Source: Clostridia bacterium (lineage in GTDB: Bacteria; Bacillota; Clostridia; Oscillospirales; Acutalibacteraceae). From it: DNA of 64,000 bases. The stretch spans positions 1 to 64,000 of the forward strand of contig JAFYKZ010000026.1 in assembly GCA_017537365.1 (NCBI GenBank), read 5' to 3'. Position numbers and translations under genes: made by a program. Positions within the stretch are counted from its first letter, which is position 1, and each line of letters opens with the position of its first letter. Below the pieces are notes generated by a model. The model had not been told where the DNA came from. It did not search any database and saw only the letters and a program-made list of their open reading frames with translations. Below, piece after piece: positions 1 through 64,000 of this stretch.

Positions 1-20
1 ATTCTAGAGGTGATTATTTT

Positions 21-215
21 ATGAAATGTCCGTATTGTCAAAGAGAAATGGAAGAAGGCTATGTTCCTTTTAATTCTCCCTTTGTTTTGAAATGGGTTTC
101 GTCGGTAGATAAGCGAAAGATTAGAATTTCAGATAAGTTAAAATGGTCTGAGGTGGCTAAAATAAAAAATATGCATTACTGCAATGAATGTAATGTATTT
201 ATTAAGAAAATCTAG
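21..215 (+). CDS. Small zinc-ribbon protein (PF20097/DUF6487-like)
   Basis: A 64-residue protein with two Cys pairs: CPYC at residues 3-6 and CNEC near residues 55-58. This spacing suggests one zinc ribbon formed by the two ends of the chain. The opening CPYCQREMEEGYV resembles the PF20097 (DUF6487) family, whose function is not known. An AGAGGTG Shine-Dalgarno lies 7-8 nt before the ATG, and a strong intrinsic terminator follows, so the gene looks real and monocistronic at its 3' end. Its promoter lies left of the window. The family call is from memory of the motif; no biochemical role can be assigned. Confidence 0.75.
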   Translation: MKCPYCQREMEEGYVPFNSPFVLKWVSSVDKRKIRISDKLKWSEVAKIKNMHYCNECNVFIKKI

Positions 216-262
216 GTTTTCTGGCACATTTCATTCGTGTCTTTAAGTTCAAACTACCCATA

Positions 263-310
263 TCGAGTGTTCATAACGGATTTGAGTTATGAACACTCGA
301 TTTTCTTTTA
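263..310 (+). terminator. Intrinsic terminator of the zinc-ribbon gene
   Basis: A perfect 15-bp stem (263-277 with 286-300) with an 8-nt loop is followed by TTTTCTTTTA. There is no A-run on the left side, so it acts on plus-strand transcripts. Confidence 0.9.
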
Positions 311-314
311 TATT

Positions 315-353
315 AAAAAAGCAGTTTCAACCGTTTAGTTGAAACTGCTTTTT
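315..353. terminator. Bidirectional terminator, mainly for tsaE-tsaB-rpiB
   Basis: A 10-bp stem (321-330 with 339-348) is flanked by six A on the left and five T on the right. On the minus strand it lies just past the rpiB stop codon and ends in a U-tract, so it terminates that operon. It also backs up the plus-strand terminator at 263-310. Confidence 0.88.
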
Positions 354-371
354 GCTTTGGGCTTAATAATT

Positions 372-809
372 TTATTTTTCAATAGCCATAATTTTATCAA
401 CTCTTGTTTGATGTCTGCCGCCTTCAAATTCGGTATCAACAAACAAGTCGGCAAGCTCTAATGCAGTGCCAACACCGATAACACGACCGCCGAGGCAGAG
501 TATATTAGAGTTATTATGAAGCCTTGTGAATTTGGCAGAAAAATGCTCGCTGCAAGCGGCAGCACGAATACCTTTAACCTTATTGGCGGCAATAGACATA
601 CCAATACCTGTTCCGCAAACCAATATACCGCGTTCACATTCGCCTGAGGTGATTTTTTCGCAAACCTTAATTGCTATATCGGGGTAGTCTACCGATTTTT
701 GCTCGTGAATACCGCAGTCAACAACCTCAAATCCGCGTTCCTTTAAATGCTCGGCAATAGCGTTTTTATGCTCTAAACCACCATGGTCGCATCCAATTAC
801 AATTTTCAT
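372..809 (-). CDS. rpiB: Ribose-5-phosphate isomerase B
   Basis: A cytoplasmic enzyme interconverting ribose 5-phosphate and ribulose 5-phosphate in the non-oxidative pentose phosphate pathway. The 145-residue length is normal for the RpiB/LacAB family. Visible signatures are the N-terminal GCDHGG (residues 6-11, with the Asp-His pair) and CGTGIGM (65-71), which carries the catalytic Cys65 and Thr67. The GGRVIG and GRHQTRVDKI segments near the C-terminus are also typical. The start overlaps the tsaB stop by 4 nt, so it is translationally coupled as the last gene of tsaE-tsaB-rpiB. Some RpiB-fold proteins act on allose or galactose 6-phosphate, but the LacA/LacB partners are absent. Confidence 0.95.
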   Translation of the reverse strand: MKIVIGCDHGGLEHKNAIAEHLKERGFEVVDCGIHEQKSVDYPDIAIKVCEKITSGECERGILVCGTGIGMSIAANKVKGIRAAACSEHFSAKFTRLHNNSNILCLGGRVIGVGTALELADLFVDTEFEGGRHQTRVDKIMAIEK

Positions 810-1522
810 TTTTTTAACTCCTTTTTTTGTTTTAATTCTCTTTCTGCCTGAGGCAGTCTTAAATAAATTGGTAAAAGTTTTTCGGGAGAAATAGTATTTC
901 CTTTATCAAAATCCTTGATTGAAGCAAGCGAAACACCAATCGCAGATTGATATCTTCTGCTTTCAAATGATTTTATAACATTTTTTATATTTTCGGCAAA
1001 TGGATAAAAAACATCAGTACCGTCGCCCGCAATAAAAACTTTCAAATTTTCTTCGTTTAGTAAATTTGAAAGCTCATTTGATAATTCGTCGCACATTAAG
1101 GCTCGGTCGGGACAAAGACGTTCAATTTCACCGTTTTTAACTTTAAATAATGCATTATATACCTGATTGCATCTTGCATCCATAACTGCACAAACGATAC
1201 AATCGGTATCAATAAAATTATAAGCGATGGCTTCAAGGGTTGAAACCGAAGCACAAGGAATTTTTTTAGCCTGAGCTAATCCTTTAATTGCGCTTATTCC
1301 TATTCTTATGCCCGTAAAAGAGCCAGGACCTGCGCTTACGGCAAAGCCTTCGATTTCCGATAACTTAACATTAGCGGATTTGAGTAAGGCTTCAACCATT
1401 GGTATTAAGGTTTGCGAATGGGTAAGCTTTACATTTATAAAGGAAGAAGCAAGCACCTTATCATTATCAGTTATAGCGACAGAACAGGGGGTTGCAGAGC
1501 ATTCTATTGATAGTGTTTTCAT
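806..1522 (-). CDS. tsaB: tRNA threonylcarbamoyladenosine (t6A) protein TsaB
   Basis: TsaB is the inactive ASKHA-fold partner that binds TsaD and TsaE in the complex making t6A37 on ANN-decoding tRNAs. The 238 residues match the family length. The N-terminal strand IECSATPCSVAI and the motif GPGSFTGIRIG (65-75) are diagnostic. It sits 3 nt downstream of tsaE and overlaps rpiB by 4 nt. TsaD and RimI, often neighbours in Firmicutes, are not in this window. The ATPase pocket is expected to be degenerate in this family, so TsaB is a scaffold, not a catalyst. Confidence 0.93.
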   Translation of the reverse strand: MKTLSIECSATPCSVAITDNDKVLASSFINVKLTHSQTLIPMVEALLKSANVKLSEIEGFAVSAGPGSFTGIRIGISAIKGLAQAKKIPCASVSTLEAIAYNFIDTDCIVCAVMDARCNQVYNALFKVKNGEIERLCPDRALMCDELSNELSNLLNEENLKVFIAGDGTDVFYPFAENIKNVIKSFESRRYQSAIGVSLASIKDFDKGNTISPEKLLPIYLRLPQAERELKQKKELKK

Positions 1523-1525
1523 AAA

Positions 1526-1954
1526 TTATTGTTCCTCTTTTTTGAAAATTGTTATTTTTCGTTCGGTCTCGCCTGTATTTTGAATTTCAACATATATGGT
1601 GTTATCTGGCAGAGCGTTTTCAATATTTTCGCTCCATTCAACAACAACCACACCGCCGTGCTCTATATACTCGAAAAAGCCTGAGGAATAAAGCTCGTCC
1701 CAAGACGATATACGATACATATCAAAATGATATATATCAAACCTACCGCCCAAGTATTCGTTTATAAGGGCGAAGGTGGGGGAGTTTACCGTTCCGTTAT
1801 ATCCTAGACCTAACGCCAAGCCTTTTGTAAAATGGGTTTTGCCTGCACCTAAATCGCCTATAAAAGCTATAACCTCACCGCCCGAAAAACCGCTTGCAAA
1901 TTCTTTTGCTATGTTTATGGTTTCTTCGGGGGATTTAGAAATAAATGTATTCAT
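1526..1954 (-). CDS. tsaE: t6A biosynthesis ATPase TsaE
   Basis: A P-loop ATPase of the t6A37 tRNA modification complex. The Walker A motif is GDLGAGKT (33-40), and the following NSPTFALINEY is the switch-like segment conserved in TsaE (YjeE). The 142-residue length is standard. A GGAG Shine-Dalgarno lies just upstream of the ATG. It is the first gene of a three-gene minus-strand operon with tsaB and rpiB. The divergent 1955-2088 gap must hold its promoter; I see only a weak TTTAAA-17-TAAAAT candidate on that strand. Confidence 0.94.
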   Translation of the reverse strand: MNTFISKSPEETINIAKEFASGFSGGEVIAFIGDLGAGKTHFTKGLALGLGYNGTVNSPTFALINEYLGGRFDIYHFDMYRISSWDELYSSGFFEYIEHGGVVVVEWSENIENALPDNTIYVEIQNTGETERKITIFKKEEQ

Positions 1955-2028
1955 AAAAGCTCCGTAAAAATTATGATTTATGATTTTAATCTATTTTAAC
2001 ACATATTTATTAATTTTTAAAGTGTAAC

Positions 2029-2057
2029 TTGAATTTTTCTTAAAAATATAATATTAT
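2029..2057 (+). promoter_or_regulatory. SigA promoter of the SEDS gene
   Basis: TTGAAT (2029-2034), a 17-bp spacer and TATTAT (2052-2057), about 30 nt before the GTG start at 2089. Confidence 0.7.
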
Positions 2058-2088
2058 ATTATAAGATAAACTGAAAGAGGGTGAAAAT

Positions 2089-3219
2089 GTGAGATATTTG
2101 ATGGGCAGATTAGCTGACTTTTTTCGCGAGACGGACAAGTTATTGCTTATTCTTTGTTTAACGGCAACAAGTTACGGTTGTCTTGCGGTTTTCTCAACAA
2201 CCTACCATATGGAAAATATCCGTCGTGTTATTGTTCAGGTCTTTTGTATGATAATCGGTGTTACTGCGGCGCTTATTATTTCAACCTATGATTATGAAAA
2301 AATAATGAAGCGTTGGTATTTATGGGCGGTTGTGGGTGTTTTACCTGTTATTCTCACATTTTTTATAGGCTTCGCCCCTGAGGGTACGGACGATAAAGCT
2401 TGGCTTGATTTAGGTATAACAACCTTTCAGCCCTCAGAGCTTATGAAAATCTGCTTTATAATTACCTTTGCCACTCATATCAGAAAGGTTAAAGAAAATA
2501 TAAATAACCTCAAATATTTTATACCTTTATGTCTGCACGGATTTTTCCCTGTTGGTCTTATCTTCTTGCAGGGAGACTGGGGAACTGCTATTGTATTCGG
2601 TGTTATAACTGTGTTTATGATGTGGGCAGGCGGTGTTTCTTGGAAGTATTTTTTATCGGGAATTTCCGCCGCGTTAATTGCTTCGCCTTTCGGGTATTTC
2701 TTTGTTCTTAGTGATGACCACAGAAAGCGTCTTGCAATGATGCTCGATATTGAGGGTGATATTCAAGGCATCGGCTTCCAACAATGGCGCGGCAGAGTGG
2801 CGCTTGCTAACGGCGGTCTTTTTGGTCAAGGCTTTTTAAATGGCGATTTAACTCAGTCGGCTTCAATTCCTGAAAGCCATAATGACTTTATATTCGTTTG
2901 TATTGGCGAGGAATTTGGTCTTTTGGGATGCTTGGCGGTTATTCTTCTTTTGGGCGCTATTTGCCTCAGATGTATGAGGGTTGCAAGAATATGCATTAAT
3001 GATGGCGGTAAGCTTATCTGCGTTGGTGTTTTTGCAATGTTATTCACTCAGTCGGTTATTAATATAGGTATGTGTACCTCGCTTTTGCCTGTTATTGGTA
3101 TAACTCTTCCGTTTTTTAGTGCAGGCGGAACTTCACTTTTATGCCTTTTCTTAGGTATAGGTCTTGTGTTTAATGTTTATAAACATCGAAACTCGCGAAT
3201 TATTTATTTAAGAGATTAA
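2089..3219 (+). CDS. rodA: SEDS-family peptidoglycan polymerase (RodA/FtsW-like)
   Basis: A polytopic membrane glycosyltransferase that polymerises lipid II together with a class B PBP. The 376 residues form about ten hydrophobic segments. Conserved signatures are QPSELMK (114-120), GDWGTA (162-167, with the Asp equivalent to the essential Asp of the RodA DLGT motif) and PESHNDFIFVCIGEEFG, close to the canonical PE(A/S)HTDFIFA segment. The GTG start is supported by GAGGGTG about 8 nt upstream. It stands alone with its own promoter and terminator, with no PBP2 next door. The mreB-family gene is 40 kb away. RodA versus FtsW/SpoVE cannot be settled from the sequence; the compact C-terminus favours RodA. 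Confidence 0.85.
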   Translation: MRYLMGRLADFFRETDKLLLILCLTATSYGCLAVFSTTYHMENIRRVIVQVFCMIIGVTAALIISTYDYEKIMKRWYLWAVVGVLPVILTFFIGFAPEGTDDKAWLDLGITTFQPSELMKICFIITFATHIRKVKENINNLKYFIPLCLHGFFPVGLIFLQGDWGTAIVFGVITVFMMWAGGVSWKYFLSGISAALIASPFGYFFVLSDDHRKRLAMMLDIEGDIQGIGFQQWRGRVALANGGLFGQGFLNGDLTQSASIPESHNDFIFVCIGEEFGLLGCLAVILLLGAICLRCMRVARICINDGGKLICVGVFAMLFTQSVINIGMCTSLLPVIGITLPFFSAGGTSLLCLFLGIGLVFNVYKHRNSRIIYLRD

Positions 3220-3224
3220 CTTTG

Positions 3225-3248
3225 AGCCCTTGCTTTGCAAGGGCTTTT
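3225..3248 (+). terminator. Terminator of the SEDS gene
   Basis: A 9-bp GC-rich stem (3225-3233 with 3237-3245) with a TTT loop, running into TTTT. Confidence 0.85.
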
Positions 3249-3306
3249 ATTAAAATTGCATAAAAATTTTGTTAAAATTTATGCGGTTATGTGCAAGAGG
3301 TAAAAA

Positions 3307-3400
3307 TTGAATAAATTTGCAAATAATTCTTGCATATTTATTCAAAATATGTTATTATTTATGCATAGAAAAACAGAAATTAATGCATAAATATGCAATT
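3307..3400 (+). promoter_or_regulatory. Three ARG-box operators upstream of argG
   Basis: Three imperfect palindromes of the Firmicute ARG-box type (TGAATAWWWATTCA-like) lie ahead of argG: TTGAATAAATTTGCAA (3307-3322), TTGCATATTTATTCAA (3330-3345) and AATGCATAAATATGCAATT (3382-3400). The middle box covers the predicted -35 element, and the last sits in the leader next to the Shine-Dalgarno. This layout fits repression by an AhrC/ArgR hexamer with arginine as corepressor. The boxes are read directly; binding is inferred. Confidence 0.8.
3330..3358 (+). promoter_or_regulatory. argG operon SigA promoter
   Basis: TTGCAT (3330-3335), a 17-bp spacer and TATTAT (3353-3358). The -35 is embedded in an ARG box, so operator occupancy would block RNA polymerase directly. 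Confidence 0.72.
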
Positions 3401-3413
3401 TGGAGGAATAATA

Positions 3414-4643
3414 ATGAATAAAAATGAAATCAAGAAGGTTGTTCTTGCATATTCTGGCGGTTTGGATACTTCCATAATCATCCCTTGGCTTAAAGAGAAC
3501 TATAATAACCCTGAGATTATTGCAGTTTCGGGTAATGTTGGTCAGGCAAGCGAGCTCGAAGGTTTAGAGGAAAAGGCTATTAAAACAGGCGCTTCTAAAT
3601 GCTATATTGAGGATTTGACCGAAGAATTTTTAACCGATTATGTATTTCCTTGTGTTCAGGCAGGAGCTACTTATGAGGAATATTTATTAGGAACTGCTTT
3701 TGCTCGTCCTCCTATTGCTAAGAGAATCGCTGAGATTGCTATTGCTGAGGGTGCAGATGCTATCTGCCACGGTTGCACAGGTAAGGGTAACGACCAAGTT
3801 CGTTTCGAGCTTGCAATTAAGGCGTTCGCTCCTGATATGCCAATTATCGCTCCTTGGAGAGAATGGGATATTAAATCACGTGAAGAAGAAATTGCTTATG
3901 CAGAGGCTCATAATGTTCCTCTGAAAATAAACCGCGAAACCAATTATTCTAAGGATAAGAATATTTGGCATTTATCTCATGAAGGTCTTGATTTGGAAGA
4001 CCCCAAAAACGAGCCTCAGTATAATAAAGAAGGCTTCTTGGAGATGGGTGTTTCTCCTGAAATGGCTCCCGATGAGCCTACATATGTAACTCTTCACTTT
4101 GAAGAGGGAATTTGTACCGAGCTTGACGGTAAAAAGGTTGGCGCAGTTGAGCTAGTTGATACTCTTAATAAGCTCGGCGGTGCTAACGGTATCGGTCTTT
4201 TAGATATAGTTGAAAACCGTCTTGTTGGTATGAAGTGCCGTGGCGTTTATGAAACTCCGGGAGGAGCTATTCTCTACAAGGCTCATTCAGTTTTAGAGAG
4301 CATTTGTCTTGATAAGGATACTGCTCATTATAAATCGCTTGTAGCACAGAAACTCGCTGAAAATGTTTATAATGCGCTTTGGTTTACTCCTCTAACTCAG
4401 GCAATTCTTGCTTTTGTTAAGGAAACTCAGAAAACTGTTACAGGTGATGTTACATTAAAGCTTTACAAGGGTAATATGATTAACGCGGGTGTTTCTTCAC
4501 CTTATTCGTTATATGACCCTGAAATTGCTACCTTTGATGAGGACGAGGTTTACGACCAAAAGGATTCACAAGGCTTCATTAACCTTTACGGACTTCCCAC
4601 TAAGGTTTACGCTAAAATGAAGGCTAAAAACGGTTTGAAATAA
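3414..4643 (+). CDS. argG: Argininosuccinate synthase
   Basis: It ligates citrulline and aspartate at the cost of ATP to give argininosuccinate, the penultimate arginine step. The ATP pyrophosphatase loop AYSGGLDTS is at residues 12-20, and the [13 protein letters not shown] segment is typical. The protein has 409 residues, within the usual 400-410. An in-frame ATG at 3393 exists, but TGGAGGA (3401-3407) lies downstream of it and the family N-terminus begins at 3414, so the later ATG is chosen. It is the first gene of an arginine operon and is followed by argH after a 72-nt gap holding a weak hairpin. Confidence 0.97.
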
Positions 4644-4653
4644 TTTTAAATAC

Positions 4654-4677
4654 ACCGCTCCTTTTCTAAGGGGCGGT
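4654..4677 (+). other. Weak hairpin between argG and argH
   Basis: An 8-bp stem (4654-4661 with 4670-4677, one G-U) is followed by GATATTTTTATAA rather than a clean U-tract. It could be a partial terminator or processing stem that lowers expression of the downstream arg genes relative to argG. Confidence 0.45.
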
Positions 4678-4715
4678 ATAGATATTTTTATAATATATAA
4701 TAAGTAGGTATATTT

Positions 4716-6092
4716 ATGGATAAAATGTGGGCGGGCAGATTTAGTAAAGCCCTTGATAAAGAGGCAGACGATTTTAATTCTTCTATTCATTTTGACTGCC
4801 GTATGTATAAACAGGATATAACCGGCTCTATTGTTCATGCTATGATGCTTGCAAAACAGGGTATTATTTCAGAAAACGAAAAAGAAGAAATAATTAACGG
4901 ATTATCAAGCATCTTAGAAGATATTGAAAATAAGAATTTGGATTTTGATTTTGATGCCGAAGATATACATATGTTTGTTGAGTCTGAACTTACTAAAAGA
5001 ATTGGGGATTCGGGCAAAAAGCTTCATACTGCCAGAAGCAGAAATGACCAAGTTGCTCTTGATATAAGACTTTATTTAGCTTATGAATGCGAAGAAATAG
5101 GAAAGCTTTTAAGGAAGCTTATCGAGGTTATTCGTGATAAGGCAGAGGAAAATCAGGATGCTATTATGCCTGGTTATACTCATTTGCAACGCGCTCAACC
5201 TATAACCTTTGCTCATCATTTACTGGCTTATGCTATGATGTTTAAGCGCGATTTTGAGCGTGTTGGCGATGCACTCGACCGTATGCTTTGCTGTCCGATA
5301 GGTTCTTGCGCCTTAGCAGGTACTACCTATAATACCGACCGCGAGTTTGAAGCTGAGAAACTTGGCTTTAAGGGTATTTCGATGAACAGTATTGACGGTG
5401 TTTCGGACAGAGATTTCTGTATTGAGTTAATGTCTTGCTTTGCAACTGTTATGATGCATTTATCCCGTTTTTCTGAGGAAATAATACTTTGGTCTAGCTG
5501 GGAATTTAAGTTTGTTGAGCTTGATGACAGTTATACAACAGGTTCAAGCATTATGCCTCAAAAGAAAAATCCTGATATGGCGGAGTTGGTTCGCGGTAAA
5601 ACAGGCAGAGTCTATGGCGATTTAATGGCGCTTCTGACAACATTGAAAGGTTTGCCCCTTGCATACAACAAGGATATGCAGGAGGACAAAGAAGCAATTT
5701 TTGATTCGGTTGATACTGTTAAAAAATGCCTTAGCATTTTTGCACCTATGGTTGCTACTATGCGTCCTATAAAAGAGAATATGTATTCTGCGGCTCAAAA
5801 AGGATTTATAAATGCAACTGATTTGGCAGATTATCTTGTTAAAAAAGGTATGCCTTTCAGAACAGCATACAAGCATGTTGGAACCCTTGTTGGATACTGC
5901 ATTGAGCAAAATACTGTCCTCGAAAATTTACCTATTGAAAAATATAAGGAATATTCCGATTTATTTGATAATGACCTTTATAATGAAATTTCGCTTGAAA
6001 CCTGCGTTGCAAAGCGTATTTCAGCAGGGTCTACGGGTTATGAATCGGTAAAACGCCAGTTAGAATATATTACGGAGTTTTTAAACAAATGA
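4716..6092 (+). CDS. argH: Argininosuccinate lyase
   Basis: It splits argininosuccinate into arginine and fumarate. The 458-residue protein belongs to the fumarase/aspartase superfamily. The superfamily signature GSSIMPQKKNPD starts at residue 276 and provides the catalytic serine loop. The N-terminal KMWAGRFSKALD and HTARSRNDQV motifs are specific to argininosuccinate lyases. The Shine-Dalgarno is weak (AAGTAGGT). Its stop overlaps the argC start by 4 nt (ATGA), so argC is probably translated by coupling. Confidence 0.97.
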   Translation: MDKMWAGRFSKALDKEADDFNSSIHFDCRMYKQDITGSIVHAMMLAKQGIISENEKEEIINGLSSILEDIENKNLDFDFDAEDIHMFVESELTKRIGDSGKKLHTARSRNDQVALDIRLYLAYECEEIGKLLRKLIEVIRDKAEENQDAIMPGYTHLQRAQPITFAHHLLAYAMMFKRDFERVGDALDRMLCCPIGSCALAGTTYNTDREFEAEKLGFKGISMNSIDGVSDRDFCIELMSCFATVMMHLSRFSEEIILWSSWEFKFVELDDSYTTGSSIMPQKKNPDMAELVRGKTGRVYGDLMALLTTLKGLPLAYNKDMQEDKEAIFDSVDTVKKCLSIFAPMVATMRPIKENMYSAAQKGFINATDLADYLVKKGMPFRTAYKHVGTLVGYCIEQNTVLENLPIEKYKEYSDLFDNDLYNEISLETCVAKRISAGSTGYESVKRQLEYITEFLNK

Positions 6093-7015
6093 AAAAAGTT
6101 TTTATAGATGGTTCTGCGGGAACAACGGGACTTCGCATTGCCGAAAGACTCGAAAACAGAAAAGATATTGAGCTTATTAAACTTACCGAAGAAAACCGCA
6201 AGGATATAAATGCCAGAAAAGAGGCTATTAATAAAGCGGATATCGCTTTTCTTTGTTTGCCTGATGCGGCGGCTATTGAGGCGGTTTCTCTTTGCGATAA
6301 TGATAATACGGTAATTATAGATACCTCAACGGCGCACAGAACCAATCCTTTATGGGCTTATGGTTTTCCTGAGTTATCAGCCGAGTTTGAAGAAAAAATT
6401 AAAAATTCAAAGAGAATAGCAAACCCGGGTTGCCATGCCAGTGGATTTATTTCTTTGATTTATCCTTTGATTGAAAAGGGTATTTTAAAAACCGATGCTT
6501 TGCTTTCTTGTTTTTCGCTGACAGGCTATTCGGGCGGCGGTAAAAAAATGATTGCCGAGTATGAAGAAGCAGAAAATCTGCTTTTATATCCAAGGCAATA
6601 CGGGCTTTCTCAAAGCCACAAGCATTTGCCCGAAATGACCGCTATAACTGGAATTGAAAATGCGCCTGCATTTATACCGGTTGTTGATGATTTTTATAGC
6701 GGTATGGAGGTAACGGTGCCGATTTTTAAATCAATGCTAAACGATGGTTTCGGTATTGAGGATATTAAAAATGCATATAAGCAAAAGTATAACGGAAATA
6801 TCGTAAAATTTGTTGAAGAATTTGACGAGAGTGGTTTTGTTTCGGCGGGTAAGCTTGCAAACAAGGATAGTATGGAAATTGCTGTTTCGGGAAATGATGA
6901 TAGAATTTTGCTGATTTCTCGTTATGATAATCTCGGTAAAGGTGCATCGGGAGCGGCGGTAGAATGTATGAACATTGTATTAGGTGCCGATAAAACCGAA
7001 GGATTAGAACTATAA
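6089..7015 (+). CDS. argC: N-acetyl-gamma-glutamyl-phosphate reductase, short type
   Basis: It reduces N-acetylglutamyl phosphate to the semialdehyde with NADPH. At 308 residues it is the short (type 2) form of ArgC rather than the roughly 345-residue type 1. The nucleotide-binding start is DGSAGTTGLRI, and the catalytic Cys is residue 115 in NPGCHASG. The SGYSGGGKK-like segment (TGYSGGGKKMI) is also characteristic. It overlaps argH by 4 nt and is followed by argJ after 15 nt. The family assignment is firm; that it works within this operon is inferred from context. Confidence 0.95.
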   Translation: MKKVFIDGSAGTTGLRIAERLENRKDIELIKLTEENRKDINARKEAINKADIAFLCLPDAAAIEAVSLCDNDNTVIIDTSTAHRTNPLWAYGFPELSAEFEEKIKNSKRIANPGCHASGFISLIYPLIEKGILKTDALLSCFSLTGYSGGGKKMIAEYEEAENLLLYPRQYGLSQSHKHLPEMTAITGIENAPAFIPVVDDFYSGMEVTVPIFKSMLNDGFGIEDIKNAYKQKYNGNIVKFVEEFDESGFVSAGKLANKDSMEIAVSGNDDRILLISRYDNLGKGASGAAVECMNIVLGADKTEGLEL

Positions 7016-7030
7016 TTTAGGAGTTATTTT

Positions 7031-8245
7031 ATGGAAATTATATCAGGAGGCGTTTGCGCCGCTAAAGGCTTTAAAGCAAACGGAATACATTGCGGAATAA
7101 GAAAAAACAGAACTAAACGCGATTTAAGCTTGATTTATAGCGAGAAAAGAGCAACTGCTGCCGCAGTTTATACTACTAATCTTGTTAAAGGCGCGCCGCT
7201 TTTGGTAACAAAAAAACATATTGCAGACGGATATGCGTCCGCTATTATATGCAATAGCGGAAATGCAAACACCTGCAATGCAAACGGTGTGGAAATTGCC
7301 GAGCAGACTAGTAGTATTTTAGCAAAAGAATTAAATATAAATGATAGCGATGTTGTTGTTGCTTCAACCGGTGTTATAGGTCAACCGCTTGAGATTAAGC
7401 CGATAGAAAACGGTATTCCTGAATTGGTTAGCGGATTATCTTATGATGGCGGTGATTATGCGGCTGAGGGTATACTAACTACCGATACTATCAAAAAAGA
7501 GGTTGCCGTTAGCTTTAAAATTGGTGGTAAGGAATGTAAAATAGGCGGTATTGCAAAGGGTTCGGGTATGATACATCCTAATATGGCTACTATGCTTGTA
7601 TTTATAACAACCGACTGTGCTATTTCTCCTGAAATGCTTCAACAAGCATTATCCTCAGATATTAAAAATACATTTAATATGGTTAGTATTGATGGCGATA
7701 CTTCAACAAATGATATGGTTTGCGTTTTAGCAAACGGAATGGCTGAAAATGAAGAAATTTCAGATTTTGGCGAGGATTTTGAAACATTTATGAAAGCGCT
7801 TAATACTGTTACTGTTAATCTTTGCAGAAAGATAGCAGGAGATGGTGAAGGCGCAACTAAGCTTTTAGAATGTAAGGTTTTGGGTGCTGATACCTTAGAA
7901 AACGCAAAAACAGTTGCAAAATCGGTTATTTGTTCCTCGCTTTTGAAAGCCGCAATGTTTGGAGCAGATGCTAACTGGGGCAGAGTGCTTTGCGCTATCG
8001 GTTATTCGGGTGCTCAGGTTGATGTAGAAAAAATTGATGTTAGTTTCAAATCTCATAAGGGCGAGATTTTAGTTTGCAAGGATGGTTCGGGAGTTGATTT
8101 CTCGGAAGAAAAGGCAAAAGAAATCTTATTAGAAAACGAAATTGAAGTTTTAATCAACTTAAATAGCGGAGAATTTTATTCTACAGCTTGGGGTTGCGAT
8201 TTAACCTATGATTATGTAAAAATCAATGGAGATTATAGAACTTAA
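7031..8245 (+). CDS. argJ: Glutamate N-acetyltransferase / amino-acid acetyltransferase
   Basis: It transfers acetyl from N-acetylornithine to glutamate, closing the acetyl cycle. Some members also use acetyl-CoA. The proenzyme self-cleaves at the conserved Ala-Thr bond: here HPNMATML places the nucleophilic Thr at residue 187, with KGSGMIHPN just before it. The 404 residues are full length. A TAGGAG Shine-Dalgarno precedes the ATG. No argA is present in the window, so a bifunctional ArgJ able to start the pathway is plausible, but mono- versus bifunctional cannot be read from the sequence. Confidence 0.96.
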   Translation: MEIISGGVCAAKGFKANGIHCGIRKNRTKRDLSLIYSEKRATAAAVYTTNLVKGAPLLVTKKHIADGYASAIICNSGNANTCNANGVEIAEQTSSILAKELNINDSDVVVASTGVIGQPLEIKPIENGIPELVSGLSYDGGDYAAEGILTTDTIKKEVAVSFKIGGKECKIGGIAKGSGMIHPNMATMLVFITTDCAISPEMLQQALSSDIKNTFNMVSIDGDTSTNDMVCVLANGMAENEEISDFGEDFETFMKALNTVTVNLCRKIAGDGEGATKLLECKVLGADTLENAKTVAKSVICSSLLKAAMFGADANWGRVLCAIGYSGAQVDVEKIDVSFKSHKGEILVCKDGSGVDFSEEKAKEILLENEIEVLINLNSGEFYSTAWGCDLTYDYVKINGDYRT

Positions 8246-8259
8246 AAAGAGGTTTTAAT

Positions 8260-9138
8260 ATGTATATTGATGATATAACAAATGCTCAAAGGGCGGAAGT
8301 TTTAACTGCTGCGCTACCTTATATAAAGAAATATTATGGCAAGGTTATCGTTGTTAAATATGGCGGTAACGCTATGATAAACGAAGAATTAAAGCAACAG
8401 GTTATGGAAGATATTGTGCTTTTGCATCTTATCGGTGTTAAGGTTGTTTTGGTTCATGGTGGTGGTCCTGAGATTACCGATATGCTTAAAAAAATCGGCA
8501 AGGAATCGGTTTTTGTTGACGGTCTCAGAGTAACTGACGGTGAAACTGCCGAGGTAGTTCAAATGGTGCTTGCAGGTAAAATAAATAAAAGCCTTGTTAA
8601 CCTTTTGGGAACAAAGGGTGGCAAAGCTATGGGTATTTCGGGACTTGATGCAGGTATGATTCAGGCTGAACCTAAGGATGAGCGTTTGGGATATGTTGGT
8701 AATATAACAAAGGTTAATGTTGAGCCTATAAATCACCTTTTGGAAAATGATTATATTCCTGTTGTTTCAACCGTTGCTTGCGATAAAAAGGGTAATGTTT
8801 ATAATATAAATGCCGATACTGCTGCCGCTTATATTGCAGGAGCTTTAAAGGCAGAGCGTTTGATTTCTATGACCGATATTGCAGGCATTTTAAAGGATAA
8901 GGATGACCCGTCTTCTCTTATTCCTTGTATTGATATTAAGGAAGCAAAAGAACTCTTTAATGACGGTACAATTTCAGGCGGAATGATACCTAAGGTTGAA
9001 TGTTGCTTGGAGGCAATTTCTAAGGGTGTTCGCAAGGTTATTATAATGGATGGCAGAGTGCCGCATTCGCTTCTTATAGAAACTCTTACTGATGAGGGTG
9101 CAGGAACGATGGTTTTGGAGAATAAGGATGAATATTAA
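8260..9138 (+). CDS. argB: Acetylglutamate kinase
   Basis: It phosphorylates N-acetylglutamate, usually the arginine-feedback-controlled step. Amino-acid kinase fold motifs are visible: VVKYGGNAM (31-39, with the phosphate-binding Lys33) and VHGGGPEI (65-72). The 292 residues include an N-terminal helix ahead of the kinase core. In other bacteria such an extension is linked to hexamer formation and arginine inhibition; that link is inferred here. Its last 11 nt overlap the start of argD, whose Shine-Dalgarno (GGAG) lies inside argB. Confidence 0.96.
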   Translation: MYIDDITNAQRAEVLTAALPYIKKYYGKVIVVKYGGNAMINEELKQQVMEDIVLLHLIGVKVVLVHGGGPEITDMLKKIGKESVFVDGLRVTDGETAEVVQMVLAGKINKSLVNLLGTKGGKAMGISGLDAGMIQAEPKDERLGYVGNITKVNVEPINHLLENDYIPVVSTVACDKKGNVYNINADTAAAYIAGALKAERLISMTDIAGILKDKDDPSSLIPCIDIKEAKELFNDGTISGGMIPKVECCLEAISKGVRKVIIMDGRVPHSLLIETLTDEGAGTMVLENKDEY

Positions 9139-10297
9139 AGAAAAAGATAATCTGTATATTGCAAATACCTATGCCCGTTTTGATTTGCAACTTAAAGAGG
9201 GTAAAGGCTCATTAGTTTATGATGAGGAAGGCAAAGAATATATAGATATGGCAACAGGAATTGCTGTTAATACTTTCGGTTTTTGCGATGATGAATGGAT
9301 TAAGGCGGTAAACAGTCAGCTTAATTGTTTGCAACATGCTTCTAATTTATATTATACCGAGCCTTGCGTTAAATTAGCAGAAATGCTTTGCGAGAAAACA
9401 GGTATGAAAAAGGTGTTTTTCTCAAATTCTGGCGCTGAGGCAAACGAATGTGCAATTAAGGTTGCCCGCAAATATGCCGCTGATAAAAAGGGTAAAGAGT
9501 ATAATACAATTATTACCCTTAAAAACAGTTTTCATGGCAGAACTATAACAACCCTTGCGGCAACAGGACAAGATGTTTTTCATAATGACTTTTTACCTTT
9601 AACCGACGGCTTTGTTTACTGTGAGGCTAACAACAGCGACCAACTGAAAAGTTTAGTTGAAAGCGAAAAAATTGCTGCTATTATGTTTGAAACTGTTCAG
9701 GGTGAGGGCGGAGTTTTACCGCTAAGCGAAGAGTTTGTTAAAACTATTTTTGAGTTGGCTGAAAAAAATGATATTTTAACTATTGCAGATGAAGTTCAAA
9801 CAGGAAACGGAAGAACGGGTGCGCTTTATGGATATATGAACTATGGTGTAACCCCTGATATTTTCTCAACCGCAAAGGGACTCGGCGGTGGTCTTCCGCT
9901 TGGCGTTACCGTTTTGGGAGAAAAGGTTAAGGATGTTTTAAATGCAGGAAGCCATGGCTCAACCTTTGGAGGAAATCCAATAGCATGTGCCGGTGCGGTT
10001 AGTATTTTGAGCCGAATAGACGATGTACTATTAAAAGCGGTTAGAGAAAAATCTCAGTATATAGTTGAAAAATTATCTAATGCCGAGGGTGTTAAATCGG
10101 TTTCGGGCAAAGGTTTTATGCTAGGAATTGAAACCGAGAAGGATGCTACAGAAGTTATAAACGAATGTATGAAAAACGGCGTTTTGGTTATAAAGGCTAA
10201 AAATAAGGTTAGACTTTTACCTGCCTTAAATATCCCGATGGATTTGCTTGAAAAAGCAGTAGATACTATAATTAATGCTTGCAAAAGGGGAAATTAA
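9128..10297 (+). CDS. argD: Acetylornithine aminotransferase
   Basis: A PLP enzyme that transaminates N-acetylglutamate semialdehyde to N-acetylornithine. The class III fold is shown by [10 protein letters not shown] and by the PLP lysine K250 in [13 protein letters not shown]. An earlier in-frame start at 9092 would add 12 residues buried in argB; the ATG at 9128 has GGAG at 9117-9120 with good spacing and gives the normal 389-residue length. It is followed within 2 nt by argF. ArgD enzymes often also act on succinyldiaminopimelate, so a second role in lysine synthesis is possible. Confidence 0.95.
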
Positions 10298-10298
10298 A

Positions 10299-11285
10299 AT
10301 GGATTTTAAAGGAAGAAGCTTCTTAAAATTATTGGATTATAGTCCTGAAGAAATTGCTTGTCTTATCGATTTGGCGGCAGAGTTTAAATATAAGAAAAAG
10401 GCTGGTATACCTCATAAGATTTGCGAGGGTAAAAATATTGCTTTGTTATTTGAAAAAACAAGCACGAGAACTCGTTGCAGTTTCGAGGTTGCAGCTTATG
10501 ATTTAGGTATGGGAGTAACATATTTAGACCCAAAAGCTTCTCAAATGGGCAAAAAAGAAAGTATTGCCGATACTGCGAGAGTTTTAGGCAGAATGTATGA
10601 CGGTATTGAGTATAGAGGATACGGTCAGGAGATTGTAGAGGAATTAGCTGAGTTTGCAGGAGTTCCTGTTTGGAACGGACTTACAAATGAATATCACCCA
10701 ACTCAAATTTTAGCCGATTTTTTAACTATTAAAGAAAAGTTTGGTTATCTTAAAGGTATTAATTTTGTTTATATGGGTGATGCCCGTTATAATATGGGTA
10801 ATTCCTTAATGGTTGGTTGCGCTAAAATGGGACTTAATTTTACCGCTTGCGCTCCCGAAAAATATTTTCCTGATAAAGCTTTGATTGAGGAATGTCAGAA
10901 AATAGCCGCTAAGACAGGCGCTACTTTGCGTTTTTGCGAAGATGTTAATGAAGCTACTAAAAACGCAGATGTTATTTATACTGATGTCTGGGTTTCTATG
11001 GGTGAGCCTGAGGAAGTTTGGGCAGAGCGTATTAAAGAGCTTTCTCCTTATCAGGTAAATAAAGCGGTTATGGATAATGCGAGCGAAAATGCTGTGTTTA
11101 TGCATTGCTTGCCTGCGTTCCACGACCTTGAAACCGAGGTTGGCAAGGAAATGGGTGCTAAATTCGGTATCGGCGAAATGGAAGTTACAGATGAGGTTTT
11201 CGAGAGCGAAAAATCTATTGTTTTCGATGAAGCAGAAAACCGTATGCATACTATAAAGGCTGTTATGGCGGCAACTTTGGTATAA
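10299..11285 (+). CDS. argF: Ornithine carbamoyltransferase
   Basis: It condenses ornithine with carbamoyl phosphate to citrulline. The carbamoyl-phosphate motif STRTR is at residues 55-59 and the ornithine/catalytic motif HCLP at 269-272. The protein has 328 residues, as expected. The ATG at 10299 follows AAGGGGAAA with proper spacing; the in-frame start at 10275 inside argD lacks a Shine-Dalgarno and was rejected. It ends the operon. carAB, which would supply carbamoyl phosphate, is not in the window. Confidence 0.96.
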
Positions 11286-11297
11286 ATTTTATTTTAT

Positions 11298-11331
11298 AAG
11301 CCTTCCCGCAAGGGAGGGTTTATATTTTTAT
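11298..11331 (+). terminator. arg operon terminator
   Basis: A 10-bp stem (11298-11307 with 11312-11321, two G-U pairs) with a GCAA loop is followed by ATATTTTTAT. It ends the argG-argF transcript. Confidence 0.8.
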
Positions 11332-11422
11332 AGGCATTTTTTAATAATGTTATAAAATTAACAAACATTTTTGCAAAAATAAAAAATATTGCAAATTTAC
11401 TGTTAAGTTTTTAACAAACCTA

Positions 11423-11451
11423 TTGACAAAACCGTAAATGTAGAATATAAT
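11423..11451 (+). promoter_or_regulatory. serC-serA SigA promoter
   Basis: Consensus TTGACA (11423-11428), 17 bp, TATAAT (11446-11451). The leader is only about 55 nt, with no hairpin or leader ORF, so simple promoter control is likely. Confidence 0.9.
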
Positions 11452-11513
11452 AGATTCCAAAGTCATAATTTAAAATATTGTAAGGCAATAATTATTATTT
11501 GGAGGTTTTTGTT

Positions 11514-12596
11514 ATGGCAAGAGTATATAATTTTAGTGCAGGTCCTTCTATGCTTCCAGAGGAAGTTTTAAAAACAGCCGCTGCTGAAATGATGGAGTTT
11601 GGCGAAAGCGGTCAATCGGTTATGGAAATGTCTCACCGTTCAAAAGAATATCAAGCTATTTTTGATGAGGCAGAAGCTAATCTTCGCGAGATTATGAATA
11701 TTCCTGATAATTATGAGGTTCTTTTCTTGCAGGGCGGTGCTTCAACCCAGTTTGCTATGATTCCGCTAAATCTTATGACCAAGAACGGCAAAGCAGATTA
11801 TATTATAACAGGTCAATGGGCTAATAAGGCTTATAAAGAGGCTGCTCGCTACGGTGCGGCTCGTGAGGTTGCATCTTCTAAGGATAAAACTTTCAGTTAT
11901 ATCCCTAAGACTACCGCTGCTGATTTCGATAAGGATGCAGACTATGTACATATTTGTATGAACAACACTATTTACGGTACTAAGTATAACACACTCCCTG
12001 AAACAGGCGATGTTCCGCTAATTGCAGATATTTCTTCTTGCATTTTATCAGAGCCTATTGATGTTTCTAAGTTTGGTATGCTTTATGCAGGTGCTCAGAA
12101 GAATGTTGCTCCCGCAGGTGTTACCATTGTTATTATCCGTAAGGATTTAATCGGCAATGCTATGGATATAACTCCAACAATGCTTAAATATGATACTCAT
12201 TCTGAAAACGGTTCAATGTTTAATACACCCCCTTGTTATACAATTTATGTTGCAGGTTTAACATTTAAGTGGATTAAGAAAATGGGCGGTCTTGAAAAAA
12301 TGAAGGAGATTAACGAGAAGAAAGCTAAAATCCTTTATGATTTCTTAGATAACAGCAAGCTCTTTAAGGGTACAGTTGTTCCTGAGGACCGTTCTTTAAT
12401 GAATGTTCCTTTTGTTACCGGTAGTGATGAGTTAGATGCAAAATTCGTTGCAGAGTCTAAGAAGGCAGGGTTCGTTAACCTTAAAGGCCACCGTTCTGTT
12501 GGCGGTATGAGAGCTTCTATCTATAATGCTATGCCAATTGAGGGTGTTGAAAAGCTCGTTGAGTTTATGAAGAAATTTGAGGAGGAAAACGCATAA
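11514..12596 (+). CDS. serC: Phosphoserine aminotransferase
   Basis: A PLP enzyme converting 3-phosphohydroxypyruvate and glutamate to phosphoserine; it may also serve pyridoxine synthesis. The start VYNFSAGPSMLPEEVL is the family signature, and the PLP lysine is K196 in GAQKNVAPAG. The protein has 360 residues. GGAGG (11501-11505) fixes the ATG at 11514; an in-frame TTG at 11499 overlaps that site and was rejected. The stop overlaps the serA start (TAATG), giving a two-gene serine operon. serB is not present. Confidence 0.96.
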   Translation: MARVYNFSAGPSMLPEEVLKTAAAEMMEFGESGQSVMEMSHRSKEYQAIFDEAEANLREIMNIPDNYEVLFLQGGASTQFAMIPLNLMTKNGKADYIITGQWANKAYKEAARYGAAREVASSKDKTFSYIPKTTAADFDKDADYVHICMNNTIYGTKYNTLPETGDVPLIADISSCILSEPIDVSKFGMLYAGAQKNVAPAGVTIVIIRKDLIGNAMDITPTMLKYDTHSENGSMFNTPPCYTIYVAGLTFKWIKKMGGLEKMKEINEKKAKILYDFLDNSKLFKGTVVPEDRSLMNVPFVTGSDELDAKFVAESKKAGFVNLKGHRSVGGMRASIYNAMPIEGVEKLVEFMKKFEEENA

Positions 12597-13756
12597 TGTT
12601 TAAGATTAAAACCTATAATAAAATTTCTAAAAGCGGTCTCGAAGTTTTTGACGATAAGTATACTATCGGAGATGAAGTAGAAAATGCTGACGGTGCGATT
12701 GTTCGTTCTGCCGCTTTGCATGATACCGAATTTCCCGCATCTTTAAAGGCGATTGCTCGCGCAGGTGCAGGTACTAATAATATCCCGATTGACCGTTGCT
12801 CTGAGCAGGGTATTGTTGTTTTTAATACTCCAGGTGCTAACGCTAATGCGGTTAAAGAATTAGTTATTGCAGGTCTTCTTATTTCTTCTCGTAAAGTAAT
12901 TTCCGGTATTGAATGGGCTAAGACTTTAAAAGGCGAAGGCGATGCAGTAGGCAAGCTTGTTGAAAAAGGCAAGGGTGCATTCGGCGGTCCTGAAATTAAG
13001 GGCAAAAAGCTTGGTGTTATCGGTCTTGGTGCTATCGGTGTTATGGTTGCTAATGCCGCTAATCATTTGGGTATGACCGTTTATGGTTACGACCCTTATC
13101 TATCGGTTAAATCTGCTTGGAACTTAAATCACAATGCAGTTTATATCAATGATATTAATGAAATTTTTGCTAACTGCGATTATATTTCGGTTCATGTTCC
13201 GCTAACCGATTCAACCAAGAATCTTATTAATGCAGAAACTATTGCTAAGATGAAAGACGGTGTTAGAATTCTTAATTTCTCTCGTGCCGCTCTTGTTAAT
13301 GACACCGATTTAAAGGCTGCATTAGAGTCGGGTAAGGTTGCATGCTATGTTACTGATTTCCCAACTGATGATGTTTTAAATGTTGATGGCGTTATTGCTA
13401 TTCCTCATTTAGGCGCTTCAACTCCTGAATCTGAGGATAACTGTGCTTCTATGGCTGCAAAAGAGCTTATTGATTATATCGAAAACGGTAATATCGTAAA
13501 CTCTGTTAATCTTCCTGAGGTTGTTATGCCTAGAAGCAGTGAGCATAGAATTTGTATTATTCACAAGAATATTCCAAATATGTTAACAACTATCACAGGT
13601 ATTGTTGCTGATGATGGTGTTAATATTGAGAATCTTCTTAATAAATCACGCGGTGATTATGCTTATACTATGCTTGATATCGCCGCTGCTGATACTGATA
13701 CAGTTGCAAAAGAAATTGAAGCAATTGACGGTGTTATTAAGGTTAGAATAATTTAA
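12596..13756 (+). CDS. serA: D-3-phosphoglycerate dehydrogenase, short form with ACT domain
   Basis: It oxidises 3-phosphoglycerate to 3-phosphohydroxypyruvate, the committed serine step. The NAD-binding GLGAIG is at residues 143-148 and the catalytic His is H271 in IPHLGAST. A C-terminal ACT domain from about residue 318 (HRICIIHKNIPNMLTTITGI onward) probably binds serine. At 386 residues it lacks the extra intervening domain of the roughly 525-residue B. subtilis type. It overlaps serC by 1 nt. The gene order serC-serA supports the specific call over other D-2-hydroxyacid dehydrogenases. Confidence 0.94.
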   Translation: MFKIKTYNKISKSGLEVFDDKYTIGDEVENADGAIVRSAALHDTEFPASLKAIARAGAGTNNIPIDRCSEQGIVVFNTPGANANAVKELVIAGLLISSRKVISGIEWAKTLKGEGDAVGKLVEKGKGAFGGPEIKGKKLGVIGLGAIGVMVANAANHLGMTVYGYDPYLSVKSAWNLNHNAVYINDINEIFANCDYISVHVPLTDSTKNLINAETIAKMKDGVRILNFSRAALVNDTDLKAALESGKVACYVTDFPTDDVLNVDGVIAIPHLGASTPESEDNCASMAAKELIDYIENGNIVNSVNLPEVVMPRSSEHRICIIHKNIPNMLTTITGIVADDGVNIENLLNKSRGDYAYTMLDIAAADTDTVAKEIEAIDGVIKVRII

Positions 13757-13775
13757 TTTTATCATAAAACGAATT

Positions 13776-13807
13776 ATACCCGTTGTTTTTAACTGCGGGT
13801 ATTTTTT
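13776..13807 (+). terminator. serC-serA terminator
   Basis: A 7-bp stem ATACCCG/CGGGTAT (13776-13782 with 13796-13802) with a long loop and a T6 tail. Confidence 0.75.
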
Positions 13808-13876
13808 GATTTTTTTCTTTAATAATTTACTAAAACATGTTATAATTGAATTAATCAAATAAAAGGGGACAAAAAA

Positions 13877-14506
13877 ATGACAGAACACGAAAAAATGCTG
13901 GCTGGATATTTGATTTATGACCCATTTACCGAAGGAATGGCTGAGGAACGAGCAAAGGCGCATAGGCTTTGTAAATTATATAACGATACATTTGAAACAG
14001 AAACCGAGAAACGCAAGGAGATTTTAGATGAGCTAATGCCTTGTAAGGGAGAAAATGTTTATTTACAAGGACCGATTAATTTTGATTTTGGAACCAATAT
14101 TTCTATGGGCGATAATAGTTATGCAAATTTTAATTTTACGGTGTTAGATGAGGGAAGAGTTACGATTGGAAAATCGGTGTTTATAGGTCCAAATGTTGTG
14201 ATGGCTACCGCAATACATCCTTTGTGTTATGAGGACAGAAATTCATTTTTTAACACTAAGACACAAACGGTTACAAATTTAGAATATACCGCTCCAATTA
14301 CTATCGAAGATAATTGCTGGATAGCAGCAAGCGTTACAATTTGCGGCGGCGTAACAATAGGAGAGGGTAGCGTTATTGGAGCAGGTTCGGTAGTAACAAA
14401 AGATATACCGCCGCATAGTTTAGCGGTTGGAAGTCCTTGCCGTGTTATTCGTCAGATTACAGATGCAGATAGATTATCTGCACATCCCGAACTTTTTGCA
14501 GATTAA
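13877..14506 (+). CDS. Sugar O-acetyltransferase (maltose/galactoside acetyltransferase family)
   Basis: It transfers acetyl from acetyl-CoA to a sugar hydroxyl. The N-terminal Mac domain (MTEHEKMLAGYLIYDPF, with about 55 helical residues) is followed by a left-handed beta-helix of hexapeptide repeats from about residue 65 to 195. The catalytic His is in ATAIHPL, and the repeat end VTKDIPPHSLAVGSPCRVIR is typical. The 209 residues are slightly longer than E. coli Maa. It has an AAGGGGA Shine-Dalgarno. It lies just upstream of a giant secreted esterase, but on the opposite side of the membrane, so a shared pathway is only speculative. Confidence 0.9.
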   Translation: MTEHEKMLAGYLIYDPFTEGMAEERAKAHRLCKLYNDTFETETEKRKEILDELMPCKGENVYLQGPINFDFGTNISMGDNSYANFNFTVLDEGRVTIGKSVFIGPNVVMATAIHPLCYEDRNSFFNTKTQTVTNLEYTAPITIEDNCWIAASVTICGGVTIGEGSVIGAGSVVTKDIPPHSLAVGSPCRVIRQITDADRLSAHPELFAD

Positions 14507-14564
14507 TCTTTTTTATAAATTGTGAAAGAGGAAACTTATAATTTAAAAACTGAGGAGAAATGTT

Positions 14565-17500
14565 ATGAAAATGAAAAAAATACTCCGTTTTATATTAACG
14601 GCAGTTTTAATGGTTTCTATAATACTTTCAAATTTGGTATTTGTTCAAGCGGCTGATACAGTTAATGAAGAAAATAATACAAATACTTCAAGGCTACTTG
14701 AGATGACATTTGCTAACACTACAACCAGCTGCGGTGTGCAATCTTTTCTTTCTTTGACACCGGGTGCTACATATCAGTTTGATATTGATTGCAAACCTGA
14801 AAGTTTATATTTGGTTTCACAAGTTGAGTTATATTATAAACAATCCGATAAAACCACTTATAACAAGAGTTTATATGTATCAACTGATGAAGATAACCCT
14901 ACTCGTTCTCATATTTCATTTAGATTTACTCTTGAACCTTCTCAAACAGATAAGGACAATGGTGTTGAAGTTGCGGCTACAGATAATGTTCAAATTTTCC
15001 TTACTGCCGAACGTAGAGAATCAGGTAAGGTTTGGTATACTAATGCATCAGTTAAACTTGTTGAAAATGGTAATGTTGTAGGTAACAATCTTGTTCTTGA
15101 CCCTGATTTCACAGGTTGTCCGGATACTCTTACAAAGACTAAAACTGAAACTTGGTCAATTCTGGGAAACAATTTGGTTGCGATAACAACTGATGTAACC
15201 GATTGGTTTAAAGAACCATTACCTATTCCTAATAATCCTAAAATGTGGGAAATTGGTAATAGAAAACTTGAAAATTGGGGTGCTATCAAGCAAGAAGTTA
15301 CTCTTAAAGCTAATAAATATTATAAATTTGAAATAGATTATTTGTGCGTTAATGGCGCTAATGCTTTGATTAGAATTGGTATAAAAGCTAAGGGTGCCAC
15401 TTCTTACACAGAATCGGATTTAGCCAGTGTATGTTATAACTATAATTTAACAGATACCGGTACGAAATATATTGTAACATTCAGACCAAAAGCATTATAT
15501 TCCGGCAAAAATTTCAGACTTATATTAGGAAGAAATGATACTTGCCTTGAAAGTAATGCAACTGCTTATTTTGCTAATATTTCACTTCGCGAGGATATTT
15601 CAAGTACAAACGGTGCAGGTGAAGAGTATGGAGAAAATCTTATTTGTAACGGAAACTTTGAATATGGTGAAATAGGAAGTATAAATAACGATAATATTGA
15701 TACTCAGCTATATTGCTGGGAACAACTTACTCAGGGTGATACGGTTGCAACATATAAAACTAATAGATTAATAGAAGTTCCTGAGGGATTATTTGGCAGT
15801 GATATGTCAGCAGGTAAAGATGCACCTAAAATGCTTCGACTTGGCGGTGATGGTGAAAGTCAAGAAGCACTTTCGGTTGAAGCTAAATTAGAGGGCGGTA
15901 AAACCTATAAATTTGATATGGATTACCGTGCTTTCGGTGGTGTTGAGCCTTATATTCATATAGAAACTTCTGATTTCGGAGGTTTTGCTGAGCTTGATTC
16001 GTTTGATACTACTATAAATAATAAGAACGGCGCTCATTATTCGATAAGATTTACTATGCCAAGCAATGCTTCGACAACGAATAATTTTAAACTGACAATC
16101 GGACAAAAAGCACCGATTAAGAGAAACGGAACGGTTTATTTTGCAAATGCTAAGCTTTGTGAGGTTTCAAATGGCGATATTGTTGGTGAAAACATTATTG
16201 TAAACGGTGATTTTTCAAAAAGTTATGGTGGAAAGGTTGTTTCGGACTTTTCTGATTTGTTTTTTGAAGGTTGGAACCAATTAGATGTAATGTCTTACAA
16301 AGATGTTTCAATTTTAGCTATTCCTGATAATTTCTTTGAATATGACAGAGATTATAAAACCGAATATGCTTATAAATTCCAAGGCGGAGATATGTATAAA
16401 CCGCAGTTTGATTTTATGTTTAAACCAAGCAAAACATATCTTTTATCTTATGATTATAATTGCGAAAATGATACCACTGTTAATGCTTATATTCAGTCAA
16501 ACGATAATTCTGTGAAAGCCCAGAAAATCAGCAGGGTTTCAGATGGTAAATATACCGCAACTTATAAAATAACAACCTCGTCGTATACAAATATTTATAG
16601 TGAATATACATCTGCAAACGGAAATATCCGTTTTGCATTAGCAAATAATTCCTATGATAGTCCATTCTATATTTCTAATATTAGAATTTATGAGGTTAAT
16701 GGTGATAATATTGTCGGCGAAAACTTAGTTGGTGATATTAACCCGATTTTTAGCGAATCGATTTATTCTTCGTTAGAAAATGAGGGAGATTCGGTTGATT
16801 TTGAGCTTGCTAAAAACGATTCTAATGCTAACGCACAAACTGTAAATCTAGGTCACGGTTGGTATGGTAATTTGAATTATCAAGGTGAGAATAATAATGT
16901 TTATTCTCGTTTGGTTAAGGTTAGTAATAATTTCTTTGATTTTTACAGCGATTCTGATAAATTGGTTGTTATGAAAAAATCGCTTTTAGGAATTAAGGAA
17001 GAATATAACCCGTATAACGATAGCTTAAATTTGGTGTATGACCCTGACGAAAACGGCAAAATTGATATTAAAGATTTAATAAGAATTAAAAAAGAAATTT
17101 TGGCAGATAAATATGCCGTTTCAAATGCTGAAACTAACGGCGGTATTTATGATAAGGTTAATGCAGTTAAATGCTATGGCGACAGTATAACTCAGGGTAT
17201 GGGTTATGAAAGCAGTCTGGAAAAAACCTATCCCGGTTGGTTGAAATCTTTCTTAGGTGAAGATTATACCGTATTAAACGGCGGTGTTCCTAGTGAAGCA
17301 ACTTATACCATTATGTCTAGGCAAGGCGCTTTATCTTTATATACCAATAAAGAATTCAAGTTCAATGCAGGCGAAGATACTATTACCATAGGTGATAAAA
17401 ACGATAACGGTTTTGTTACCTCGACAGGTATAAATATTGACCTTGTTTATCATTTGGGCAATCAAATATCTGTAAACGATATAACTATTGATGGAGTTAA

Positions 17501-19652
17501 ATACACTATTTTGATTGAAGATTTTGTATGGTCTCCTCGTTCTTGCACCGTTAAATTAAAGCGAGAGGATTATTCGTCTGCCGTTACAATACCTGCGGGT
17601 GCTTCGGTTAAGTTTAATAATACTGCAACCGCAGATTCATTAAATATTTATTTAATGGGTGCAAACGGTCATTATATATCAACCGATGACCTTATAGCTC
17701 AATATAAGGCTATGGTTGATTTTCACGGAAGTAATAACTATTTGATTGTAATTCCGTTTACTAATACTAATTATGATAAGAAATTCTATGAAGCGTTTGG
17801 CGACCATTGTGTAAGCTTCAGAGAGGCAGCTATAACTTATGGCTTGGAGTTTGAGGGTATAACCGCAACGGCGGCAGATAATGAAAAAATCGCCGAGGGA
17901 TTGGTTCCGCCTTCACTTTGCCTTAATAATACTTATGATGTTCATCTAAACGAAAAAGGTTATCATTTGCTTGCAACATTGTTGCACGAGAAAGGCAGGT
18001 TTATAGAAGTGTTTAATGATAATGCTAATTATGAGACAGTTACTATTAACTCTAATAATATATCGGAATATAAAATAGTTAACGAGAGTGGAAATAACGA
18101 GGCAACTGCTATTATAAACAATGCTATTTATAAAACATCAGGTGTTAAATTAGCAGAGGTTGATAGTGTTCCGTCCGATGAAAAGGTGATTCGTATTGTT
18201 GCAGATTACCGAGTTGCAGTTAATAAAGCTAAAATTTATGTTGATGGCAATACTCTTTACATTTCTGCATATAATACTGATTTAATAGGTTACAGTGCAA
18301 ATGCTTTTGAAAAACTTTTAGAAGATAATGTTTTAGAATTTAATGATGGTTATGAGTCAATCTCGGCTATATCCGCTGTTTCTTATGAAACTGCTGTTGC
18401 TGATGGAAAAACTCTTAAACTTATAGGTGATTCTGATGCTAATTCTATTGAGTATAAAGCAGGGCAGACCGCAAATGTAACCGTTGCCGCCTATGCGGAC
18501 GGAAAGATTTTAAGTGTTCCTTATTTCCATGTTGTAACATTTAATGAATCTAATCAAAAAACCGAAGATTATTATGTTTCGGGCAAAAATGGTGTTTGTA
18601 ATTTGTCTTTAACTTCGCAGACCGAAGGATTTGTTTATTTTAATATTGTGGCTTGCAATAGCAGTAAGCAAAAAATCAGCGATTTCAAGGAAACCGATAC
18701 TAATTATCATTTCGTTGGTAGTGTTGGTTTCAATATTGATGAAATAACCCCATCAACAACAAAACCTGCTGATTTTGATTCGTTCTGGAAAACTGCTACT
18801 GATGAGATTAAAAATACAAATATTGAAATCGTTAAAATGAAATCGGTTTCAAGTGATAAAAACGGATTTTTAACCTATTTGGTTGAGCTTCGTTGCGGCA
18901 CTGATGTTTATGGTAATGCGGGAGTTGTAACAGGTTATTTAACCTATCCTGCAAATGCTTCTGTAACCTCTAAAATCGGTTTAATGACACAGTTCCAAAG
19001 TTATAGCGTTGCTGTGCCTGATAAGGTTTATAAGGAAAATACTGCGGTGTTCTGCATTTGTGCTCATAGTATTGATATAGAGAAGTTTATTAGTGATGAC
19101 AACTATAAAACCGAAATTAAAAATGTACTTGACGGTTTTGGTTTTGAAAATGCTTCAAAAGAAAATATCTATTTCTTGCAAATGATTAAGCGTGATTTGT
19201 TAGCTAATAAATTTATGATAGAGTATTTTGGTCAAAACGGAAACGGTTTCTGGAACAATAGCGAACTTATTGTTAAGGGAACAAGTATGGGCGGATTCCA
19301 AAGCATTGCCGTTGCGGCTCTTTTAAAAGATGTTACAGGTGTTAATCCAAGTCTTTTAACAGTGGATTTGCCGTGGCTTTGCGATTTGAATCCTACTGCT
19401 GTTGGAAGAAAACAAAGCTCTTGGCGTCCAACTTATAAAACCGCTCTATCTTATTACGACCCTGTTCACTTTGCAACCAAAATAACCTGCAATACAGTTA
19501 TAGGTGCAGGTCTTGGTGATGCTATTTGTCCTGTTTCTGGTATAGTTGCATTTTATAATACCTTAAACACTCAAAAGCAAATAACATTTATTCAAAACAC
19601 TTCGCATAGCGGCGGTTGGGAAGGAACAAGATTTACCGTTGAGTCTAAATAA
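14565..19652 (+). CDS. Secreted multidomain double esterase (CBM-like repeats, dockerin-like loop, SGNH, CE7)
   Basis: A 1695-residue exported protein with a Sec signal peptide (residues 1-30, cut near VQAAD). About four beta-sandwich modules follow (roughly 40-172, 173-355, 356-540, 541-717), marked by GENL/GENII...NGDF starts typical of CBM4_9-type carbohydrate binding. A single dockerin-like calcium loop (DPDENGKIDIKDLIRIKKEI, 826-845) precedes an SGNH/GDSL esterase with GDS at 872-874 and Asp-Val-His at 1125-1127. An acetyl-xylan-esterase-like (CE7) alpha/beta hydrolase ends the chain, with GTSMGG nucleophile Ser1574, Asp1652 and His1681. No cell-wall anchor is seen. It probably deacetylates plant polysaccharide; the substrate is inferred. 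Confidence 0.85.
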   Translation: MKMKKILRFILTAVLMVSIILSNLVFVQAADTVNEENNTNTSRLLEMTFANTTTSCGVQSFLSLTPGATYQFDIDCKPESLYLVSQVELYYKQSDKTTYNKSLYVSTDEDNPTRSHISFRFTLEPSQTDKDNGVEVAATDNVQIFLTAERRESGKVWYTNASVKLVENGNVVGNNLVLDPDFTGCPDTLTKTKTETWSILGNNLVAITTDVTDWFKEPLPIPNNPKMWEIGNRKLENWGAIKQEVTLKANKYYKFEIDYLCVNGANALIRIGIKAKGATSYTESDLASVCYNYNLTDTGTKYIVTFRPKALYSGKNFRLILGRNDTCLESNATAYFANISLREDISSTNGAGEEYGENLICNGNFEYGEIGSINNDNIDTQLYCWEQLTQGDTVATYKTNRLIEVPEGLFGSDMSAGKDAPKMLRLGGDGESQEALSVEAKLEGGKTYKFDMDYRAFGGVEPYIHIETSDFGGFAELDSFDTTINNKNGAHYSIRFTMPSNASTTNNFKLTIGQKAPIKRNGTVYFANAKLCEVSNGDIVGENIIVNGDFSKSYGGKVVSDFSDLFFEGWNQLDVMSYKDVSILAIPDNFFEYDRDYKTEYAYKFQGGDMYKPQFDFMFKPSKTYLLSYDYNCENDTTVNAYIQSNDNSVKAQKISRVSDGKYTATYKITTSSYTNIYSEYTSANGNIRFALANNSYDSPFYISNIRIYEVNGDNIVGENLVGDINPIFSESIYSSLENEGDSVDFELAKNDSNANAQTVNLGHGWYGNLNYQGENNNVYSRLVKVSNNFFDFYSDSDKLVVMKKSLLGIKEEYNPYNDSLNLVYDPDENGKIDIKDLIRIKKEILADKYAVSNAETNGGIYDKVNAVKCYGDSITQGMGYESSLEKTYPGWLKSFLGEDYTVLNGGVPSEATYTIMSRQGALSLYTNKEFKFNAGEDTITIGDKNDNGFVTSTGINIDLVYHLGNQISVNDITIDGVKYTILIEDFVWSPRSCTVKLKREDYSSAVTIPAGASVKFNNTATADSLNIYLMGANGHYISTDDLIAQYKAMVDFHGSNNYLIVIPFTNTNYDKKFYEAFGDHCVSFREAAITYGLEFEGITATAADNEKIAEGLVPPSLCLNNTYDVHLNEKGYHLLATLLHEKGRFIEVFNDNANYETVTINSNNISEYKIVNESGNNEATAIINNAIYKTSGVKLAEVDSVPSDEKVIRIVADYRVAVNKAKIYVDGNTLYISAYNTDLIGYSANAFEKLLEDNVLEFNDGYESISAISAVSYETAVADGKTLKLIGDSDANSIEYKAGQTANVTVAAYADGKILSVPYFHVVTFNESNQKTEDYYVSGKNGVCNLSLTSQTEGFVYFNIVACNSSKQKISDFKETDTNYHFVGSVGFNIDEITPSTTKPADFDSFWKTATDEIKNTNIEIVKMKSVSSDKNGFLTYLVELRCGTDVYGNAGVVTGYLTYPANASVTSKIGLMTQFQSYSVAVPDKVYKENTAVFCICAHSIDIEKFISDDNYKTEIKNVLDGFGFENASKENIYFLQMIKRDLLANKFMIEYFGQNGNGFWNNSELIVKGTSMGGFQSIAVAALLKDVTGVNPSLLTVDLPWLCDLNPTAVGRKQSSWRPTYKTALSYYDPVHFATKITCNTVIGAGLGDAICPVSGIVAFYNTLNTQKQITFIQNTSHSGGWEGTRFTVESK

Positions 19653-19665
19653 TTTATAAAACTTT

Positions 19666-19699
19666 AAAAGCGACTATGGTTTAAACCTTAGTCGCTTTT
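19666..19699 (+). terminator. Terminator of the secreted esterase gene
   Basis: A long near-perfect hairpin (AAAAGCGACTA... with its complement ...TAGTCGCTTTT), ending in TTTTA. Confidence 0.85.
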
Positions 19700-19702
19700 A
19701 TG

Positions 19703-19731
19703 TTGCAAAAAAAGATAATCTATGCTATTAT
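19703..19731 (+). promoter_or_regulatory. SigA promoter of the flavoprotein pair
   Basis: TTGCAA (19703-19708), a 17-bp spacer and TATTAT (19726-19731), 28 nt before the ATG. Confidence 0.68.
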
Positions 19732-19758
19732 TAAAGAAAAAATATTGGTAGGTTTTAT

Positions 19759-20988
19759 ATGGTAACAGATGTAATTATCATTGGCGGCGGTGCGGCAGGA
19801 CTCTGCTCAGCGGTTTATTTAAAACAGAAAAATCCTGAGCTTTCGGTTAGGATTTTAGAGTCATCTCCTCGCGTGTGTAAAAAACTCGCACTTACGGGTA
19901 ACGGCAGATGCAATATTTCAAATAAAAATATCAATCTCTCGCGGTATCATGGTGATAATGTTGAGTTTTGCCGTTTTGCTTTAGAAAAATATGATTTGAG
20001 TTTTACGGAAAACTTTTTTGAAAAAATCGGTGTACCTTTTGTTTTTGAGGGGGATAAAGCTTTTCCTATGGGCTTGCAGGCGGCTTCGGTTGTTGATTGC
20101 CTTAGATTTGCCGCCGATAATTTAGGGGTTATAACGCATCTTGAAACCAAAGCTACCAATATTCAGATTTCAAACGGAAAATATAAAGTTATATGCGATA
20201 ATCTAAGCTTTTTAGCTGAAAATATTATAATAGCAACAGGTTTGTTATCAGGAGGCGATAGATTAGGGTGCGATGGAAGTATGCTCAATGTTCTTAAAAA
20301 AGCAGGCTTTAAAACAAAGGAATGCACACCCGCTATCGTTCAGATAAAAACTGAAACCGATATTGTTAAACAGTTAAAGGGAATAAAGGTTAATGCAAAT
20401 GCAACTTTAAGCGTTTCGGGAAAGGCTGTTAGAACCGAGTTTGGCGAGGTGCTTTTCTGCGATTACGGATTATCAGGTCCTCCGATTTTGCAAATTTCTC
20501 GCGAGGTTTCAAAAACAAAAGAAGATACAGAAATATGGCTTGATATTATGTCTGAATATGATTTCGGTCTGGTGTATGAAATGTTGAAGGCTCGTCGAAA
20601 CAATCTTTCATACTGCAATCTGGACGAGTTTTTCACAGGTATGCTAAATAAACGCTTAGGTCAGGTGGTTTTAAAATCAGTTGGCTTAAAGTTAAGCGAT
20701 AGTGTATCTGAGCTTAATGATAAAAAATGTAAAGAAATAGCATCTGTTCTTAAAAAATTCCAATTCAAAGCTATTGGAACAACAGGATTTTTAAACTCTC
20801 AGGTAACGGCGGGCGGACTAGATACTAAAAGTTTCAATTTCAAAACAATGGAAAGCCGTGATGCTAAGGGACTTTATGCTGTTGGTGAAATTTTAGATAT
20901 AGACGGCGATTGCGGTGGATTTAATTTGCAATGGGCTTGGTCGAGTGCTTTTTGCGCCTCGGATAACATTTTAAAGGTAAAACAATGA
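19759..20988 (+). CDS. HI0933/YhiN-family FAD-dependent oxidoreductase
   Basis: A 409-residue flavoprotein. The FAD-binding dinucleotide motif GGGAAGL is at residues 9-15, followed by KLALTGNGRCNISN, the hallmark of the HI0933/YhiN (BaiN-like) family. The C-terminal GLYAVGEILDIDGDCGGFNLQWAW motif closes the FAD site (first 20 residues GLYAVGEILDIDGDCGGFNL). Family roles are mostly unproven; one clostridial member has been linked to bile-acid reduction, but nothing here shows that substrate. It overlaps the next flavoprotein by 4 nt, so the two are coupled. Confidence 0.88.
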   Translation: MVTDVIIIGGGAAGLCSAVYLKQKNPELSVRILESSPRVCKKLALTGNGRCNISNKNINLSRYHGDNVEFCRFALEKYDLSFTENFFEKIGVPFVFEGDKAFPMGLQAASVVDCLRFAADNLGVITHLETKATNIQISNGKYKVICDNLSFLAENIIIATGLLSGGDRLGCDGSMLNVLKKAGFKTKECTPAIVQIKTETDIVKQLKGIKVNANATLSVSGKAVRTEFGEVLFCDYGLSGPPILQISREVSKTKEDTEIWLDIMSEYDFGLVYEMLKARRNNLSYCNLDEFFTGMLNKRLGQVVLKSVGLKLSDSVSELNDKKCKEIASVLKKFQFKAIGTTGFLNSQVTAGGLDTKSFNFKTMESRDAKGLYAVGEILDIDGDCGGFNLQWAWSSAFCASDNILKVKQ

Positions 20989-22568
20989 TACTTATAAATA
21001 ATATTAATTTACCGATTGATACTGATTTTGATAGTTTGAATCAAATGGTGGCTAAAAAATTCAAGATTGATATTAAAACCATTAAATCGGTTAAGCTTTA
21101 TAGAAAATCGGTTGATGCAAGGCATAAAAACGATGTTCATTTTTGTTGCTCGGTTTTGGTTGATTTGTTATCGGGCGAGGAAAAGTTTTTAAGATTTAAT
21201 AAAAATGCTCAAATATATAAGCCTTTTGTTTATGAATTTAAAAAGGCAGAAAATACCCTCGAAAATCCGCCTGTTGTTGTGGGTTTTGGTCCTGCGGGTA
21301 TGTTTGCGGCGTTAACCCTCGCAAAAGCAGGACTTTGTCCGATAGTAATAGAACGCGGTATGGATGCCGATAATCGTAAAAAGGCGGTTGATAGTTTCTT
21401 TTCGGGCGAGGCTTTAAATCCTGATACAAATGTTCAGTTTGGCGAGGGCGGAGCAGGCACTTTTTCTGACGGAAAATTAAACACAGGCATTAAGGATAAA
21501 CGCTGTAAAATTGTTCTCTCAGAGCTTAATAAATTCGGTGCCGGTGATAATATTTTAACCGATGCAAAGCCTCATATTGGAACCGATGTTTTAATAAATG
21601 TTGTTAAGAATTTAAGGCATGAAGTTATAAAGCTTGGCGGTAAGGTTTTATTTGAAACCGAGCTTAAAAATATTATAATAAACAATGGAAAAATAACTTC
21701 TATTGAAACAAACAAAGGAATTTTCAACACTGAAATTTTAATTCTGGCAACGGGACATTCTGCAAGAGATACTTTTATGATGCTTAAAAACAGAGGGGTT
21801 AAATTAGAGCAAAAACCTTTCGCGGTTGGCGTTAGAATAGAGCATTTATCAAAAGATATTAACCGCGCTTTATATGGCAATTTTGCTGAAAGTGAGCATT
21901 TGGGCGCGGCTGATTATAAGCTTGTAACCCATCTTGAAAGCGGCAGAGGGGTTTATACTTTTTGTATGTGCCCCGGTGGCGAGGTTATTAATGCTTCAAG
22001 CGAAGAAAAAGGGCTTGCGGTTAATGGAATGAGTTATTCCAAGCGAGACGGTGAAAATTCAAATTCTGCGCTTTTGGTTGGAATTAATACTGAGGATTTT
22101 GAAAGCGAAGACGTTCTTGCAGGCTGTTATTTTCAACAGAAAATTGAGCAAAATGCTTTTAATATCGCAAAAGGAAAAGTTCCTATTACCTCTGTTGGAA
22201 ATTTTGTAAACGGCAAAGATTTTAAAATAGGAAAGGTTAAACCAACCGTTAAGCCTGAGACGGTTTTCGCTGATTTTTATAAAATTTTTCCTCAGTTCGT
22301 ATGCGATAGTTTAAAAGAAGCTATACATGTTTTTGATAAAAAAATTAATGGTTTTGCGGATGATGATGCCGTGCTTACAGCGCCTGAAACCCGTTCTTCT
22401 TCACCTGTAAGAATAACCAGAAACGAAAATTATGAAAGTGTTAACATAAGTGGCTTATATCCTTGCGGAGAGGGCGCAGGTTATGCAGGAGGGATAATGT
22501 CTGCCGCGGTAGACGGTATGAAAATTGCTGAGCAGATTATCGAAAATATTAACTCAAAAATATATTAA
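20985..22568 (+). CDS. COG2509-family FAD-dependent dehydrogenase
   Basis: A 527-residue flavoprotein of the uncharacterised COG2509 group. About 90 N-terminal residues form a small conserved domain rich in basic residues (KLYRKSVDARHKN). A Rossmann FAD site follows, VVGFGPAGMFAAL (GFGPAG at 100-105), then NVQFGEGGAGTFSDGKLN, which is diagnostic for the group. The C-terminus carries GLYPCGEGAGYAGGI, the second FAD motif. It overlaps the preceding flavoprotein by 4 nt; its last 20 nt overlap the convergent gene at 22549. The physiological substrate is unknown. Confidence 0.88.
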   Translation: MILINNINLPIDTDFDSLNQMVAKKFKIDIKTIKSVKLYRKSVDARHKNDVHFCCSVLVDLLSGEEKFLRFNKNAQIYKPFVYEFKKAENTLENPPVVVGFGPAGMFAALTLAKAGLCPIVIERGMDADNRKKAVDSFFSGEALNPDTNVQFGEGGAGTFSDGKLNTGIKDKRCKIVLSELNKFGAGDNILTDAKPHIGTDVLINVVKNLRHEVIKLGGKVLFETELKNIIINNGKITSIETNKGIFNTEILILATGHSARDTFMMLKNRGVKLEQKPFAVGVRIEHLSKDINRALYGNFAESEHLGAADYKLVTHLESGRGVYTFCMCPGGEVINASSEEKGLAVNGMSYSKRDGENSNSALLVGINTEDFESEDVLAGCYFQQKIEQNAFNIAKGKVPITSVGNFVNGKDFKIGKVKPTVKPETVFADFYKIFPQFVCDSLKEAIHVFDKKINGFADDDAVLTAPETRSSSPVRITRNENYESVNISGLYPCGEGAGYAGGIMSAAVDGMKIAEQIIENINSKIY

Positions 22569-23103
22569 TAGGCGAAAAAGGGTCTGCTAATGATAGATTT
22601 ATATCAAATGCCTCTAAGGCCACTTTATCGGTTTTTTCTGCGGGGATTGAAATCAGTAAATCTCCGCTTTTTTTCTCCTTATAAACGATTGAACTTAGAT
22701 GCTTTAAAAGAGTATGGTTTGGAGTATCCTTGCAATTTTTAAGTTTAATGCAGATGTTGTTTTTTATATTTAATACCTCAATGTTTCTGCTTTGATTGCA
22801 AACCGATAAAAGAAGTAACGAAAAAGTTTTTTGTGAGATTAAGAATGTTCCGTTAAAATTAATTCTAAACCTAAAATTTTCTCCGTTACCTAAATAGAAA
22901 AAATATGAAAGATAAAGTATCTTATATGATAAAATATTTATATCGGTTGGTAGCAATTCGGGGTTTTGCAAAGTCTCAGCAATTAAAATTTTTTTAAGAA
23001 TTGAAATTTGTTTTTTTGAAATTCCGTTTTTTAGAGCGGATTTATGAATGAAACTGCGAATAGATGCAGTATATCTTTCGAATTTATTCGGCAAAAATAT
23101 CAA
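22549..23103 (-). CDS. Unknown 184-residue protein
   Basis: I do not recognise this protein. It starts at a TTG with a good AAGGTGGG Shine-Dalgarno about 7 nt upstream and runs uninterrupted for 184 residues. The N-terminal third is helical and basic, with no signal peptide or long membrane segment. The middle (SYKILYLSYFFYLGNGENFRF, first 20 residues, then SQKTFSLLLLSVCNQS) faintly resembles the helical N-box region of GHKL/HATPase domains, but the G-boxes are not visible. It converges on the COG2509 gene, overlapping its stop by 20 nt, and is divergent from gapA. A degenerate histidine-kinase-like ATPase is a weak possibility only. Confidence 0.6.
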   Translation of the reverse strand: MIFLPNKFERYTASIRSFIHKSALKNGISKKQISILKKILIAETLQNPELLPTDINILSYKILYLSYFFYLGNGENFRFRINFNGTFLISQKTFSLLLLSVCNQSRNIEVLNIKNNICIKLKNCKDTPNHTLLKHLSSIVYKEKKSGDLLISIPAEKTDKVALEAFDINLSLADPFSPINIFLS

Positions 23104-23182
23104 TTATTTACCCACCTTTATATATATTATTATGCCAAATTATCGAAAATTTAAAAATACTGTTAAAATTAGAACAAATTAC

Positions 23183-23211
23183 TTGAAAAATTTTACAAAA
23201 TGGGGTAGAAT
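23183..23211 (+). promoter_or_regulatory. gapA SigA promoter
   Basis: TTGAAA (23183-23188), 17 bp, TAGAAT (23206-23211), with the Shine-Dalgarno AGGAGG 18 nt later. Confidence 0.82.
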
Positions 23212-23242
23212 AGTATCATAAGAATTTTAGGAGGTTATTCCA

Positions 23243-24253
23243 ATGGTTAAAGTTGCTATTAATGGTTTCGGCCGTATCGGTCGTCTCGCATTCCGTCAGA
23301 TGTTTGGTGCAGAGGGTTATGAAGTTGTTGCTATCAACGATTTAACCAGCCCCAAAATGCTCGCTCACTTATTAAAGTACGACTCTGCTCAGGGTAGATA
23401 TGCTCTTGCAGATACTGTTGTTGCAGGTGAGGACAGCATCACTGTAGACGGCAAAACTATCAAAATTTATGCTGAGAAAGATGCTAAGGATCTTCCTTGG
23501 GGTGAAATCGGTGTTGACGTTGTTTTAGAGTGCACAGGTTTCTATTGCTCAAAAGAGAAGTCTCAGGCTCATATTGATGCAGGTGCTAAGAAGGTTGTTA
23601 TTTCTGCTCCCGCAGGCAACGACCTCAAAACTATCGTTTACAGCGTTAACGAGAAAACTCTTACTGCTGACGATACTATCATTTCTGCTGCTTCTTGCAC
23701 AACTAACTGCTTAGCTCCTATGGCTGATACTTTAAATAAGTATGCTCCTATCCAAAGCGGTATTATGACTACTGTTCACGCTTGGACAGGCGACCAGATG
23801 GTTCTTGACGGTCCTCACAGAAAGGGCGACCTTCGTCGTGCTCGCGCTGCTGCTTGCAACATCGTTCCTAACTCTACCGGCGCTGCTAAGGCTATCGGTC
23901 TTGTTATTCCTGAACTCAACGGCAAGCTCATCGGTTCTGCTCAGCGTGTTCCTGTTCCGACCGGTTCAACAACTCTTCTTGTTGCTGTTGTTAAGGGCAA
24001 GGATGTAACTAAGGAAGGCATCAACGCTGCTATGAAGGCTGCTTCAAGTGCTTCTTTCGGTTATACTGAGGAAGAGCTCGTTTCTTCTGACATCATCGGT
24101 ATTACCTATGGTTCACTCTTCGATGCTACTCAGACTATGGTTACTAAGATTGATGATGATACCTATCAGGTACAGGTTGTTGCTTGGTATGATAACGAGA
24201 ACAGCTACACAAGCCAGATGGTTCGTACAATTAAGTACTTTGCTGAAATCTAA
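23243..24253 (+). CDS. gapA: Glyceraldehyde-3-phosphate dehydrogenase, type I
   Basis: A glycolytic enzyme oxidising glyceraldehyde 3-phosphate to 1,3-bisphosphoglycerate with NAD. The N-terminal [10 protein letters not shown] and the active-site SCTTNCLAP with catalytic Cys152 are clear. The 336 residues are full length. Codon choice is visibly more biased (GCT, GGT, AAG, AAC, CGT) than its neighbours, as expected for a highly expressed gene. It has a strong promoter, an AGGAGG Shine-Dalgarno and its own terminator, so it is monocistronic. The pgk-tpi-gpm genes and the CggR regulator often linked to it are absent. Confidence 0.97.
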
Positions 24254-24272
24254 TAATTATTTAGATATATTA

Positions 24273-24303
24273 AAAACTCGACCTAATAAGGTCGAGTTTT
24301 TTT
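24273..24303 (+). terminator. gapA terminator
   Basis: An 11-bp stem (24273-24283 with 24290-24300) ending in a run of seven T. Confidence 0.93.
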
Positions 24304-24307
24304 GTGC

Positions 24308-24335
24308 AAAAAAATACCCGTGCATAAGCACGGGT
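24308..24335 (-). terminator. Terminator of the SDR gene
   Basis: A perfect 8-bp GC-rich stem (24316-24323 with 24328-24335) with a four-base loop. On the minus strand it is followed by ATTTTTTT, just past the SDR stop codon. Confidence 0.88.
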
Positions 24336-24346
24336 GAAAAATCTAA

Positions 24347-25081
24347 TTAAACTACTAATCCGCCGTTAACACCTAAAACCTGACCCGTTATGTAATCGGC
24401 TTTATCTGAGGCTAAGAATTCTATTGCGGCTGCAATTTCGTCTGCGCTACCCATTCTGCCAAGCGGAATAGTGCTAACGAAATCTGATAATTCTTCAATA
24501 GTTAAATTGGAATTCATATTGGTTTCGATAAGACCTGGTGCAATAGCATTAACCGTGATACCGCTGGGAGCTAATTCCTTAGCAAGCGCCTTTGTAAGAC
24601 CAATAACGCCGGCTTTTGAAGCAGAGTAAGCAACCTCACAGGAAGCTCCAACCTGACCCCACATTGAAGAAATGTTAATTATTTTACCTGACTGACGGCT
24701 AACCATTGAGGGGATAACTGCCTTGCAACAGTTGAAAACACCTTTAAGATTAACATCAATAATACGGTCAAAATCAATTTCATCGGTTTCGCTTGTTAAG
24801 CCTTGGAAAGCAACACCTGCATTGTTAACTAAAATATCAAGAGAACCATATTTATAAAGTGTTTCTTTAACCATAAGGTCAACTTCAAGCTTGTTAGCAA
24901 CATTAGCTTTCTGCATCATAACAGAATATCCGTTTGCAGTTAGAGAATTGCAGAGCAGGGAAGCGGACTCATAAGATTCATTATAATTAATTACAACATT
25001 ATATCCTTTTTGCGCAAATAAAATTGCGGTTGCGGCACCAATACCTTTTGAAGCACCGGTAACAATTACGGTTTTACTCAT
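24347..25081 (-). CDS. ymfI: SDR oxidoreductase, probable EF-P 5-aminopentanone reductase (YmfI-like)
   Basis: A 244-residue short-chain dehydrogenase with TGASKGIG (8-15), NNAG (86-89) and the catalytic triad Ser139, Tyr152 and Lys156. It would normally be called FabG. However, the stretch WGQVGASCEVAYSASKAG around the active site (141-158) matches my memory of the YmfI group, which reduces the 5-aminopentanone group on elongation factor P. It is monocistronic, away from any fatty-acid genes, which also argues against FabG. No efp gene is in the window. The SDR call is certain; the specific substrate is moderately supported. Confidence 0.85.
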   Translation of the reverse strand: MSKTVIVTGASKGIGAATAILFAQKGYNVVINYNESYESASLLCNSLTANGYSVMMQKANVANKLEVDLMVKETLYKYGSLDILVNNAGVAFQGLTSETDEIDFDRIIDVNLKGVFNCCKAVIPSMVSRQSGKIINISSMWGQVGASCEVAYSASKAGVIGLTKALAKELAPSGITVNAIAPGLIETNMNSNLTIEELSDFVSTIPLGRMGSADEIAAAIEFLASDKADYITGQVLGVNGGLVV

Positions 25082-25166
25082 TTGAAATCTCCTCTAATTT
25101 TAAATTACTTCATATAGTATAACATAAATTTTAAAAAAAGAAAAGATATTTTTTCACAATAAATTG

Positions 25167-25376
25167 GGTTAACATAAAACGGCAGACAGCACATATAGTA
25201 TGGTTAACATAAAAAGTTTACATAACATTTAATTGGTTACAAAAATGACATTTGACATAATACATTAAATATAGTATAACTATTATACACTTGATTTTAA
25301 GGTGATTTTTGAGTAAAGTTCGCCACCTGAAATTTATGGCGGATTTTTTCTCGCCTATTTATAGGTTTACATAAAG
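25167..25376. repeat. GGTTWACATAAA direct repeats
   Basis: GGTTAACATAAAA occurs at 25167-25179 and 25202-25214, with variants GTTTACATAA at 25216-25225 and GGTTTACATAAAG at 25364-25376; AACATAAA at 25121-25128 is a partial copy. The repeats cluster around the promoter at 25252 and may be binding sites for an unidentified regulator. Confidence 0.5.
25252..25280 (+). promoter_or_regulatory. SigA promoter of the candidate small RNA
   Basis: Consensus TTGACA (25252-25257), 17 bp, TATAAC (25275-25280). It is 217 nt ahead of spoIIM and points at a hairpin with a T-run only about 35 nt after the predicted start. Confidence 0.7.
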
Positions 25377-25391
25377 TATATTAAAATCAAG
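25287..25391 (+). ncRNA. Candidate structured RNA or attenuated leader
   Basis: Downstream of the promoter at 25252, a hairpin (25318-25325 with 25337-25344, CGCCA/TGGCG core) runs into a T6 tract, ending a short transcript near 25350. The loop-side bases CACCT (25324-25328) can pair instead with AGGTG (25300-25304), so two exclusive folds exist. An 11-bp perfect inverted repeat, CTTGATTTTAA (25290-25300) with its complement at 25381-25391, encloses the whole element. I could not match it to a known riboswitch. It may be a small RNA or a terminated leader of spoIIM. Confidence 0.45.
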
Positions 25392-25443
25392 ATTTTGTGT
25401 TAGCTTATTTTAACTGCACTAAATGTAGTTTGCTTGAATTTTG

Positions 25444-25472
25444 GCATATCTTGTCCTTTAAATGCATATCAT
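25444..25472 (+). promoter_or_regulatory. SigE-type promoter of spoIIM
   Basis: GCATATC (25444-25450), exactly 14 bp, then CATATCAT (25465-25472). This matches the SigE pattern (-35 with ATATT-like core, 14-bp spacer, CATACAAT-like -10). A start near 25479 would leave a short leader directly before AAAGGAG. spoIIM is SigE-controlled in B. subtilis. Confidence 0.7.
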
Positions 25473-25496
25473 TTCTTAAAGTAAAGGAGTGGTGAT

Positions 25497-26129
25497 ATGC
25501 AAATAGGAAGGGTTTTGAATTTAAGAGGTTATAATAAGTTTATAAAATTTGTTTTAAAAAATAAGCTTTTAATTTTGATGATTTCTCTTTTTGTTTTTGG
25601 TGTGGCTTTTGCGGTTTTCTCTTTCAAGAGTTATACTTCGTTTGAAAGCTTTTCTAAAGCTTATCTTGATGATTTTTTAAGAGACAGGCAAAATTCAGGA
25701 TTTTTTAAAATATTTTTTAATTCTTTTTTAAGTTCGCTCTTGTTTATAGTATTCAGCTTTATTTTCGGCAGTAGTATTTTCGGAGTGGTTGCGGTGCCGA
25801 TTTGTGTTGCGGTCCGTGGCTTTTTAAATGGCTTAATAACCGCATATCTTTATTCTGCTTATTCTTTTGAGGGTGTTGCTTTTCATGCGATTATTTTGCT
25901 TTTGCCCTCAGTTATTTTTACGGTAGCTTTATTGCTTTGCTCTATTGAAGGAGTAGGGTTTTCGGTCATTCAGATTAAGCTTACTATGTTTAAAAATGCA
26001 GATTATAATTTATATAACGAATTTAAAAATTATTCTGTTAAGGTTTTGTGTCTTTCAGGGCTTGTTTTATTATCAGCCGCGGCGGACGGTATTTTATCTT
26101 CGCAGTTTATAAATAGTTTCAAATTTTAA
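25497..26129 (+). CDS. spoIIM: Stage II sporulation protein M
   Basis: A mother-cell membrane protein that works with SpoIID and SpoIIP in septal peptidoglycan hydrolysis and engulfment. The 210 residues contain about five hydrophobic segments, with a cytoplasmic basic N-terminus. The segment VPICVAVRGFLNGLITAYLY is typical of the SpoIIM/DUF95 family. The AAAGGAG Shine-Dalgarno and the upstream SigE-type promoter support the start. It is followed after 21 nt by xerD, a neighbourhood also common in other Firmicutes. Confidence 0.9.
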   Translation: MQIGRVLNLRGYNKFIKFVLKNKLLILMISLFVFGVAFAVFSFKSYTSFESFSKAYLDDFLRDRQNSGFFKIFFNSFLSSLLFIVFSFIFGSSIFGVVAVPICVAVRGFLNGLITAYLYSAYSFEGVAFHAIILLLPSVIFTVALLLCSIEGVGFSVIQIKLTMFKNADYNLYNEFKNYSVKVLCLSGLVLLSAAADGILSSQFINSFKF

Positions 26130-26150
26130 GAATTTTAAGGAGGTGGCAGT

Positions 26151-27038
26151 ATGAAAGATTTTATAGCGTTATTTGAAAATTATCTTTATAATGATAAAAA
26201 ATCTTCTGAAAATACAGTTGTATCTTACATACGTGATATAAATCAGTTTTATTCATACTGTACCTCAAAGAATATAAAAGATATTGCTAAAACCGATAAA
26301 AAGTTTATAACAGAATATATTGAGTATCTTGAAAAAATCGGCAAATCTGAAGCGACAAAATCTCGTATTTTAGCTTCTCTCAGATGTTTTTACCGTTTCC
26401 TAGTAAGCCGAGGTTTTTGCGAAACAAATCCTGTTGACGGTTTTAAGGTTAAAAAGGTAGAGCGCAAGCTTCCTGATGTTTTAGATGCAAGCGAAGTTTT
26501 ACTTTTGTTATCTCAACCAAACGGTATTGATTATAAGAGTATTCGTGATAAAGCGATGTTAGAGCTTTTATATGCAACAGGTATTAAGGTTTCTGAAATT
26601 ATTGATCTAACGGTTTCTGATATTAATTTGCAGATTGGTATCGTTCATCTTAGAAACGGCAAAAAAGAACGCATAATTCCGCTTTATCCTGCGGCGGTTA
26701 AGAGTATTGCCGATTATCTTATTAATGTTAGACCTGCAATAGTTTTAGAGGATGATGAAGACAAGCTCTTTACTAATATGACAGGTCAGCAAATGTCTCG
26801 CCAAGGCTTTTGGAAGATAGTTAAGCATTACGCAGAAACAGCAGGTATTAAAAAGGATATAACGCCTCATACTTTGCGTCATTCCTTTGCGGCGCATTTG
26901 CTTGAAAACGGTGCCAAGCTTTCTGATATTAAGGAAATGTTAGGTCATGCTGATTTATCTTCAACTCAGATTTATGCTCAGCTTATGAAGAGTAAATACA
27001 CATCGGCTTATGCAAAGTTCCACCCATTAGCAAGATAA
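26151..27038 (+). CDS. xerD: Tyrosine recombinase XerD (chromosome dimer resolution)
   Basis: A site-specific recombinase of the XerC/XerD type; with XerC it resolves chromosome dimers at dif. Its 295 residues hold the SAM-like N-terminal domain (1-90) and a catalytic domain. His240 and Arg243 (HTLRHSF), His266 (LGHADLSSTQ) and the Tyr275 nucleophile are all present. The first catalytic arginine, normally in TGLRVSE, is Lys146 here (ATGIKVSE), which is unusual. The location after spoIIM, with no att site or phage genes, supports a housekeeping Xer protein rather than an integrase. Confidence 0.9.
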   Translation: MKDFIALFENYLYNDKKSSENTVVSYIRDINQFYSYCTSKNIKDIAKTDKKFITEYIEYLEKIGKSEATKSRILASLRCFYRFLVSRGFCETNPVDGFKVKKVERKLPDVLDASEVLLLLSQPNGIDYKSIRDKAMLELLYATGIKVSEIIDLTVSDINLQIGIVHLRNGKKERIIPLYPAAVKSIADYLINVRPAIVLEDDEDKLFTNMTGQQMSRQGFWKIVKHYAETAGIKKDITPHTLRHSFAAHLLENGAKLSDIKEMLGHADLSSTQIYAQLMKSKYTSAYAKFHPLAR

Positions 27039-27051
27039 AAATTTTGATTTT

Positions 27052-27080
27052 AAACGGTCGTTTTTTCGGCCGTTTTTCTT
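27052..27080 (+). terminator. spoIIM-xerD terminator
   Basis: A 9-bp stem AAACGGTCG with CGGCCGTTT (one G-U) and a T6 loop, followed by TTCTTTTT. Confidence 0.85.
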
Positions 27081-27161
27081 TTTACAAATTTTAAAAAAAT
27101 AGTAGAAATTTGTATGATAATATAGTATAATATTTTTGTATATAATTTAGGAGATGTTATA

Positions 27162-27935
27162 ATGAGAATTGTTATAAAATTAGGAACATCGACCTTAGCT
27201 CATAAAACTGGCAGAATTAATATTCGCCGAGTTGAAAAGCTTTGCAAGGTTATGAGCGATCTCAAAAACGCAGGTAATGAAATTATTTTAGTTTCATCGG
27301 GTGCTATTGGTATGGGAGTTGGAAAATTATCCCTTTCGGGAAAGCCTTCTGATATACCAACCAAACAAGCAGCGGCGGCGGTTGGTCAATGCGAACTAAT
27401 GTATACATATGATAAACTGTTTAGCGAATATAATCATACAGTGGCTCAAATTTTGATTACAGGTGCCGACATTGAGCATACAGTTAGAAGAGCAAATTTC
27501 GAAAATACTGTTCGCCGTCTTTTAGAACTTGGTGCAATACCGATTTTAAACGAAAACGATACTATTGCAACCGAAGAGATAGTTATAGGTGATAACGATA
27601 CTTTGGGTGCTATTGTTGCAACAACCTTTAATGCAGATTTGCTTATTATTCTATCTGATATTGACGGACTTTATACCGCCGACCCCCATAAAGATAAAAA
27701 TGCCGTTTTGCTTCATTCGGTTTATGAAATAACCGATGAAATTGTTGCGATGACGGGTGGAGCCGGCAGTGAACTCGGAACAGGCGGTATGCATACTAAA
27801 ATCAGTGCCGCGAAAATAGCAACCGAGGGTGGAACTGATATGGTTATTGCTAACGGAAGCGAGCCTGAAATTCTTTATGATATTGTTGAAGGTAAAGATG
27901 TTGGAACCAGATTTTATTCCGGAAAGGCAGACTAA
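27162..27935 (+). CDS. proB: Glutamate 5-kinase, short form without PUA domain
   Basis: It phosphorylates glutamate to start proline synthesis. The 257 residues contain only the amino-acid kinase domain: IKLGTSTL near the N-terminus, VSSGAIGMG, LNENDTIATEE and DGLYTADP. The C-terminal PUA domain of the roughly 367-residue E. coli enzyme is missing, as in several clostridial ProB proteins. GGAGATG supports the ATG. It is the first gene of proB-proA-proC, with proA starting 2 nt after its stop. Confidence 0.95.
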   Translation: MRIVIKLGTSTLAHKTGRINIRRVEKLCKVMSDLKNAGNEIILVSSGAIGMGVGKLSLSGKPSDIPTKQAAAAVGQCELMYTYDKLFSEYNHTVAQILITGADIEHTVRRANFENTVRRLLELGAIPILNENDTIATEEIVIGDNDTLGAIVATTFNADLLIILSDIDGLYTADPHKDKNAVLLHSVYEITDEIVAMTGGAGSELGTGGMHTKISAAKIATEGGTDMVIANGSEPEILYDIVEGKDVGTRFYSGKAD

Positions 27936-27937
27936 AT

Positions 27938-29185
27938 ATGGTAAATACTTTTGATTTGCTTAAAAAGGCTAAAAAAACATCATTAAATGCGCCTCTTTCA
28001 ACCGAGGTTAAAAATAACGCTTTAAATAAAATGGCAGATAGCTTAATTGAAAATACCGATGAAATTTTAAAAGCTAATGCTATGGATGTTGAAAATGCAA
28101 GAGGCAATGTTTCTGATGTTATGATAGATAGACTTCTTCTTTCAAAAGACCGAATTAAAGGTATGGCAGACGGTATCAGAGAGGTTGCAAATCTGCCTGA
28201 TAGCGTTGGTAGTGTTGTTAAGAGTTTTACTCATAAAAACGGGCTTTTGATAGAGAAAACCCTAGTACCTTTCGGTGTTGTTGCCATTATTTATGAAAGC
28301 AGACCTAATGTAACCTCTGATGCGGCGGCATTAGCTTTTAAAAGCGGTAATGTTTCGGTGCTCAGAAGCGGAAAAGAGGCATTTTTAAGTGCTTCGGCTA
28401 TCGTTAAAGCATTGAAACAAGGTCTTAAAAACGCAGATGTTCCAGAGGATTATATCAATCTCGTTGAAGATACAACAAGGCAAAGCGCAAACGAGCTTAT
28501 GACTGCGGTGGGTTTAGTTGATTTATTAATCCCAAGAGGTGGAAAAGGTCTTATCAAGGCTTGCACTGAAAATGCGAAGGTTCCTTGCATTGAAACGGGA
28601 ACTGGTATTTGCCATATTTATGTTGATGAATTTGCTTCAACTGATATGGCGCTTGAAATTATTGATAATGCAAAGGCAAGCCGTCCTTCCGTTTGCAACG
28701 CGGCAGAAGTTTTGCTTGTTCATAAAAATAAGGCTTGCGAGCTTTTACCTAAGTTATATGCAAGGTTTTATGATAAAGACCGTCAAAACAAGGTGGAGCT
28801 TATCGGAGACGAAGAGGCTTTAAAACATATTGATATTACAAAGGCTTCTGATACTGATTTTGATACTGAGTTTTTAGATTATAAAATGGCGGTAAAGGTT
28901 GTTTCAAATATAACCGAAGCGGTTGAGCATATTTCAAAACATTCAACCCATCATAGCGAAAGCATTATAACCGAAAATAAAACTAATGCTGATTATTTCA
29001 CTTCGCGTGTTGATTCAGCGGCGGTATATGTTAATGCTTCAACCAGATTTACTGATGGCGGCGAGTTTGGGCTTGGCTGCGAAATGGGTATTTCAACTCA
29101 AAAGCTTCATGCTCGCGGTCCTATGGGACTTACTGAGCTAAATACCTATAAATATATAATTTCGGGTAACGGTCAGATTAGATAG
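27938..29185 (+). CDS. proA: Glutamate-5-semialdehyde dehydrogenase (gamma-glutamyl phosphate reductase)
   Basis: It reduces gamma-glutamyl phosphate with NADPH to the semialdehyde, which cyclises to pyrroline 5-carboxylate. The 415 residues show the aldehyde-dehydrogenase fold, with VIYESRPNVTSDAAAL and the catalytic Cys253 in RPSVCNAAE. The C-terminal GLGCEMGISTQKLHARGPMG is highly conserved in this family. It lies between proB (2 nt) and proC (10 nt), so one transcript makes the whole pathway. Confidence 0.96.
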   Translation: MVNTFDLLKKAKKTSLNAPLSTEVKNNALNKMADSLIENTDEILKANAMDVENARGNVSDVMIDRLLLSKDRIKGMADGIREVANLPDSVGSVVKSFTHKNGLLIEKTLVPFGVVAIIYESRPNVTSDAAALAFKSGNVSVLRSGKEAFLSASAIVKALKQGLKNADVPEDYINLVEDTTRQSANELMTAVGLVDLLIPRGGKGLIKACTENAKVPCIETGTGICHIYVDEFASTDMALEIIDNAKASRPSVCNAAEVLLVHKNKACELLPKLYARFYDKDRQNKVELIGDEEALKHIDITKASDTDFDTEFLDYKMAVKVVSNITEAVEHISKHSTHHSESIITENKTNADYFTSRVDSAAVYVNASTRFTDGGEFGLGCEMGISTQKLHARGPMGLTELNTYKYIISGNGQIR

Positions 29186-29195
29186 GAGGGTTTTG

Positions 29196-30008
29196 ATGTC
29201 TGATTATAAATTCGGGTTTATCGGAGTTGGAAATATGGGTTCGGCTTTGGCTATTGCAGTTTCAAAGTCGGTTTCGGGCAACGAAATAATGCTTGCAGAT
29301 AAATTTGCAAACAAGGCTCAGGTTTTGTCTAATAATTTAAACTGTGATGTTTATGATAATACTGCTGTTGCGGCAAGAGCTAAATTTATCTTTTTGGGAG
29401 TTAAACCACAAATGTTAAAAGAAACGTTAGACGGTATTGCTGATACATTGGCCCGCAGAACAGATAGATTTATTTTGGTTTCAATGGCGGCAGGTGTTCA
29501 AATTTCTTCAATTAAAGAAATGCTTGGCGCAAATTATCCAATTATTCGCATAATGCCTAACACTCCTGTTTTAGTTGGCGAGGGTATGATTCTTTATACC
29601 TGTAACGACGAGGTGTTTATGGATGAAATAAGCGAGTTTTGCGACGGTTTAAAATTTGCAGGCAAGCTTGATAAAATACCCGAAAACTTAATTGATGCTG
29701 CTTCGGCGGTTTCGGGGTGTGGACCTGCGTTTGTTTATATGTTTGCCGAAAGCTTGGCAGATGCGGCGGTTGAATGTGGTTTGCCGAGAGCAAAAGCTAT
29801 CGAGTATGCCGCTCAAACTCTTTTAGGCTCAGCTAAAATGATTTTGAAAACATCTAAGCATCCCGCCGAGCTTAAGGACGAAGTTTGCAGTCCCGCGGGA
29901 AGTACAATAGAAGGTGTTCATGCCTTAGAAAACTCAGGTTTCAGAGCAGGGGTTATGAATGCGGTTAAAAGTTCTTATAAAAGAACAAAAGAATTAGGAA
30001 AGAATTAA
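29196..30008 (+). CDS. proC: Pyrroline-5-carboxylate reductase
   Basis: The last proline step, reducing pyrroline 5-carboxylate with NAD(P)H. The Rossmann motif GVGNMGSA starts at residue 10, and the C-terminal domain carries DEVCSPAGSTIEGVHALE, the family signature. The 270-residue length is normal. AGGAGGG precedes the ATG at 29196; an in-frame TTG one codon earlier was rejected as too close to the Shine-Dalgarno. It completes proBAC. Confidence 0.96.
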   Translation: MSDYKFGFIGVGNMGSALAIAVSKSVSGNEIMLADKFANKAQVLSNNLNCDVYDNTAVAARAKFIFLGVKPQMLKETLDGIADTLARRTDRFILVSMAAGVQISSIKEMLGANYPIIRIMPNTPVLVGEGMILYTCNDEVFMDEISEFCDGLKFAGKLDKIPENLIDAASAVSGCGPAFVYMFAESLADAAVECGLPRAKAIEYAAQTLLGSAKMILKTSKHPAELKDEVCSPAGSTIEGVHALENSGFRAGVMNAVKSSYKRTKELGKN

Positions 30009-30034
30009 GAATTTTAAAAGGTAGGTTTCTCAAA

Positions 30035-31078
30035 GTGGTTAAAAGATTGTTGTGTGGTATATTGGTTATTTCTTTGGTATTTTCTTTTGCGGGCTGCAAA
30101 AAGAATACGGATACTTTAAGTGTTGATAGAGGGGAAGATACTGCGGTTAGCGTTCCTGAAAAGCCTAAGTATGCAGTTAATAATTTAACAGGCTTAGAAG
30201 ATTTAAGCCCTGAAAAAGCAAACAGACGCCCTGTTGCAGTTACAATTAATAATATTTCTATAGCTCAACCCGTTCAAACAGGTATTGGCAAAGCTGATAT
30301 AGTTTATGAAACTGAAGTTGAGGGCGGCATAACTCGCCTTGTTGCGATTTTCAAGGATACAACAGGTATTGAAAAAATCGGTACTGTTCGTTCTGCTCGT
30401 TATGCTTTCATTGATTTAGCTATGGGTCATGATGCTATTTATGTTCACCATGGTCAGGATTCTTACCATGCAGGAAGACACTTAAACGATGTTGACCGTT
30501 TGGTTGTATCTAAAAATGATGGCGGAGCCAGAATTTCTAATGGACTTTCCAGCGAACATACCCTCTATGGTTATGGCGACGGTATGTGGCAATCTATGGT
30601 TTCAAAAGGCTTTGAAACAACCACAACTAAAACTGAAAATTGGCAAAATTTCGTAACCGAAACAGTTAAATTTGAAAATGTTGCAAATAAAGTAACAGTT
30701 CCTTTCTCAGCATCTTATAAGACCGAGATGAATTATGATGCGGCAAGCGGAAAATATATTAGATATTTCAATGGCACTGAGCGTAAAGATTACTATACAA
30801 AAGAAAATTTAGCATTTAAAAATGTATTTGTTTTAAATACAACTATCCGTTCTTACCCGGGTTGTACCGATGGTAAAGGTCATAAGGAAGTTTTATTGAA
30901 TTCGGGCGACGGTTATTATATCGTTAACGGTACATATACTCCTATAAAATGGAGCAAGGGAAGCGCTTCTAATAGCTTTAAGTTCACTAATGTGGACGGA
31001 ACTGCTTTGGATGTTGCCGCAGGTAACAGTTGGGTTTGCATATCTGATATGAATCGCTCAAAGCCTGTTTTTGCATAA
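30035..31078 (+). CDS. DUF3048 (YerB-like) lipoprotein
   Basis: A 347-residue predicted lipoprotein. The GTG start gives a signal peptide with lipobox FAGC and lipidated Cys21. The mature part matches the two-part DUF3048 family (YerB of B. subtilis): RPVAVTINNISIAQPVQTG, then VRSARYAFIDLA, and later YPGCTDGKGHKEVLLNSGDG. Its function is unknown; B. subtilis YerB is a cell-envelope lipoprotein. It is 26 nt past proC and may be co-transcribed with the proline genes, though no functional link is evident. Confidence 0.88.
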   Translation: MVKRLLCGILVISLVFSFAGCKKNTDTLSVDRGEDTAVSVPEKPKYAVNNLTGLEDLSPEKANRRPVAVTINNISIAQPVQTGIGKADIVYETEVEGGITRLVAIFKDTTGIEKIGTVRSARYAFIDLAMGHDAIYVHHGQDSYHAGRHLNDVDRLVVSKNDGGARISNGLSSEHTLYGYGDGMWQSMVSKGFETTTTKTENWQNFVTETVKFENVANKVTVPFSASYKTEMNYDAASGKYIRYFNGTERKDYYTKENLAFKNVFVLNTTIRSYPGCTDGKGHKEVLLNSGDGYYIVNGTYTPIKWSKGSASNSFKFTNVDGTALDVAAGNSWVCISDMNRSKPVFA

Positions 31079-31086
31079 ATTAAAGA

Positions 31087-31124
31087 AAATTGCTATGCCT
31101 ATTTTAAGGTATAGCAATTTTTTT
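31087..31124 (+). terminator. proBAC-yerB terminator
   Basis: A 14-bp stem (31087-31100 with 31107-31120, one G-U) ending in a T8 run. Confidence 0.92.
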
Positions 31125-31175
31125 GAAACCTTTTTATACCTTTGTTGGTATTATTTATGAAAGGGGGTTTTAACC

Positions 31176-31673
31176 TTGAACTTAAAAAATCGCGATTTTG
31201 ATATTTTGGAGGCTTTGCCTGAAAATGCATTTTTGAAATATTCGGATATGATTTACAGACTGGCTTTTATCCGAACTAAAAGCAGGGCAGATGCTGATGA
31301 TATTTTGCAGGAGGTATTCCTGAGATACATTAAGGTTTATAAAAAAATGCAAAGTGAAGAGCATATTAAGGCTATGCTTTTGAGAATAACCGTTAACTGT
31401 TCTAATAGTTTTAATTCATCTTGGTATGTTAAAAAGACTGAGCCCTTAAACGAGAATATAGCCGAGTATGATATGGATAGCGACGGTTATGTTCTAAACG
31501 AAGTTTTAAAGCTGCCGCTTAAATACCGAACGGTTATACACTTGCATTATTATTGCGGTTATTCGGTTGAGGAAATTGCAAAATTAAATAATATGAAACC
31601 GCAAACGGTTAAAACCCATCTATTTCGCGCTCGCGAAATATTAAAAAATACTATAAAGGCAGATGATTTATAA
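31176..31673 (+). CDS. ECF-type sigma-70 family factor
   Basis: A 165-residue sigma factor with region 2 (YRLAFIRTKSRADADDILQEVFLRY, here the ADADDILQEVF core near residues 38-48) and region 4 (LPLKYRTVIHLHYYCGYSVEEIAK, about 112-135, then the recognition helix MKPQTVKTHLFRARE). The short linker and small size are those of ECF sigma factors. The start is TTG, supported by AAAGGGGGT with about 8 nt spacing. Its stop overlaps the next gene by 1 nt, and that gene encodes a membrane-anchored protein with an anti-sigma-like N-terminus. Target genes are unknown. Confidence 0.9.
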   Translation: MNLKNRDFDILEALPENAFLKYSDMIYRLAFIRTKSRADADDILQEVFLRYIKVYKKMQSEEHIKAMLLRITVNCSNSFNSSWYVKKTEPLNENIAEYDMDSDGYVLNEVLKLPLKYRTVIHLHYYCGYSVEEIAKLNNMKPQTVKTHLFRAREILKNTIKADDL

Positions 31674-33604
31674 TGTTTGAAAAAAGATATAAAAATTCGC
31701 TCGAAAATATATCGGCAGATAAATATATTAGGAATAAAGTCCTTTCTAAGATAGAAAGCGAAACCGAAAAACAAAATAAGCCTATAAAACCTATTTATAA
31801 AACTGCAATAGCTTTTGCTTTATGTTTTGTTTTAGTTTTCACTTCGGTTGCAACGATTTCAGGTATTAATTTAATTAAAGATAATTTTGCAAAAACCAGG
31901 GTTAATAATGAATTAAAAAATCAAACAAATTCCTATGAAGATGTTTATAGCGTTATAAAAGAATTTAAAAAGAGTGATTTGTTAGACGGCATTTTCCCTA
32001 GAAAAGAAAGCGATATGGAATTATATGTGATAGAGGATTATGCTACTGATGACGGTGCTGTTAATGCAGGAGGTACTAAGGGTGAAAATACTTCTGCTTC
32101 AACTACCGATTCAGAATTGAACAACGATTATACAAATACTAATAATCAGGTTTCGGGTGTTGAGGAAAGCGATATAGTTAAAACTGACGGAAAATACATT
32201 TATACTCTTTCGGCAAGAAACAAGGAATTCAGGATAATTGACGCCAAGAACCTCAAACTTTTGTCTAACGATTTTCTGCTTAATGATATTATCGGTTTAA
32301 CAAATGAGATGTATTTATATGATAATTATGTTGTATTTTTATCAAATGGGCAGTTTGGTTCTCGTATGACAAAGTCGGTTGTTTTGGATATATCTAACCG
32401 CGAAAAACCGAAAAGGCTATTTGATTTAGAGCAAAGCGGTATGTATGTTTCTTCACGACTTATCGGTAATAAATTATATCTTATAACAAATTATAATCTT
32501 GATGTTTTTAATATAGTTAAAAATGATACTTCTACCTATATTCCAACCGTAAACTGCGAAAATTTTTCGGGGCAGGTTGAAGGAGATACTATTAACATTT
32601 GTCCTAAACCGAATTCCGCCGAGTATACAGTGGTTTGCGGATATAATATAACAAACGGAAAGCTTACCGATACTAAATCGCTTTTGGGAAGCAGTCAAAA
32701 TGTTTATTGCAGTACTAAAAATATTATAACCGCAGGGTATAATTGGGAAGAGGAGAAAACAACGGTTGTAAGATACTCTATTTCAGACGGTAAAATTGAT
32801 TTGAAAGCCAACGAAAGTATAGATGGCGATTTGTTGAACCAGTTTTCTATTGATGAAAATGATGGGTATTTCCGATTTGTAACAACGGTTGATAAACAGG
32901 TAAAATCATACAATGACTTTGGTGTTGGAAAAGAAATTGTATCGGTAACAACAAACAGAAGCAATTCATTGATTATACTCGATAAAAATTTAAAAAAGGT
33001 TGGAGAAGTTAAAGATTTAGCACCCGAAGAGAGAGTATATTCGGTTAGATTTATGGGTGATTATGCTTATTTCGTAACCTTCCGTCAAACCGACCCGCTT
33101 TTCTGCGTTGAATTAAAAGACCCTAAAAATCCAAAGGTTTTATCTGCTCTTAAAATCCCCGGATTTTCTAATTTCTTATTCCCGTATGGCGACGGAAAGC
33201 TTTTAGGAATAGGTATGGATGCTGATGAAATAACCGGCAGAACACGCGGTGTTAAAATATCAATGTTTGATATTTCTAATCCTGCCGATGTTAAAGAAGC
33301 TTCAAAATTTATTACAAAATATAATTATTCCGATGCTACAAGTTCTCATAAAGCAAGCTTGGTTGATGTTAAACGGAATTTGATAGGCTTTTCTGCTATA
33401 AGCGAAGATTCAGGCGAGTATGTTCTATTTAAATATGAAAACGGAAACTTCAAAAATGTTTTCTCTGTGAATTTAGAAACTATGGATAATGCATATTTCG
33501 TTCGCGGTATTTGCATTGGGAATAAGCTTTATATCGTAACCGAAGAGTTTATAGCTGAATATGATTTAGAAGATTTTAAGTTAATAAACAAATTATATTT
33601 TTAG
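31673..33604 (+). CDS. Membrane-anchored beta-propeller protein, probable anti-sigma partner
   Basis: A 643-residue protein with a cytoplasmic N-terminus of about 45 residues (FEKRYKNSLENISADKYIRN, then KVLSKIESETEK), one membrane segment (about 47-67) and a large outside region. Residues about 155-643 match the secreted C-terminal beta-propeller family (PF09826-like), with the diagnostic NQVSGVEESDIVKTDGKYIY start and repeated blade motifs such as RVYSVRFMGDYAYFVTF. Because it overlaps an ECF sigma gene by 1 nt and spans the membrane once, it is inferred to be the anti-sigma factor whose sensor is the propeller. A classical ZAS zinc motif is not present. Confidence 0.82.
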   Translation: MFEKRYKNSLENISADKYIRNKVLSKIESETEKQNKPIKPIYKTAIAFALCFVLVFTSVATISGINLIKDNFAKTRVNNELKNQTNSYEDVYSVIKEFKKSDLLDGIFPRKESDMELYVIEDYATDDGAVNAGGTKGENTSASTTDSELNNDYTNTNNQVSGVEESDIVKTDGKYIYTLSARNKEFRIIDAKNLKLLSNDFLLNDIIGLTNEMYLYDNYVVFLSNGQFGSRMTKSVVLDISNREKPKRLFDLEQSGMYVSSRLIGNKLYLITNYNLDVFNIVKNDTSTYIPTVNCENFSGQVEGDTINICPKPNSAEYTVVCGYNITNGKLTDTKSLLGSSQNVYCSTKNIITAGYNWEEEKTTVVRYSISDGKIDLKANESIDGDLLNQFSIDENDGYFRFVTTVDKQVKSYNDFGVGKEIVSVTTNRSNSLIILDKNLKKVGEVKDLAPEERVYSVRFMGDYAYFVTFRQTDPLFCVELKDPKNPKVLSALKIPGFSNFLFPYGDGKLLGIGMDADEITGRTRGVKISMFDISNPADVKEASKFITKYNYSDATSSHKASLVDVKRNLIGFSAISEDSGEYVLFKYENGNFKNVFSVNLETMDNAYFVRGICIGNKLYIVTEEFIAEYDLEDFKLINKLYF

Positions 33605-33612
33605 CAAAAACA

Positions 33613-33644
33613 AAACCCGTTAGTTCAGAAGAACTAACGGGTTT
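33613..33644. terminator. Bidirectional terminator between the propeller gene and the ABC operon
   Basis: A perfect 14-bp stem (33613-33626 with 33631-33644) with an AGAA loop. Plus-strand transcripts meet ATTTTA; minus-strand transcripts meet TGTTTTTG directly after the ABC ATPase stop. Confidence 0.88.
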
Positions 33645-33647
33645 ATT

Positions 33648-34388
33648 TTATAATACTTTGCTTAAAAAGTCTTTAAGACGGGGGCATTTGGGGTTCGAGA
33701 AAATCTCTTCGGGAGTTCCTTCCTCCATTATAACACCTTGGTCTATAAATATAATCTTATCTGCAACTTCTTTTGCAAATCCCATTTCGTGAGTAACGAT
33801 TGCCATAGTCATACCGTCTTGCGCGAGAGATTTCATAACCTCTAAAACCTCACCAACCATTTCGGGGTCGAGAGCGCTTGTTGGCTCGTCAAACAACATA
33901 ACATCAGGTTGCATGGTAAGAGCTCTAACGATTGCAACACGCTGTTTTTGACCGCCTGATAATTGAGAGGGGTAGGAATTAGCTCGGTCAGCAAGACCTA
34001 CCTTTTCAAGCAATTTCATCGCGGTTTCTTCGGCTTCTGATTTTGACATTTTTAAAAGCTTAGTCGGCGCGATGGTCATATTTTTAAGCACCGTCATATG
34101 CGGGAACAGGTTAAACTGTTGGAAAACCATACCGATTTTTTGACGGTGGATATTTATATTTGTCTTAGGGTCGGTAATATCGGTACCCTCAAATAAAATG
34201 CTTCCGCCTGTTGGTTGTTCAAGCAAATTCAAGGTTCTTAAAAAGGTTGATTTTCCGCAACCGGATGGACCAATAATTACAATAACCTCTCCGCGCTTGA
34301 TTTCTATATTTATTCCTTTTAAAACTTCAGTTTCTCCGAATTTTTTTTGGAGGTTTTCAACCTTAATCAGAGTTTCATTAGTGATCAC
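33648..34388 (-). CDS. Amino-acid ABC transporter ATP-binding protein
   Basis: A GlnQ/ArtP/HisP-type ATPase of 246 residues. Walker A is GPSGCGKST, the signature is LSGGQKQR and Walker B is [12 protein letters not shown], followed by the switch histidine in VTHEM. The GTG at 34388 is chosen because AAAGGAGG lies about 10 nt before it; an in-frame TTG at 34409 lies upstream of that Shine-Dalgarno and was rejected. It overlaps the permease gene by 11 nt. The two ARG boxes ahead of the operon suggest arginine or another cationic amino acid as substrate. Confidence 0.93.
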
Positions 34389-35154
34389 TGTTGCGAAGCC
34401 TCCTTTCAAAAATTCCTAAAAGCTTGGTTAAACCAACAACTAAAATGAGGTATATTATTGCCAAACTAATATAGGGAACATAAGCCTGATATGTTATGCT
34501 AACAATGTTTTGCGCTTGCTTGGTAACATCGCGAAGAGCTATAACTGATACAAGAGAGGTATCTTTAAGCAGGGTAATCATTTCGTTACCAAGGGCGGGC
34601 AATATGTTTTTAATAGCTTGAGGTATTATGAAATGCCACATAGTGCTGACATAACTGAAACCTAATGAGCGACCAGCTTCCATTTGCCCCTTATCAATAG
34701 ACATAATGCCTGAACGGGCAATTTCTGCAACATAAGCACCTGAGTTAATACCAAGTGTTATAATACCGCATAGAATGGTATCGAATTTGGTTTCGGGCAC
34801 CATAATAACAAAGCCCATAATTAAAAGCTGAACCATCATTGGAGTTCCGCGAATAATGGTTAAATATATATTAGAAATAGTATTAAAAACTCTTAATATG
34901 AAATTTGGTTTTTTACTGCTTAAATCATGAGATGTTCTGATAATGGCTATTAAAAGACCGATTATTATACCTAAGAATAAAGCGCCTATCGTTACAATAA
35001 AGGTTATTTGCAGACCGTCGGCAAAGAGCTTCCATCTATCTGCATAGATAAAGGTTTGGTAGATTTGGAAAACAAATTGTTGAATCCATTTTGGGAATCC
35101 TTCAAACCACTCTGGTGCACCGGCTAGCCATTCGGTAAAGGTTAAGAAATTCAA
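34378..35154 (-). CDS. Amino-acid ABC transporter permease
   Basis: A polar-amino-acid permease of the HisM/GlnP type with about five membrane helices. The EAA-like loop is visible as [21 protein letters not shown] (its core EAGRSLGFS), and [11 protein letters not shown] is typical of the family. I choose the TTG at 35154, preceded by AGGTGAT with short spacing, giving 258 residues; another TTG at 35199 is in frame but overlaps the intergenic hairpin. It lies between the binding-protein gene and the ATPase gene in a three-gene operon. Confidence 0.9.
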
Positions 35155-35179
35155 AATATCACCTGTTTTTACAAAATTG

Positions 35180-35207
35180 TAGCAGGGAAGCGGTTGCAAC
35201 CCTGCTA
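35180..35207 (-). other. Hairpin between binding-protein and permease genes
   Basis: A perfect 8-bp stem (TAGCAGGG with CCCTGCTA) lies in the gap after the binding-protein stop. It has no proper U-tract. Such stems commonly shield the 3' end of the binding-protein message, raising its level over the membrane components. Confidence 0.6.
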
Positions 35208-35233
35208 TCTAAATTTTAAACAAACTTCAAGTA

Positions 35234-35980
35234 TTATTCAGCAGGAATATACTTGTTAATGATTTCATCAATTTTGCCTTCTTCTTTAAGTTCTTTTAAA
35301 GCCTTGTTAAAGTCCTCTAAAAGCTCGTTGTTATCCTTAGAGATAGCTGCGGCATAATCTTCTTTAACATATTCGGTTTCAAGAATGATGAGACCTTCGT
35401 TTGCTTTAACATAATTTTTAGCAGGCTCGTTATCAATAACAACACAGTCAACCTGACCGTTTTTAAGAGCAGCAACTGCCAAAGCGCCGTTTTGATACTG
35501 TTTTACCATATCCTGACCGTAATCGTCGGTACAATAGATGTCGCCTGTGGTACCGGTTTGAACGCCGATTTTCTTGCCCTGCAAGTCATCAACAGTTTTG
35601 ATGGCAGAGTTTTCAGAAACGATAACAACCTGAACACCTGTAGCGTATGTATCTGAGAAATCTACTGTTTCTTTACGTTCGTCAGTAACAGTCATACCTG
35701 CAAGAGCAAAGTCAATAGAGCCGGACTGAACAGCAGTTAAAAGAGAATCGAAATCCATATCTTTGATTTCGAGTTCTTTGCCTAATTTCTCAGCAACAGC
35801 AGCAGCGATTTCAGCATCAATACCAACGATATTGCCTGCATCATCAGTAAACTCATAGGGAGGGAAGGAAGCATTAGTTCCCATAACTAATTTTTCGGTA
35901 TCTTTTGAGCCGCAAGCAGCACATGAAAGCACTAAGCATAAAACGGCTAAAAGAGCCAAAATTTTTGTAAACTTTTTCAT
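35234..35980 (-). CDS. Amino-acid ABC transporter substrate-binding lipoprotein
   Basis: A 248-residue family 3 solute-binding protein. The ATG at 35980 is preceded by AAAGGAG; an in-frame ATG at 36007 adds nine basic residues without a Shine-Dalgarno. The lipobox is SCAACG, so it is lipidated and tethered outside the membrane. The mature chain shows FPPYEFTDDAGNIVGIDAEI and DFALAGMTVTDERK, the two-lobe periplasmic-binding signature with the ligand-carboxylate arginine (R in TDERK). Ligand identity is inferred from the ARG boxes, not from the pocket. Confidence 0.93.
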   Translation of the reverse strand: MKKFTKILALLAVLCLVLSCAACGSKDTEKLVMGTNASFPPYEFTDDAGNIVGIDAEIAAAVAEKLGKELEIKDMDFDSLLTAVQSGSIDFALAGMTVTDERKETVDFSDTYATGVQVVIVSENSAIKTVDDLQGKKIGVQTGTTGDIYCTDDYGQDMVKQYQNGALAVAALKNGQVDCVVIDNEPAKNYVKANEGLIILETEYVKEDYAAAISKDNNELLEDFNKALKELKEEGKIDEIINKYIPAE

Positions 35981-36028
35981 AAAAATTCTCCTTTTGATTT
36001 TTCGCATAAGCGATTTTTTATCAATAAA

Positions 36029-36057
36029 ATTATATCACTTAAAAATATAATTGTCAA
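36029..36057 (-). promoter_or_regulatory. SigA promoter of the ABC transporter operon
   Basis: On the minus strand, TTGACA (36057-36052), 17 bp, TATAAT (36034-36029): a full consensus promoter, about 40-50 nt before the binding-protein ATG. Confidence 0.9.
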
Positions 36058-36063
36058 CTAATT

Positions 36064-36112
36064 TTGCATAAATATGCGAGAAAAAGCCTTAGATTTAAAA
36101 TATTTATTCATT
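36064..36112 (-). promoter_or_regulatory. Two ARG boxes upstream of the ABC operon
   Basis: TTGCATAAATATGCGA (36064-36079) and AATGAATAAATATTTT read on the minus strand (36112-36097). Their centres are 33 bp apart, three helical turns, and both lie just upstream of the -35. They are the same type as the boxes at argG. The position upstream of the promoter would allow either repression or activation. Confidence 0.72.
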
Positions 36113-36197
36113 TTTTAGCTTTATATGCCTAAAACACATATAAATAGTTTGGCAGATTGTCTTTTTTTTCATAGTATGTACTAGGTCTATTATTTGA

Positions 36198-36220
36198 CCG
36201 GAATTTTAATTCCGAGTTTT
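36198..36220 (+). other. Palindromic hairpin before the DUF3343 gene
   Basis: CGGAATT-TT-AATTCCG is followed by AGTTTTTC and then directly by the GGAGGG Shine-Dalgarno. It looks like a small intrinsic terminator or leader hairpin placed just upstream of the start codon; its role is unclear. Confidence 0.5.
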
Positions 36221-36233
36221 TCGGAGGGATAAA

Positions 36234-36455
36234 ATGAAAAAATATTTAATTGTAACAGGAACGGTAACCTATGCGGTTAAGGGTAAGGTAATATTGAACC
36301 GAAAAGGCTTTAAAGCAAAGGTTGAAAAGCTTACAGAGATAAAAGCAAATCAAGGTTGCGGATATGCAATCGCTGTTACGGGAGATATCGAAAAAATCAA
36401 AGAGCTTTTGATAACTTCCGGTGTGAAAATAATCGAAATAATTGAAACAAAATAA
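36234..36455 (+). CDS. DUF3343 putative Se/S carrier-like protein
   Basis: A 73-residue protein with the DUF3343 pattern: a beta-alpha-beta start (KYLIVTGTVTYAVKGKVIL) and the conserved QGCGYAI segment (about 41-47), whose single cysteine is the likely sulfur or selenium carrier. It lies 44 nt upstream of a cysteine desulfurase gene, a pairing seen repeatedly in Firmicutes and the basis of the carrier proposal. A hairpin (36454-36474) between the two genes may separate their expression. Function in sulfur or selenium transfer is inferred. Confidence 0.8.
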   Translation: MKKYLIVTGTVTYAVKGKVILNRKGFKAKVEKLTEIKANQGCGYAIAVTGDIEKIKELLITSGVKIIEIIETK

Positions 36456-36475
36456 GGGCGTTTTTTACGCCCTTT
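36454..36475 (+). terminator. Weak terminator between the DUF3343 and desulfurase genes
   Basis: An 8-bp stem AAGGGCGT with ACGCCCTT (36454-36461 with 36467-36474) and a T5 loop. The tail is only TAAGTTT, so read-through into the desulfurase gene is likely. Confidence 0.5.
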
Positions 36476-36499
36476 AAGTTTGATAAGGGAGTAATTTTA

Positions 36500-37648
36500 A
36501 TGATATATTTTGATAACGCCGCAACAACCGGCAAAAAGCCCGAAACGGTTATAAAAGCGGTGGTAAATGCCTTGAAAAACAACTGTGCTAATCCGGGCAG
36601 AAGCGGTCATAAGCTTTCGGTTAAAACTGTTGATGAAATTTATAAAATCAGAGAGAAAACTGCAAATTTTTTTGGTCTTGAAAATGCCGAAAAGGTTATT
36701 TTTACTCATAACTGCACAACGAGTATTAATATGGTCTTAAAAGGCGTTTTAAAAAGGGGAGACCATATTATTGTTTCCTCGCTTGAACATAATGCGGTTA
36801 TGCGTCCGCTTGAAAAAATGAAAATACCTTATAGCATTGCAGATGTTTCTTTAACTGATGATAATATAACGGCAGAAAACTTTAAAAGAGCAATAAAACC
36901 GAATACCAGAATGATATTTTGCACTGCCGCTTCAAATGTTTGCGGAAAGATTTTGCCTATTGAAAAAATAGGAGAAATATGCAAAGAAAAGGGGATACTT
37001 TTTGCGGTTGATGCCGCTCAGGGTGCGGGAGTTTTGCCGATAAATATGCAGAAAATGAATATAGATTATCTATGTGTGGCGGCGCATAAAGGACTTTATG
37101 CTCCTATGTCCAGCGGTATTTTGCTTTGCAGGAAGGATATTGAAAACACTATTTTAGAAGGTGGAACAGGAACAGGTTCGCTTGATTTTAAACATCCAAA
37201 TATCATACCCGAGGGATTTGAAAGCGGTACATTGAGTGTTCCTAATATATTTGGAATAGGAGCAGGTATAGATTATGTAAACCAAAAAGGAATTGAAAAA
37301 ATATATAAAAGTGAGTTGAATTTAATTAAAAACATTTATTTTTCTTTAAGAAATAATCCTATTTTTGAGTTATATACACCTGAGCCGTTATATCAAAGCT
37401 ATGTGCCAGTTTTACCTTTTAATTTGAAAGGTGTTTCCAGTGAGAAAACTGCGGCAATGTTAGACGAATATAATATTGCGGTGAGAGGCGGTTTACATTG
37501 TGCGCCGTCTGCCCATAAGGTGCTTAAAACTACCGAAAAAGGTGCAGTCAGAGTGTCGGTGGCAACATTTAACAATGAAAATGAAGTCGGCATTTTTTTA
37601 AATACAATAAAAAGCGAAAAATTTATTAAAAATCTTATAAAAAATTAA
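36500..37648 (+). CDS. Cysteine desulfurase family protein (class V aminotransferase)
   Basis: A 382-residue PLP enzyme related to Csd/NifS. MIYFDNAATTGKKPE opens the fold, the PLP lysine is K197 in AAHKGLYAP, and the conserved RGGLHCAPSAHK motif near the C-terminus holds the active Cys. It belongs to the stand-alone subgroup found beside DUF3343, suggesting it loads sulfur or selenium onto that partner. IscU or SufU scaffold genes are not nearby, so a main role in Fe-S cluster assembly is less likely. A monocistronic terminator is not obvious. Confidence 0.88.
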   Translation: MIYFDNAATTGKKPETVIKAVVNALKNNCANPGRSGHKLSVKTVDEIYKIREKTANFFGLENAEKVIFTHNCTTSINMVLKGVLKRGDHIIVSSLEHNAVMRPLEKMKIPYSIADVSLTDDNITAENFKRAIKPNTRMIFCTAASNVCGKILPIEKIGEICKEKGILFAVDAAQGAGVLPINMQKMNIDYLCVAAHKGLYAPMSSGILLCRKDIENTILEGGTGTGSLDFKHPNIIPEGFESGTLSVPNIFGIGAGIDYVNQKGIEKIYKSELNLIKNIYFSLRNNPIFELYTPEPLYQSYVPVLPFNLKGVSSEKTAAMLDEYNIAVRGGLHCAPSAHKVLKTTEKGAVRVSVATFNNENEVGIFLNTIKSEKFIKNLIKN

Positions 37649-37668
37649 TAAAAATATTAAAAAACCTA

Positions 37669-37697
37669 TTGAACGAATTAAGAAAATATGTTAAACT
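37669..37697 (+). promoter_or_regulatory. cdaA-cdaR SigA promoter
   Basis: TTGAAC (37669-37674), 17 bp, TAAACT (37692-37697), with the GTG start of cdaA 37 nt after the -10. Confidence 0.7.
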
Positions 37698-37733
37698 ATA
37701 TTATGTAAAGTTGTAGGAAAAGGAAGTAGTAAG

Positions 37734-38633
37734 GTGGATAGAATTTTTGATACAATTTATTCGGGCTGGAATCAGGTTGTTTTTGCAATATCGAATTTCA
37801 GATTTTTCGATATTGTAGATATATTGATAATAGCTTTTGTTATTTATAAAGCTATCGGTTTCTTGCGCGAATCAAGAGCAGGTCAGTTAATAAAGGGTAT
37901 TGCAATTTTGCTTATCATTTATTTTATAGCCCGTTGGTGCGAATTAACAACTGTTTCTTGGGCGCTTTCTAAAATAGTAGATTCAATTATTATCGCCGCG
38001 GCGGTTATCTTCCAACCTGAAATCAGGCGTATTCTTGAAAAGGTTGGCCATACTAATTTCACCGGAAACCGAAATCTTTCAGGAGACGGTGTTGAGCTTT
38101 CAAAATGTATTGAAAATGTTAGCCGAGCTATTGCGGTTATGTCTGAAAAGCATATCGGTGCTTTGATAGTTTTCGAGCGCAAAACTCAGCTTGGCGAAAT
38201 CGCTGATACTGGAACTGTTATTGATGCTGCTGCTTCTTCCTCAATGCTTAATAATATTTTCTTCCCGAAATCCCCTTTGCATGATGGTGCTTTGATTATC
38301 AGAGAGGGTAGACTTTATGCCGCAGGTTGTATTTTACCTTTAACTTCCCGTGAGGATTTAAGCTTGCAATTAGGAACGAGGCACAGAGCCGCTATCGGTA
38401 TGACTGAAAACTCTGATGCGGTTGTAGTTGTTGTATCAGAAGAAACAGGAACGATTTCTATTGTTGTTAATGGAAACATAACCCGAAATTACAGCGGTGT
38501 TTCAGCAGGTGCTGAGCTTAACAGATTGTTGCTCGAAAATGCGCAAGCTGAAAAAATCAGCACTGTTAAAAAGGTTGTTGATAAAATTAACATTTTCAAA
38601 AAAACCGAAGGAAAGGAAAAGGATAAGAAATGA
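37734..38633 (+). CDS. cdaA: Diadenylate cyclase CdaA
   Basis: A membrane-bound c-di-AMP synthase controlling potassium and osmotic balance and cell-wall homeostasis. Three N-terminal membrane helices (about 10-90) precede the DAC domain. The catalytic DGA motif is at residues 184-186 and the RHR motif at 216-218 (GTRHRAA). The start is GTG. It overlaps cdaR by 4 nt, the conserved cdaA-cdaR pair. The third usual member, glmM, does not follow here. The 299 residues are about 25 longer than B. subtilis CdaA, with a charged C-terminal tail. Confidence 0.95.
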   Translation: MDRIFDTIYSGWNQVVFAISNFRFFDIVDILIIAFVIYKAIGFLRESRAGQLIKGIAILLIIYFIARWCELTTVSWALSKIVDSIIIAAAVIFQPEIRRILEKVGHTNFTGNRNLSGDGVELSKCIENVSRAIAVMSEKHIGALIVFERKTQLGEIADTGTVIDAAASSSMLNNIFFPKSPLHDGALIIREGRLYAAGCILPLTSREDLSLQLGTRHRAAIGMTENSDAVVVVVSEETGTISIVVNGNITRNYSGVSAGAELNRLLLENAQAEKISTVKKVVDKINIFKKTEGKEKDKK

Positions 38634-39895
38634 AATTTTTAAAAGACTTTTCTTTAAAAAAGCTGTTTTATAATAAGCAGTTTGCTATAACCTTTTCGGT
38701 TTTGATGGCATTTTTGTTATGGCTTACAATAGTTATAAATCAAAAACCTATCGTTAAAAGAACTTTTACTAATATTCCGGTTAATATTAATCTTGAAAAC
38801 ACCTTTGTTTCAGAAAACAATATGAATATTATCGGGGATATTTCTAAGCAGAGGTTTACGGTTACTTTAAGCGGACCTACCGCTGTTATAAGCTCGCTAA
38901 AAGATTCTGATATCAGTATATTCGCTTCTGCGGGTGAGGTTGATGCACCCGGTGAATATGATTTAAAGGTTGCCGCAACATCGGCAGTTAATGCGGCCGA
39001 ATATGATGTTATAAGCATTTCTCCTGCAACTGTTAAAATCAATTTTGATTATATTGATACTAAGGAATATCAAATTGTGGCATCTGCAGAGGGTGCAGTT
39101 GCTGCGGGAGGATTAATTGCTGAAAACGGAGTTGTTGGCGGAACAGATAGTGGTATGATAACCATAACAGGTCCCAGAACGGTTATGAACCGCATTGAAA
39201 CGGTTAAAGCGTCTGCTCTTGTTAATAAAACTTTAAGCGAGACCGAAAGCTTTGATGCGGATATTGTTTTATTTGATGCAGAAAACAGACCGATAAGCAC
39301 CGAGAATTTAACTTTAAGTGTTAACAAGGTTAAGGTTACTGTCCCGATTTCTAAAAAGAAAACTGTACCTGTTAAGGTTAAGTTTGGAAATACTCCTGCA
39401 AACTTTGATGTTGCTTCTATTAAGACTACCCTGAATCACCAGAAGGTTACCATTATCGGTACTCCTGAAATGATTGAAAAAACAAACTCAGTTGAATTGG
39501 CTCCTATTGATATAACAACTGTTACAGGTGATAAAACAACATTTGAGGTTGCCGCTAATTTGCCGGAGGGTGTTCGTTTGCTTGATAATATTGAGAATTT
39601 CGAGGTTTCAGTTAATACAAATAATTATATAACCCGAATTTTCTCGGTTTCTGAAATTAAATATAAAAATACACCGTCAGGTTTAAAACCAACTGCTTCG
39701 AACACTATTGCTAATGTTAAGGTGTTTGGACCGCGTTCGGTTGTTAGAAATCTATCTGCTTCTGATATTTATGCTCAGATAGATTTGAAGAATAAAGCGG
39801 CAGGGGTTTATACAGTTGATGCTATGATTAATTTTAAATCAAGCAAAAATGTTTGGGCTATCGGCACTTATACAACAACTGTAACATTGAAATAA
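38630..39895 (+). CDS. cdaR: CdaR (YbbR-domain) regulator of diadenylate cyclase
   Basis: A 421-residue protein with one N-terminal membrane anchor (about 18-38, FAITFSVLMAFLLWLTIVIN) and a long outside region of YbbR repeats (about 50-130, 145-230, 240-325, 335-420). Each repeat shows the ITGP/VFGPRSV-type turn, for example TITGPRTVMNRIETV and VKVFGPRSVVRNL. It regulates CdaA in other Firmicutes. The 4-nt overlap with cdaA and the shared terminator-like hairpin make a bicistron. Confidence 0.92.
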   Translation: MKFLKDFSLKKLFYNKQFAITFSVLMAFLLWLTIVINQKPIVKRTFTNIPVNINLENTFVSENNMNIIGDISKQRFTVTLSGPTAVISSLKDSDISIFASAGEVDAPGEYDLKVAATSAVNAAEYDVISISPATVKINFDYIDTKEYQIVASAEGAVAAGGLIAENGVVGGTDSGMITITGPRTVMNRIETVKASALVNKTLSETESFDADIVLFDAENRPISTENLTLSVNKVKVTVPISKKKTVPVKVKFGNTPANFDVASIKTTLNHQKVTIIGTPEMIEKTNSVELAPIDITTVTGDKTTFEVAANLPEGVRLLDNIENFEVSVNTNNYITRIFSVSEIKYKNTPSGLKPTASNTIANVKVFGPRSVVRNLSASDIYAQIDLKNKAAGVYTVDAMINFKSSKNVWAIGTYTTTVTLK

Positions 39896-39905
39896 TTTAT
39901 TTTTT

Positions 39906-39936
39906 GTTTATGGGCGGCATTTTGCCGCCCGTAAAC
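39906..39936 (+). terminator. Strong hairpin after cdaR
   Basis: A 14-bp GC-rich stem (39906-39919 with 39923-39936) with a TTT loop. It lacks a clean U-tract (TGATTTTAACC), so it may be an inefficient terminator or a 3'-end stabiliser. Confidence 0.6.
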
Positions 39937-39988
39937 TGATTTTAACCATAAAATATTTTTTTGCATATCTTGTTATTGGTGATAATTT

Positions 39989-40315
39989 ATGGTTGAAATT
40001 GTATTTTTTATTATATTTTTAGTTTTTGCGGTTTTAGGTTTGGCAGAGGTTTTACATATTCTAAAATGCCGTTTATTAAAACCTAAAAAAGATATTATTT
40101 CATACCGCATAATAATTTTAACTAACGATAATCCTGAAAATCAACTTTTATATGCTATCGAACAATGCTTATGGCAGTATGGTAGTTGTTTTAATCTAAT
40201 TGCGGTTAAATCATATCTTAACTTAGAAAATTTGGTTGAATGTGAAAAAATTGCAAAAAAATATGATATAAGTCTTTGTTCGTTAGAAAAATTAGCGAAT
40301 TTTTTAATCTTATAA
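39989..40315 (+). CDS. Small membrane-anchored protein of unknown function
   Basis: A 108-residue protein that I do not recognise. It has one hydrophobic N-terminal segment (about 3-24, VEIVFFIIFLVFAVLGLAEV) and a cytoplasmic or outside part of about 80 residues with a mixed alpha/beta pattern (YRIIILTNDNPENQLLYAIE). No start-site Shine-Dalgarno is strong (TTGGTGAT). It lies 24 nt upstream of recD2 and may share its transcript. The coding pattern is good, but function cannot be proposed. Confidence 0.65.
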   Translation: MVEIVFFIIFLVFAVLGLAEVLHILKCRLLKPKKDIISYRIIILTNDNPENQLLYAIEQCLWQYGSCFNLIAVKSYLNLENLVECEKIAKKYDISLCSLEKLANFLIL

Positions 40316-40339
40316 CTGAATTTTGAACGGAGGGTTAAT

Positions 40340-42568
40340 ATGGTAGAGCAGTTGAATATTGATAATGAAAAGATAAGCGGAACTGTTCAAAATATTAACT
40401 TTCGAAACGAGTCTAACGGTTATACAGTTGCAACCGTTAAAACCAAAAACGAAGAATTAACGGTTGTTGGAATACTCCCTTTTATTTCTGAGGGTGAGGC
40501 TGTGGATTTTTACGGTAAATTTATAGTTCACCCAACCTACGGAAGCCAGTTTGCTGCTGATACTTTCGAAACGAAAACACCCGAAGATGCGGTGGCAATT
40601 TTAAAATATTTATCCGCAGGAGCCCTTAGAGGAATAGGTCCTGCAACTGCAACTAAGATTGTTGAAAGGTTTGGAAAAGATTCATTAAATATAATCGCAG
40701 ATAACCCATTAGAGCTTACATTAATAAAGGGTATATCCAAACAAAAAGCATTAGCGGTTAGCGAAGAATATAAAAAACAGTATGGTATAAGAGATATTAT
40801 GCTTATGCTTTCTAAATATAAGATTTCGCCCGATAGATGCCTTGGTATTTATAAAAGATTTGGAACGGAATCTATAAATATTATAAATTCAAATCCTTAT
40901 GTTTTATGTGAAGAGGGATTGGATTTTTATTTTGAAACGGTTGAAGATATTGCAGCAGATTTGGGCATAGAAAAAGAAAGTGATAATAGGATAGCAGCAG
41001 GTATTGAATATGTTTTGCGCAAGAATTTAACTAACGGCCATACCTGTTTGCCGAGGGATAAGTTTATAGCGGTGGCTTCCAGGTTGCTTGATTGCAAAGA
41101 GGATTTGGTTGATATAACCTGCGACAGATTGATTGACTGTTTCAGACTTGAAAGCTTTGAAATTGATAATAACGAATATTTAGCATTGCCTAAGTATTAT
41201 TCGGCAGAGCGTTATATTGCCGCCCGTATGCTATCGGTTAAGGAATTTATAAATTCTCAAATAACAGTTGATAAACTTGAAATAGAAAATGTTGAAAACC
41301 GGCTTAATATTAAATTTGAAGAGCTTCAAAAAAAGGCGATATTTGAAGCCTTTGATAGCGGTGTTTTAGTATTGACGGGAGGTCCGGGAACAGGTAAAAC
41401 TACAACCTTAAATGCAATAATTAAACTTTTTGAAAATCGCGACCTTGAAATTGAGCTTGCCGCTCCAACAGGCAGAGCTGCAAAGAGAATGAGCGAGTTA
41501 ACAGGCAGAGAAGCCAAAACAATACATAGGCTTTTAGAGGTGGAATGGGGAGAATCGGACGAGCGTAGATTTGCCCGAAACGAAAAAAATCCGCTAAGCT
41601 GCGAGGTTATAATCATTGATGAAGCTTCAATGATAGATTCGCTTTTGTTTTGTGATTTATTAAAGGCATTAAAGCTTTCTTGCAGAATAATTATTGTTGG
41701 CGATTCAGATCAACTTCCAAGTATAGCCGCAGGAAATATTTTGGGTGATATTTTATCCTCAAATCGTTTTCCTTCGATTTGTCTTAAAAAGGTATTCAGG
41801 CAAGCGGCAAAAAGTAAAATAGTTTCAAATGCTCACGCGATTATAAATAATGAGTCGGCAGATTTTAGCGATAAAACCTCGGATTGCTTTTTTATTGAAA
41901 GGCAAAATAAGTATTCGGCGGTAAATTCAATTTTAGAGCTTGTTACCGAGCGTTTGCCTAATGCTTATAATATAAACCCTATTACAGATGTTCAGATTTT
42001 ATGTCCATCAAAAATGCTTGATACGGGTACTATAAACCTTAATAATTTACTCCAAGAAAGATTAAATCCGTTAAAAAAGGGAGAGCAACAGTTGTTTTAC
42101 AAGGGCTTTTATCTTAGAGTTGGTGATAAGGTTATGCAGATTAAGAATAATTATGATTTGCAGTTCAGAAAAGATAACGGCGAATTTGGAACTGGTGTTT
42201 TTAATGGGGATGTTGGTTTTATTACCGATATTGATAAAAGAGCCTCAATTTTAAAAGTTAGATATGATGACCGCGTTGCAACCTATTTTTCAGAAGACCT
42301 TAATCAATTAGAATTAGCTTATGCGGTAACTGTTCATAAAAGTCAGGGAAGCGAATATGACTATGTTATTTTGCCACTTTGCGAAGTTCCCTCAAAACTG
42401 AAATACAGAAATCTTTTATATACAGCCGTAACAAGAGCTAAGAAAATGCTTATTTGTGTTGGTAATATGTCAGTTTGGGATGATATGGCGGCAAATGATA
42501 AGAAAACTTTGCGATATACAATGTTAAAAACCTTTTTAGAAAAAGAGCAAAACAATGAATTTATTTAA
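40340..42568 (+). CDS. recD2: RecD2-type ATP-dependent DNA helicase
   Basis: A 742-residue SF1B 5'-3' helicase of the RecBC-independent RecD2 type. The N-terminal OB-like and helix-hairpin-helix region (about 1-200, GIGPATATKIVERFG) is specific to RecD2 and absent from RecD. Walker A is GGPGTGKT (347-354), followed by TGRAAKRM, and Walker B is IIIDEASM. The C-terminal VTVHKSQGSEYDYVILPL and YTAVTRAKKML are motifs V/VI. It has GGAGG before the ATG and overlaps comF by 14 nt. It is thought to act in DNA repair and replication restart. Confidence 0.95.
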   Translation: MVEQLNIDNEKISGTVQNINFRNESNGYTVATVKTKNEELTVVGILPFISEGEAVDFYGKFIVHPTYGSQFAADTFETKTPEDAVAILKYLSAGALRGIGPATATKIVERFGKDSLNIIADNPLELTLIKGISKQKALAVSEEYKKQYGIRDIMLMLSKYKISPDRCLGIYKRFGTESINIINSNPYVLCEEGLDFYFETVEDIAADLGIEKESDNRIAAGIEYVLRKNLTNGHTCLPRDKFIAVASRLLDCKEDLVDITCDRLIDCFRLESFEIDNNEYLALPKYYSAERYIAARMLSVKEFINSQITVDKLEIENVENRLNIKFEELQKKAIFEAFDSGVLVLTGGPGTGKTTTLNAIIKLFENRDLEIELAAPTGRAAKRMSELTGREAKTIHRLLEVEWGESDERRFARNEKNPLSCEVIIIDEASMIDSLLFCDLLKALKLSCRIIIVGDSDQLPSIAAGNILGDILSSNRFPSICLKKVFRQAAKSKIVSNAHAIINNESADFSDKTSDCFFIERQNKYSAVNSILELVTERLPNAYNINPITDVQILCPSKMLDTGTINLNNLLQERLNPLKKGEQQLFYKGFYLRVGDKVMQIKNNYDLQFRKDNGEFGTGVFNGDVGFITDIDKRASILKVRYDDRVATYFSEDLNQLELAYAVTVHKSQGSEYDYVILPLCEVPSKLKYRNLLYTAVTRAKKMLICVGNMSVWDDMAANDKKTLRYTMLKTFLEKEQNNEFI

Positions 42569-43253
42569 TATAATGTTATCTGCAATATATCCTAACAGGT
42601 GTGTTGTTTGCGGTGAGATTATCCCTGAGGGTGAAAGCTTGTGTGAGTTTTGCTCTGAGTTTATTGAAGTTTGCGATACTTCGAAGCTTTGTATAAAATG
42701 CGGCTCAATGAAGAAAAATTGCTATTGTAATAAAAGAAGCTTTTATTACGATGGATTAGTAGCACCATTTTTAAATGAAGAAAACGCAAGAAAAGTGGTT
42801 TATAGCTTTAAACTTAACCGAAAAGAAAGATATTGCCGTTTTCTAGCCGAAAGAATGGCAGTTACCATAAAACAATGTTATGATGTTGATTTTGATTATG
42901 TAACCTATGTACCTATGAAAATTTCAACAGTCTTTTCTCGCGGTTTTAATCAAAGTTATTTGCTAGCAAAGGAATTATCTAAGAATTTAGGTATTCCGCT
43001 AGGTTACAAATTTTTAAAATGCGTTAAAAGTAACAAACCGCAACATGAACTATCAGGCAAAGAAAGATTTGATAATGTTAAAGGTTTGTATTCTGCGCCA
43101 GATTTGCCTGCAGGTGTTAAAATTCTTTTGGTAGACGATATAAAAACAACAGGTGCTACTTTAAACGAATGCGCAAAAGAGCTTTATAAGGCAGGTGCAA
43201 GCTCGGTTTATTGCGTTGCAGCACTTTTAAGTGAAAAAAAGAAAGGAAAATAA
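42555..43253 (+). CDS. comF: ComF-family phosphoribosyltransferase-like protein
   Basis: A 232-residue ComF homologue. Cys pairs CVVCGE, CEFC, CIKCGS and CYC in the first 55 residues form a zinc-binding head, followed by a type I PRTase fold with VLLVDDIKTTGATL as the PRPP loop (ILLVDDIKTTGATLNECAKE). In B. subtilis ComFC supports DNA uptake during transformation, but homologues occur in non-competent species. It overlaps recD2 by 14 nt and is followed immediately by the mreB-family gene, so the three may be co-transcribed. Confidence 0.92.
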   Translation: MNLFNIMLSAIYPNRCVVCGEIIPEGESLCEFCSEFIEVCDTSKLCIKCGSMKKNCYCNKRSFYYDGLVAPFLNEENARKVVYSFKLNRKERYCRFLAERMAVTIKQCYDVDFDYVTYVPMKISTVFSRGFNQSYLLAKELSKNLGIPLGYKFLKCVKSNKPQHELSGKERFDNVKGLYSAPDLPAGVKILLVDDIKTTGATLNECAKELYKAGASSVYCVAALLSEKKKGK

Positions 43254-43254
43254 T

Positions 43255-44277
43255 ATGGCAACAGATATTGGAATAGATTTAGGAACTTCTAAAACTGTTA
43301 TATTTTCAAGTTCAAAAATAGTGCTTGAAAAGCCTAATAAAGTAACGGTTGATGCTGATACTTGGGAACCGGTTTATTTTGGTGAGAGAGCTAAGCAGAC
43401 CTTGGGAAGAACGCCCGAAAGTTTAATGTGCATAAGTCCTATTGAACACGGTGTTATTGCGGATTATGATATTGCTGAGGCTATGCTTAAAAAATATATG
43501 GCAACCGCTTTTGGAAGTAAAATAATGCGTCCTCGAATTATGGCAACTTTACCGCCAGGACTTACCGAGCTTCAACACCATTCGCTTGCAAATGTAGTTG
43601 AGGCGGCAGGAGGCAGAAATATCTCGGTTATTGAAGGACCATTAGCCACAGCATTTGGTTTAGGTCTTGATTTAGAAACTCCACGCGGAAGCTTGATAGT
43701 TGATATTGGTGCAGGAACTACCGATATTGCGGTTATTTCAATGGGAGGTATTGTGGTTTGTGATTGCCTTAAAACTGCTTCGCTTGATTTTGATGCGCAG
43801 ATTATCAGATATATCAGAAAAGAATACAATGTTGAAATAGGACCTCTGACAGCCGAATCAATTAAAATTAAAATTGGCTCTGCTATAAAACGCGATATTG
43901 AGGTTGCTATTATGGCAAAAGGAAGAAATGTTTTTTCAGGACTTCCCGAAAGCTTTGAAATTTCAAGCAGTGAGGTTTATGAAGCAATTTCTGACACAGT
44001 TAATACAATTTGCAACGGTATAAGACTGGTGCTTAACAAAACTAATCCTGATTTGGTCTCCGATATTATGGCAGATGGTCTTTATTTAACAGGCGGCGGC
44101 TCGCAGCTTGTAGGACTTGACAGCAAAATATCCGATTACTTAGGTATTAAGGTACATACGGTTGAAAACCCGTCATATAGTGTTGTTAAGGGAGCTGCTG
44201 TGGCGCTTAATAAACCTAATTTGCTTAAAAATATTGATTATCAATTAAGAAGTATTAAAGAACTTGAAATTAAATAG
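43255..44277 (+). CDS. mreB: MreB/Mbl-family cell-shape actin homologue
   Basis: A bacterial actin forming membrane-associated filaments that guide side-wall synthesis. Its 340 residues start DIGIDLGTSKTVIF (phosphate-1), with VDIGAGTTDIAVIS as phosphate-2 and YLTGGGSQLVGLD as the adenosine motif. The ATG at 43255 is preceded by AAAGGAAA; an in-frame ATG at 43231 would lie inside comF and was rejected. MreC and MreD are not adjacent, so it may be an Mbl/MreBH-type paralogue rather than the mreBCD copy. Confidence 0.92.
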   Translation: MATDIGIDLGTSKTVIFSSSKIVLEKPNKVTVDADTWEPVYFGERAKQTLGRTPESLMCISPIEHGVIADYDIAEAMLKKYMATAFGSKIMRPRIMATLPPGLTELQHHSLANVVEAAGGRNISVIEGPLATAFGLGLDLETPRGSLIVDIGAGTTDIAVISMGGIVVCDCLKTASLDFDAQIIRYIRKEYNVEIGPLTAESIKIKIGSAIKRDIEVAIMAKGRNVFSGLPESFEISSSEVYEAISDTVNTICNGIRLVLNKTNPDLVSDIMADGLYLTGGGSQLVGLDSKISDYLGIKVHTVENPSYSVVKGAAVALNKPNLLKNIDYQLRSIKELEIK

Positions 44278-44281
44278 ATTT

Positions 44282-44307
44282 AATACTTTAAATAATTAAA
44301 GTATTTT
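44282..44307 (+). terminator. Terminator of the recD2-comF-mreB transcript
   Basis: A 10-bp AT-rich perfect stem (44282-44291 with 44296-44305), loop ATAA, tail TTTT. It is weak thermodynamically but ideally placed. Confidence 0.65.
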
Positions 44308-44318
44308 GCGTTTTCGGG

Positions 44319-44347
44319 TTGACAAATGGAAATTTTTGCAGTAAAAT
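44319..44347 (+). promoter_or_regulatory. Aromatic operon SigA promoter
   Basis: TTGACA (44319-44324), 17 bp, TAAAAT (44342-44347). The start is predicted near 44354, leaving a leader of about 190 nt before the first large gene. Confidence 0.87.
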
Positions 44348-44383
44348 ATTTTATAGTTTTTTAATTTGAAAGAGGTGGACAGC

Positions 44384-44461
44384 GTGTTTAAATCTTATTT
44401 TATTAACTTTTTTTACTTTATAATCACGGACTGTCTGTACCCGATTAAAGCTAGTATTTAA
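44384..44461 (+). CDS. Phe/Tyr-rich leader peptide of the aromatic operon
   Basis: A 25-codon ORF too short for normal gene calling. GTG start, with GAGGTGG (44372-44378) 5-6 nt upstream. It encodes MFKSYFINFFYF in its first twelve residues, then a further Tyr at 19, and ends at TAA 44459-44461. Five Phe (2, 6, 9, 10, 12) and three Tyr (5, 11, 19) out of 25 is far above background. It sits between the aromatic promoter and an intrinsic terminator, the position of pheL and trpL attenuator peptides. Control by charged tRNA-Phe and tRNA-Tyr is inferred. Confidence 0.8.
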   Translation: MFKSYFINFFYFIITDCLYPIKASI

Positions 44462-44479
44462 TCTTTTACATTCAGCCCG
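44427..44479 (+). promoter_or_regulatory. Candidate antiterminator hairpin of the aromatic leader
   Basis: CGGACTG-TC-TGTA (44427-44439) pairs with TACA-TT-CAGCCCG (44467-44479), with one A-C mismatch and a 2x2 internal loop. It encloses a perfect 7-bp hairpin GATTAAA/TTTAATC (44443-44449 with 44457-44463). It uses bases 44474-44479, the left arm of the terminator, so the two folds exclude each other. A third element, GGACAG (44377-44382) with CTGTCT (44431-44436), could break the antiterminator. Confidence 0.65.
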
Positions 44480-44518
44480 CATTCGTTGTACTTATGTATA
44501 CGAGTGGCGGGCTTTTTT
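44474..44518 (+). terminator. Attenuator terminator of the aromatic operon
   Basis: The stem core AGCCCGC with GCGGGCT (44474-44480 with 44507-44513) extends inward through ATTCGT/ACGAGT, ending in T6. It lies before the first structural gene, not after a gene, so it is a regulated premature terminator. Confidence 0.9.
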
Positions 44519-44546
44519 CAATAATAAAAATAAAGAGGGTAAAATT

Positions 44547-45737
44547 ATGTTTTCAGAAAAAATGATGGAGCTTGGTAAAAAGCGTTCGGTTATAAGAGAA
44601 ATTTTTGAATATGGCAATTTGAGAAGAAGCCAAATAGGAACAGAAAATGTTTTTGATTTCAGCCTAGGAAACCCCAGTATTCCTGCCCCTGATGTTGTAA
44701 ACGAGGTTATGACCGATTTAATTAAAAATAAGCCGTCGGTAGCGCTTCATGGTTATACCTCTGCTCAGGGTGATGCAGGAGTTAGAAAAGCTATTGCAGA
44801 TAATATCAATGAGCGCTTCCAAGCAGATGCTAAACCCGAACTTATATATATGACCTGCGGTGCGGCAGCATCTTTAACGATAACATTAAATGCTTTATTA
44901 AATACAGGTGATGAGGTTGTTTTATTGGCGCCATTTTTCCCTGAATACAGAGTGTTTGTTAAAAAAGCGGGCGGTGTTGTTAAAACGGTTAAATGCCGCG
45001 AAGAAGATTTTCAAATTGATTTTTCAGCGCTTGAAAAGGTTATAAACGAGAAAACTAAGGCTATTATTATCAATTCTCCTAATAATCCCAGCGGTGCAGT
45101 TTTAAACCGCGAAACAATAACCCTATTGGCAGAGCTATTGAATAAAAAAGCTAATGAATTTGGTACTGATATATATGTTTTGGCAGATGAGCCTTACAGA
45201 GAATTGGTTTACAATGATTTAGAAGTGCCATATATACCTAATTTCTATGATAATACGGTTGTTTGCTATTCTTATAGTAAATCTTTATCATTACCTGGAG
45301 AGCGTATTGGTTATATATATGTATCCTCAAAAGCTAAAAATTATGGCGATTTATATGCCGCAGTTTGCGGTGCAGGCAGAGCGCTAGGCTTTGTTTGTGC
45401 CCCTAGTCTTTTGCAGTATACAGTAAAAGAGGTTTTAGGAAAAACCGCCGATATTTCGGTTTATGAAAAGAACAGAAACTTGTTATATAATGCATTAACC
45501 TCTTACGGTTATACCGCAGTCCGTCCTGACGGTGCGTTCTATTTGTTTATAAAATCTCCCGAAGCAGATGCAAACGCTTTTTGCGAAAAAGCCAAAAAAT
45601 ACGAATTATTGTTAGTTCCTGGTGATGATTTCGGTTTTGAGGGATATGTTAGAATCAGTTATTGCGTTAGCACCGAAATGATTGAAAAGGCTCTGCCTGA
45701 GTTTGAAAAATTAATTAACGAATATAAGGTGAAATAA
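44547..45737 (+). CDS. PLP aminotransferase class I/II, probable aromatic or prephenate aminotransferase
   Basis: A 396-residue fold-type I aminotransferase. DFSLGNPSIPAPD and HGYTSAQGDAGVRKA mark the N-terminal part, NSPNNPSGAVL the cofactor region, and the PLP lysine is K245 in YSYSKSLSLPGERIGY. It is the first structural gene of the aromatic operon and ends 1 nt into pheA (overlap). In this context it probably converts phenylpyruvate and hydroxyphenylpyruvate to Phe and Tyr, or transaminates prephenate. Aspartate aminotransferase is the alternative; substrate cannot be read from the sequence. Confidence 0.88.
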   Translation: MFSEKMMELGKKRSVIREIFEYGNLRRSQIGTENVFDFSLGNPSIPAPDVVNEVMTDLIKNKPSVALHGYTSAQGDAGVRKAIADNINERFQADAKPELIYMTCGAAASLTITLNALLNTGDEVVLLAPFFPEYRVFVKKAGGVVKTVKCREEDFQIDFSALEKVINEKTKAIIINSPNNPSGAVLNRETITLLAELLNKKANEFGTDIYVLADEPYRELVYNDLEVPYIPNFYDNTVVCYSYSKSLSLPGERIGYIYVSSKAKNYGDLYAAVCGAGRALGFVCAPSLLQYTVKEVLGKTADISVYEKNRNLLYNALTSYGYTAVRPDGAFYLFIKSPEADANAFCEKAKKYELLLVPGDDFGFEGYVRISYCVSTEMIEKALPEFEKLINEYKVK

Positions 45738-46825
45738 TGACCGAATTAGATATTGCCAGACAAAATATTAATGATATAGATAAGAAAATGGCGGCGCTTT
45801 TTGAGGAGCGTATGAGAGAAGTTAAAAAAGTAGCAGAGTATAAGCGAGAGTATGGTCTGCAAGTGTTTGACAGTAGCCGTGAAGCTCAAATCTTAGCTAA
45901 AAATTCTGAACTTATTAAAGACGAGGATTTAAAGCAATATTATATTAATTTTTTGCAGAGCAATATGGATATTTCAAAAAAATATCAGCACCGTCTTTTA
46001 GAGGGAATGAAGGTAGCTTTCAGCGGTGTTGAGGGCGCATTTGCAAATATTGCCGCTAACAAGATTTTTCCCGATGCTTCTGCGATACCTTTTTCGGACT
46101 TTAAATCTGCTTATAATGCAGTAGTTTCAGGCGAGTGTGATTGTGTTATTTTGCCGATTGAAAACAGTTATAACGGCGATGTTGGTCAGGTTATGGATTT
46201 GGCCTTTTTCGGTCCGCTTTATATAAACGGAGTTTATGATATTTCGGTTGTTCAAAATCTTTTGGCAGTTAAAGGAACTACTATTGATGAGATTAAAACT
46301 GTAATAAGTCATCCTCAGGCTCTCGGTCAATGCTCTTCATATATTAAAAAGCATGGTTTTGAAACAATAGAAGCGGTTAATACTGCGGTTGCCGCAAAAG
46401 AGGTTGCAGATTCTAAAAGACGCGATATAGCGGCTATTGCAAGTGAAGAGGCAGGTATTAAATACGGACTTCAAAAGCTTGAAGCTCATATCAATGAAAG
46501 CAATAATAATACAACAAGATTTGCTGTTTTCTCAAGAACTGCAAATATAAATTCGGATTCTGATAATCATTTTATTATGCTTTTTACTGTTACTAACGAA
46601 GCGGGCTCGCTAGGAAAAGCAATTTCAATTATAGGAGATAACGGATTCAACCTGAAAGCCTTAAAAAGCAGACCGACAAAGGAACTTATTTGGAGTTATT
46701 ATTTCTTTGTTGAGGGCGAGGGTAATATTAATAGCGAGCAAGGCAAAAAGATGTTAGATGAGCTTGAAACCAAATGCAGTGTATTAAAGGTTTTGGGCAG
46801 TTTTGAAAAAGAAATTTTACTTTAA
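45737..46825 (+). CDS. pheA: Bifunctional chorismate mutase / prephenate dehydratase (P-protein)
   Basis: It converts chorismate to prephenate and then to phenylpyruvate. Residues 1-90 form an AroQ-type chorismate mutase (ARQNINDIDKKMAALFEERM). About 92-270 form the dehydratase (VAFSGVEGAFANIAA, VISHPQALGQCSSYI, and the catalytic NNTTRFAVF). About 272-355 form an ACT domain (FTVTNEAGSLGKAISII) with a degenerate LKSRPTKE site expected to bind phenylalanine. The 362-residue length matches the P-protein family. It overlaps the aminotransferase by 1 nt. Confidence 0.95.
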   Translation: MTELDIARQNINDIDKKMAALFEERMREVKKVAEYKREYGLQVFDSSREAQILAKNSELIKDEDLKQYYINFLQSNMDISKKYQHRLLEGMKVAFSGVEGAFANIAANKIFPDASAIPFSDFKSAYNAVVSGECDCVILPIENSYNGDVGQVMDLAFFGPLYINGVYDISVVQNLLAVKGTTIDEIKTVISHPQALGQCSSYIKKHGFETIEAVNTAVAAKEVADSKRRDIAAIASEEAGIKYGLQKLEAHINESNNNTTRFAVFSRTANINSDSDNHFIMLFTVTNEAGSLGKAISIIGDNGFNLKALKSRPTKELIWSYYFFVEGEGNINSEQGKKMLDELETKCSVLKVLGSFEKEILL

Positions 46826-46839
46826 GGATGTCTTTTAAT

Positions 46840-47835
46840 ATGATAATTCCTGTTAAAACTTCGGTTGGAGAATATAATATTATTCTTGAAAGAGGAAGCT
46901 TGAATAATTTAAATCAATATTTGAAATTAGACCGCAAGGTTTTAATTGTTACTGATAGTGGCGTGCCTGATGAGTATTCGAAAATAGTTTCTAATCAATG
47001 CAAAGAGCCGCATATTATAACAATACCTCAGGGCGAGCCGTCAAAATGTTTTGGTAATTTTAAATATTTATTGTCTAAAATGGTGGAACTCGGGTTTACT
47101 AGAACTGACTGTGTTGTTGCAGTAGGCGGCGGTGTTGTTGGCGATTTGGCAGGCTTTGTTGCGGCTTCTTATATGAGAGGAATTTCATTTTATAATATAC
47201 CTACCACCGTTCTTTCTCAGGTTGATTCCTCTATTGGCGGAAAGGTTGCAATAGATTTTGAGGGATATAAGAACATAGTTGGAGCTTTTTATCCACCAAA
47301 AGCGGTTATTATTGATGCTAATACCTTAAAAACCTTACCTCAAAGACAAATTTCTAACGGACTCAGCGAGTCGGTTAAAATGGCTATAACATTTGATAAA
47401 GATTTGTTTGCGGTTTTTGAAGAAAGGGATATTTTAAAAAATTTAGATTTGATTATTGAAAAATCGCTCAGAATTAAAAAAATGGTAGTTGAAAAGGACG
47501 AAAAAGAATCTGGTCTCAGAAAGGTTCTTAATTTTGGACACACTTTGGGACATGCCATTGAAAGCGAAAACGAAATGCAAAAATTGTATCACGGCGAATG
47601 TGTTGCTCTCGGTATGATACCGATGTGTTCTGAAAATGTTAAGGCAAGACTTTTAAATGTATTAAATAAATTAAATCTTCCAACTCAAATTGATTTTGAT
47701 ACTAATAAAATTTATGAAGCAATAAAACACGATAAAAAAATGGCTGGCGAAGATATAACTGTTGTTTTTTGTGAGGAAATCGGAACTTTTTCTATGAAAA
47801 ATTTAAAAGTTTCCAATCTTTTAAATGAGTTATAG
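46840..47835 (+). CDS. aroB: 3-Dehydroquinate synthase
   Basis: It cyclises DAHP to 3-dehydroquinate, using NAD and a metal. The start MIIPVKTSVGEYNIILERG and VAVGGGVVGDLAGFVA are typical, as is the zinc-ligand region FGHTLGHAIE. The ATG at 46840 is placed about 10 nt after AAGGAT; the ATG at 46828 overlaps that Shine-Dalgarno and would add four residues, so it is less likely. It has 331 residues, a little short of the usual 350-360. It lies 14 nt after pheA. Confidence 0.95.
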   Translation: MIIPVKTSVGEYNIILERGSLNNLNQYLKLDRKVLIVTDSGVPDEYSKIVSNQCKEPHIITIPQGEPSKCFGNFKYLLSKMVELGFTRTDCVVAVGGGVVGDLAGFVAASYMRGISFYNIPTTVLSQVDSSIGGKVAIDFEGYKNIVGAFYPPKAVIIDANTLKTLPQRQISNGLSESVKMAITFDKDLFAVFEERDILKNLDLIIEKSLRIKKMVVEKDEKESGLRKVLNFGHTLGHAIESENEMQKLYHGECVALGMIPMCSENVKARLLNVLNKLNLPTQIDFDTNKIYEAIKHDKKMAGEDITVVFCEEIGTFSMKNLKVSNLLNEL

Positions 47836-47845
47836 GGGTGAAAAC

Positions 47846-48937
47846 ATGAAAAACATATTAGGAAACAACTTAACTGTTACTCTTTTTGGCGAAAGTCATG
47901 GAGAGGCTATTGGTGCGGTTTTAGATGGTATGCCCGCAGGAATTAAGGTTGACGAAGATTTTATTAAATATCAATTAGATTTGAGAAAGCCTTATGGCAA
48001 GATTTCAACCCCAAGAAAAGAAACAGATAATTTCAAAATTATAAGCGGAGTTTTTGATAGGTTTACAACAGGCGCACCTATTTGCATTTTAATACCCAAT
48101 GAAAATACTAAATCTGCCGATTATGGTGAATTAAAAACCAAAATGCGCCCATCTCATGCCGATTTCGTGGCACATGAAAAGTATAACGGTTTTGCTGATT
48201 TCAGAGGCGGTGGTCATTTTAGCGGAAGAATAACTGCGGCTTTGGTGGCGGCAGGTGCTATTTTAATTTCTGTTTTAAAGCAAAAAGGTATTTTAATCGG
48301 AAGCCATATTTCGCGTTTGGCAAATATTAATGATATGCAATTTTCTGATTTTGAAAAAGAAATAATTTCTTTAAATCAAAAGCAGTTCGCAGTTTTAGAC
48401 GATGAAATTGCCGATGAAATGCAAGAAAAGATTTTAGATGCAGCTAAAATGGGGGACAGTGTTGGCGGTGTTATTGAAACCGCTGTTATAGGTATGCCTA
48501 TTGGAGTTGGCGAGCCTTGGTTTGATACGGTAGAAGGAATGCTTGCAAAGGCTCTGTTTTCTGTTCCTGCGGTTAAAGGTGTTGAATTTGGTTTAGGCTT
48601 TAAAATTTCTGACCTTAAAGGTAGTGAAGCTAATGACGAGCTTTATTATGATGGTGATATAGTTAAGACAAGGACTAATAATAACGGTGGTATCAACGGT
48701 GGTATAACTAACGGTATGCCAATAATTTTCAAAAGCGCAATTAAACCTACTCCGACTATAAGTCTAGAACAAAATACAATAGATATTAAAGAAAAAGTAA
48801 ACACAGTTTTATCTGCCAGAGGTAGACACGACCCTTGCATTGTTCATAGAGCGAGAGTGGTTATTGATAGTGTTACCGCTTTGGTTATATCCGATTTACT
48901 TATTGGTAAATACGGTGCAGATTGGATGGCTAAATAA
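47846..48937 (+). CDS. aroC: Chorismate synthase
   Basis: It forms chorismate from EPSP with a reduced FMN cofactor. The signatures are FGESHGEAIGAVLDGMP (N-terminal), RPSHADFVAHEKY, FRGGGHFSGRITA, and the C-terminal RGRHDPCIVHRA, with the conserved histidines. The 363 residues are complete. The ATG at 47846 follows GGGGTG; an in-frame start at 47825 inside aroB was rejected. The next gene overlaps it by 1 nt. Confidence 0.97.
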   Translation: MKNILGNNLTVTLFGESHGEAIGAVLDGMPAGIKVDEDFIKYQLDLRKPYGKISTPRKETDNFKIISGVFDRFTTGAPICILIPNENTKSADYGELKTKMRPSHADFVAHEKYNGFADFRGGGHFSGRITAALVAAGAILISVLKQKGILIGSHISRLANINDMQFSDFEKEIISLNQKQFAVLDDEIADEMQEKILDAAKMGDSVGGVIETAVIGMPIGVGEPWFDTVEGMLAKALFSVPAVKGVEFGLGFKISDLKGSEANDELYYDGDIVKTRTNNNGGINGGITNGMPIIFKSAIKPTPTISLEQNTIDIKEKVNTVLSARGRHDPCIVHRARVVIDSVTALVISDLLIGKYGADWMAK

Positions 48938-50175
48938 TGGAATACGGTTTAATAGGCGAAAAATTGGGACATAGCTTTTCTAAAACAGTTCACAATAAGT
49001 TGGCTGATTATGAATATGAGTTGTTGGAAATCAAACCCCAAGATTTAGAAGAGTTTATCAGAATTAAAAATTTCAAAGCTATAAATGTTACGATTCCTTA
49101 TAAAGAATTAGTCATTCCTTATTTAGATGAGATAGACGATGTTGCAAAAAAAATCGGCGCGGTTAATACGGTTGTTAATAGAAATGGTAAACTATATGGT
49201 TTTAATACCGATTTTTTCGGGCTTTCAGGTTTGATTGAATACAATGGTATAACTCTTTCTTCTAAAAAGGTTTTAATTTTGGGTAGCGGAGGTACTTCTA
49301 AGACGGCGTATGCCGTAGCAGAAAGCTTAAATGCTCGCGAGATTTGTGTTGTATCCCGTAAAGGCGGCAACGGTTTTATAACCTATGAAGAAGCTTATAA
49401 AAATCACAAAGATGCCGAGATAATTATTAATACAACACCTTGCGGAATGTATCCAAATAATCAAAGTATGGCTATTGATATAAATTGTTTTAATAAGCTT
49501 AATGCGGTTATTGATGTTATTTATAATCCTATTAAAACCGCTTTGGTTATAGAGGCTGAAAAGCGAGGGATAACTGCTATTGGCGGACTTTATATGCTTA
49601 TTTCTCAGGCGGTTTTTGCGGCAGAAAAGTTTTTAAGCTCTCAAATAGAAAAAGAAAAAACTGAAAACATTTTCAAAGAAATACTTAAAGAAAAGCAAAA
49701 TATCGTTTTAATCGGTATGCCTTCTTGCGGTAAAAGCACGATAGGGAAAATGTTATCTGAAAAATCAGGTAAAACATTTGTTGATACCGATGAAGAGATT
49801 GTTAAGCTTTCTAAAATGGCTATACCTGAAATTTTTGAAAAATATGGAGAAAACCATTTCAGAGATTTAGAAAGCGAAGTTATCAAGGAAGTTTCTAAAA
49901 AACAAGAAACTATAATCGCAACAGGCGGCGGTGCTATTTTAAGGCAAGAAAATATTGATTTGTTAAAGCAAAACAGTATTCTTTTCTTTATAGATAGACC
50001 ATTGGAATTTTTAGAATCTACCGCAGATAGACCTTTATCCAGTAATCGAGAGATGCTTGAAAAAAGGTATAACGAGCGTTATGAAAAGTATGTTTCGGCC
50101 GCCGATAAAATTATAAAAGTATCTAATGATTTAGAGGAAAATTTAAGTTTAATTAAAGAAGGCTTTTTTGAATGA
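48937..50175 (+). CDS. aroE-aroK: Fused shikimate dehydrogenase - shikimate kinase
   Basis: A 412-residue fusion of two consecutive pathway enzymes. Residues 1-245 are AroE, with GEKLGHSFSKTVHN, NVTIPYKE (catalytic Lys), GAVNTVV and the NADP site GSGGTSKTA. A linker rich in Lys and Glu (about 236-252) leads to AroK (about 253-412), with the P-loop GMPSCGKST at 260-268, DTDEEI and FRDLESEVI, and TGGGA. Both active sites look intact. It overlaps aroC by 1 nt and aroQ by 4 nt. The fusion is read directly; substrate channelling would be inference. Confidence 0.93.
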   Translation: MEYGLIGEKLGHSFSKTVHNKLADYEYELLEIKPQDLEEFIRIKNFKAINVTIPYKELVIPYLDEIDDVAKKIGAVNTVVNRNGKLYGFNTDFFGLSGLIEYNGITLSSKKVLILGSGGTSKTAYAVAESLNAREICVVSRKGGNGFITYEEAYKNHKDAEIIINTTPCGMYPNNQSMAIDINCFNKLNAVIDVIYNPIKTALVIEAEKRGITAIGGLYMLISQAVFAAEKFLSSQIEKEKTENIFKEILKEKQNIVLIGMPSCGKSTIGKMLSEKSGKTFVDTDEEIVKLSKMAIPEIFEKYGENHFRDLESEVIKEVSKKQETIIATGGGAILRQENIDLLKQNSILFFIDRPLEFLESTADRPLSSNREMLEKRYNERYEKYVSAADKIIKVSNDLEENLSLIKEGFFE

Positions 50176-50606
50176 AAATTTTAGTTATTAATGGACCTAA
50201 TATAAATTTATTAGGGCTTAGAGAACCTCAAATTTACGGTAAAGAGGATTATAATTTTCTATGTAAAAGTATTACCGATTTTGCAGATAAAAAGGGAATA
50301 GAAGTAGAAATTTTTCAATCAAATCACGAGGGTGATTTAGTAGATTTTATTCAAAATGCATATCAAAAATTTGATGGTATAGTTATAAACCCTGCGGCAT
50401 ATACGCATACAAGCGTTGCGATTTTAGACGCGGTTAAAGCGGTTGGTATACCAACGGTTGAGGTGCATATTTCGGATGTTTCAAAACGCGAGGATTTCAG
50501 GCAAATTAGTTTTATCCGTTTAGCGTGTGTTAAAACCATCTCAGGACATGGTTTTAACGGATATTTAGAAGCGATAGATTATTTGATTGAGAATTACGGT
50601 AATTAA
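50172..50606 (+). CDS. aroQ: 3-Dehydroquinate dehydratase, type II
   Basis: It converts 3-dehydroquinate to 3-dehydroshikimate. The 144-residue length and the flavodoxin-like fold mark type II: NGPNINLLGLREPQIYG (with the catalytic Tyr of IYG), FQSNHEGDLVD, INPAAYTHTSVAI, VEVHISDVSKRE. The start overlaps the aroE-aroK stop by 4 nt. It is followed by aroA after 3 nt. The type I enzyme (AroD) is not present in the window. Confidence 0.96.
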   Translation: MKILVINGPNINLLGLREPQIYGKEDYNFLCKSITDFADKKGIEVEIFQSNHEGDLVDFIQNAYQKFDGIVINPAAYTHTSVAILDAVKAVGIPTVEVHISDVSKREDFRQISFIRLACVKTISGHGFNGYLEAIDYLIENYGN

Positions 50607-50609
50607 AAA

Positions 50610-51815
50610 ATGACGATTAGAATTGAAAAAAGTATTGCAAACGGCAAAATTAAAGCGCCGCCGTCTAAAAGTATGGCGCATAGATATTTAATTTGCGGAG
50701 CATTATCCCAAAACAGCGAGATAAAGGGTATCTCAGAGTCTAAAGATATGTTGGCAACCCTTGGATGCTTAAAAACTTTGGGGGCTAACATTGAAAAAGA
50801 TGGTAATAAGGTTAAAATCGGTGGTATTGATTTTAATAAAAATCTAAATCATCCTGTTTTAAATTGTTACGAAAGCGGTTCAACTTTAAGATTTTTAATA
50901 CCTATTTGCTTGCTTTTTGGCCAAGAAATAACCTTAACCGGTTCAAAAAGATTATTTGAGCGTTCTCTTTCGGTTTATGAGCAGATTTGTGCATCTCAAA
51001 ACATTAAGTTTATAATAGGTGAAGATAGAGTTACTGTGAGCGGTAAACTGACCGCAGGTACATATACCGTTAGAGGTGATATTTCCAGCCAGTTTATTAG
51101 CGGGCTTATGTTTGCTTTATCTAAACTTCCGAATGATAGTGAAATTAAAATCACCGAAAAATTAGAAAGTGCTTCTTATTTATCTTTAACTATTAAAGCG
51201 CTTGCTAAATTTGGCGTTAGAGTTAGCAGGATAGATGAGAGAACTTTATATATTAAGGGTAATCAAAATTATAAAAACCGCATTCTGAGCGTTGAGGGGG
51301 ATTATTCTAATGCCGCTTTCTTAGATGCATTTAATTTGTTTTCAGGAAATGTTGCAGTTAGAGGTTTATCAACTAATACCGCGCAAGGTGATAGTGTTTA
51401 TAAAGAGTTTTTTTCGTTGCTTCAAAGTGTAAGACCTACTATTGATTTAACTGATTGCCCCGATTTAGCACCAATTTTAATGGCAATAGCTGCTGCTAAA
51501 AATGGTGCAGTTTTTACAGGAACTTCGAGGCTTAAAATTAAAGAGAGCGACCGCGGTCTTGCTATGAAAGAAGAACTTAGTAAATTTGGTGTTTCTTGCA
51601 TAGTTGATGAAAATAAAATCATTGTTAAAAAAAGCCGTTTGCACGCACCTAAAAGCGCTTTAAACGGTCACAACGATCATCGTATTGTTATGGCATTAAG
51701 CGTTTTACTGAGCTTAACAGGCGGTGAAATTGCAGGGATAGAGGCGGTTGCAAAAAGTTTTCCTGATTTTTTTGAAAAGATTATTAAGTTAGGCATTAAG
51801 GTAAGTGTTATATAA
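50610..51815 (+). CDS. aroA: 3-Phosphoshikimate 1-carboxyvinyltransferase (EPSP synthase)
   Basis: It joins shikimate 3-phosphate and phosphoenolpyruvate. APPSKSMAHRYLICGAL, SGSTLRFLIPI, DISSQFISGLMFAL, and the C-terminal LKIKESDRGLAMKEEL and HNDHRIVMALSV are visible; together these form both substrate sites. The 401-residue length is slightly below the usual 420-430. The Shine-Dalgarno is poor (only TTACGGTAAT), so translation probably depends on ribosomes leaving aroQ, 3 nt upstream. Confidence 0.95.
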   Translation: MTIRIEKSIANGKIKAPPSKSMAHRYLICGALSQNSEIKGISESKDMLATLGCLKTLGANIEKDGNKVKIGGIDFNKNLNHPVLNCYESGSTLRFLIPICLLFGQEITLTGSKRLFERSLSVYEQICASQNIKFIIGEDRVTVSGKLTAGTYTVRGDISSQFISGLMFALSKLPNDSEIKITEKLESASYLSLTIKALAKFGVRVSRIDERTLYIKGNQNYKNRILSVEGDYSNAAFLDAFNLFSGNVAVRGLSTNTAQGDSVYKEFFSLLQSVRPTIDLTDCPDLAPILMAIAAAKNGAVFTGTSRLKIKESDRGLAMKEELSKFGVSCIVDENKIIVKKSRLHAPKSALNGHNDHRIVMALSVLLSLTGGEIAGIEAVAKSFPDFFEKIIKLGIKVSVI

Positions 51816-51817
51816 TT

Positions 51818-52675
51818 ATGAAACTAATAAAAAAGGTTAATATTTTAATTGTTGGTTTGGGATTGCTTGGTGGTAGCTATGCTAAGGGACTTAAAAAAAT
51901 GGGTTTTGAAGTTTCTGCTATAACCAAAGATAAAGAATCAATTGATTATGCATTGAAACAAAATATTATTGATTTAGGAACAACCGAAATCGATGCAGAA
52001 ATAATAGGTAAAGCTGATTTGGTTATTTTTGCGCTTTATCCTCATATTTTTACTGAATGGATAAAAAATAATCAACAATATTTTAAAAGCGGTGCAATTT
52101 TAACCGATGTTACAGGTGTTAAAGGCAATATAGTTTATAAAATTCAAGATATATTAAGAGAAGATGTTGAATTTATCGCGGCTCACCCAATGGCCGGTAA
52201 AGAGGTTAGTGGTGTTGAAAATAGTGATGATGCTATTTTTAAAGGTGCAAACTATATTGTTGTTCCGACCGAGAAAAACACACCTGAAGCCATAGAACTA
52301 TGCAAAAATTTAGGTGAACTGTTAGGCTTTAAACAGGTGGTTGAATTATCAGTTTCAGAACATGATGAAATGATTGCATTTTTATCTCAGTTAACCCATT
52401 GTATAGCAGTTTCGCTTATGTGCTGTAATGATAATGAGGGATTAGAAAAATACACGGGAGATTCTTTTAGAGATTTAACCAGAATAGCTCGCATTAACGA
52501 TGAAATGTGGAGTGAACTTTTTTTGAGCAACAAAGAAGCATTGCTTAATGAAATGGATAAATTCAAAAAATCTTTTGATGAAATGTATGATATTATAAAA
52601 AATGATAATCGCGATGCTTTGCGTGGAATGATGAAAACTTCCACTATACGTCGAGAAGGTTTTGATAAGAAATAA
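51818..52675 (+). CDS. tyrA: Prephenate dehydrogenase
   Basis: It oxidatively decarboxylates prephenate to 4-hydroxyphenylpyruvate for tyrosine. The NAD site is IVGLGLLGGSYAKGLKKMG (about 11-29). The catalytic-region motifs are AAHPMAGKEVSGVENSD and LTHCIAVSLM, with the substrate-binding FRDLTRIARI. The 285 residues comprise only the dehydrogenase, without an added chorismate mutase or ACT domain, so mutase activity must come from pheA. It lies 2 nt after aroA. Confidence 0.95.
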   Translation: MKLIKKVNILIVGLGLLGGSYAKGLKKMGFEVSAITKDKESIDYALKQNIIDLGTTEIDAEIIGKADLVIFALYPHIFTEWIKNNQQYFKSGAILTDVTGVKGNIVYKIQDILREDVEFIAAHPMAGKEVSGVENSDDAIFKGANYIVVPTEKNTPEAIELCKNLGELLGFKQVVELSVSEHDEMIAFLSQLTHCIAVSLMCCNDNEGLEKYTGDSFRDLTRIARINDEMWSELFLSNKEALLNEMDKFKKSFDEMYDIIKNDNRDALRGMMKTSTIRREGFDKK

Positions 52676-52687
52676 GAGGTGCTTAAA

Positions 52688-53719
52688 ATGAGTATGAACT
52701 TTTTGAGGAAATTGCAAATTCCTAAAGATATAAAAGAATTATATCCGCTAACTGAAGAAATGAAAGTGGTTAGAGAACAAAGAATTAACGAATTAACCGA
52801 TATATTCAGTGGTAAAAGTGATAAGTTGGCGTTAATAATCGGACCTTGTTCAGCTGATAATAGTGAAGCGGTTTTGGATTATATATCTCGTTTAAAATTG
52901 CTTGAAGAAGAAGTTAAGGATAAAATATTTATTGTTCCAAGAATTTATACCAATAAACCGAGAACCACGGGGGACGGTTATAAAGGTATGCTTCACCAGC
53001 CAAATCCCGAAGAAAATCCCGATATGCTTAAAGGTATTATCGCAATAAGAGATTTGCATTTAAGCGCTTTGAGAGATTATGGTTATGCTTGCGCTGATGA
53101 AATGCTATATCCCGAAAATTATCGTTATCTATCTGATTTATTGGCTTATGTTGCAGTTGGCGCACGCTCGGTTGAAAATCAACAACATCGTTTAACTGCA
53201 AGCGGAATTGAAGTTCCTGTTGGTATGAAAAATCCAACAAGCGGAGATTTATCTATTATGATGAATTCAATCACCGCTGCTCAACATAAACACACGTTTA
53301 TTTATCGCGGTTGGGAAGTTAAAAGTGATGGTAATCCTTTTGCTCACGCTATTTTGAGAGGTTCTATTGATTTTGCGGGCAAAAATGTTTCTAATTATCA
53401 TTATGAAGACTTAGTTAAACTATATAATTTGTATGGCGAAACAAACCTTTTAAATCCATCGGTTGTTGTTGATACAAATCATGCAAATTCAGGTAAACAA
53501 TATCTCGAACAAACAAGAATAGCTACCGATGTTATTCATAGTTGCAATCATAATGATGATATTAAGAAAATGGTTAAGGGCTTAATGATTGAAAGTTATA
53601 TTGAGGATGGCGCTCAAAAAATAGGCGAGCATATCTATGGCAAATCTATTACCGACCCTTGCTTAGGATTTGAAAAAACTCGCGATTTAGTTTTGAGAGT
53701 TGCTGATATGAGAAAATAA
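52688..53719 (+). CDS. aroF: 3-Deoxy-7-phosphoheptulonate (DAHP) synthase, class I AroFGH type
   Basis: It condenses erythrose 4-phosphate and phosphoenolpyruvate, the first shikimate step. IGPCSADNSEAVLDY (metal-ligand Cys), PRTTGDGYKGMLHQPN, AVGARSVENQQHRLTASG and the VDTNHANSGKQ metal site are typical of AroG/AroF. The protein has 343 residues. The ATG at 52688 follows AGAGGTG; an in-frame GTG at 52679 is part of that Shine-Dalgarno. Being last in the operon, it closes the pathway with the first enzyme. Feedback specificity (Phe, Tyr or Trp) cannot be told from the sequence. Confidence 0.95.
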   Translation: MSMNFLRKLQIPKDIKELYPLTEEMKVVREQRINELTDIFSGKSDKLALIIGPCSADNSEAVLDYISRLKLLEEEVKDKIFIVPRIYTNKPRTTGDGYKGMLHQPNPEENPDMLKGIIAIRDLHLSALRDYGYACADEMLYPENYRYLSDLLAYVAVGARSVENQQHRLTASGIEVPVGMKNPTSGDLSIMMNSITAAQHKHTFIYRGWEVKSDGNPFAHAILRGSIDFAGKNVSNYHYEDLVKLYNLYGETNLLNPSVVVDTNHANSGKQYLEQTRIATDVIHSCNHNDDIKKMVKGLMIESYIEDGAQKIGEHIYGKSITDPCLGFEKTRDLVLRVADMRK

Positions 53720-53724
53720 AAAAG

Positions 53725-53757
53725 AAACTACTGTCTTTTAATTGACAGTAGTTTTTC
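53725..53757. terminator. Bidirectional terminator of the aromatic operon and the coat-like gene
   Basis: An 11-bp stem (53725-53735 with 53744-53754) with A- and T-runs on either side. It ends the aro operon on the plus strand, and the minus-strand gene at 53738-54097 stops inside it. Confidence 0.9.
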
Positions 53758-54097
53758 TTATATCATTATCGTGAACAATGGTTATGAATTTTATGTTATT
53801 AATAGGAATCATAACCGTGCAACAGTTTTGATATTGCTTTATAATTATATAATCTAATCCAACATCTAATAAAATACCGATTTTACAATCGTTAAAATTT
53901 GAATTTAAAATTTCAACCTTTAAAAGTTTTCCTATAACCGTTTGCAGATAGTTTTGTGATAAATTTAGGTTTTCTATCGGTTTTTTCGGTATCATAGTTT
54001 TTGGCTTTTGATTAGTTATAGATAGATTATTTAAATAATCTTCATAATATTTTAAATCTTCTTCTCTAACGATAGGATTTGCGGTTAACTCGTTCAA
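53738..54097 (-). CDS. GerQ-like spore coat-type protein
   Basis: A 119-residue protein. The last 60 residues (GKLLKVEILNSNFNDCKIGI then LLDVGLDYIIIKQYQNCCTV and INNIKFITIV) follow the small beta-barrel layout of GerQ and DUF2642-type coat proteins: a charged strand, a GILxxVGxDYIII core and a closing strand. The first half is polar and poorly structured. The TTG at 54097 follows GAGGTG; a GTG at 54106 would overlap that site. A SigK-like promoter lies upstream. The family call is by pattern only and moderately uncertain. Confidence 0.55.
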   Translation of the reverse strand: MNELTANPIVREEDLKYYEDYLNNLSITNQKPKTMIPKKPIENLNLSQNYLQTVIGKLLKVEILNSNFNDCKIGILLDVGLDYIIIKQYQNCCTVMIPINNIKFITIVHDNDIRKTTVN

Positions 54098-54103
54098 ATA
54101 AAT

Positions 54104-54142
54104 CACCTCATAATTAGTATATGCTAATAATGAGGTGTTGGT
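54104..54142 (-). promoter_or_regulatory. SigK-like promoter and Shine-Dalgarno-sequestering hairpin
   Basis: On the minus strand, AC (54142-54141), 17 bp, CATATACTA (54123-54115) fits the SigK pattern AC-16/17-CATANNNTA. The same interval contains the inverted repeat CACCTCAT (minus strand, 54137-54130) with ATGAGGTG (54111-54104). In a transcript reading through from rsmA this would bury the coat-like gene's GAGGTG, whereas a start near 54107 would omit the left arm. Both readings are inference. Confidence 0.4.
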
Positions 54143-54988
54143 TTAAATATATTCTGAAAGACTTGCTAATTGCTCTAATGTTAATTGTTCACCGCGAACA
54201 GTTTCGCTCAAACCAACTTCATTTAAAGCGTTTTTAAGAGTTTGCTTATCTATTTTTAAAGTATTAGAAACGGTATTAACTAAGGTTTTTCTTCTTTGAG
54301 CAAAACAAGCCTTAGTAAGCTTAAAGAATTTTTCCTCGTCTTTAACCATTATTGGAGGTTTTTCTAATATATCAAGCTTTATTACTGCCGAATCAACATT
54401 AGGGGCGGGCATAAAAGAGGTTCTATCAACATAAAAAAGGATTTCTTTTTTAGCATAGTAGCTAACAGCAACCGTAACCGCGCCTGCATCGCGACTTCCA
54501 ACCTCGGCACATAATCGTTCGGCTGCCTCTTTTTGCACCATAACTGTAATACTTGAAATAGGCAAACGGCTTTCTAGCAGACTCATTACAATGGGAGATG
54601 TTACATAATAGGGAAGATTTGCGCAAACGCATACCTTCTCGCAATCGGAAAAATGCTCAGTAATTATGGTTTTAAGGTCTAGCTTTAAAGCATCACCGTA
54701 AATTATTTCAACATTATCGCAATCAGCTAAGGTTATAGGAAGTATTTTTTTGAGGCGTTCGTCTAATTCTATTGCAACAACCCGTTTAGCGGCTTTTGAT
54801 AATTCTTTGGTTAAAACACCAATTCCGGGACCTATTTCTAAAACACCGCAAGTTTTATCACAAGAAGCTTCTGCCATTGCAGGACAAACCGAGCTATCAA
54901 TCAAAAAGTTTTGACCTAAGCTTTTTTTAAAAGAAAAACCTGCCTTTTTCAGCAAAGAATTTATAGTATTAATATCAGAAAGATTCAT
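54143..54988 (-). CDS. rsmA: 16S rRNA dimethyladenosine transferase
   Basis: It dimethylates A1518 and A1519 (E. coli numbering) of 16S rRNA; its loss gives kasugamycin resistance, hence the old name ksgA. The 281 residues show KKSLGQNFLID at the N-terminus, the SAM site EIGPGIGVLTKEL, and the catalytic NLPYYVTSPIVM. The RRKTLVNTVSN segment near residue 240 is also typical. GGAG supports the ATG. The downstream minus-strand coat-like gene follows after 45 nt. Confidence 0.96.
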   Translation of the reverse strand: MNLSDINTINSLLKKAGFSFKKSLGQNFLIDSSVCPAMAEASCDKTCGVLEIGPGIGVLTKELSKAAKRVVAIELDERLKKILPITLADCDNVEIIYGDALKLDLKTIITEHFSDCEKVCVCANLPYYVTSPIVMSLLESRLPISSITVMVQKEAAERLCAEVGSRDAGAVTVAVSYYAKKEILFYVDRTSFMPAPNVDSAVIKLDILEKPPIMVKDEEKFFKLTKACFAQRRKTLVNTVSNTLKIDKQTLKNALNEVGLSETVRGEQLTLEQLASLSEYI

Positions 54989-55018
54989 AAATTTCTCCTT
55001 TGAAATAATAACAAAACA

Positions 55019-55047
55019 ATTATACTATAATAAATTTTCACTTGCAA
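55019..55047 (-). promoter_or_regulatory. rsmA SigA promoter
   Basis: On the minus strand, TTGCAA (55047-55042), 17 bp, TATAAT (55024-55019). Confidence 0.75.
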
Positions 55048-55058
55048 CAAAATTTTAG

Positions 55059-55087
55059 ATGACAAATGGTAAAAAGTATGTTATTAT
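55059..55087 (+). promoter_or_regulatory. SigA promoter of the unknown gene at 55123
   Basis: ATGACA (55059-55064), 17 bp, TATTAT (55082-55087), back-to-back with the rsmA promoter. Confidence 0.55.
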
Positions 55088-55122
55088 ATAAAAAATATAT
55101 TATTTTATGGAAGTGAATTTAA

Positions 55123-55872
55123 TTGGATAACAGATATATTGAAAATGTTATTAAAGAAATTAAACCTTTATTAGATGAGCAAGGCTTTAAAGCTAATGAA
55201 GAAAATGTTTTTGAAAATGATGCTAAGATAATTAAGGTGGACTATGATGAAACCCGCCAGATGTTCGTTCTTTTATCCTCCTTAAAAGAGGAGGGCAAGG
55301 AGGCAGAATATAAAGAGTTAACCGCTTGGCTTTTTGATGATAGTCAAAACGCTAAGGATGCCGAAGCAGTTGGTATTGATTTCGCTGATACTTTAAGAAA
55401 AGAGCTTGGTATTAAAGTGAACCGCGTAACTAAAACTGCTGAAATCGAGCTTCCAACAGCTAATAAAGTAGGCGGTACAGATGTTATGAGCTTAACCAAA
55501 AAAATGCTCGATATTTTCCCGCCTTTAAAAGCTGAATATAAAAATCACATGGCAACCTATGGAAATTTCCTTTATCTTGAATTTTATGGCGAGTTTGTTA
55601 TTAAAGATTTAAAGAAAATGTTTAAGGATGGAACTCAAAATCAAATTTCAAAGCTTTACAAGGTTTTAAAAGAGGTTTATATTAAGGGAGATAAGGAATC
55701 TATAAATTTGGTTGTTGCAATTCTTGCGGCAGCAGCTTATGAGGATAATGATATAACCGAAAGAATTAAGGATATGTTTAAAGAAGATAAGCATTTTAAG
55801 GATTCTTTTGAAAACTTCCTGCCTGTTCTTTCAAAAAACAAAAAATTAAAAGCTTTATTGATTAAAGAATAA
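55123..55872 (+). CDS. Unknown cytoplasmic protein, 249 residues
   Basis: I do not recognise this protein. It starts at TTG, with TGGAAGTG about 8 nt upstream. It is soluble, acidic and rich in Lys and Glu, with no signal peptide or membrane segment. Two parts are visible: an alpha/beta N-terminal domain (about 1-110, ending in the strand KVNRVTKTAEIELP) and a helical C-terminal domain (about 120-249, with DVMSLTKKMLDIFPPLKAEY). It has its own promoter and a perfect palindromic terminator. No functional context is given by the divergent rsmA. Confidence 0.75.
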   Translation: MDNRYIENVIKEIKPLLDEQGFKANEENVFENDAKIIKVDYDETRQMFVLLSSLKEEGKEAEYKELTAWLFDDSQNAKDAEAVGIDFADTLRKELGIKVNRVTKTAEIELPTANKVGGTDVMSLTKKMLDIFPPLKAEYKNHMATYGNFLYLEFYGEFVIKDLKKMFKDGTQNQISKLYKVLKEVYIKGDKESINLVVAILAAAAYEDNDITERIKDMFKEDKHFKDSFENFLPVLSKNKKLKALLIKE

Positions 55873-55877
55873 AAGTA

Positions 55878-55907
55878 ACGCACTGCAAATTTGCAGTGCG
55901 TTTTTTA
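55878..55907 (+). terminator. Terminator of the unknown gene
   Basis: A perfect 24-nt palindrome (55878-55901) is followed by TTTTT, giving a strong plus-strand terminator. On the minus strand the tail is TACTTTTA, so it may partly serve the convergent aminotransferase gene too. Confidence 0.88.
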
Positions 55908-55911
55908 GCAT

Positions 55912-57087
55912 TTATATCTTTATTTCATTAACAAATTCGCCAATGCGTTTTAAAGCTTCGTTTATATGTTCGGTTGAATAGCAATAAGAGGCTCTTATAA
56001 AGCCTTCTCCGCTTTCGCCGAAAGCAGTTCCAGGAACAACCGCAACCTTTTTAGCATATAAAAGCTTTTCGCAAAATTCTTCACTTGTCATCCCAGTGCT
56101 TTTAATAGATGGGAAAGCATAAAAAGCACCTTTCGGTTCGCGGCATTCAAGACCTATTTTATTAAAGCCCTTAACAATAAGCCTGCGGCGCATATTGTAT
56201 TCTTTGAGCATAACTGCAACCTCATCATCGCAATTTTTTAAAGCCTCGATAGCGGCATGTTGCGAGGTTGTAGGTGCACACATAATAGCATATTGATGAA
56301 TTTTTAAAATTTGGCTCATAATTTCTTTAGGTCCGCAAGCATAACCTAAACGCCAACCTGTCATAGAAAATGCTTTTGAGAAACCGTTAACCGTTATAGT
56401 GCGCTCGCGCATACCCTCAACCGAAGCCACTGCGGTATGCGGTTTTCCCGAAAAAGTAAGCTCTGAATAAATTTCATCGGATAAAACTAAAATATTTGTT
56501 CCCTCTAAAACTTTGGATAGCTCTAAAATATCATTATATTCCATTATAGCGCCTGTTGGATTACAGGGGTAGGGAAGTATTAAAATTTTAGTGCGGTTGG
56601 TTATAGCGGCTTTAAGTTCTTCTGCGGTTACCTTGAAATCATTTTCTGCCATAGTGTTTATAATAACAGGTTTTCCGCCTGCAAGCCTTGTCATAGGCTC
56701 GTAGCAAACATAACTAGGCTGAGGAATGATAACTTCATCGCCGTTTGATACAACAGCTCTTATAGCAGCATCAATAGCTTCGCTTCCGCCAACGGTTACT
56801 AAAATTTCGTCTTCGGGAGAATAAGTAACAGAGAATTTGCGTTCTAAATATCTAGAAATTTCGTTGAGCAAAGGGGAGAGACCCACATTAGAAGTATATT
56901 TGGTTTTGCCTCGTTCTAATGATTCAATACCTGCTTTTCTAATCTTCCAAGGGGTTTGAAAATCGGGTTCACCAACACCAAGAGAAATAACACCCTCCAT
57001 AGTGTTTGCAATATCAAAGAATTTTCTGATACCAGAGGGCTTAATATCGGTAACGGTTTTGTTTAAAACCTTACTGTAATCTATCAT
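55912..57087 (-). CDS. PLP aminotransferase class I (AspC/PatA-like)
   Basis: A 391-residue fold-type I aminotransferase with VISLGVGEPDFQTP, YTSNVGLSPLL, PYPCNPTGAI and the PLP-lysine motif VNGFSKAFSMTGWRLGY. The C-terminal RASYCYSTEHINEAL includes the substrate-carboxylate Arg. It overlaps the preceding Lrp/AsnC-type regulator by 4 nt, a pair found in many Firmicutes, so the regulator probably controls it. It may be an aspartate, aromatic or branched-chain aminotransferase. It is distinct from the aromatic-operon enzyme at 44547. Confidence 0.9.
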   Translation of the reverse strand: MIDYSKVLNKTVTDIKPSGIRKFFDIANTMEGVISLGVGEPDFQTPWKIRKAGIESLERGKTKYTSNVGLSPLLNEISRYLERKFSVTYSPEDEILVTVGGSEAIDAAIRAVVSNGDEVIIPQPSYVCYEPMTRLAGGKPVIINTMAENDFKVTAEELKAAITNRTKILILPYPCNPTGAIMEYNDILELSKVLEGTNILVLSDEIYSELTFSGKPHTAVASVEGMRERTITVNGFSKAFSMTGWRLGYACGPKEIMSQILKIHQYAIMCAPTTSQHAAIEALKNCDDEVAVMLKEYNMRRRLIVKGFNKIGLECREPKGAFYAFPSIKSTGMTSEEFCEKLLYAKKVAVVPGTAFGESGEGFIRASYCYSTEHINEALKRIGEFVNEIKI

Positions 57088-57566
57088 ATAAAGAGTTGCC
57101 CCCTGTCGTCCTCGTTGCCGGTGATAAGGTCAACATCCATTTCCTTATATCTTCTCATAACAAAATGAGTAGTGGTTGAGGTTACGGAATCAATAGTTGC
57201 TAACTCTTTTGCAACAAACCATGCAATATCCTGTAAAGTTTTGCCTTTAACAACAACATTAAGGTCATACACACCCGACATTAAGTATACCGACTCAACC
57301 TCTCTATATGCCATAATCTTTTTAGCAACCTCTTCAAAACCGAGACCTGCTTTTGGCACAACATTGAGCTCAACAATTGCCGAAACATACGCATCATCGA
57401 GCTTATCCCAGTCAACAATAGCTTTATAGCCACGCAAAAGACCGTCCTTTTCGAGCTCTGCTATTGCAGATTCCACCTCGGCTTCGGTTATATCAAGCAT
57501 AGTTGCAATTTCTTCGGCAGAAGACCTTGCGTTTCTGGATAAAAGCTTTAAGATTTCGTATTTCAT
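57084..57566 (-). CDS. Lrp/AsnC-family transcriptional regulator
   Basis: A 160-residue feast/famine regulator. The N-terminal helix-turn-helix (about 1-50, EILKLLSRNARSSAEEIATM) is followed by the RAM/ACT-like effector domain (about 65-145, AYVSAIVELNVVPKAG and YLMSGVYDLNVVVKG). A TAAGGAG Shine-Dalgarno precedes the ATG. It lies 11 nt after the ECF transporter gene and overlaps the aminotransferase by 4 nt. The effector is probably an amino acid; the target operator cannot be seen. Confidence 0.92.
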   Translation of the reverse strand: MKYEILKLLSRNARSSAEEIATMLDITEAEVESAIAELEKDGLLRGYKAIVDWDKLDDAYVSAIVELNVVPKAGLGFEEVAKKIMAYREVESVYLMSGVYDLNVVVKGKTLQDIAWFVAKELATIDSVTSTTTHFVMRRYKEMDVDLITGNEDDRGQLFI

Positions 57567-57577
57567 AATAATTCTCC

Positions 57578-58165
57578 TTAAATTTCTTTTTTAAATATAT
57601 TAATTAGTCTAACAATTACAGGGCTTAAAACTACATTAGTTCCTAATTCAAATAGGAAATTAGCCCCAACTAAGCCTAAGAATACATAAGCTATTGTGCT
57701 GGAAAAACCGCCTGCAATACCCCAATTCGAAACCTCATCTAAGAAAAATACCGAGCAGCCAAGTAAAAATACACCGGTATTAACAATCGGACAAATGATA
57801 GCAGAAGCAATAACTGCAACATAACGGTTGAACTTTTTAAGCGAGTTATAAACAAGACCTGCAACTAAACCGCAGGCAGTACCTTTAACAAGCACGGTTA
57901 AAATTGTTCCGAAAACATCAATCGCCCAAAATGGAGCAGCATCTCCGCTTATGAGCACAACCATACCAAAAACAAATCCTAACCAACTGCTTATCGCGGT
58001 TGAACAGGTTGCGGCACCGAGAACGATTGGCAACAGCACAAGTGATACAGAAAATGGGCCAAATTTAATAAATGCACCCATAAATTGCAAAACGATTACG
58101 AGCGCTGTAAGTATAGCGCCTAAAACCAGATTTTGCGTTTGTTTTCTTCTTTTTTCGTTTGACAT
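57578..58165 (-). CDS. panT: ECF transporter S component, probably for pantothenate
   Basis: A 195-residue membrane protein with about six hydrophobic segments, the layout of an ECF substrate-binding S component. QNLVLGAILTALVIVLQFMG resembles the N-terminal helix that docks on the shared T component. The ATG at 58165 follows GGAGG; an upstream ATG at 58204 in the track-like extension lacks one. It lies 71 nt after coaX (pantothenate kinase), which suggests pantothenate as ligand (PanT-like). The EcfA and EcfT parts are not in the window. The substrate is inferred from context only. Confidence 0.8.
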   Translation of the reverse strand: MSNEKRRKQTQNLVLGAILTALVIVLQFMGAFIKFGPFSVSLVLLPIVLGAATCSTAISSWLGFVFGMVVLISGDAAPFWAIDVFGTILTVLVKGTACGLVAGLVYNSLKKFNRYVAVIASAIICPIVNTGVFLLGCSVFFLDEVSNWGIAGGFSSTIAYVFLGLVGANFLFELGTNVVLSPVIVRLINIFKKEI

Positions 58166-58236
58166 AAAATTACCTCCGATACTGTCCATAAAGGTACAGT
58201 TCATAATATTTGTAATCCGATTAAATCGGTAATTAC

Positions 58237-59001
58237 CTAATTGTTCTTTTCGTAAATGACCTTTAAACCGTCTAAAAGAAGGTTTTCATCATATATAATA
58301 GATTTCTTGCAATGTTCAATAATTTGCTTTGAAAGACCGCCTGTTGCAACAACAGTTGGTGTTTCACCAAGCTCATTTTCTATGTTTTCTAATAAACCGT
58401 CTATCATAGCGGCAGTGCCGAAAACTAATCCCGATTGCATACATTCGATTGTATTAGTTCCAATAACACTTTTTGGTGCTTCTATTGGAATAGAGGTTAG
58501 CTGAGAAGTGTTTTCAGTTAAGGCTTTAAGGGTGAGTCTAACACCTGCTGCAATAACACCGCCTAAAAATGTACCGTTTCTATCAAGAATGCTTATGGTT
58601 GAAGCTGTACCCATATCAATTATAACGCAGGGCATAGTATAGGAATCCAACGCACCGACGGCACCTGCTACCAAGTCTGCGCCAAGCTGAGCAGGGTTAT
58701 CGATTTTAATGTTAAGCCCTGTTTTAACTCCGGGACCTAGCATTAAAGGAACAATATGGCAAAGCTTAGAAATTGCATTGCTGATACTATGGCTTACAGG
58801 GGGAACAACCGAAGAAATTATTGCATCTTCAATTTGTGTTTCTTCGATTTCATAAAGTGAAAGTATATTCTTAATTTCCACAGCATATTGGTCGGCAGTG
58901 TACCAGGTCTGAGTTGAAAGGCGCGCGGTGAATTTTAAAAGATTATTATCATAAGCACCTAAGGTTATATTGGTATTACCGATATCAACTGTTAAAAGCA
59001 T
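58237..59001 (-). CDS. coaX: Type III pantothenate kinase
   Basis: It phosphorylates pantothenate, the first step of coenzyme A synthesis. The 254 residues open with LLTVDIGNTNITLGAY (the ASKHA phosphate loop), followed by NPAQLGADLVAGAVGAL and CVIIDMGTASTISILD. The C-terminal VVATGGLSKQI is the adenosine motif. This type is insensitive to CoA feedback, needs a monovalent cation and is unrelated to CoaA. GGAG supports the ATG. It leads the minus-strand cluster with the ECF S component. Confidence 0.95.
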   Translation of the reverse strand: MLLTVDIGNTNITLGAYDNNLLKFTARLSTQTWYTADQYAVEIKNILSLYEIEETQIEDAIISSVVPPVSHSISNAISKLCHIVPLMLGPGVKTGLNIKIDNPAQLGADLVAGAVGALDSYTMPCVIIDMGTASTISILDRNGTFLGGVIAAGVRLTLKALTENTSQLTSIPIEAPKSVIGTNTIECMQSGLVFGTAAMIDGLLENIENELGETPTVVATGGLSKQIIEHCKKSIIYDENLLLDGLKVIYEKNN

Positions 59002-59032
59002 AAGTAATATCTCCTTTATTTAGTATATTTTA

Positions 59033-59060
59033 ATTATATATATTTTTTAAGAAAAATCAA
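59033..59060 (-). promoter_or_regulatory. coaX SigA promoter
   Basis: On the minus strand, TTGATT (59060-59055), 16 bp, TATAAT (59038-59033). It lies back-to-back with the rpsF promoter. Confidence 0.6.
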
Positions 59061-59068
59061 TAATTTTG

Positions 59069-59097
59069 TTGACAAAAGGATAAAAAGTTGTTATAAT
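59069..59097 (+). promoter_or_regulatory. rpsF-ssb-rpsR SigA promoter
   Basis: Full consensus TTGACA (59069-59074), 17 bp, TATAAT (59092-59097). Confidence 0.92.
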
Positions 59098-59103
59098 ACG
59101 AAA

Positions 59104-59185
59104 TGCTATATGGAAAAATATGCTTTCCGTTAGCTCCTTGCTCCGTAGATTCGGGGCCAATAGTCCAGAGGGAGGTGCAAAGTAA
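59104..59185 (+). promoter_or_regulatory. Structured rpsF leader, possible S6:S18 autoregulatory site
   Basis: An untranslated leader of about 80 nt. CTCCG (59141-59145) pairs with CGGGG (59152-59156) around TAGATT, and CTCCTT (59134-59139) can pair with AGGGAG (59169-59174), which contains the rpsF Shine-Dalgarno. Leaders bound by the S6:S18 complex are known before rpsF in many bacteria. The fold here is by hand and the match to that motif is unverified. Confidence 0.5.
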
Positions 59186-59467
59186 ATGACCAATAAGTAC
59201 GAGGCAGGCGTTATTTTCTCTGTTGCAAACGGCGAAGAAGCTACCGCAGCATTAAAAGAAAAGATTAACGACCTTATCGCAAAGAACGGTACCATTGAAA
59301 GCGTTGATGATTGGGGCAAGCGTCGTCTTGCATACCTTATCAATGATGAGGCTGAGGGTTACTATGTTTTCTTTAATTTTGAAAGCGAACCTGAGTTCCC
59401 CGCAGAGCTTGAGCGTATCGTTAAGATTACCGATGGCGTTTTGCGCGTTATGGTAATTAAAAAGTAA
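59186..59467 (+). CDS. rpsF: 30S ribosomal protein S6
   Basis: S6 binds S18 and the central domain of 16S rRNA in the 30S platform. The 93-residue length and KYEAGVIFSV at the start, then IESVDDWGKRRLAYLINDEA (trimmed core SVDDWGKRRLAY), YYVFFNFES and the terminal VLRVMVIKK are typical. GGGAGG precedes the ATG by 10 nt. First gene of the conserved rpsF-ssb-rpsR operon. A 98-residue ORF on the opposite strand is a shadow. Confidence 0.97.
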   Translation: MTNKYEAGVIFSVANGEEATAALKEKINDLIAKNGTIESVDDWGKRRLAYLINDEAEGYYVFFNFESEPEFPAELERIVKITDGVLRVMVIKK

Positions 59468-59481
59468 TGGAGGACTAATTT

Positions 59482-59907
59482 ATGTTTAACTTAGTAGTTT
59501 TAACCGGTCGCTTAACTGCTGACCCTGAACTTAAAACAACCCCTAACGGCACATCTGTTACAACTTTCTCCATTGCTGTTGACCGCCGTTATCGTTCCGG
59601 TGAAGAGCGTCAGACTGACTTTATCACTATTGTTGCTTGGCGTCAAACAGCGGAATTTATTAGCAAATATTTCAAAAAAGGCAATCTTATAGGTATTGAG
59701 GGTTCAATTCAAACCAGAAGATATCAGGATAAAGACGGTAATAACCGCAATGTTTTTGAAGTTGTTGCAAATAATGTTCAGTTTGTTGAATCAAAGCGTG
59801 ATTCTGCTCCTGTAAATAGCGGTGCAGAGCCTGCATCTTTCAGCAATGCTGATGTAAATGATTTCGCCGATTTAGGCGATGCTACGGACGACGATTTGCC
59901 GTTCTAA
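59482..59907 (+). CDS. ssb: Single-stranded DNA-binding protein
   Basis: It coats single-stranded DNA during replication and repair. The OB fold (about 1-105) begins FNLVVLTGRLTADPELK, with the conserved FITIVAWRQTAEF and VEGSIQTRRYQDKDG-like GIEGSIQTRRYQDKDGNN. The acidic tail ends in DATDDDLPF, the tip that recruits repair and replication partners. The 141 residues are near the usual Firmicute length of about 150-170. It is placed between rpsF and rpsR as is standard. Confidence 0.97.
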   Translation: MFNLVVLTGRLTADPELKTTPNGTSVTTFSIAVDRRYRSGEERQTDFITIVAWRQTAEFISKYFKKGNLIGIEGSIQTRRYQDKDGNNRNVFEVVANNVQFVESKRDSAPVNSGAEPASFSNADVNDFADLGDATDDDLPF

Positions 59908-59934
59908 AAAATAATATTTAAGGAGGCTTTTAAA

Positions 59935-60180
59935 ATGGAAAACGAGAGAAACGATAGACCTATGCACAAGAAACCACGTAAAAAGGTTTGCCATTTCTGC
60001 GTTGATCGTGTTGAAAGCATTGATTATAAGGATGTTGCTCGTCTTCGCAAGTTCATTTCTGAGCGTGCTAAGATTTTACCTCGCCGTGCAACCGGCACCT
60101 GCGCTGCTCATCAGCGCGAGTTGACAACCGCTATCAAGCGTGCTCGTCAAATGGCTTTACTTCCTTATGTAAACGATTAA
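59935..60180 (+). CDS. rpsR: 30S ribosomal protein S18
   Basis: A partner of S6 in the 30S subunit. The 81 residues include [10 protein letters not shown], with a Cys pair and a further Cys (GTCAAHQRE) that could bind zinc, a feature of some S18 proteins. The core [20 protein letters not shown] is the rRNA-binding part. AGGAGG precedes the ATG. It ends the rpsF-ssb-rpsR operon and is followed at once by a strong terminator. Confidence 0.97.
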
Positions 60181-60190
60181 TTGCAAATTT

Positions 60191-60220
60191 AAACCGCCCA
60201 AATTTATGGGCGGTTTTATT
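60191..60220 (+). terminator. rpsF-ssb-rpsR terminator
   Basis: A 10-bp stem AAACCGCCCA with TGGGCGGTTT (60191-60200 with 60207-60216) followed by TATTTTTT. Confidence 0.93.
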
Positions 60221-60243
60221 TTTTCGAAAAAGTTAGATAAATG

Positions 60244-60272
60244 TTGAAAAAGGTCTTAAAATGATGTATAAT
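60244..60272 (+). promoter_or_regulatory. SigA promoter of the lone binding lipoprotein
   Basis: TTGAAA (60244-60249), 17 bp, TATAAT (60267-60272), which rules out the in-frame ATG at 60261 as the start. Confidence 0.8.
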
Positions 60273-60302
60273 AAATTTAATATTTTTAGAAAGGAAAGCC
60301 TT

Positions 60303-61781
60303 ATGATTAAAAAAATAATAGCGCTTTTTCTTTGTGTTCTGTTATGCACATCATTTATAGGTTGCGATAGCACTAAAAATGCTTACATATATTTCGAACT
60401 TCCGAAAACCCCCTCTACTTTGGACCCTCAGATAGCTAGTGAAGATAGCGAGCTTTTAATAATTAAGAATATTTTTGAAGGTCTTGTTCGTTATAACGAT
60501 GAGGGAAAAATTGTTTGCGGTGTTGCTGAGAGCTTTGAAAAAACCGGTCTTGAATATACCTTTAAACTAAGAAATAATGCCGTTTGGAGCGATGGTGAAA
60601 AAATAACCGCTTTTGATTTTGAATATGCAATTAAAAGAGCTATTAACCCCGAAACAAAAGCGCCTTTTGCTTCAAGACTTTTCTGCATCAAAGGTGCAAA
60701 AGCTGTAAATGGCGGACAAGCCGGCTTAAATTCAGTAGCTTGTAAAGCAGTTGATAAAAACACCCTTAAAATAACTCTTGAAACAGAAAATGAGAACTTT
60801 TTAGATACTCTTACAACTTCTGTGGCTATGCCTTGCAGAGAAAACTTTTTTATAGAGTCTGCAGGTAAATACGGGTTGTTTGCTGATAAAATATTATCTA
60901 ACGGAAGTTATAAGCTTAGTCGTTGGCGCAAGGACCCGTTTGGTATAAGACTTTATAAAAACGAAGAATATAACGGTGAGATTGAAGCAAATAATGCGGC
61001 CGTTTTCTTAACCTGTGATAAGGAAGAAACCCCGATTGACAGGCTTGTTGATAATAATGTTGATATGGCTTTTATTGATAGCGCATTAATTCAAAAGCTT
61101 GATAATGCGGGACTTAATTATTCTGAAATAGAAAACATTTGTTGGGTTTTAACCTTTGGTGATGAATTTCCTCAAAGTATGAGAAAATCGCTATCTTTGC
61201 TTGTTGGCGGAGAGGTGTTTTCAAATAATTTGCCAAAGGGTTATTCGGTTGCGAATTCAATTTATCCAAAAATTTTTGATACCAACTCAACCTCGGTTGG
61301 TATGACGGTTTATAATCCTAAAACCGCAAAAGAGCTTTATAAATCTGCTATAAGCTATTATGAAGATTCTAAGTTTCCGTCGGATATAATTTTATACTAT
61401 TATGATGACGGTTATATTAAAAACATCGTTACCGATATCGTAGGGCATTGGCAGAGCAATTTGTCGGCTTTTGTTAATATTGAATCGGTAAGTGATAGTG
61501 AACTTTTAGAGTCTCAGTTAATTAATCAGGATTATCCAATGGCTATTTTCCCGATTAAAGCTGAAAGTGGCAGACTTGCCGAGTATCTTAAAAAATACGG
61601 AATTGATTATTCCAATCAGTCGGTTTCGTCTGTTCAACAAGAGCTTTTGAAATCTAATAATATAATGCCTATTATGTTTCAAAACACTGTTTTGGGTTAT
61701 TCTAAAGCGCTTAGCAATGTTAAAACCGTTAATGGAGACGGTTATGTTGATTTTGCATTTATAATTAAGGAAGAATCATAA
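60303..61781 (+). CDS. Peptide-type (family 5) ABC substrate-binding lipoprotein, orphan
   Basis: A 492-residue lipoprotein, lipobox FIGC with Cys21. The mature chain is a family 5 (DppA/OppA) binding protein: PSTLDPQIASEDSELLIIKN (core TLDPQIA), NIFEGLVRYN, and DFEYAIKRAINPETKAPFAS. The ATG at 60303 has AAAGGAAA; an ATG at 60261 lies over the promoter. The usual permease and ATPase genes are missing, so it is an orphan binding protein that may use another transporter or act in sensing. The lobe after residue 250 is less conserved. Confidence 0.88.
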   Translation: MIKKIIALFLCVLLCTSFIGCDSTKNAYIYFELPKTPSTLDPQIASEDSELLIIKNIFEGLVRYNDEGKIVCGVAESFEKTGLEYTFKLRNNAVWSDGEKITAFDFEYAIKRAINPETKAPFASRLFCIKGAKAVNGGQAGLNSVACKAVDKNTLKITLETENENFLDTLTTSVAMPCRENFFIESAGKYGLFADKILSNGSYKLSRWRKDPFGIRLYKNEEYNGEIEANNAAVFLTCDKEETPIDRLVDNNVDMAFIDSALIQKLDNAGLNYSEIENICWVLTFGDEFPQSMRKSLSLLVGGEVFSNNLPKGYSVANSIYPKIFDTNSTSVGMTVYNPKTAKELYKSAISYYEDSKFPSDIILYYYDDGYIKNIVTDIVGHWQSNLSAFVNIESVSDSELLESQLINQDYPMAIFPIKAESGRLAEYLKKYGIDYSNQSVSSVQQELLKSNNIMPIMFQNTVLGYSKALSNVKTVNGDGYVDFAFIIKEES

Positions 61782-61796
61782 AGGGAGGGGGATTTT

Positions 61797-62363
61797 ATGG
61801 AGTATATTGATGAGGGCAGAATTTTTATCGTTGTCAGTCAAACGGGAACGATGTTATCTCGCATTTTAAAGATTTTAACCGGTGCTAAATATAACCACGC
61901 TTCAATTAGTTTTTTTGAAGATTTAGAACTTATGTATTCCTTTGGCAGACTTAATCCGTATAATCCCTTCCATGGCGGTTTTGTTGAAGAATCTCCTAAT
62001 TTCGGCACTTTTAAGAGATTTAAGAACACCGATATTTTAGTCCTTTCTATTGATGTTGGTAATAAAACTCATGATGAGATTTATGATGCTGTTCAAAATA
62101 TAAAGCTTCACAGAGAAGAGTATCATTATAATTACAGAGGCTTATTTTTAGCAACTTTCAGGTTTTGTATTAAAAATGAAAAGCATTATTATTGTTCTGA
62201 GTTTATAAGGGATATTTTACAGGAATTTGATATTGACGGAAGCAAAAATATGCCTGATATTGTTAAACCTATTGATTTTTTAAAAATACCTGCTGAGGTT
62301 ATTTACGAGGGCAAACTTAAAAACTATAAAATAAAAAATTCAGAATTTTCACATAAAAGTTAA
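61797..62363 (+). CDS. Permuted papain-like (YiiX/YebB) amidase-fold protein
   Basis: A 188-residue protein of the permuted NlpC/P60-papain group. Catalytic His34 lies in AKYNHASIS and Cys133 in YYCSEFIRDIL, with the His before the Cys as in circularly permuted members. There is no signal peptide, so it acts in the cytoplasm or at the membrane face. GGGAGGGG precedes the ATG by 8 nt. It is 15 nt after the orphan binding protein and probably shares its message. The substrate is unknown; members act on lipids, peptides or cell-wall fragments. Confidence 0.82.
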   Translation: MEYIDEGRIFIVVSQTGTMLSRILKILTGAKYNHASISFFEDLELMYSFGRLNPYNPFHGGFVEESPNFGTFKRFKNTDILVLSIDVGNKTHDEIYDAVQNIKLHREEYHYNYRGLFLATFRFCIKNEKHYYCSEFIRDILQEFDIDGSKNMPDIVKPIDFLKIPAEVIYEGKLKNYKIKNSEFSHKS

Positions 62364-62406
62364 GAGCATTTTTCGATTTTAATTTCGAATAAATGCTCTT
62401 TTTTTT
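62362..62406 (+). terminator. Terminator before spoIIGA, overlapping candidate 0A boxes
   Basis: A 10-bp stem AAGAGCATTT with AAATGCTCTT (62362-62371 with 62391-62400) and an 8-T tail. Its loop holds TTCGATT (62372-62378) and TTCGAAT (62384-62390). Confidence 0.88.
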
Positions 62407-62448
62407 ACTCTCTTTTTGACATTTTTTTATTACTTTAAGTATTATAAT
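62372..62448 (+). promoter_or_regulatory. Spo0A-type spoIIG promoter with 21-bp spacer
   Basis: TTGACA (62416-62421) and TATAAT (62443-62448) are separated by 21 bp instead of 17. B. subtilis spoIIG has a similarly long 22-bp spacer and needs Spo0A~P. The -35 overlaps TTTGACA, the complement of TGTCAAA (6 of 7 to the 0A box TGTCGAA). Two weaker 5-of-7 boxes lie near -80 and -68. Spo0A binding is inferred. Confidence 0.65.
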
Positions 62449-62472
62449 TAAAATGTATAAAGGATGATTTGT

Positions 62473-63288
62473 GTGGTAATTTATGTTGATATTTTGATAA
62501 TTATAAATTTAATAGTTAATTATTTTTTGCTTAAAGCATCAGAAAAAATACTTAAAAAGAAAGTTAAATTTTCGAGGATACTTTTATCTGCTTTTATTGG
62601 TGCCATATCTTCGCTATACATATTTTTACCGATAAATAATTTGTTTTTTGATTTGACTTATAAAATGTTTTTATGTTTGATTATGACCGCTGTTGCATTT
62701 GGTATACCTAATATTAAAGGTTTTATAAAATCGGCGTTTATGCTGTTTTTAGTTACATTTTTATTTGCAGGGGCAATGATGGCTATATGGCAAATTTTTA
62801 AGCCTTACGGAATGTATGCCGAAAAATTTGTTGTTTATTTCAATGTTTCTCCATTGGTTTTAGTTTTTTTAACGGTTACTTTTTATTTGTGTTTAAGTAT
62901 ATGTGTAAAGTTATTTGGAAAAATAGCGCCTTATTCGAAAAGATGCAGGGTTGATGTTTTTTATGATGATAAAAGTATATCGCTTAATGCATTAATAGAT
63001 ACCGGAAATTCTTTAAGCGATGTTTTTGGCACTTGTGAAATAATAATTGTTGATAAAGGTTATGTTGAAAAATTTTTAATTGGAATTGAAGAAATGAATA
63101 ACCGATTTAGAGTAATACCTTTTAAATCGGTTTCGGGTGAAGATTTGCTTGATGGTTACAGAATGGATAGGGCAAAGGTTTTTAATAACAACAAAAGTAT
63201 CGAACTAAAATCACCAATAATTGCATTATCTAAAACCAAAATAGAAGACGATTTTAATGCAATAATTAATCCGCAAATTTTTGATTAG
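62473..63288 (+). CDS. spoIIGA: Sigma-E processing peptidase SpoIIGA
   Basis: A septal membrane aspartic protease that cleaves the pro-sequence of pro-SigE in the mother cell on a SpoIIR signal. The N-terminal half has five hydrophobic helices. The C-terminal protease domain holds the catalytic Asp176 in LIDTGNSL; such enzymes form dimers. The GTG at 62473 ([13 protein letters not shown], as in homologues) is chosen over the ATG at 62464, since AAAGGA overlaps that ATG. It has 271 residues. Its stop lies 10 nt before the sigE ATG. Confidence 0.93.
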
Positions 63289-63298
63289 GAGAATTTTT

Positions 63299-63991
63299 AT
63301 GAGATTAAAAAAGTTTTTAGAAAAATTATATTTTAAAATATTCAAACCAAATCCGGTTTTTTACATAAACGGTCCTGAAACCTTACCGGAACCGCTAAGT
63401 GCCGATACAGAACAGGAATTGCTTAAAGAAAACACCGAAAGAAGCCGCGATTTGCTTATTATCCATAATTTGCGGCTAGTGGTTTATATAGCCAAAAAGT
63501 TTGATACCAGTACGGTAGGTATTGAGGATTTGATTTCTATCGGAACAATAGGTCTTATAAAAGCAGTGAACACTTTTTGTGCCGATAGAAATATAAAGCT
63601 TGCAACCTATGCTTCAAGATGTATAGAAAACGAAATACTTATGTATTTAAGAAAAACATCTTCTCATAAAAATGAAATTTCAATCGACGAGCCGCTAAAT
63701 ATTGATTGGGATGGAAATGAGCTTTTGCTTTCAGATGTTTTAGGAAGCGATGGGGATGAAATTGGTAGGGAAATAGAGCTGGAAGATGAACGATTTCAGC
63801 TAAATTCTTTTGTTGATTTACTTCCTGTCAGAGAAAAGCAGATTATGGAAATGCGGTTTGGTATGAACGGTTATAGCGAGTATACCCAAAAGCAAGTTGC
63901 AGACACCTTAGGCATTTCTCAGTCATACATTTCAAGGCTTGAAAAAAGGATAATTAATAAGCTAAAAAAACAGATTGAAAAAGCGGTTTAA
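63299..63991 (+). CDS. sigE: Sporulation sigma factor SigE, pro-protein
   Basis: The mother-cell sigma factor made as inactive pro-SigE. Residues 1-20 or so ([18 protein letters not shown]) are the amphipathic pro-sequence; cleavage is expected near [10 protein letters not shown], matching VYYIGGSEALP in B. subtilis. Region 2 ([48 protein letters not shown]) and region 4 ([32 protein letters not shown]) are almost identical to known SigE. It has 230 residues. AGGAGA precedes the ATG. It directly follows spoIIGA; sigG, often next, would lie beyond the window. Confidence 0.97.
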
Positions 63992-64000
63992 ATATGGTAT

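Follow-up and report, generated by a model that had tools for sequence, protein, structure and literature searches.

A predicted leader-peptide attenuator of phenylalanine and tyrosine synthesis in uncultured Clostridia

Ribosome-mediated transcription attenuation is itself a known mechanism, to which the leader described here adds a further case. In Firmicutes it has been established for the ilv genes, by Rli60 in Listeria (PMC5864092) and the ilv-leu leader in S. aureus (PMC5794164), and his attenuators have been predicted in the B. cereus group, Peptostreptococcaceae, and Erysipelotrichales (PMC9413887). B. subtilis bmrCD is a further Firmicute precedent (PMC4191407). By target, the nearest systems are enterobacterial pheA and Acholeplasma uORFC-13-1, which stands before aroF. 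The latter is represented by 24 sequences, from Acholeplasma and environmental DNA only, and is described as having "at least one" Phe codon (PMC8632094).

The window analyzed here is a stretch of 64,000 nucleotides from a Clostridia genome assembly of 1.72 Mb in 31 contigs, whose nearest named relatives are uncultured Clostridia and Oscillospiraceae assemblies, many of them from the ruminant gut. It contains an operon of nine genes for the synthesis of Phe and Tyr (44547-53719); the leader stands over the whole of this shikimate operon, as the original prediction had it. An mreB-like gene (43231-44277) precedes the promoter. Very probably the leader acts by ribosome-mediated transcription attenuation in response to the charging of tRNA-Phe and tRNA-Tyr: a short open reading frame led by a Shine-Dalgarno (SD) sequence lies between promoter and operon, it carries a run of control codons for the products of the operon, a terminator precedes the first gene, and a covarying antiterminator, exclusive with the terminator, is accompanied by a protector helix. 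The consensus promoter and the SD-led frame of 25 codons, with its five Phe and three Tyr codons and the Phe-Phe-Tyr-Phe stretch, were found exactly where they had been predicted, and the antiterminator does share bases with the terminator. The leader region folds with -43.7 kcal/mol, which corresponds to a z of -4.1 relative to dinucleotide-shuffled sequences. Coordinates are given in Table 1.

Table 1. Elements of the leader and genes of the downstream operon in the window
Feature	Position	Strand	Remarks
Sigma-70-type promoter, TTGACA-17-TAAAAT	44319-44347	+	TTGACA 44319-44324, 17 nt, TAAAAT 44342-44347; 11/12 consensus
SD sequence of the leader peptide, AGAGG	44371-44375	+	SD-like sequence also upstream of the aligned leaders
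Strand 1 (SD/start region)	44373-44386	+	pairs with strand 2 (protector helix 1:2; 44373-44386 with 44426-44442)
Leader peptide ORF, MFKSYFINFFYFIITDCLYPIKASI*	44384-44461	+	GTG start 44384; 25 codons; stop TAA 44459-44461
Control codons, Phe-Phe-Tyr-Phe	44408-44419	+	consensus of relatives Phe-Tyr-Tyr-Phe
Strand 2 (antiterminator 5' arm)	44427-44439	+	also partner of strand 1
Strand 3 (antiterminator 3' arm)	44467-44479	+	10/13 pairs with strand 2, 3 mismatches; end 44474-44479 doubles as base of the terminator 5' arm
Intrinsic terminator, hairpin 3:4	44474-44518	+	strand 4 at 44505-44512; U6 tail 44513-44518
First gene, PLP aminotransferase	44547-45737	+	NCBIfam PRK06836
pheA, chorismate mutase-prephenate dehydratase with ACT domain	45737-46825	+	
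aroB, 3-dehydroquinate synthase	46828-47835	+	
aroC, chorismate synthase	47825-48937	+	
aroE-aroK fusion, shikimate dehydrogenase and shikimate kinase in one protein	48937-50175	+	
Type II 3-dehydroquinate dehydratase	50172-50606	+	
aroA, EPSP synthase	50610-51815	+	
tyrA, prephenate dehydrogenase	51818-52675	+	
DAHP synthase, class I, aroFGH type	52679-53719	+	

Most relatives of the same genus carry a homologous leader. We gathered and aligned 55 leaders, defined by an F/Y-rich peptide and a terminator, from the aminotransferase loci of the genus (the gene is present in 50 of 61 genomes) and from 64 loci of a wider contig search. The elements that recur across this alignment are a similar promoter at an equal distance upstream, the SD sequence, the F/Y run, strand 2 (GGACTGYCTG), and strand 3 (CAGCCCGC or CAGTCCGC). 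Of the codons read in the frame of the peptide, 33% specify Phe or Tyr; the two remaining frames, which are mostly broken by stops, reach 10% and 13%, and the genes of the window 8%. The presence of homologues at the same place in relatives, this frame-specific excess, and the helix covariation described below indicate that the leader is more than a product of chance. The upper terminator hairpin (44480-44505 in the window) has a CGCAAYCGTTYRTGC-like sequence that is recognizable across many leaders, a degree of conservation that exceeds the needs of a simple terminator.

Within the genus, the region upstream of the aminotransferase gene takes several forms: the gene directly follows mreB in L016, L018, L019, L021, and L023, it comes immediately after the promoter in L008, L009, and L036, and L033 retains the promoter and a terminator-like hairpin with no peptide found. 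At least nine genomes of the same genus thus have the aminotransferase gene without the leader in front of it, so the leader is dispensable. The attenuator appears to have been lost or to have decayed repeatedly within the genus.

RNAalifold recovered only the terminator from the full alignment, because helices 1:2 and 2:3 are mutually exclusive and strand 1 is poorly aligned, and a plain list of mutual information was too noisy to serve as sole evidence. Given the limits of RNAalifold, we used an alignment-free partner-swap test, in which the pairing energy of a strand with its own partner is compared with that obtained when partners are swapped between species (41 leaders less than 80% identical, 2000 permutations). 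All three helices pair better with their own partners: -12.75 versus -9.54 for 1:2 (z -8.3), -14.83 versus -11.67 for 2:3 (z -7.7), and -14.08 versus -10.93 for 3:4 (z -9.8), with 0/2000 permutations in each case. Control helices in the same 41 leaders (F/Y codons with strand 2, strand 1 with strand 3, and strand 1 with strand 4) gave null results. Thus, both hairpins of the original prediction show compensatory change in relatives, and the third helix, between the SD/start region and strand 2, which it had missed, is equally well supported. In alignment columns, 77% of the cells of 2:3 are paired, with a covariation of 0.232 versus 0.138 after shuffling, and 87% of those of 3:4. A change of C to U in strand 3 (CAGCCCGC to CAGUCCGC) is often matched by G to A in strand 4; U-A occupies columns 175/220 in 13 sequences, and the U of strand 3 also pairs with an A of strand 2.

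A covariance model, R1, was then built with the 2:3 helix only and searched against samples of 200 genomes from the family, 295 from the order, 391 from the class, and 398 from the phylum. Among the loci retrieved with it were 46 leaders from other genomes, which belong to several families of Clostridia; no genome contributed more than a single leader. All 46 directly precede an aromatic operon, where textbook knowledge would lead one to expect regulation of another kind. An F/Y peptide is readable in every one, although three had to be read by eye. Some few loci are identical or close to training loci, and the held-out test was carried out on 33 others. There, the two helices outside the model gave z -8.8 (1:2) and z -7.3 (3:4), with 0/5000 for each, and 2:3, which the model contains, gave z -5.9; control helices were again null. 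The spread is patchy, with leaders in 16/200 genomes of the family and 31/295 of the order under strict filters that miss weak matches. A search of plasmids with the leader returned no match.

The first gene after these 46 leaders is the aminotransferase in 23, pheA in 10, and DAHP synthase in 13 (L127-L130, L132, L137, L139, L144, L146-L148, L155, and L165). A leader that precedes DAHP synthase instead of the aminotransferase implies that the leader and the gene order of the operon have been rearranged with respect to one another.

The F/Y run is present in every leader, and 88 of 89 contain both Phe and Tyr, in agreement with the conserved Phe/Tyr codons that the original prediction led one to expect; Trp occurs in only two of the 89. 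Aligned at its last codon and read backwards, the run has the consensus Phe (57/89), Tyr (68/89), Tyr (81/89), and Phe (70/89), which indicates that Phe and Tyr each hold set positions. The run starts 16-19 nt ahead of strand 2 in 40 of 41 leaders, the exception being L045 with 13 nt; this spacing is partly built in, as the script picks the run by its end. The distance is just enough for a ribosome with the first run codon in its A site to leave strand 2 accessible. In 41/41 leaders, the stop codon, which was predicted to fall within the antiterminator, is located in the stretch that separates strand 2 from strand 3. Parts, conservation, covariation, spacing, and an exclusive link to Phe/Tyr operons are what the comparison of sequences brings out.

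Of the 31 leaders with an Arg codon at the run or right in front of it, 30 use CGA (e.g., L025, L030, L063, and L109). CGA is the rarest Arg codon in neighboring genes, accounting for 10 of 174 Arg codons in the genes of the window and 12 of 373 (3.2%) in genes adjoining 20 leaders. The bias is evident across several families; its Fisher p of 3e-26 is no true probability, since the sequences are related. The leader of the window itself has no Arg at the run. Models of attenuation stress synchronized starts and codon choice, and in the E. coli trp leader, stalling at the Arg codon beside the Trp codons counts as control (PMC1183508). On one reading, CGA may be a slow codon that holds the ribosome for synchrony.

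These elements suggest the following mechanism. Without a ribosome, the SD/start region of the leader would hold strand 2 in helix 1:2, and the terminator 3:4 would form. With plentiful Phe and Tyr, the ribosome would reach the stop codon between strands 2 and 3 and block 2:3, again leading to termination. When either amino acid is scarce, the ribosome would stall on the Phe-Tyr-Tyr-Phe run and prevent 1:2, leaving strand 2, just ahead of it, free to pair with strand 3, so that RNA polymerase could enter the operon. Stalling, readthrough, and the response to starvation are the steps that we infer. Equilibrium folding with a blocked ribosome footprint hardly distinguished the free leader from one with a stalled ribosome (mean probability of 2:3 of 0.67 and 0.71, respectively), whereas with the ribosome at the stop codon the probability fell to 0.41. 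In most complete transcripts the terminator is favored at equilibrium whatever the position of the ribosome, so control must be kinetic, as in known attenuators.

A conserved T/A-D-C-L stretch follows the run in many leaders, which raises the question of an arrest peptide or metabolite-sensing leader resembling TnaC, where the nascent peptide with its T-D-C-L tail would stall on a ligand and not in response to tRNA charging. We consider this very unlikely. T-D-C-L is strand 2 read in one frame: L013 and L072 read the same GG(A/T)CTGYCTG as GLSV/GLPV, other leaders read strand 2 as GCP or ADR, and the N-terminal part of the peptide is variable in both length and sequence. The RNA of strand 2 is kept while the frame shifts, and thus conservation acts at the RNA level, not on an arrest peptide. 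Even less probable is a functional small protein followed by a terminator that is merely a boundary or sets a fixed level of attenuation. On the one hand, the peptide has an aromatic and hydrophobic character, and trans-acting leader peptides are known (PMC7298713). On the other hand, the F/Y run alone is conserved while the rest of the peptide varies, and such a protein would give no role to the three exclusive covarying helices or to the placement of the stop codon.

The Rfam scan of the leader, at the gathering threshold and at a relaxed E <= 5, yielded chance matches only, with neither Phe_leader nor T-box (RF00230) among them. The T-box search of the source genome gave seven matches (L114-L120), four of them above the Rfam cut-off and none at the aromatic operon. 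One is at pheS (L115, specifier UUC by eye) and one at trpB (L118, specifier UGG), both genes being confirmed by NCBIfam; the others are at thrS (ACC), an isopropylmalate/homocitrate synthase-like gene (CUC), two AMP-ligase-like genes, and aspS, all named by inspection. A T-box riboswitch, or another RNA that binds tRNA or a metabolite directly, is therefore the least credible explanation of the leader, common as T-boxes are at Firmicute amino acid genes and in this genome. Conserved codons, covariation, and the lack of a T-box together favor the originally proposed Phe/Tyr attenuation, and an attenuator here plus the T-box at pheS would provide one cell with two independent sensors of tRNA-Phe.

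More tentatively, and with slightly less than even confidence, we suggest that these leaders form a distinct, widespread class of attenuator in uncultured Clostridia, sensing Phe and Tyr jointly. Its marks would be a protector helix made by the SD region, in many members a slow CGA codon at the run that perhaps times the ribosome against RNA polymerase, and a unit that now stands before three different first genes. The leader could become a new Rfam family. The originally claimed novelty holds in part: among the open-access papers searched, none described a Phe/Tyr shikimate attenuator of Clostridia, which does not suffice to claim priority, and peptide attenuation in Firmicutes was already known. 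Tight coupling of transcription and translation is often doubted in Firmicutes, based on Bacillus; a covarying attenuator found in several families implies that coupling at the leader may be close enough in these Clostridia.

The Listeria Rli60 and S. aureus ilv-leu leaders likewise represent ribosome-mediated attenuation of a Firmicute biosynthetic operon, with mutational support for Rli60 (PMC5864092, PMC5794164), but they respond to branched-chain amino acids and show no sign of common descent with the present leader. The his attenuators predicted in Clostridia and Bacilli share the tandem-codon leader peptide and the terminator/antiterminator arrangement; they differ in sensing histidine and in occurring in far fewer species (PMC9413887). 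Judged by its text description, uORFC-13-1 resembles the Clostridia leader in that it is a candidate Phe-codon uORF, equipped with promoter, SD sequence, and terminator, that precedes DAHP synthase in a low-GC Gram-positive relative (PMC8632094). The enterobacterial pheA leader (pheL) also combines a Phe-rich peptide, an antiterminator, and a terminator before chorismate mutase-prephenate dehydratase. In contrast to pheL, the Clostridia leader has no Phe_leader match, belongs to a different phylum, contains as many Tyr as Phe codons, and precedes a whole shikimate operon. Unlike in enterobacteria, strand 1 of this leader consists of the SD/start region, with the control codons placed after it and ahead of strand 2. 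The T-boxes at pheS and trpB likewise sense the charging of aromatic tRNAs, but unlike the leader they bind tRNA directly, and they sit elsewhere. A large group of uncultured gut Clostridia would thus control the whole Phe/Tyr pathway by a logic of the enterobacterial type, beside T-boxes at pheS and trpB.
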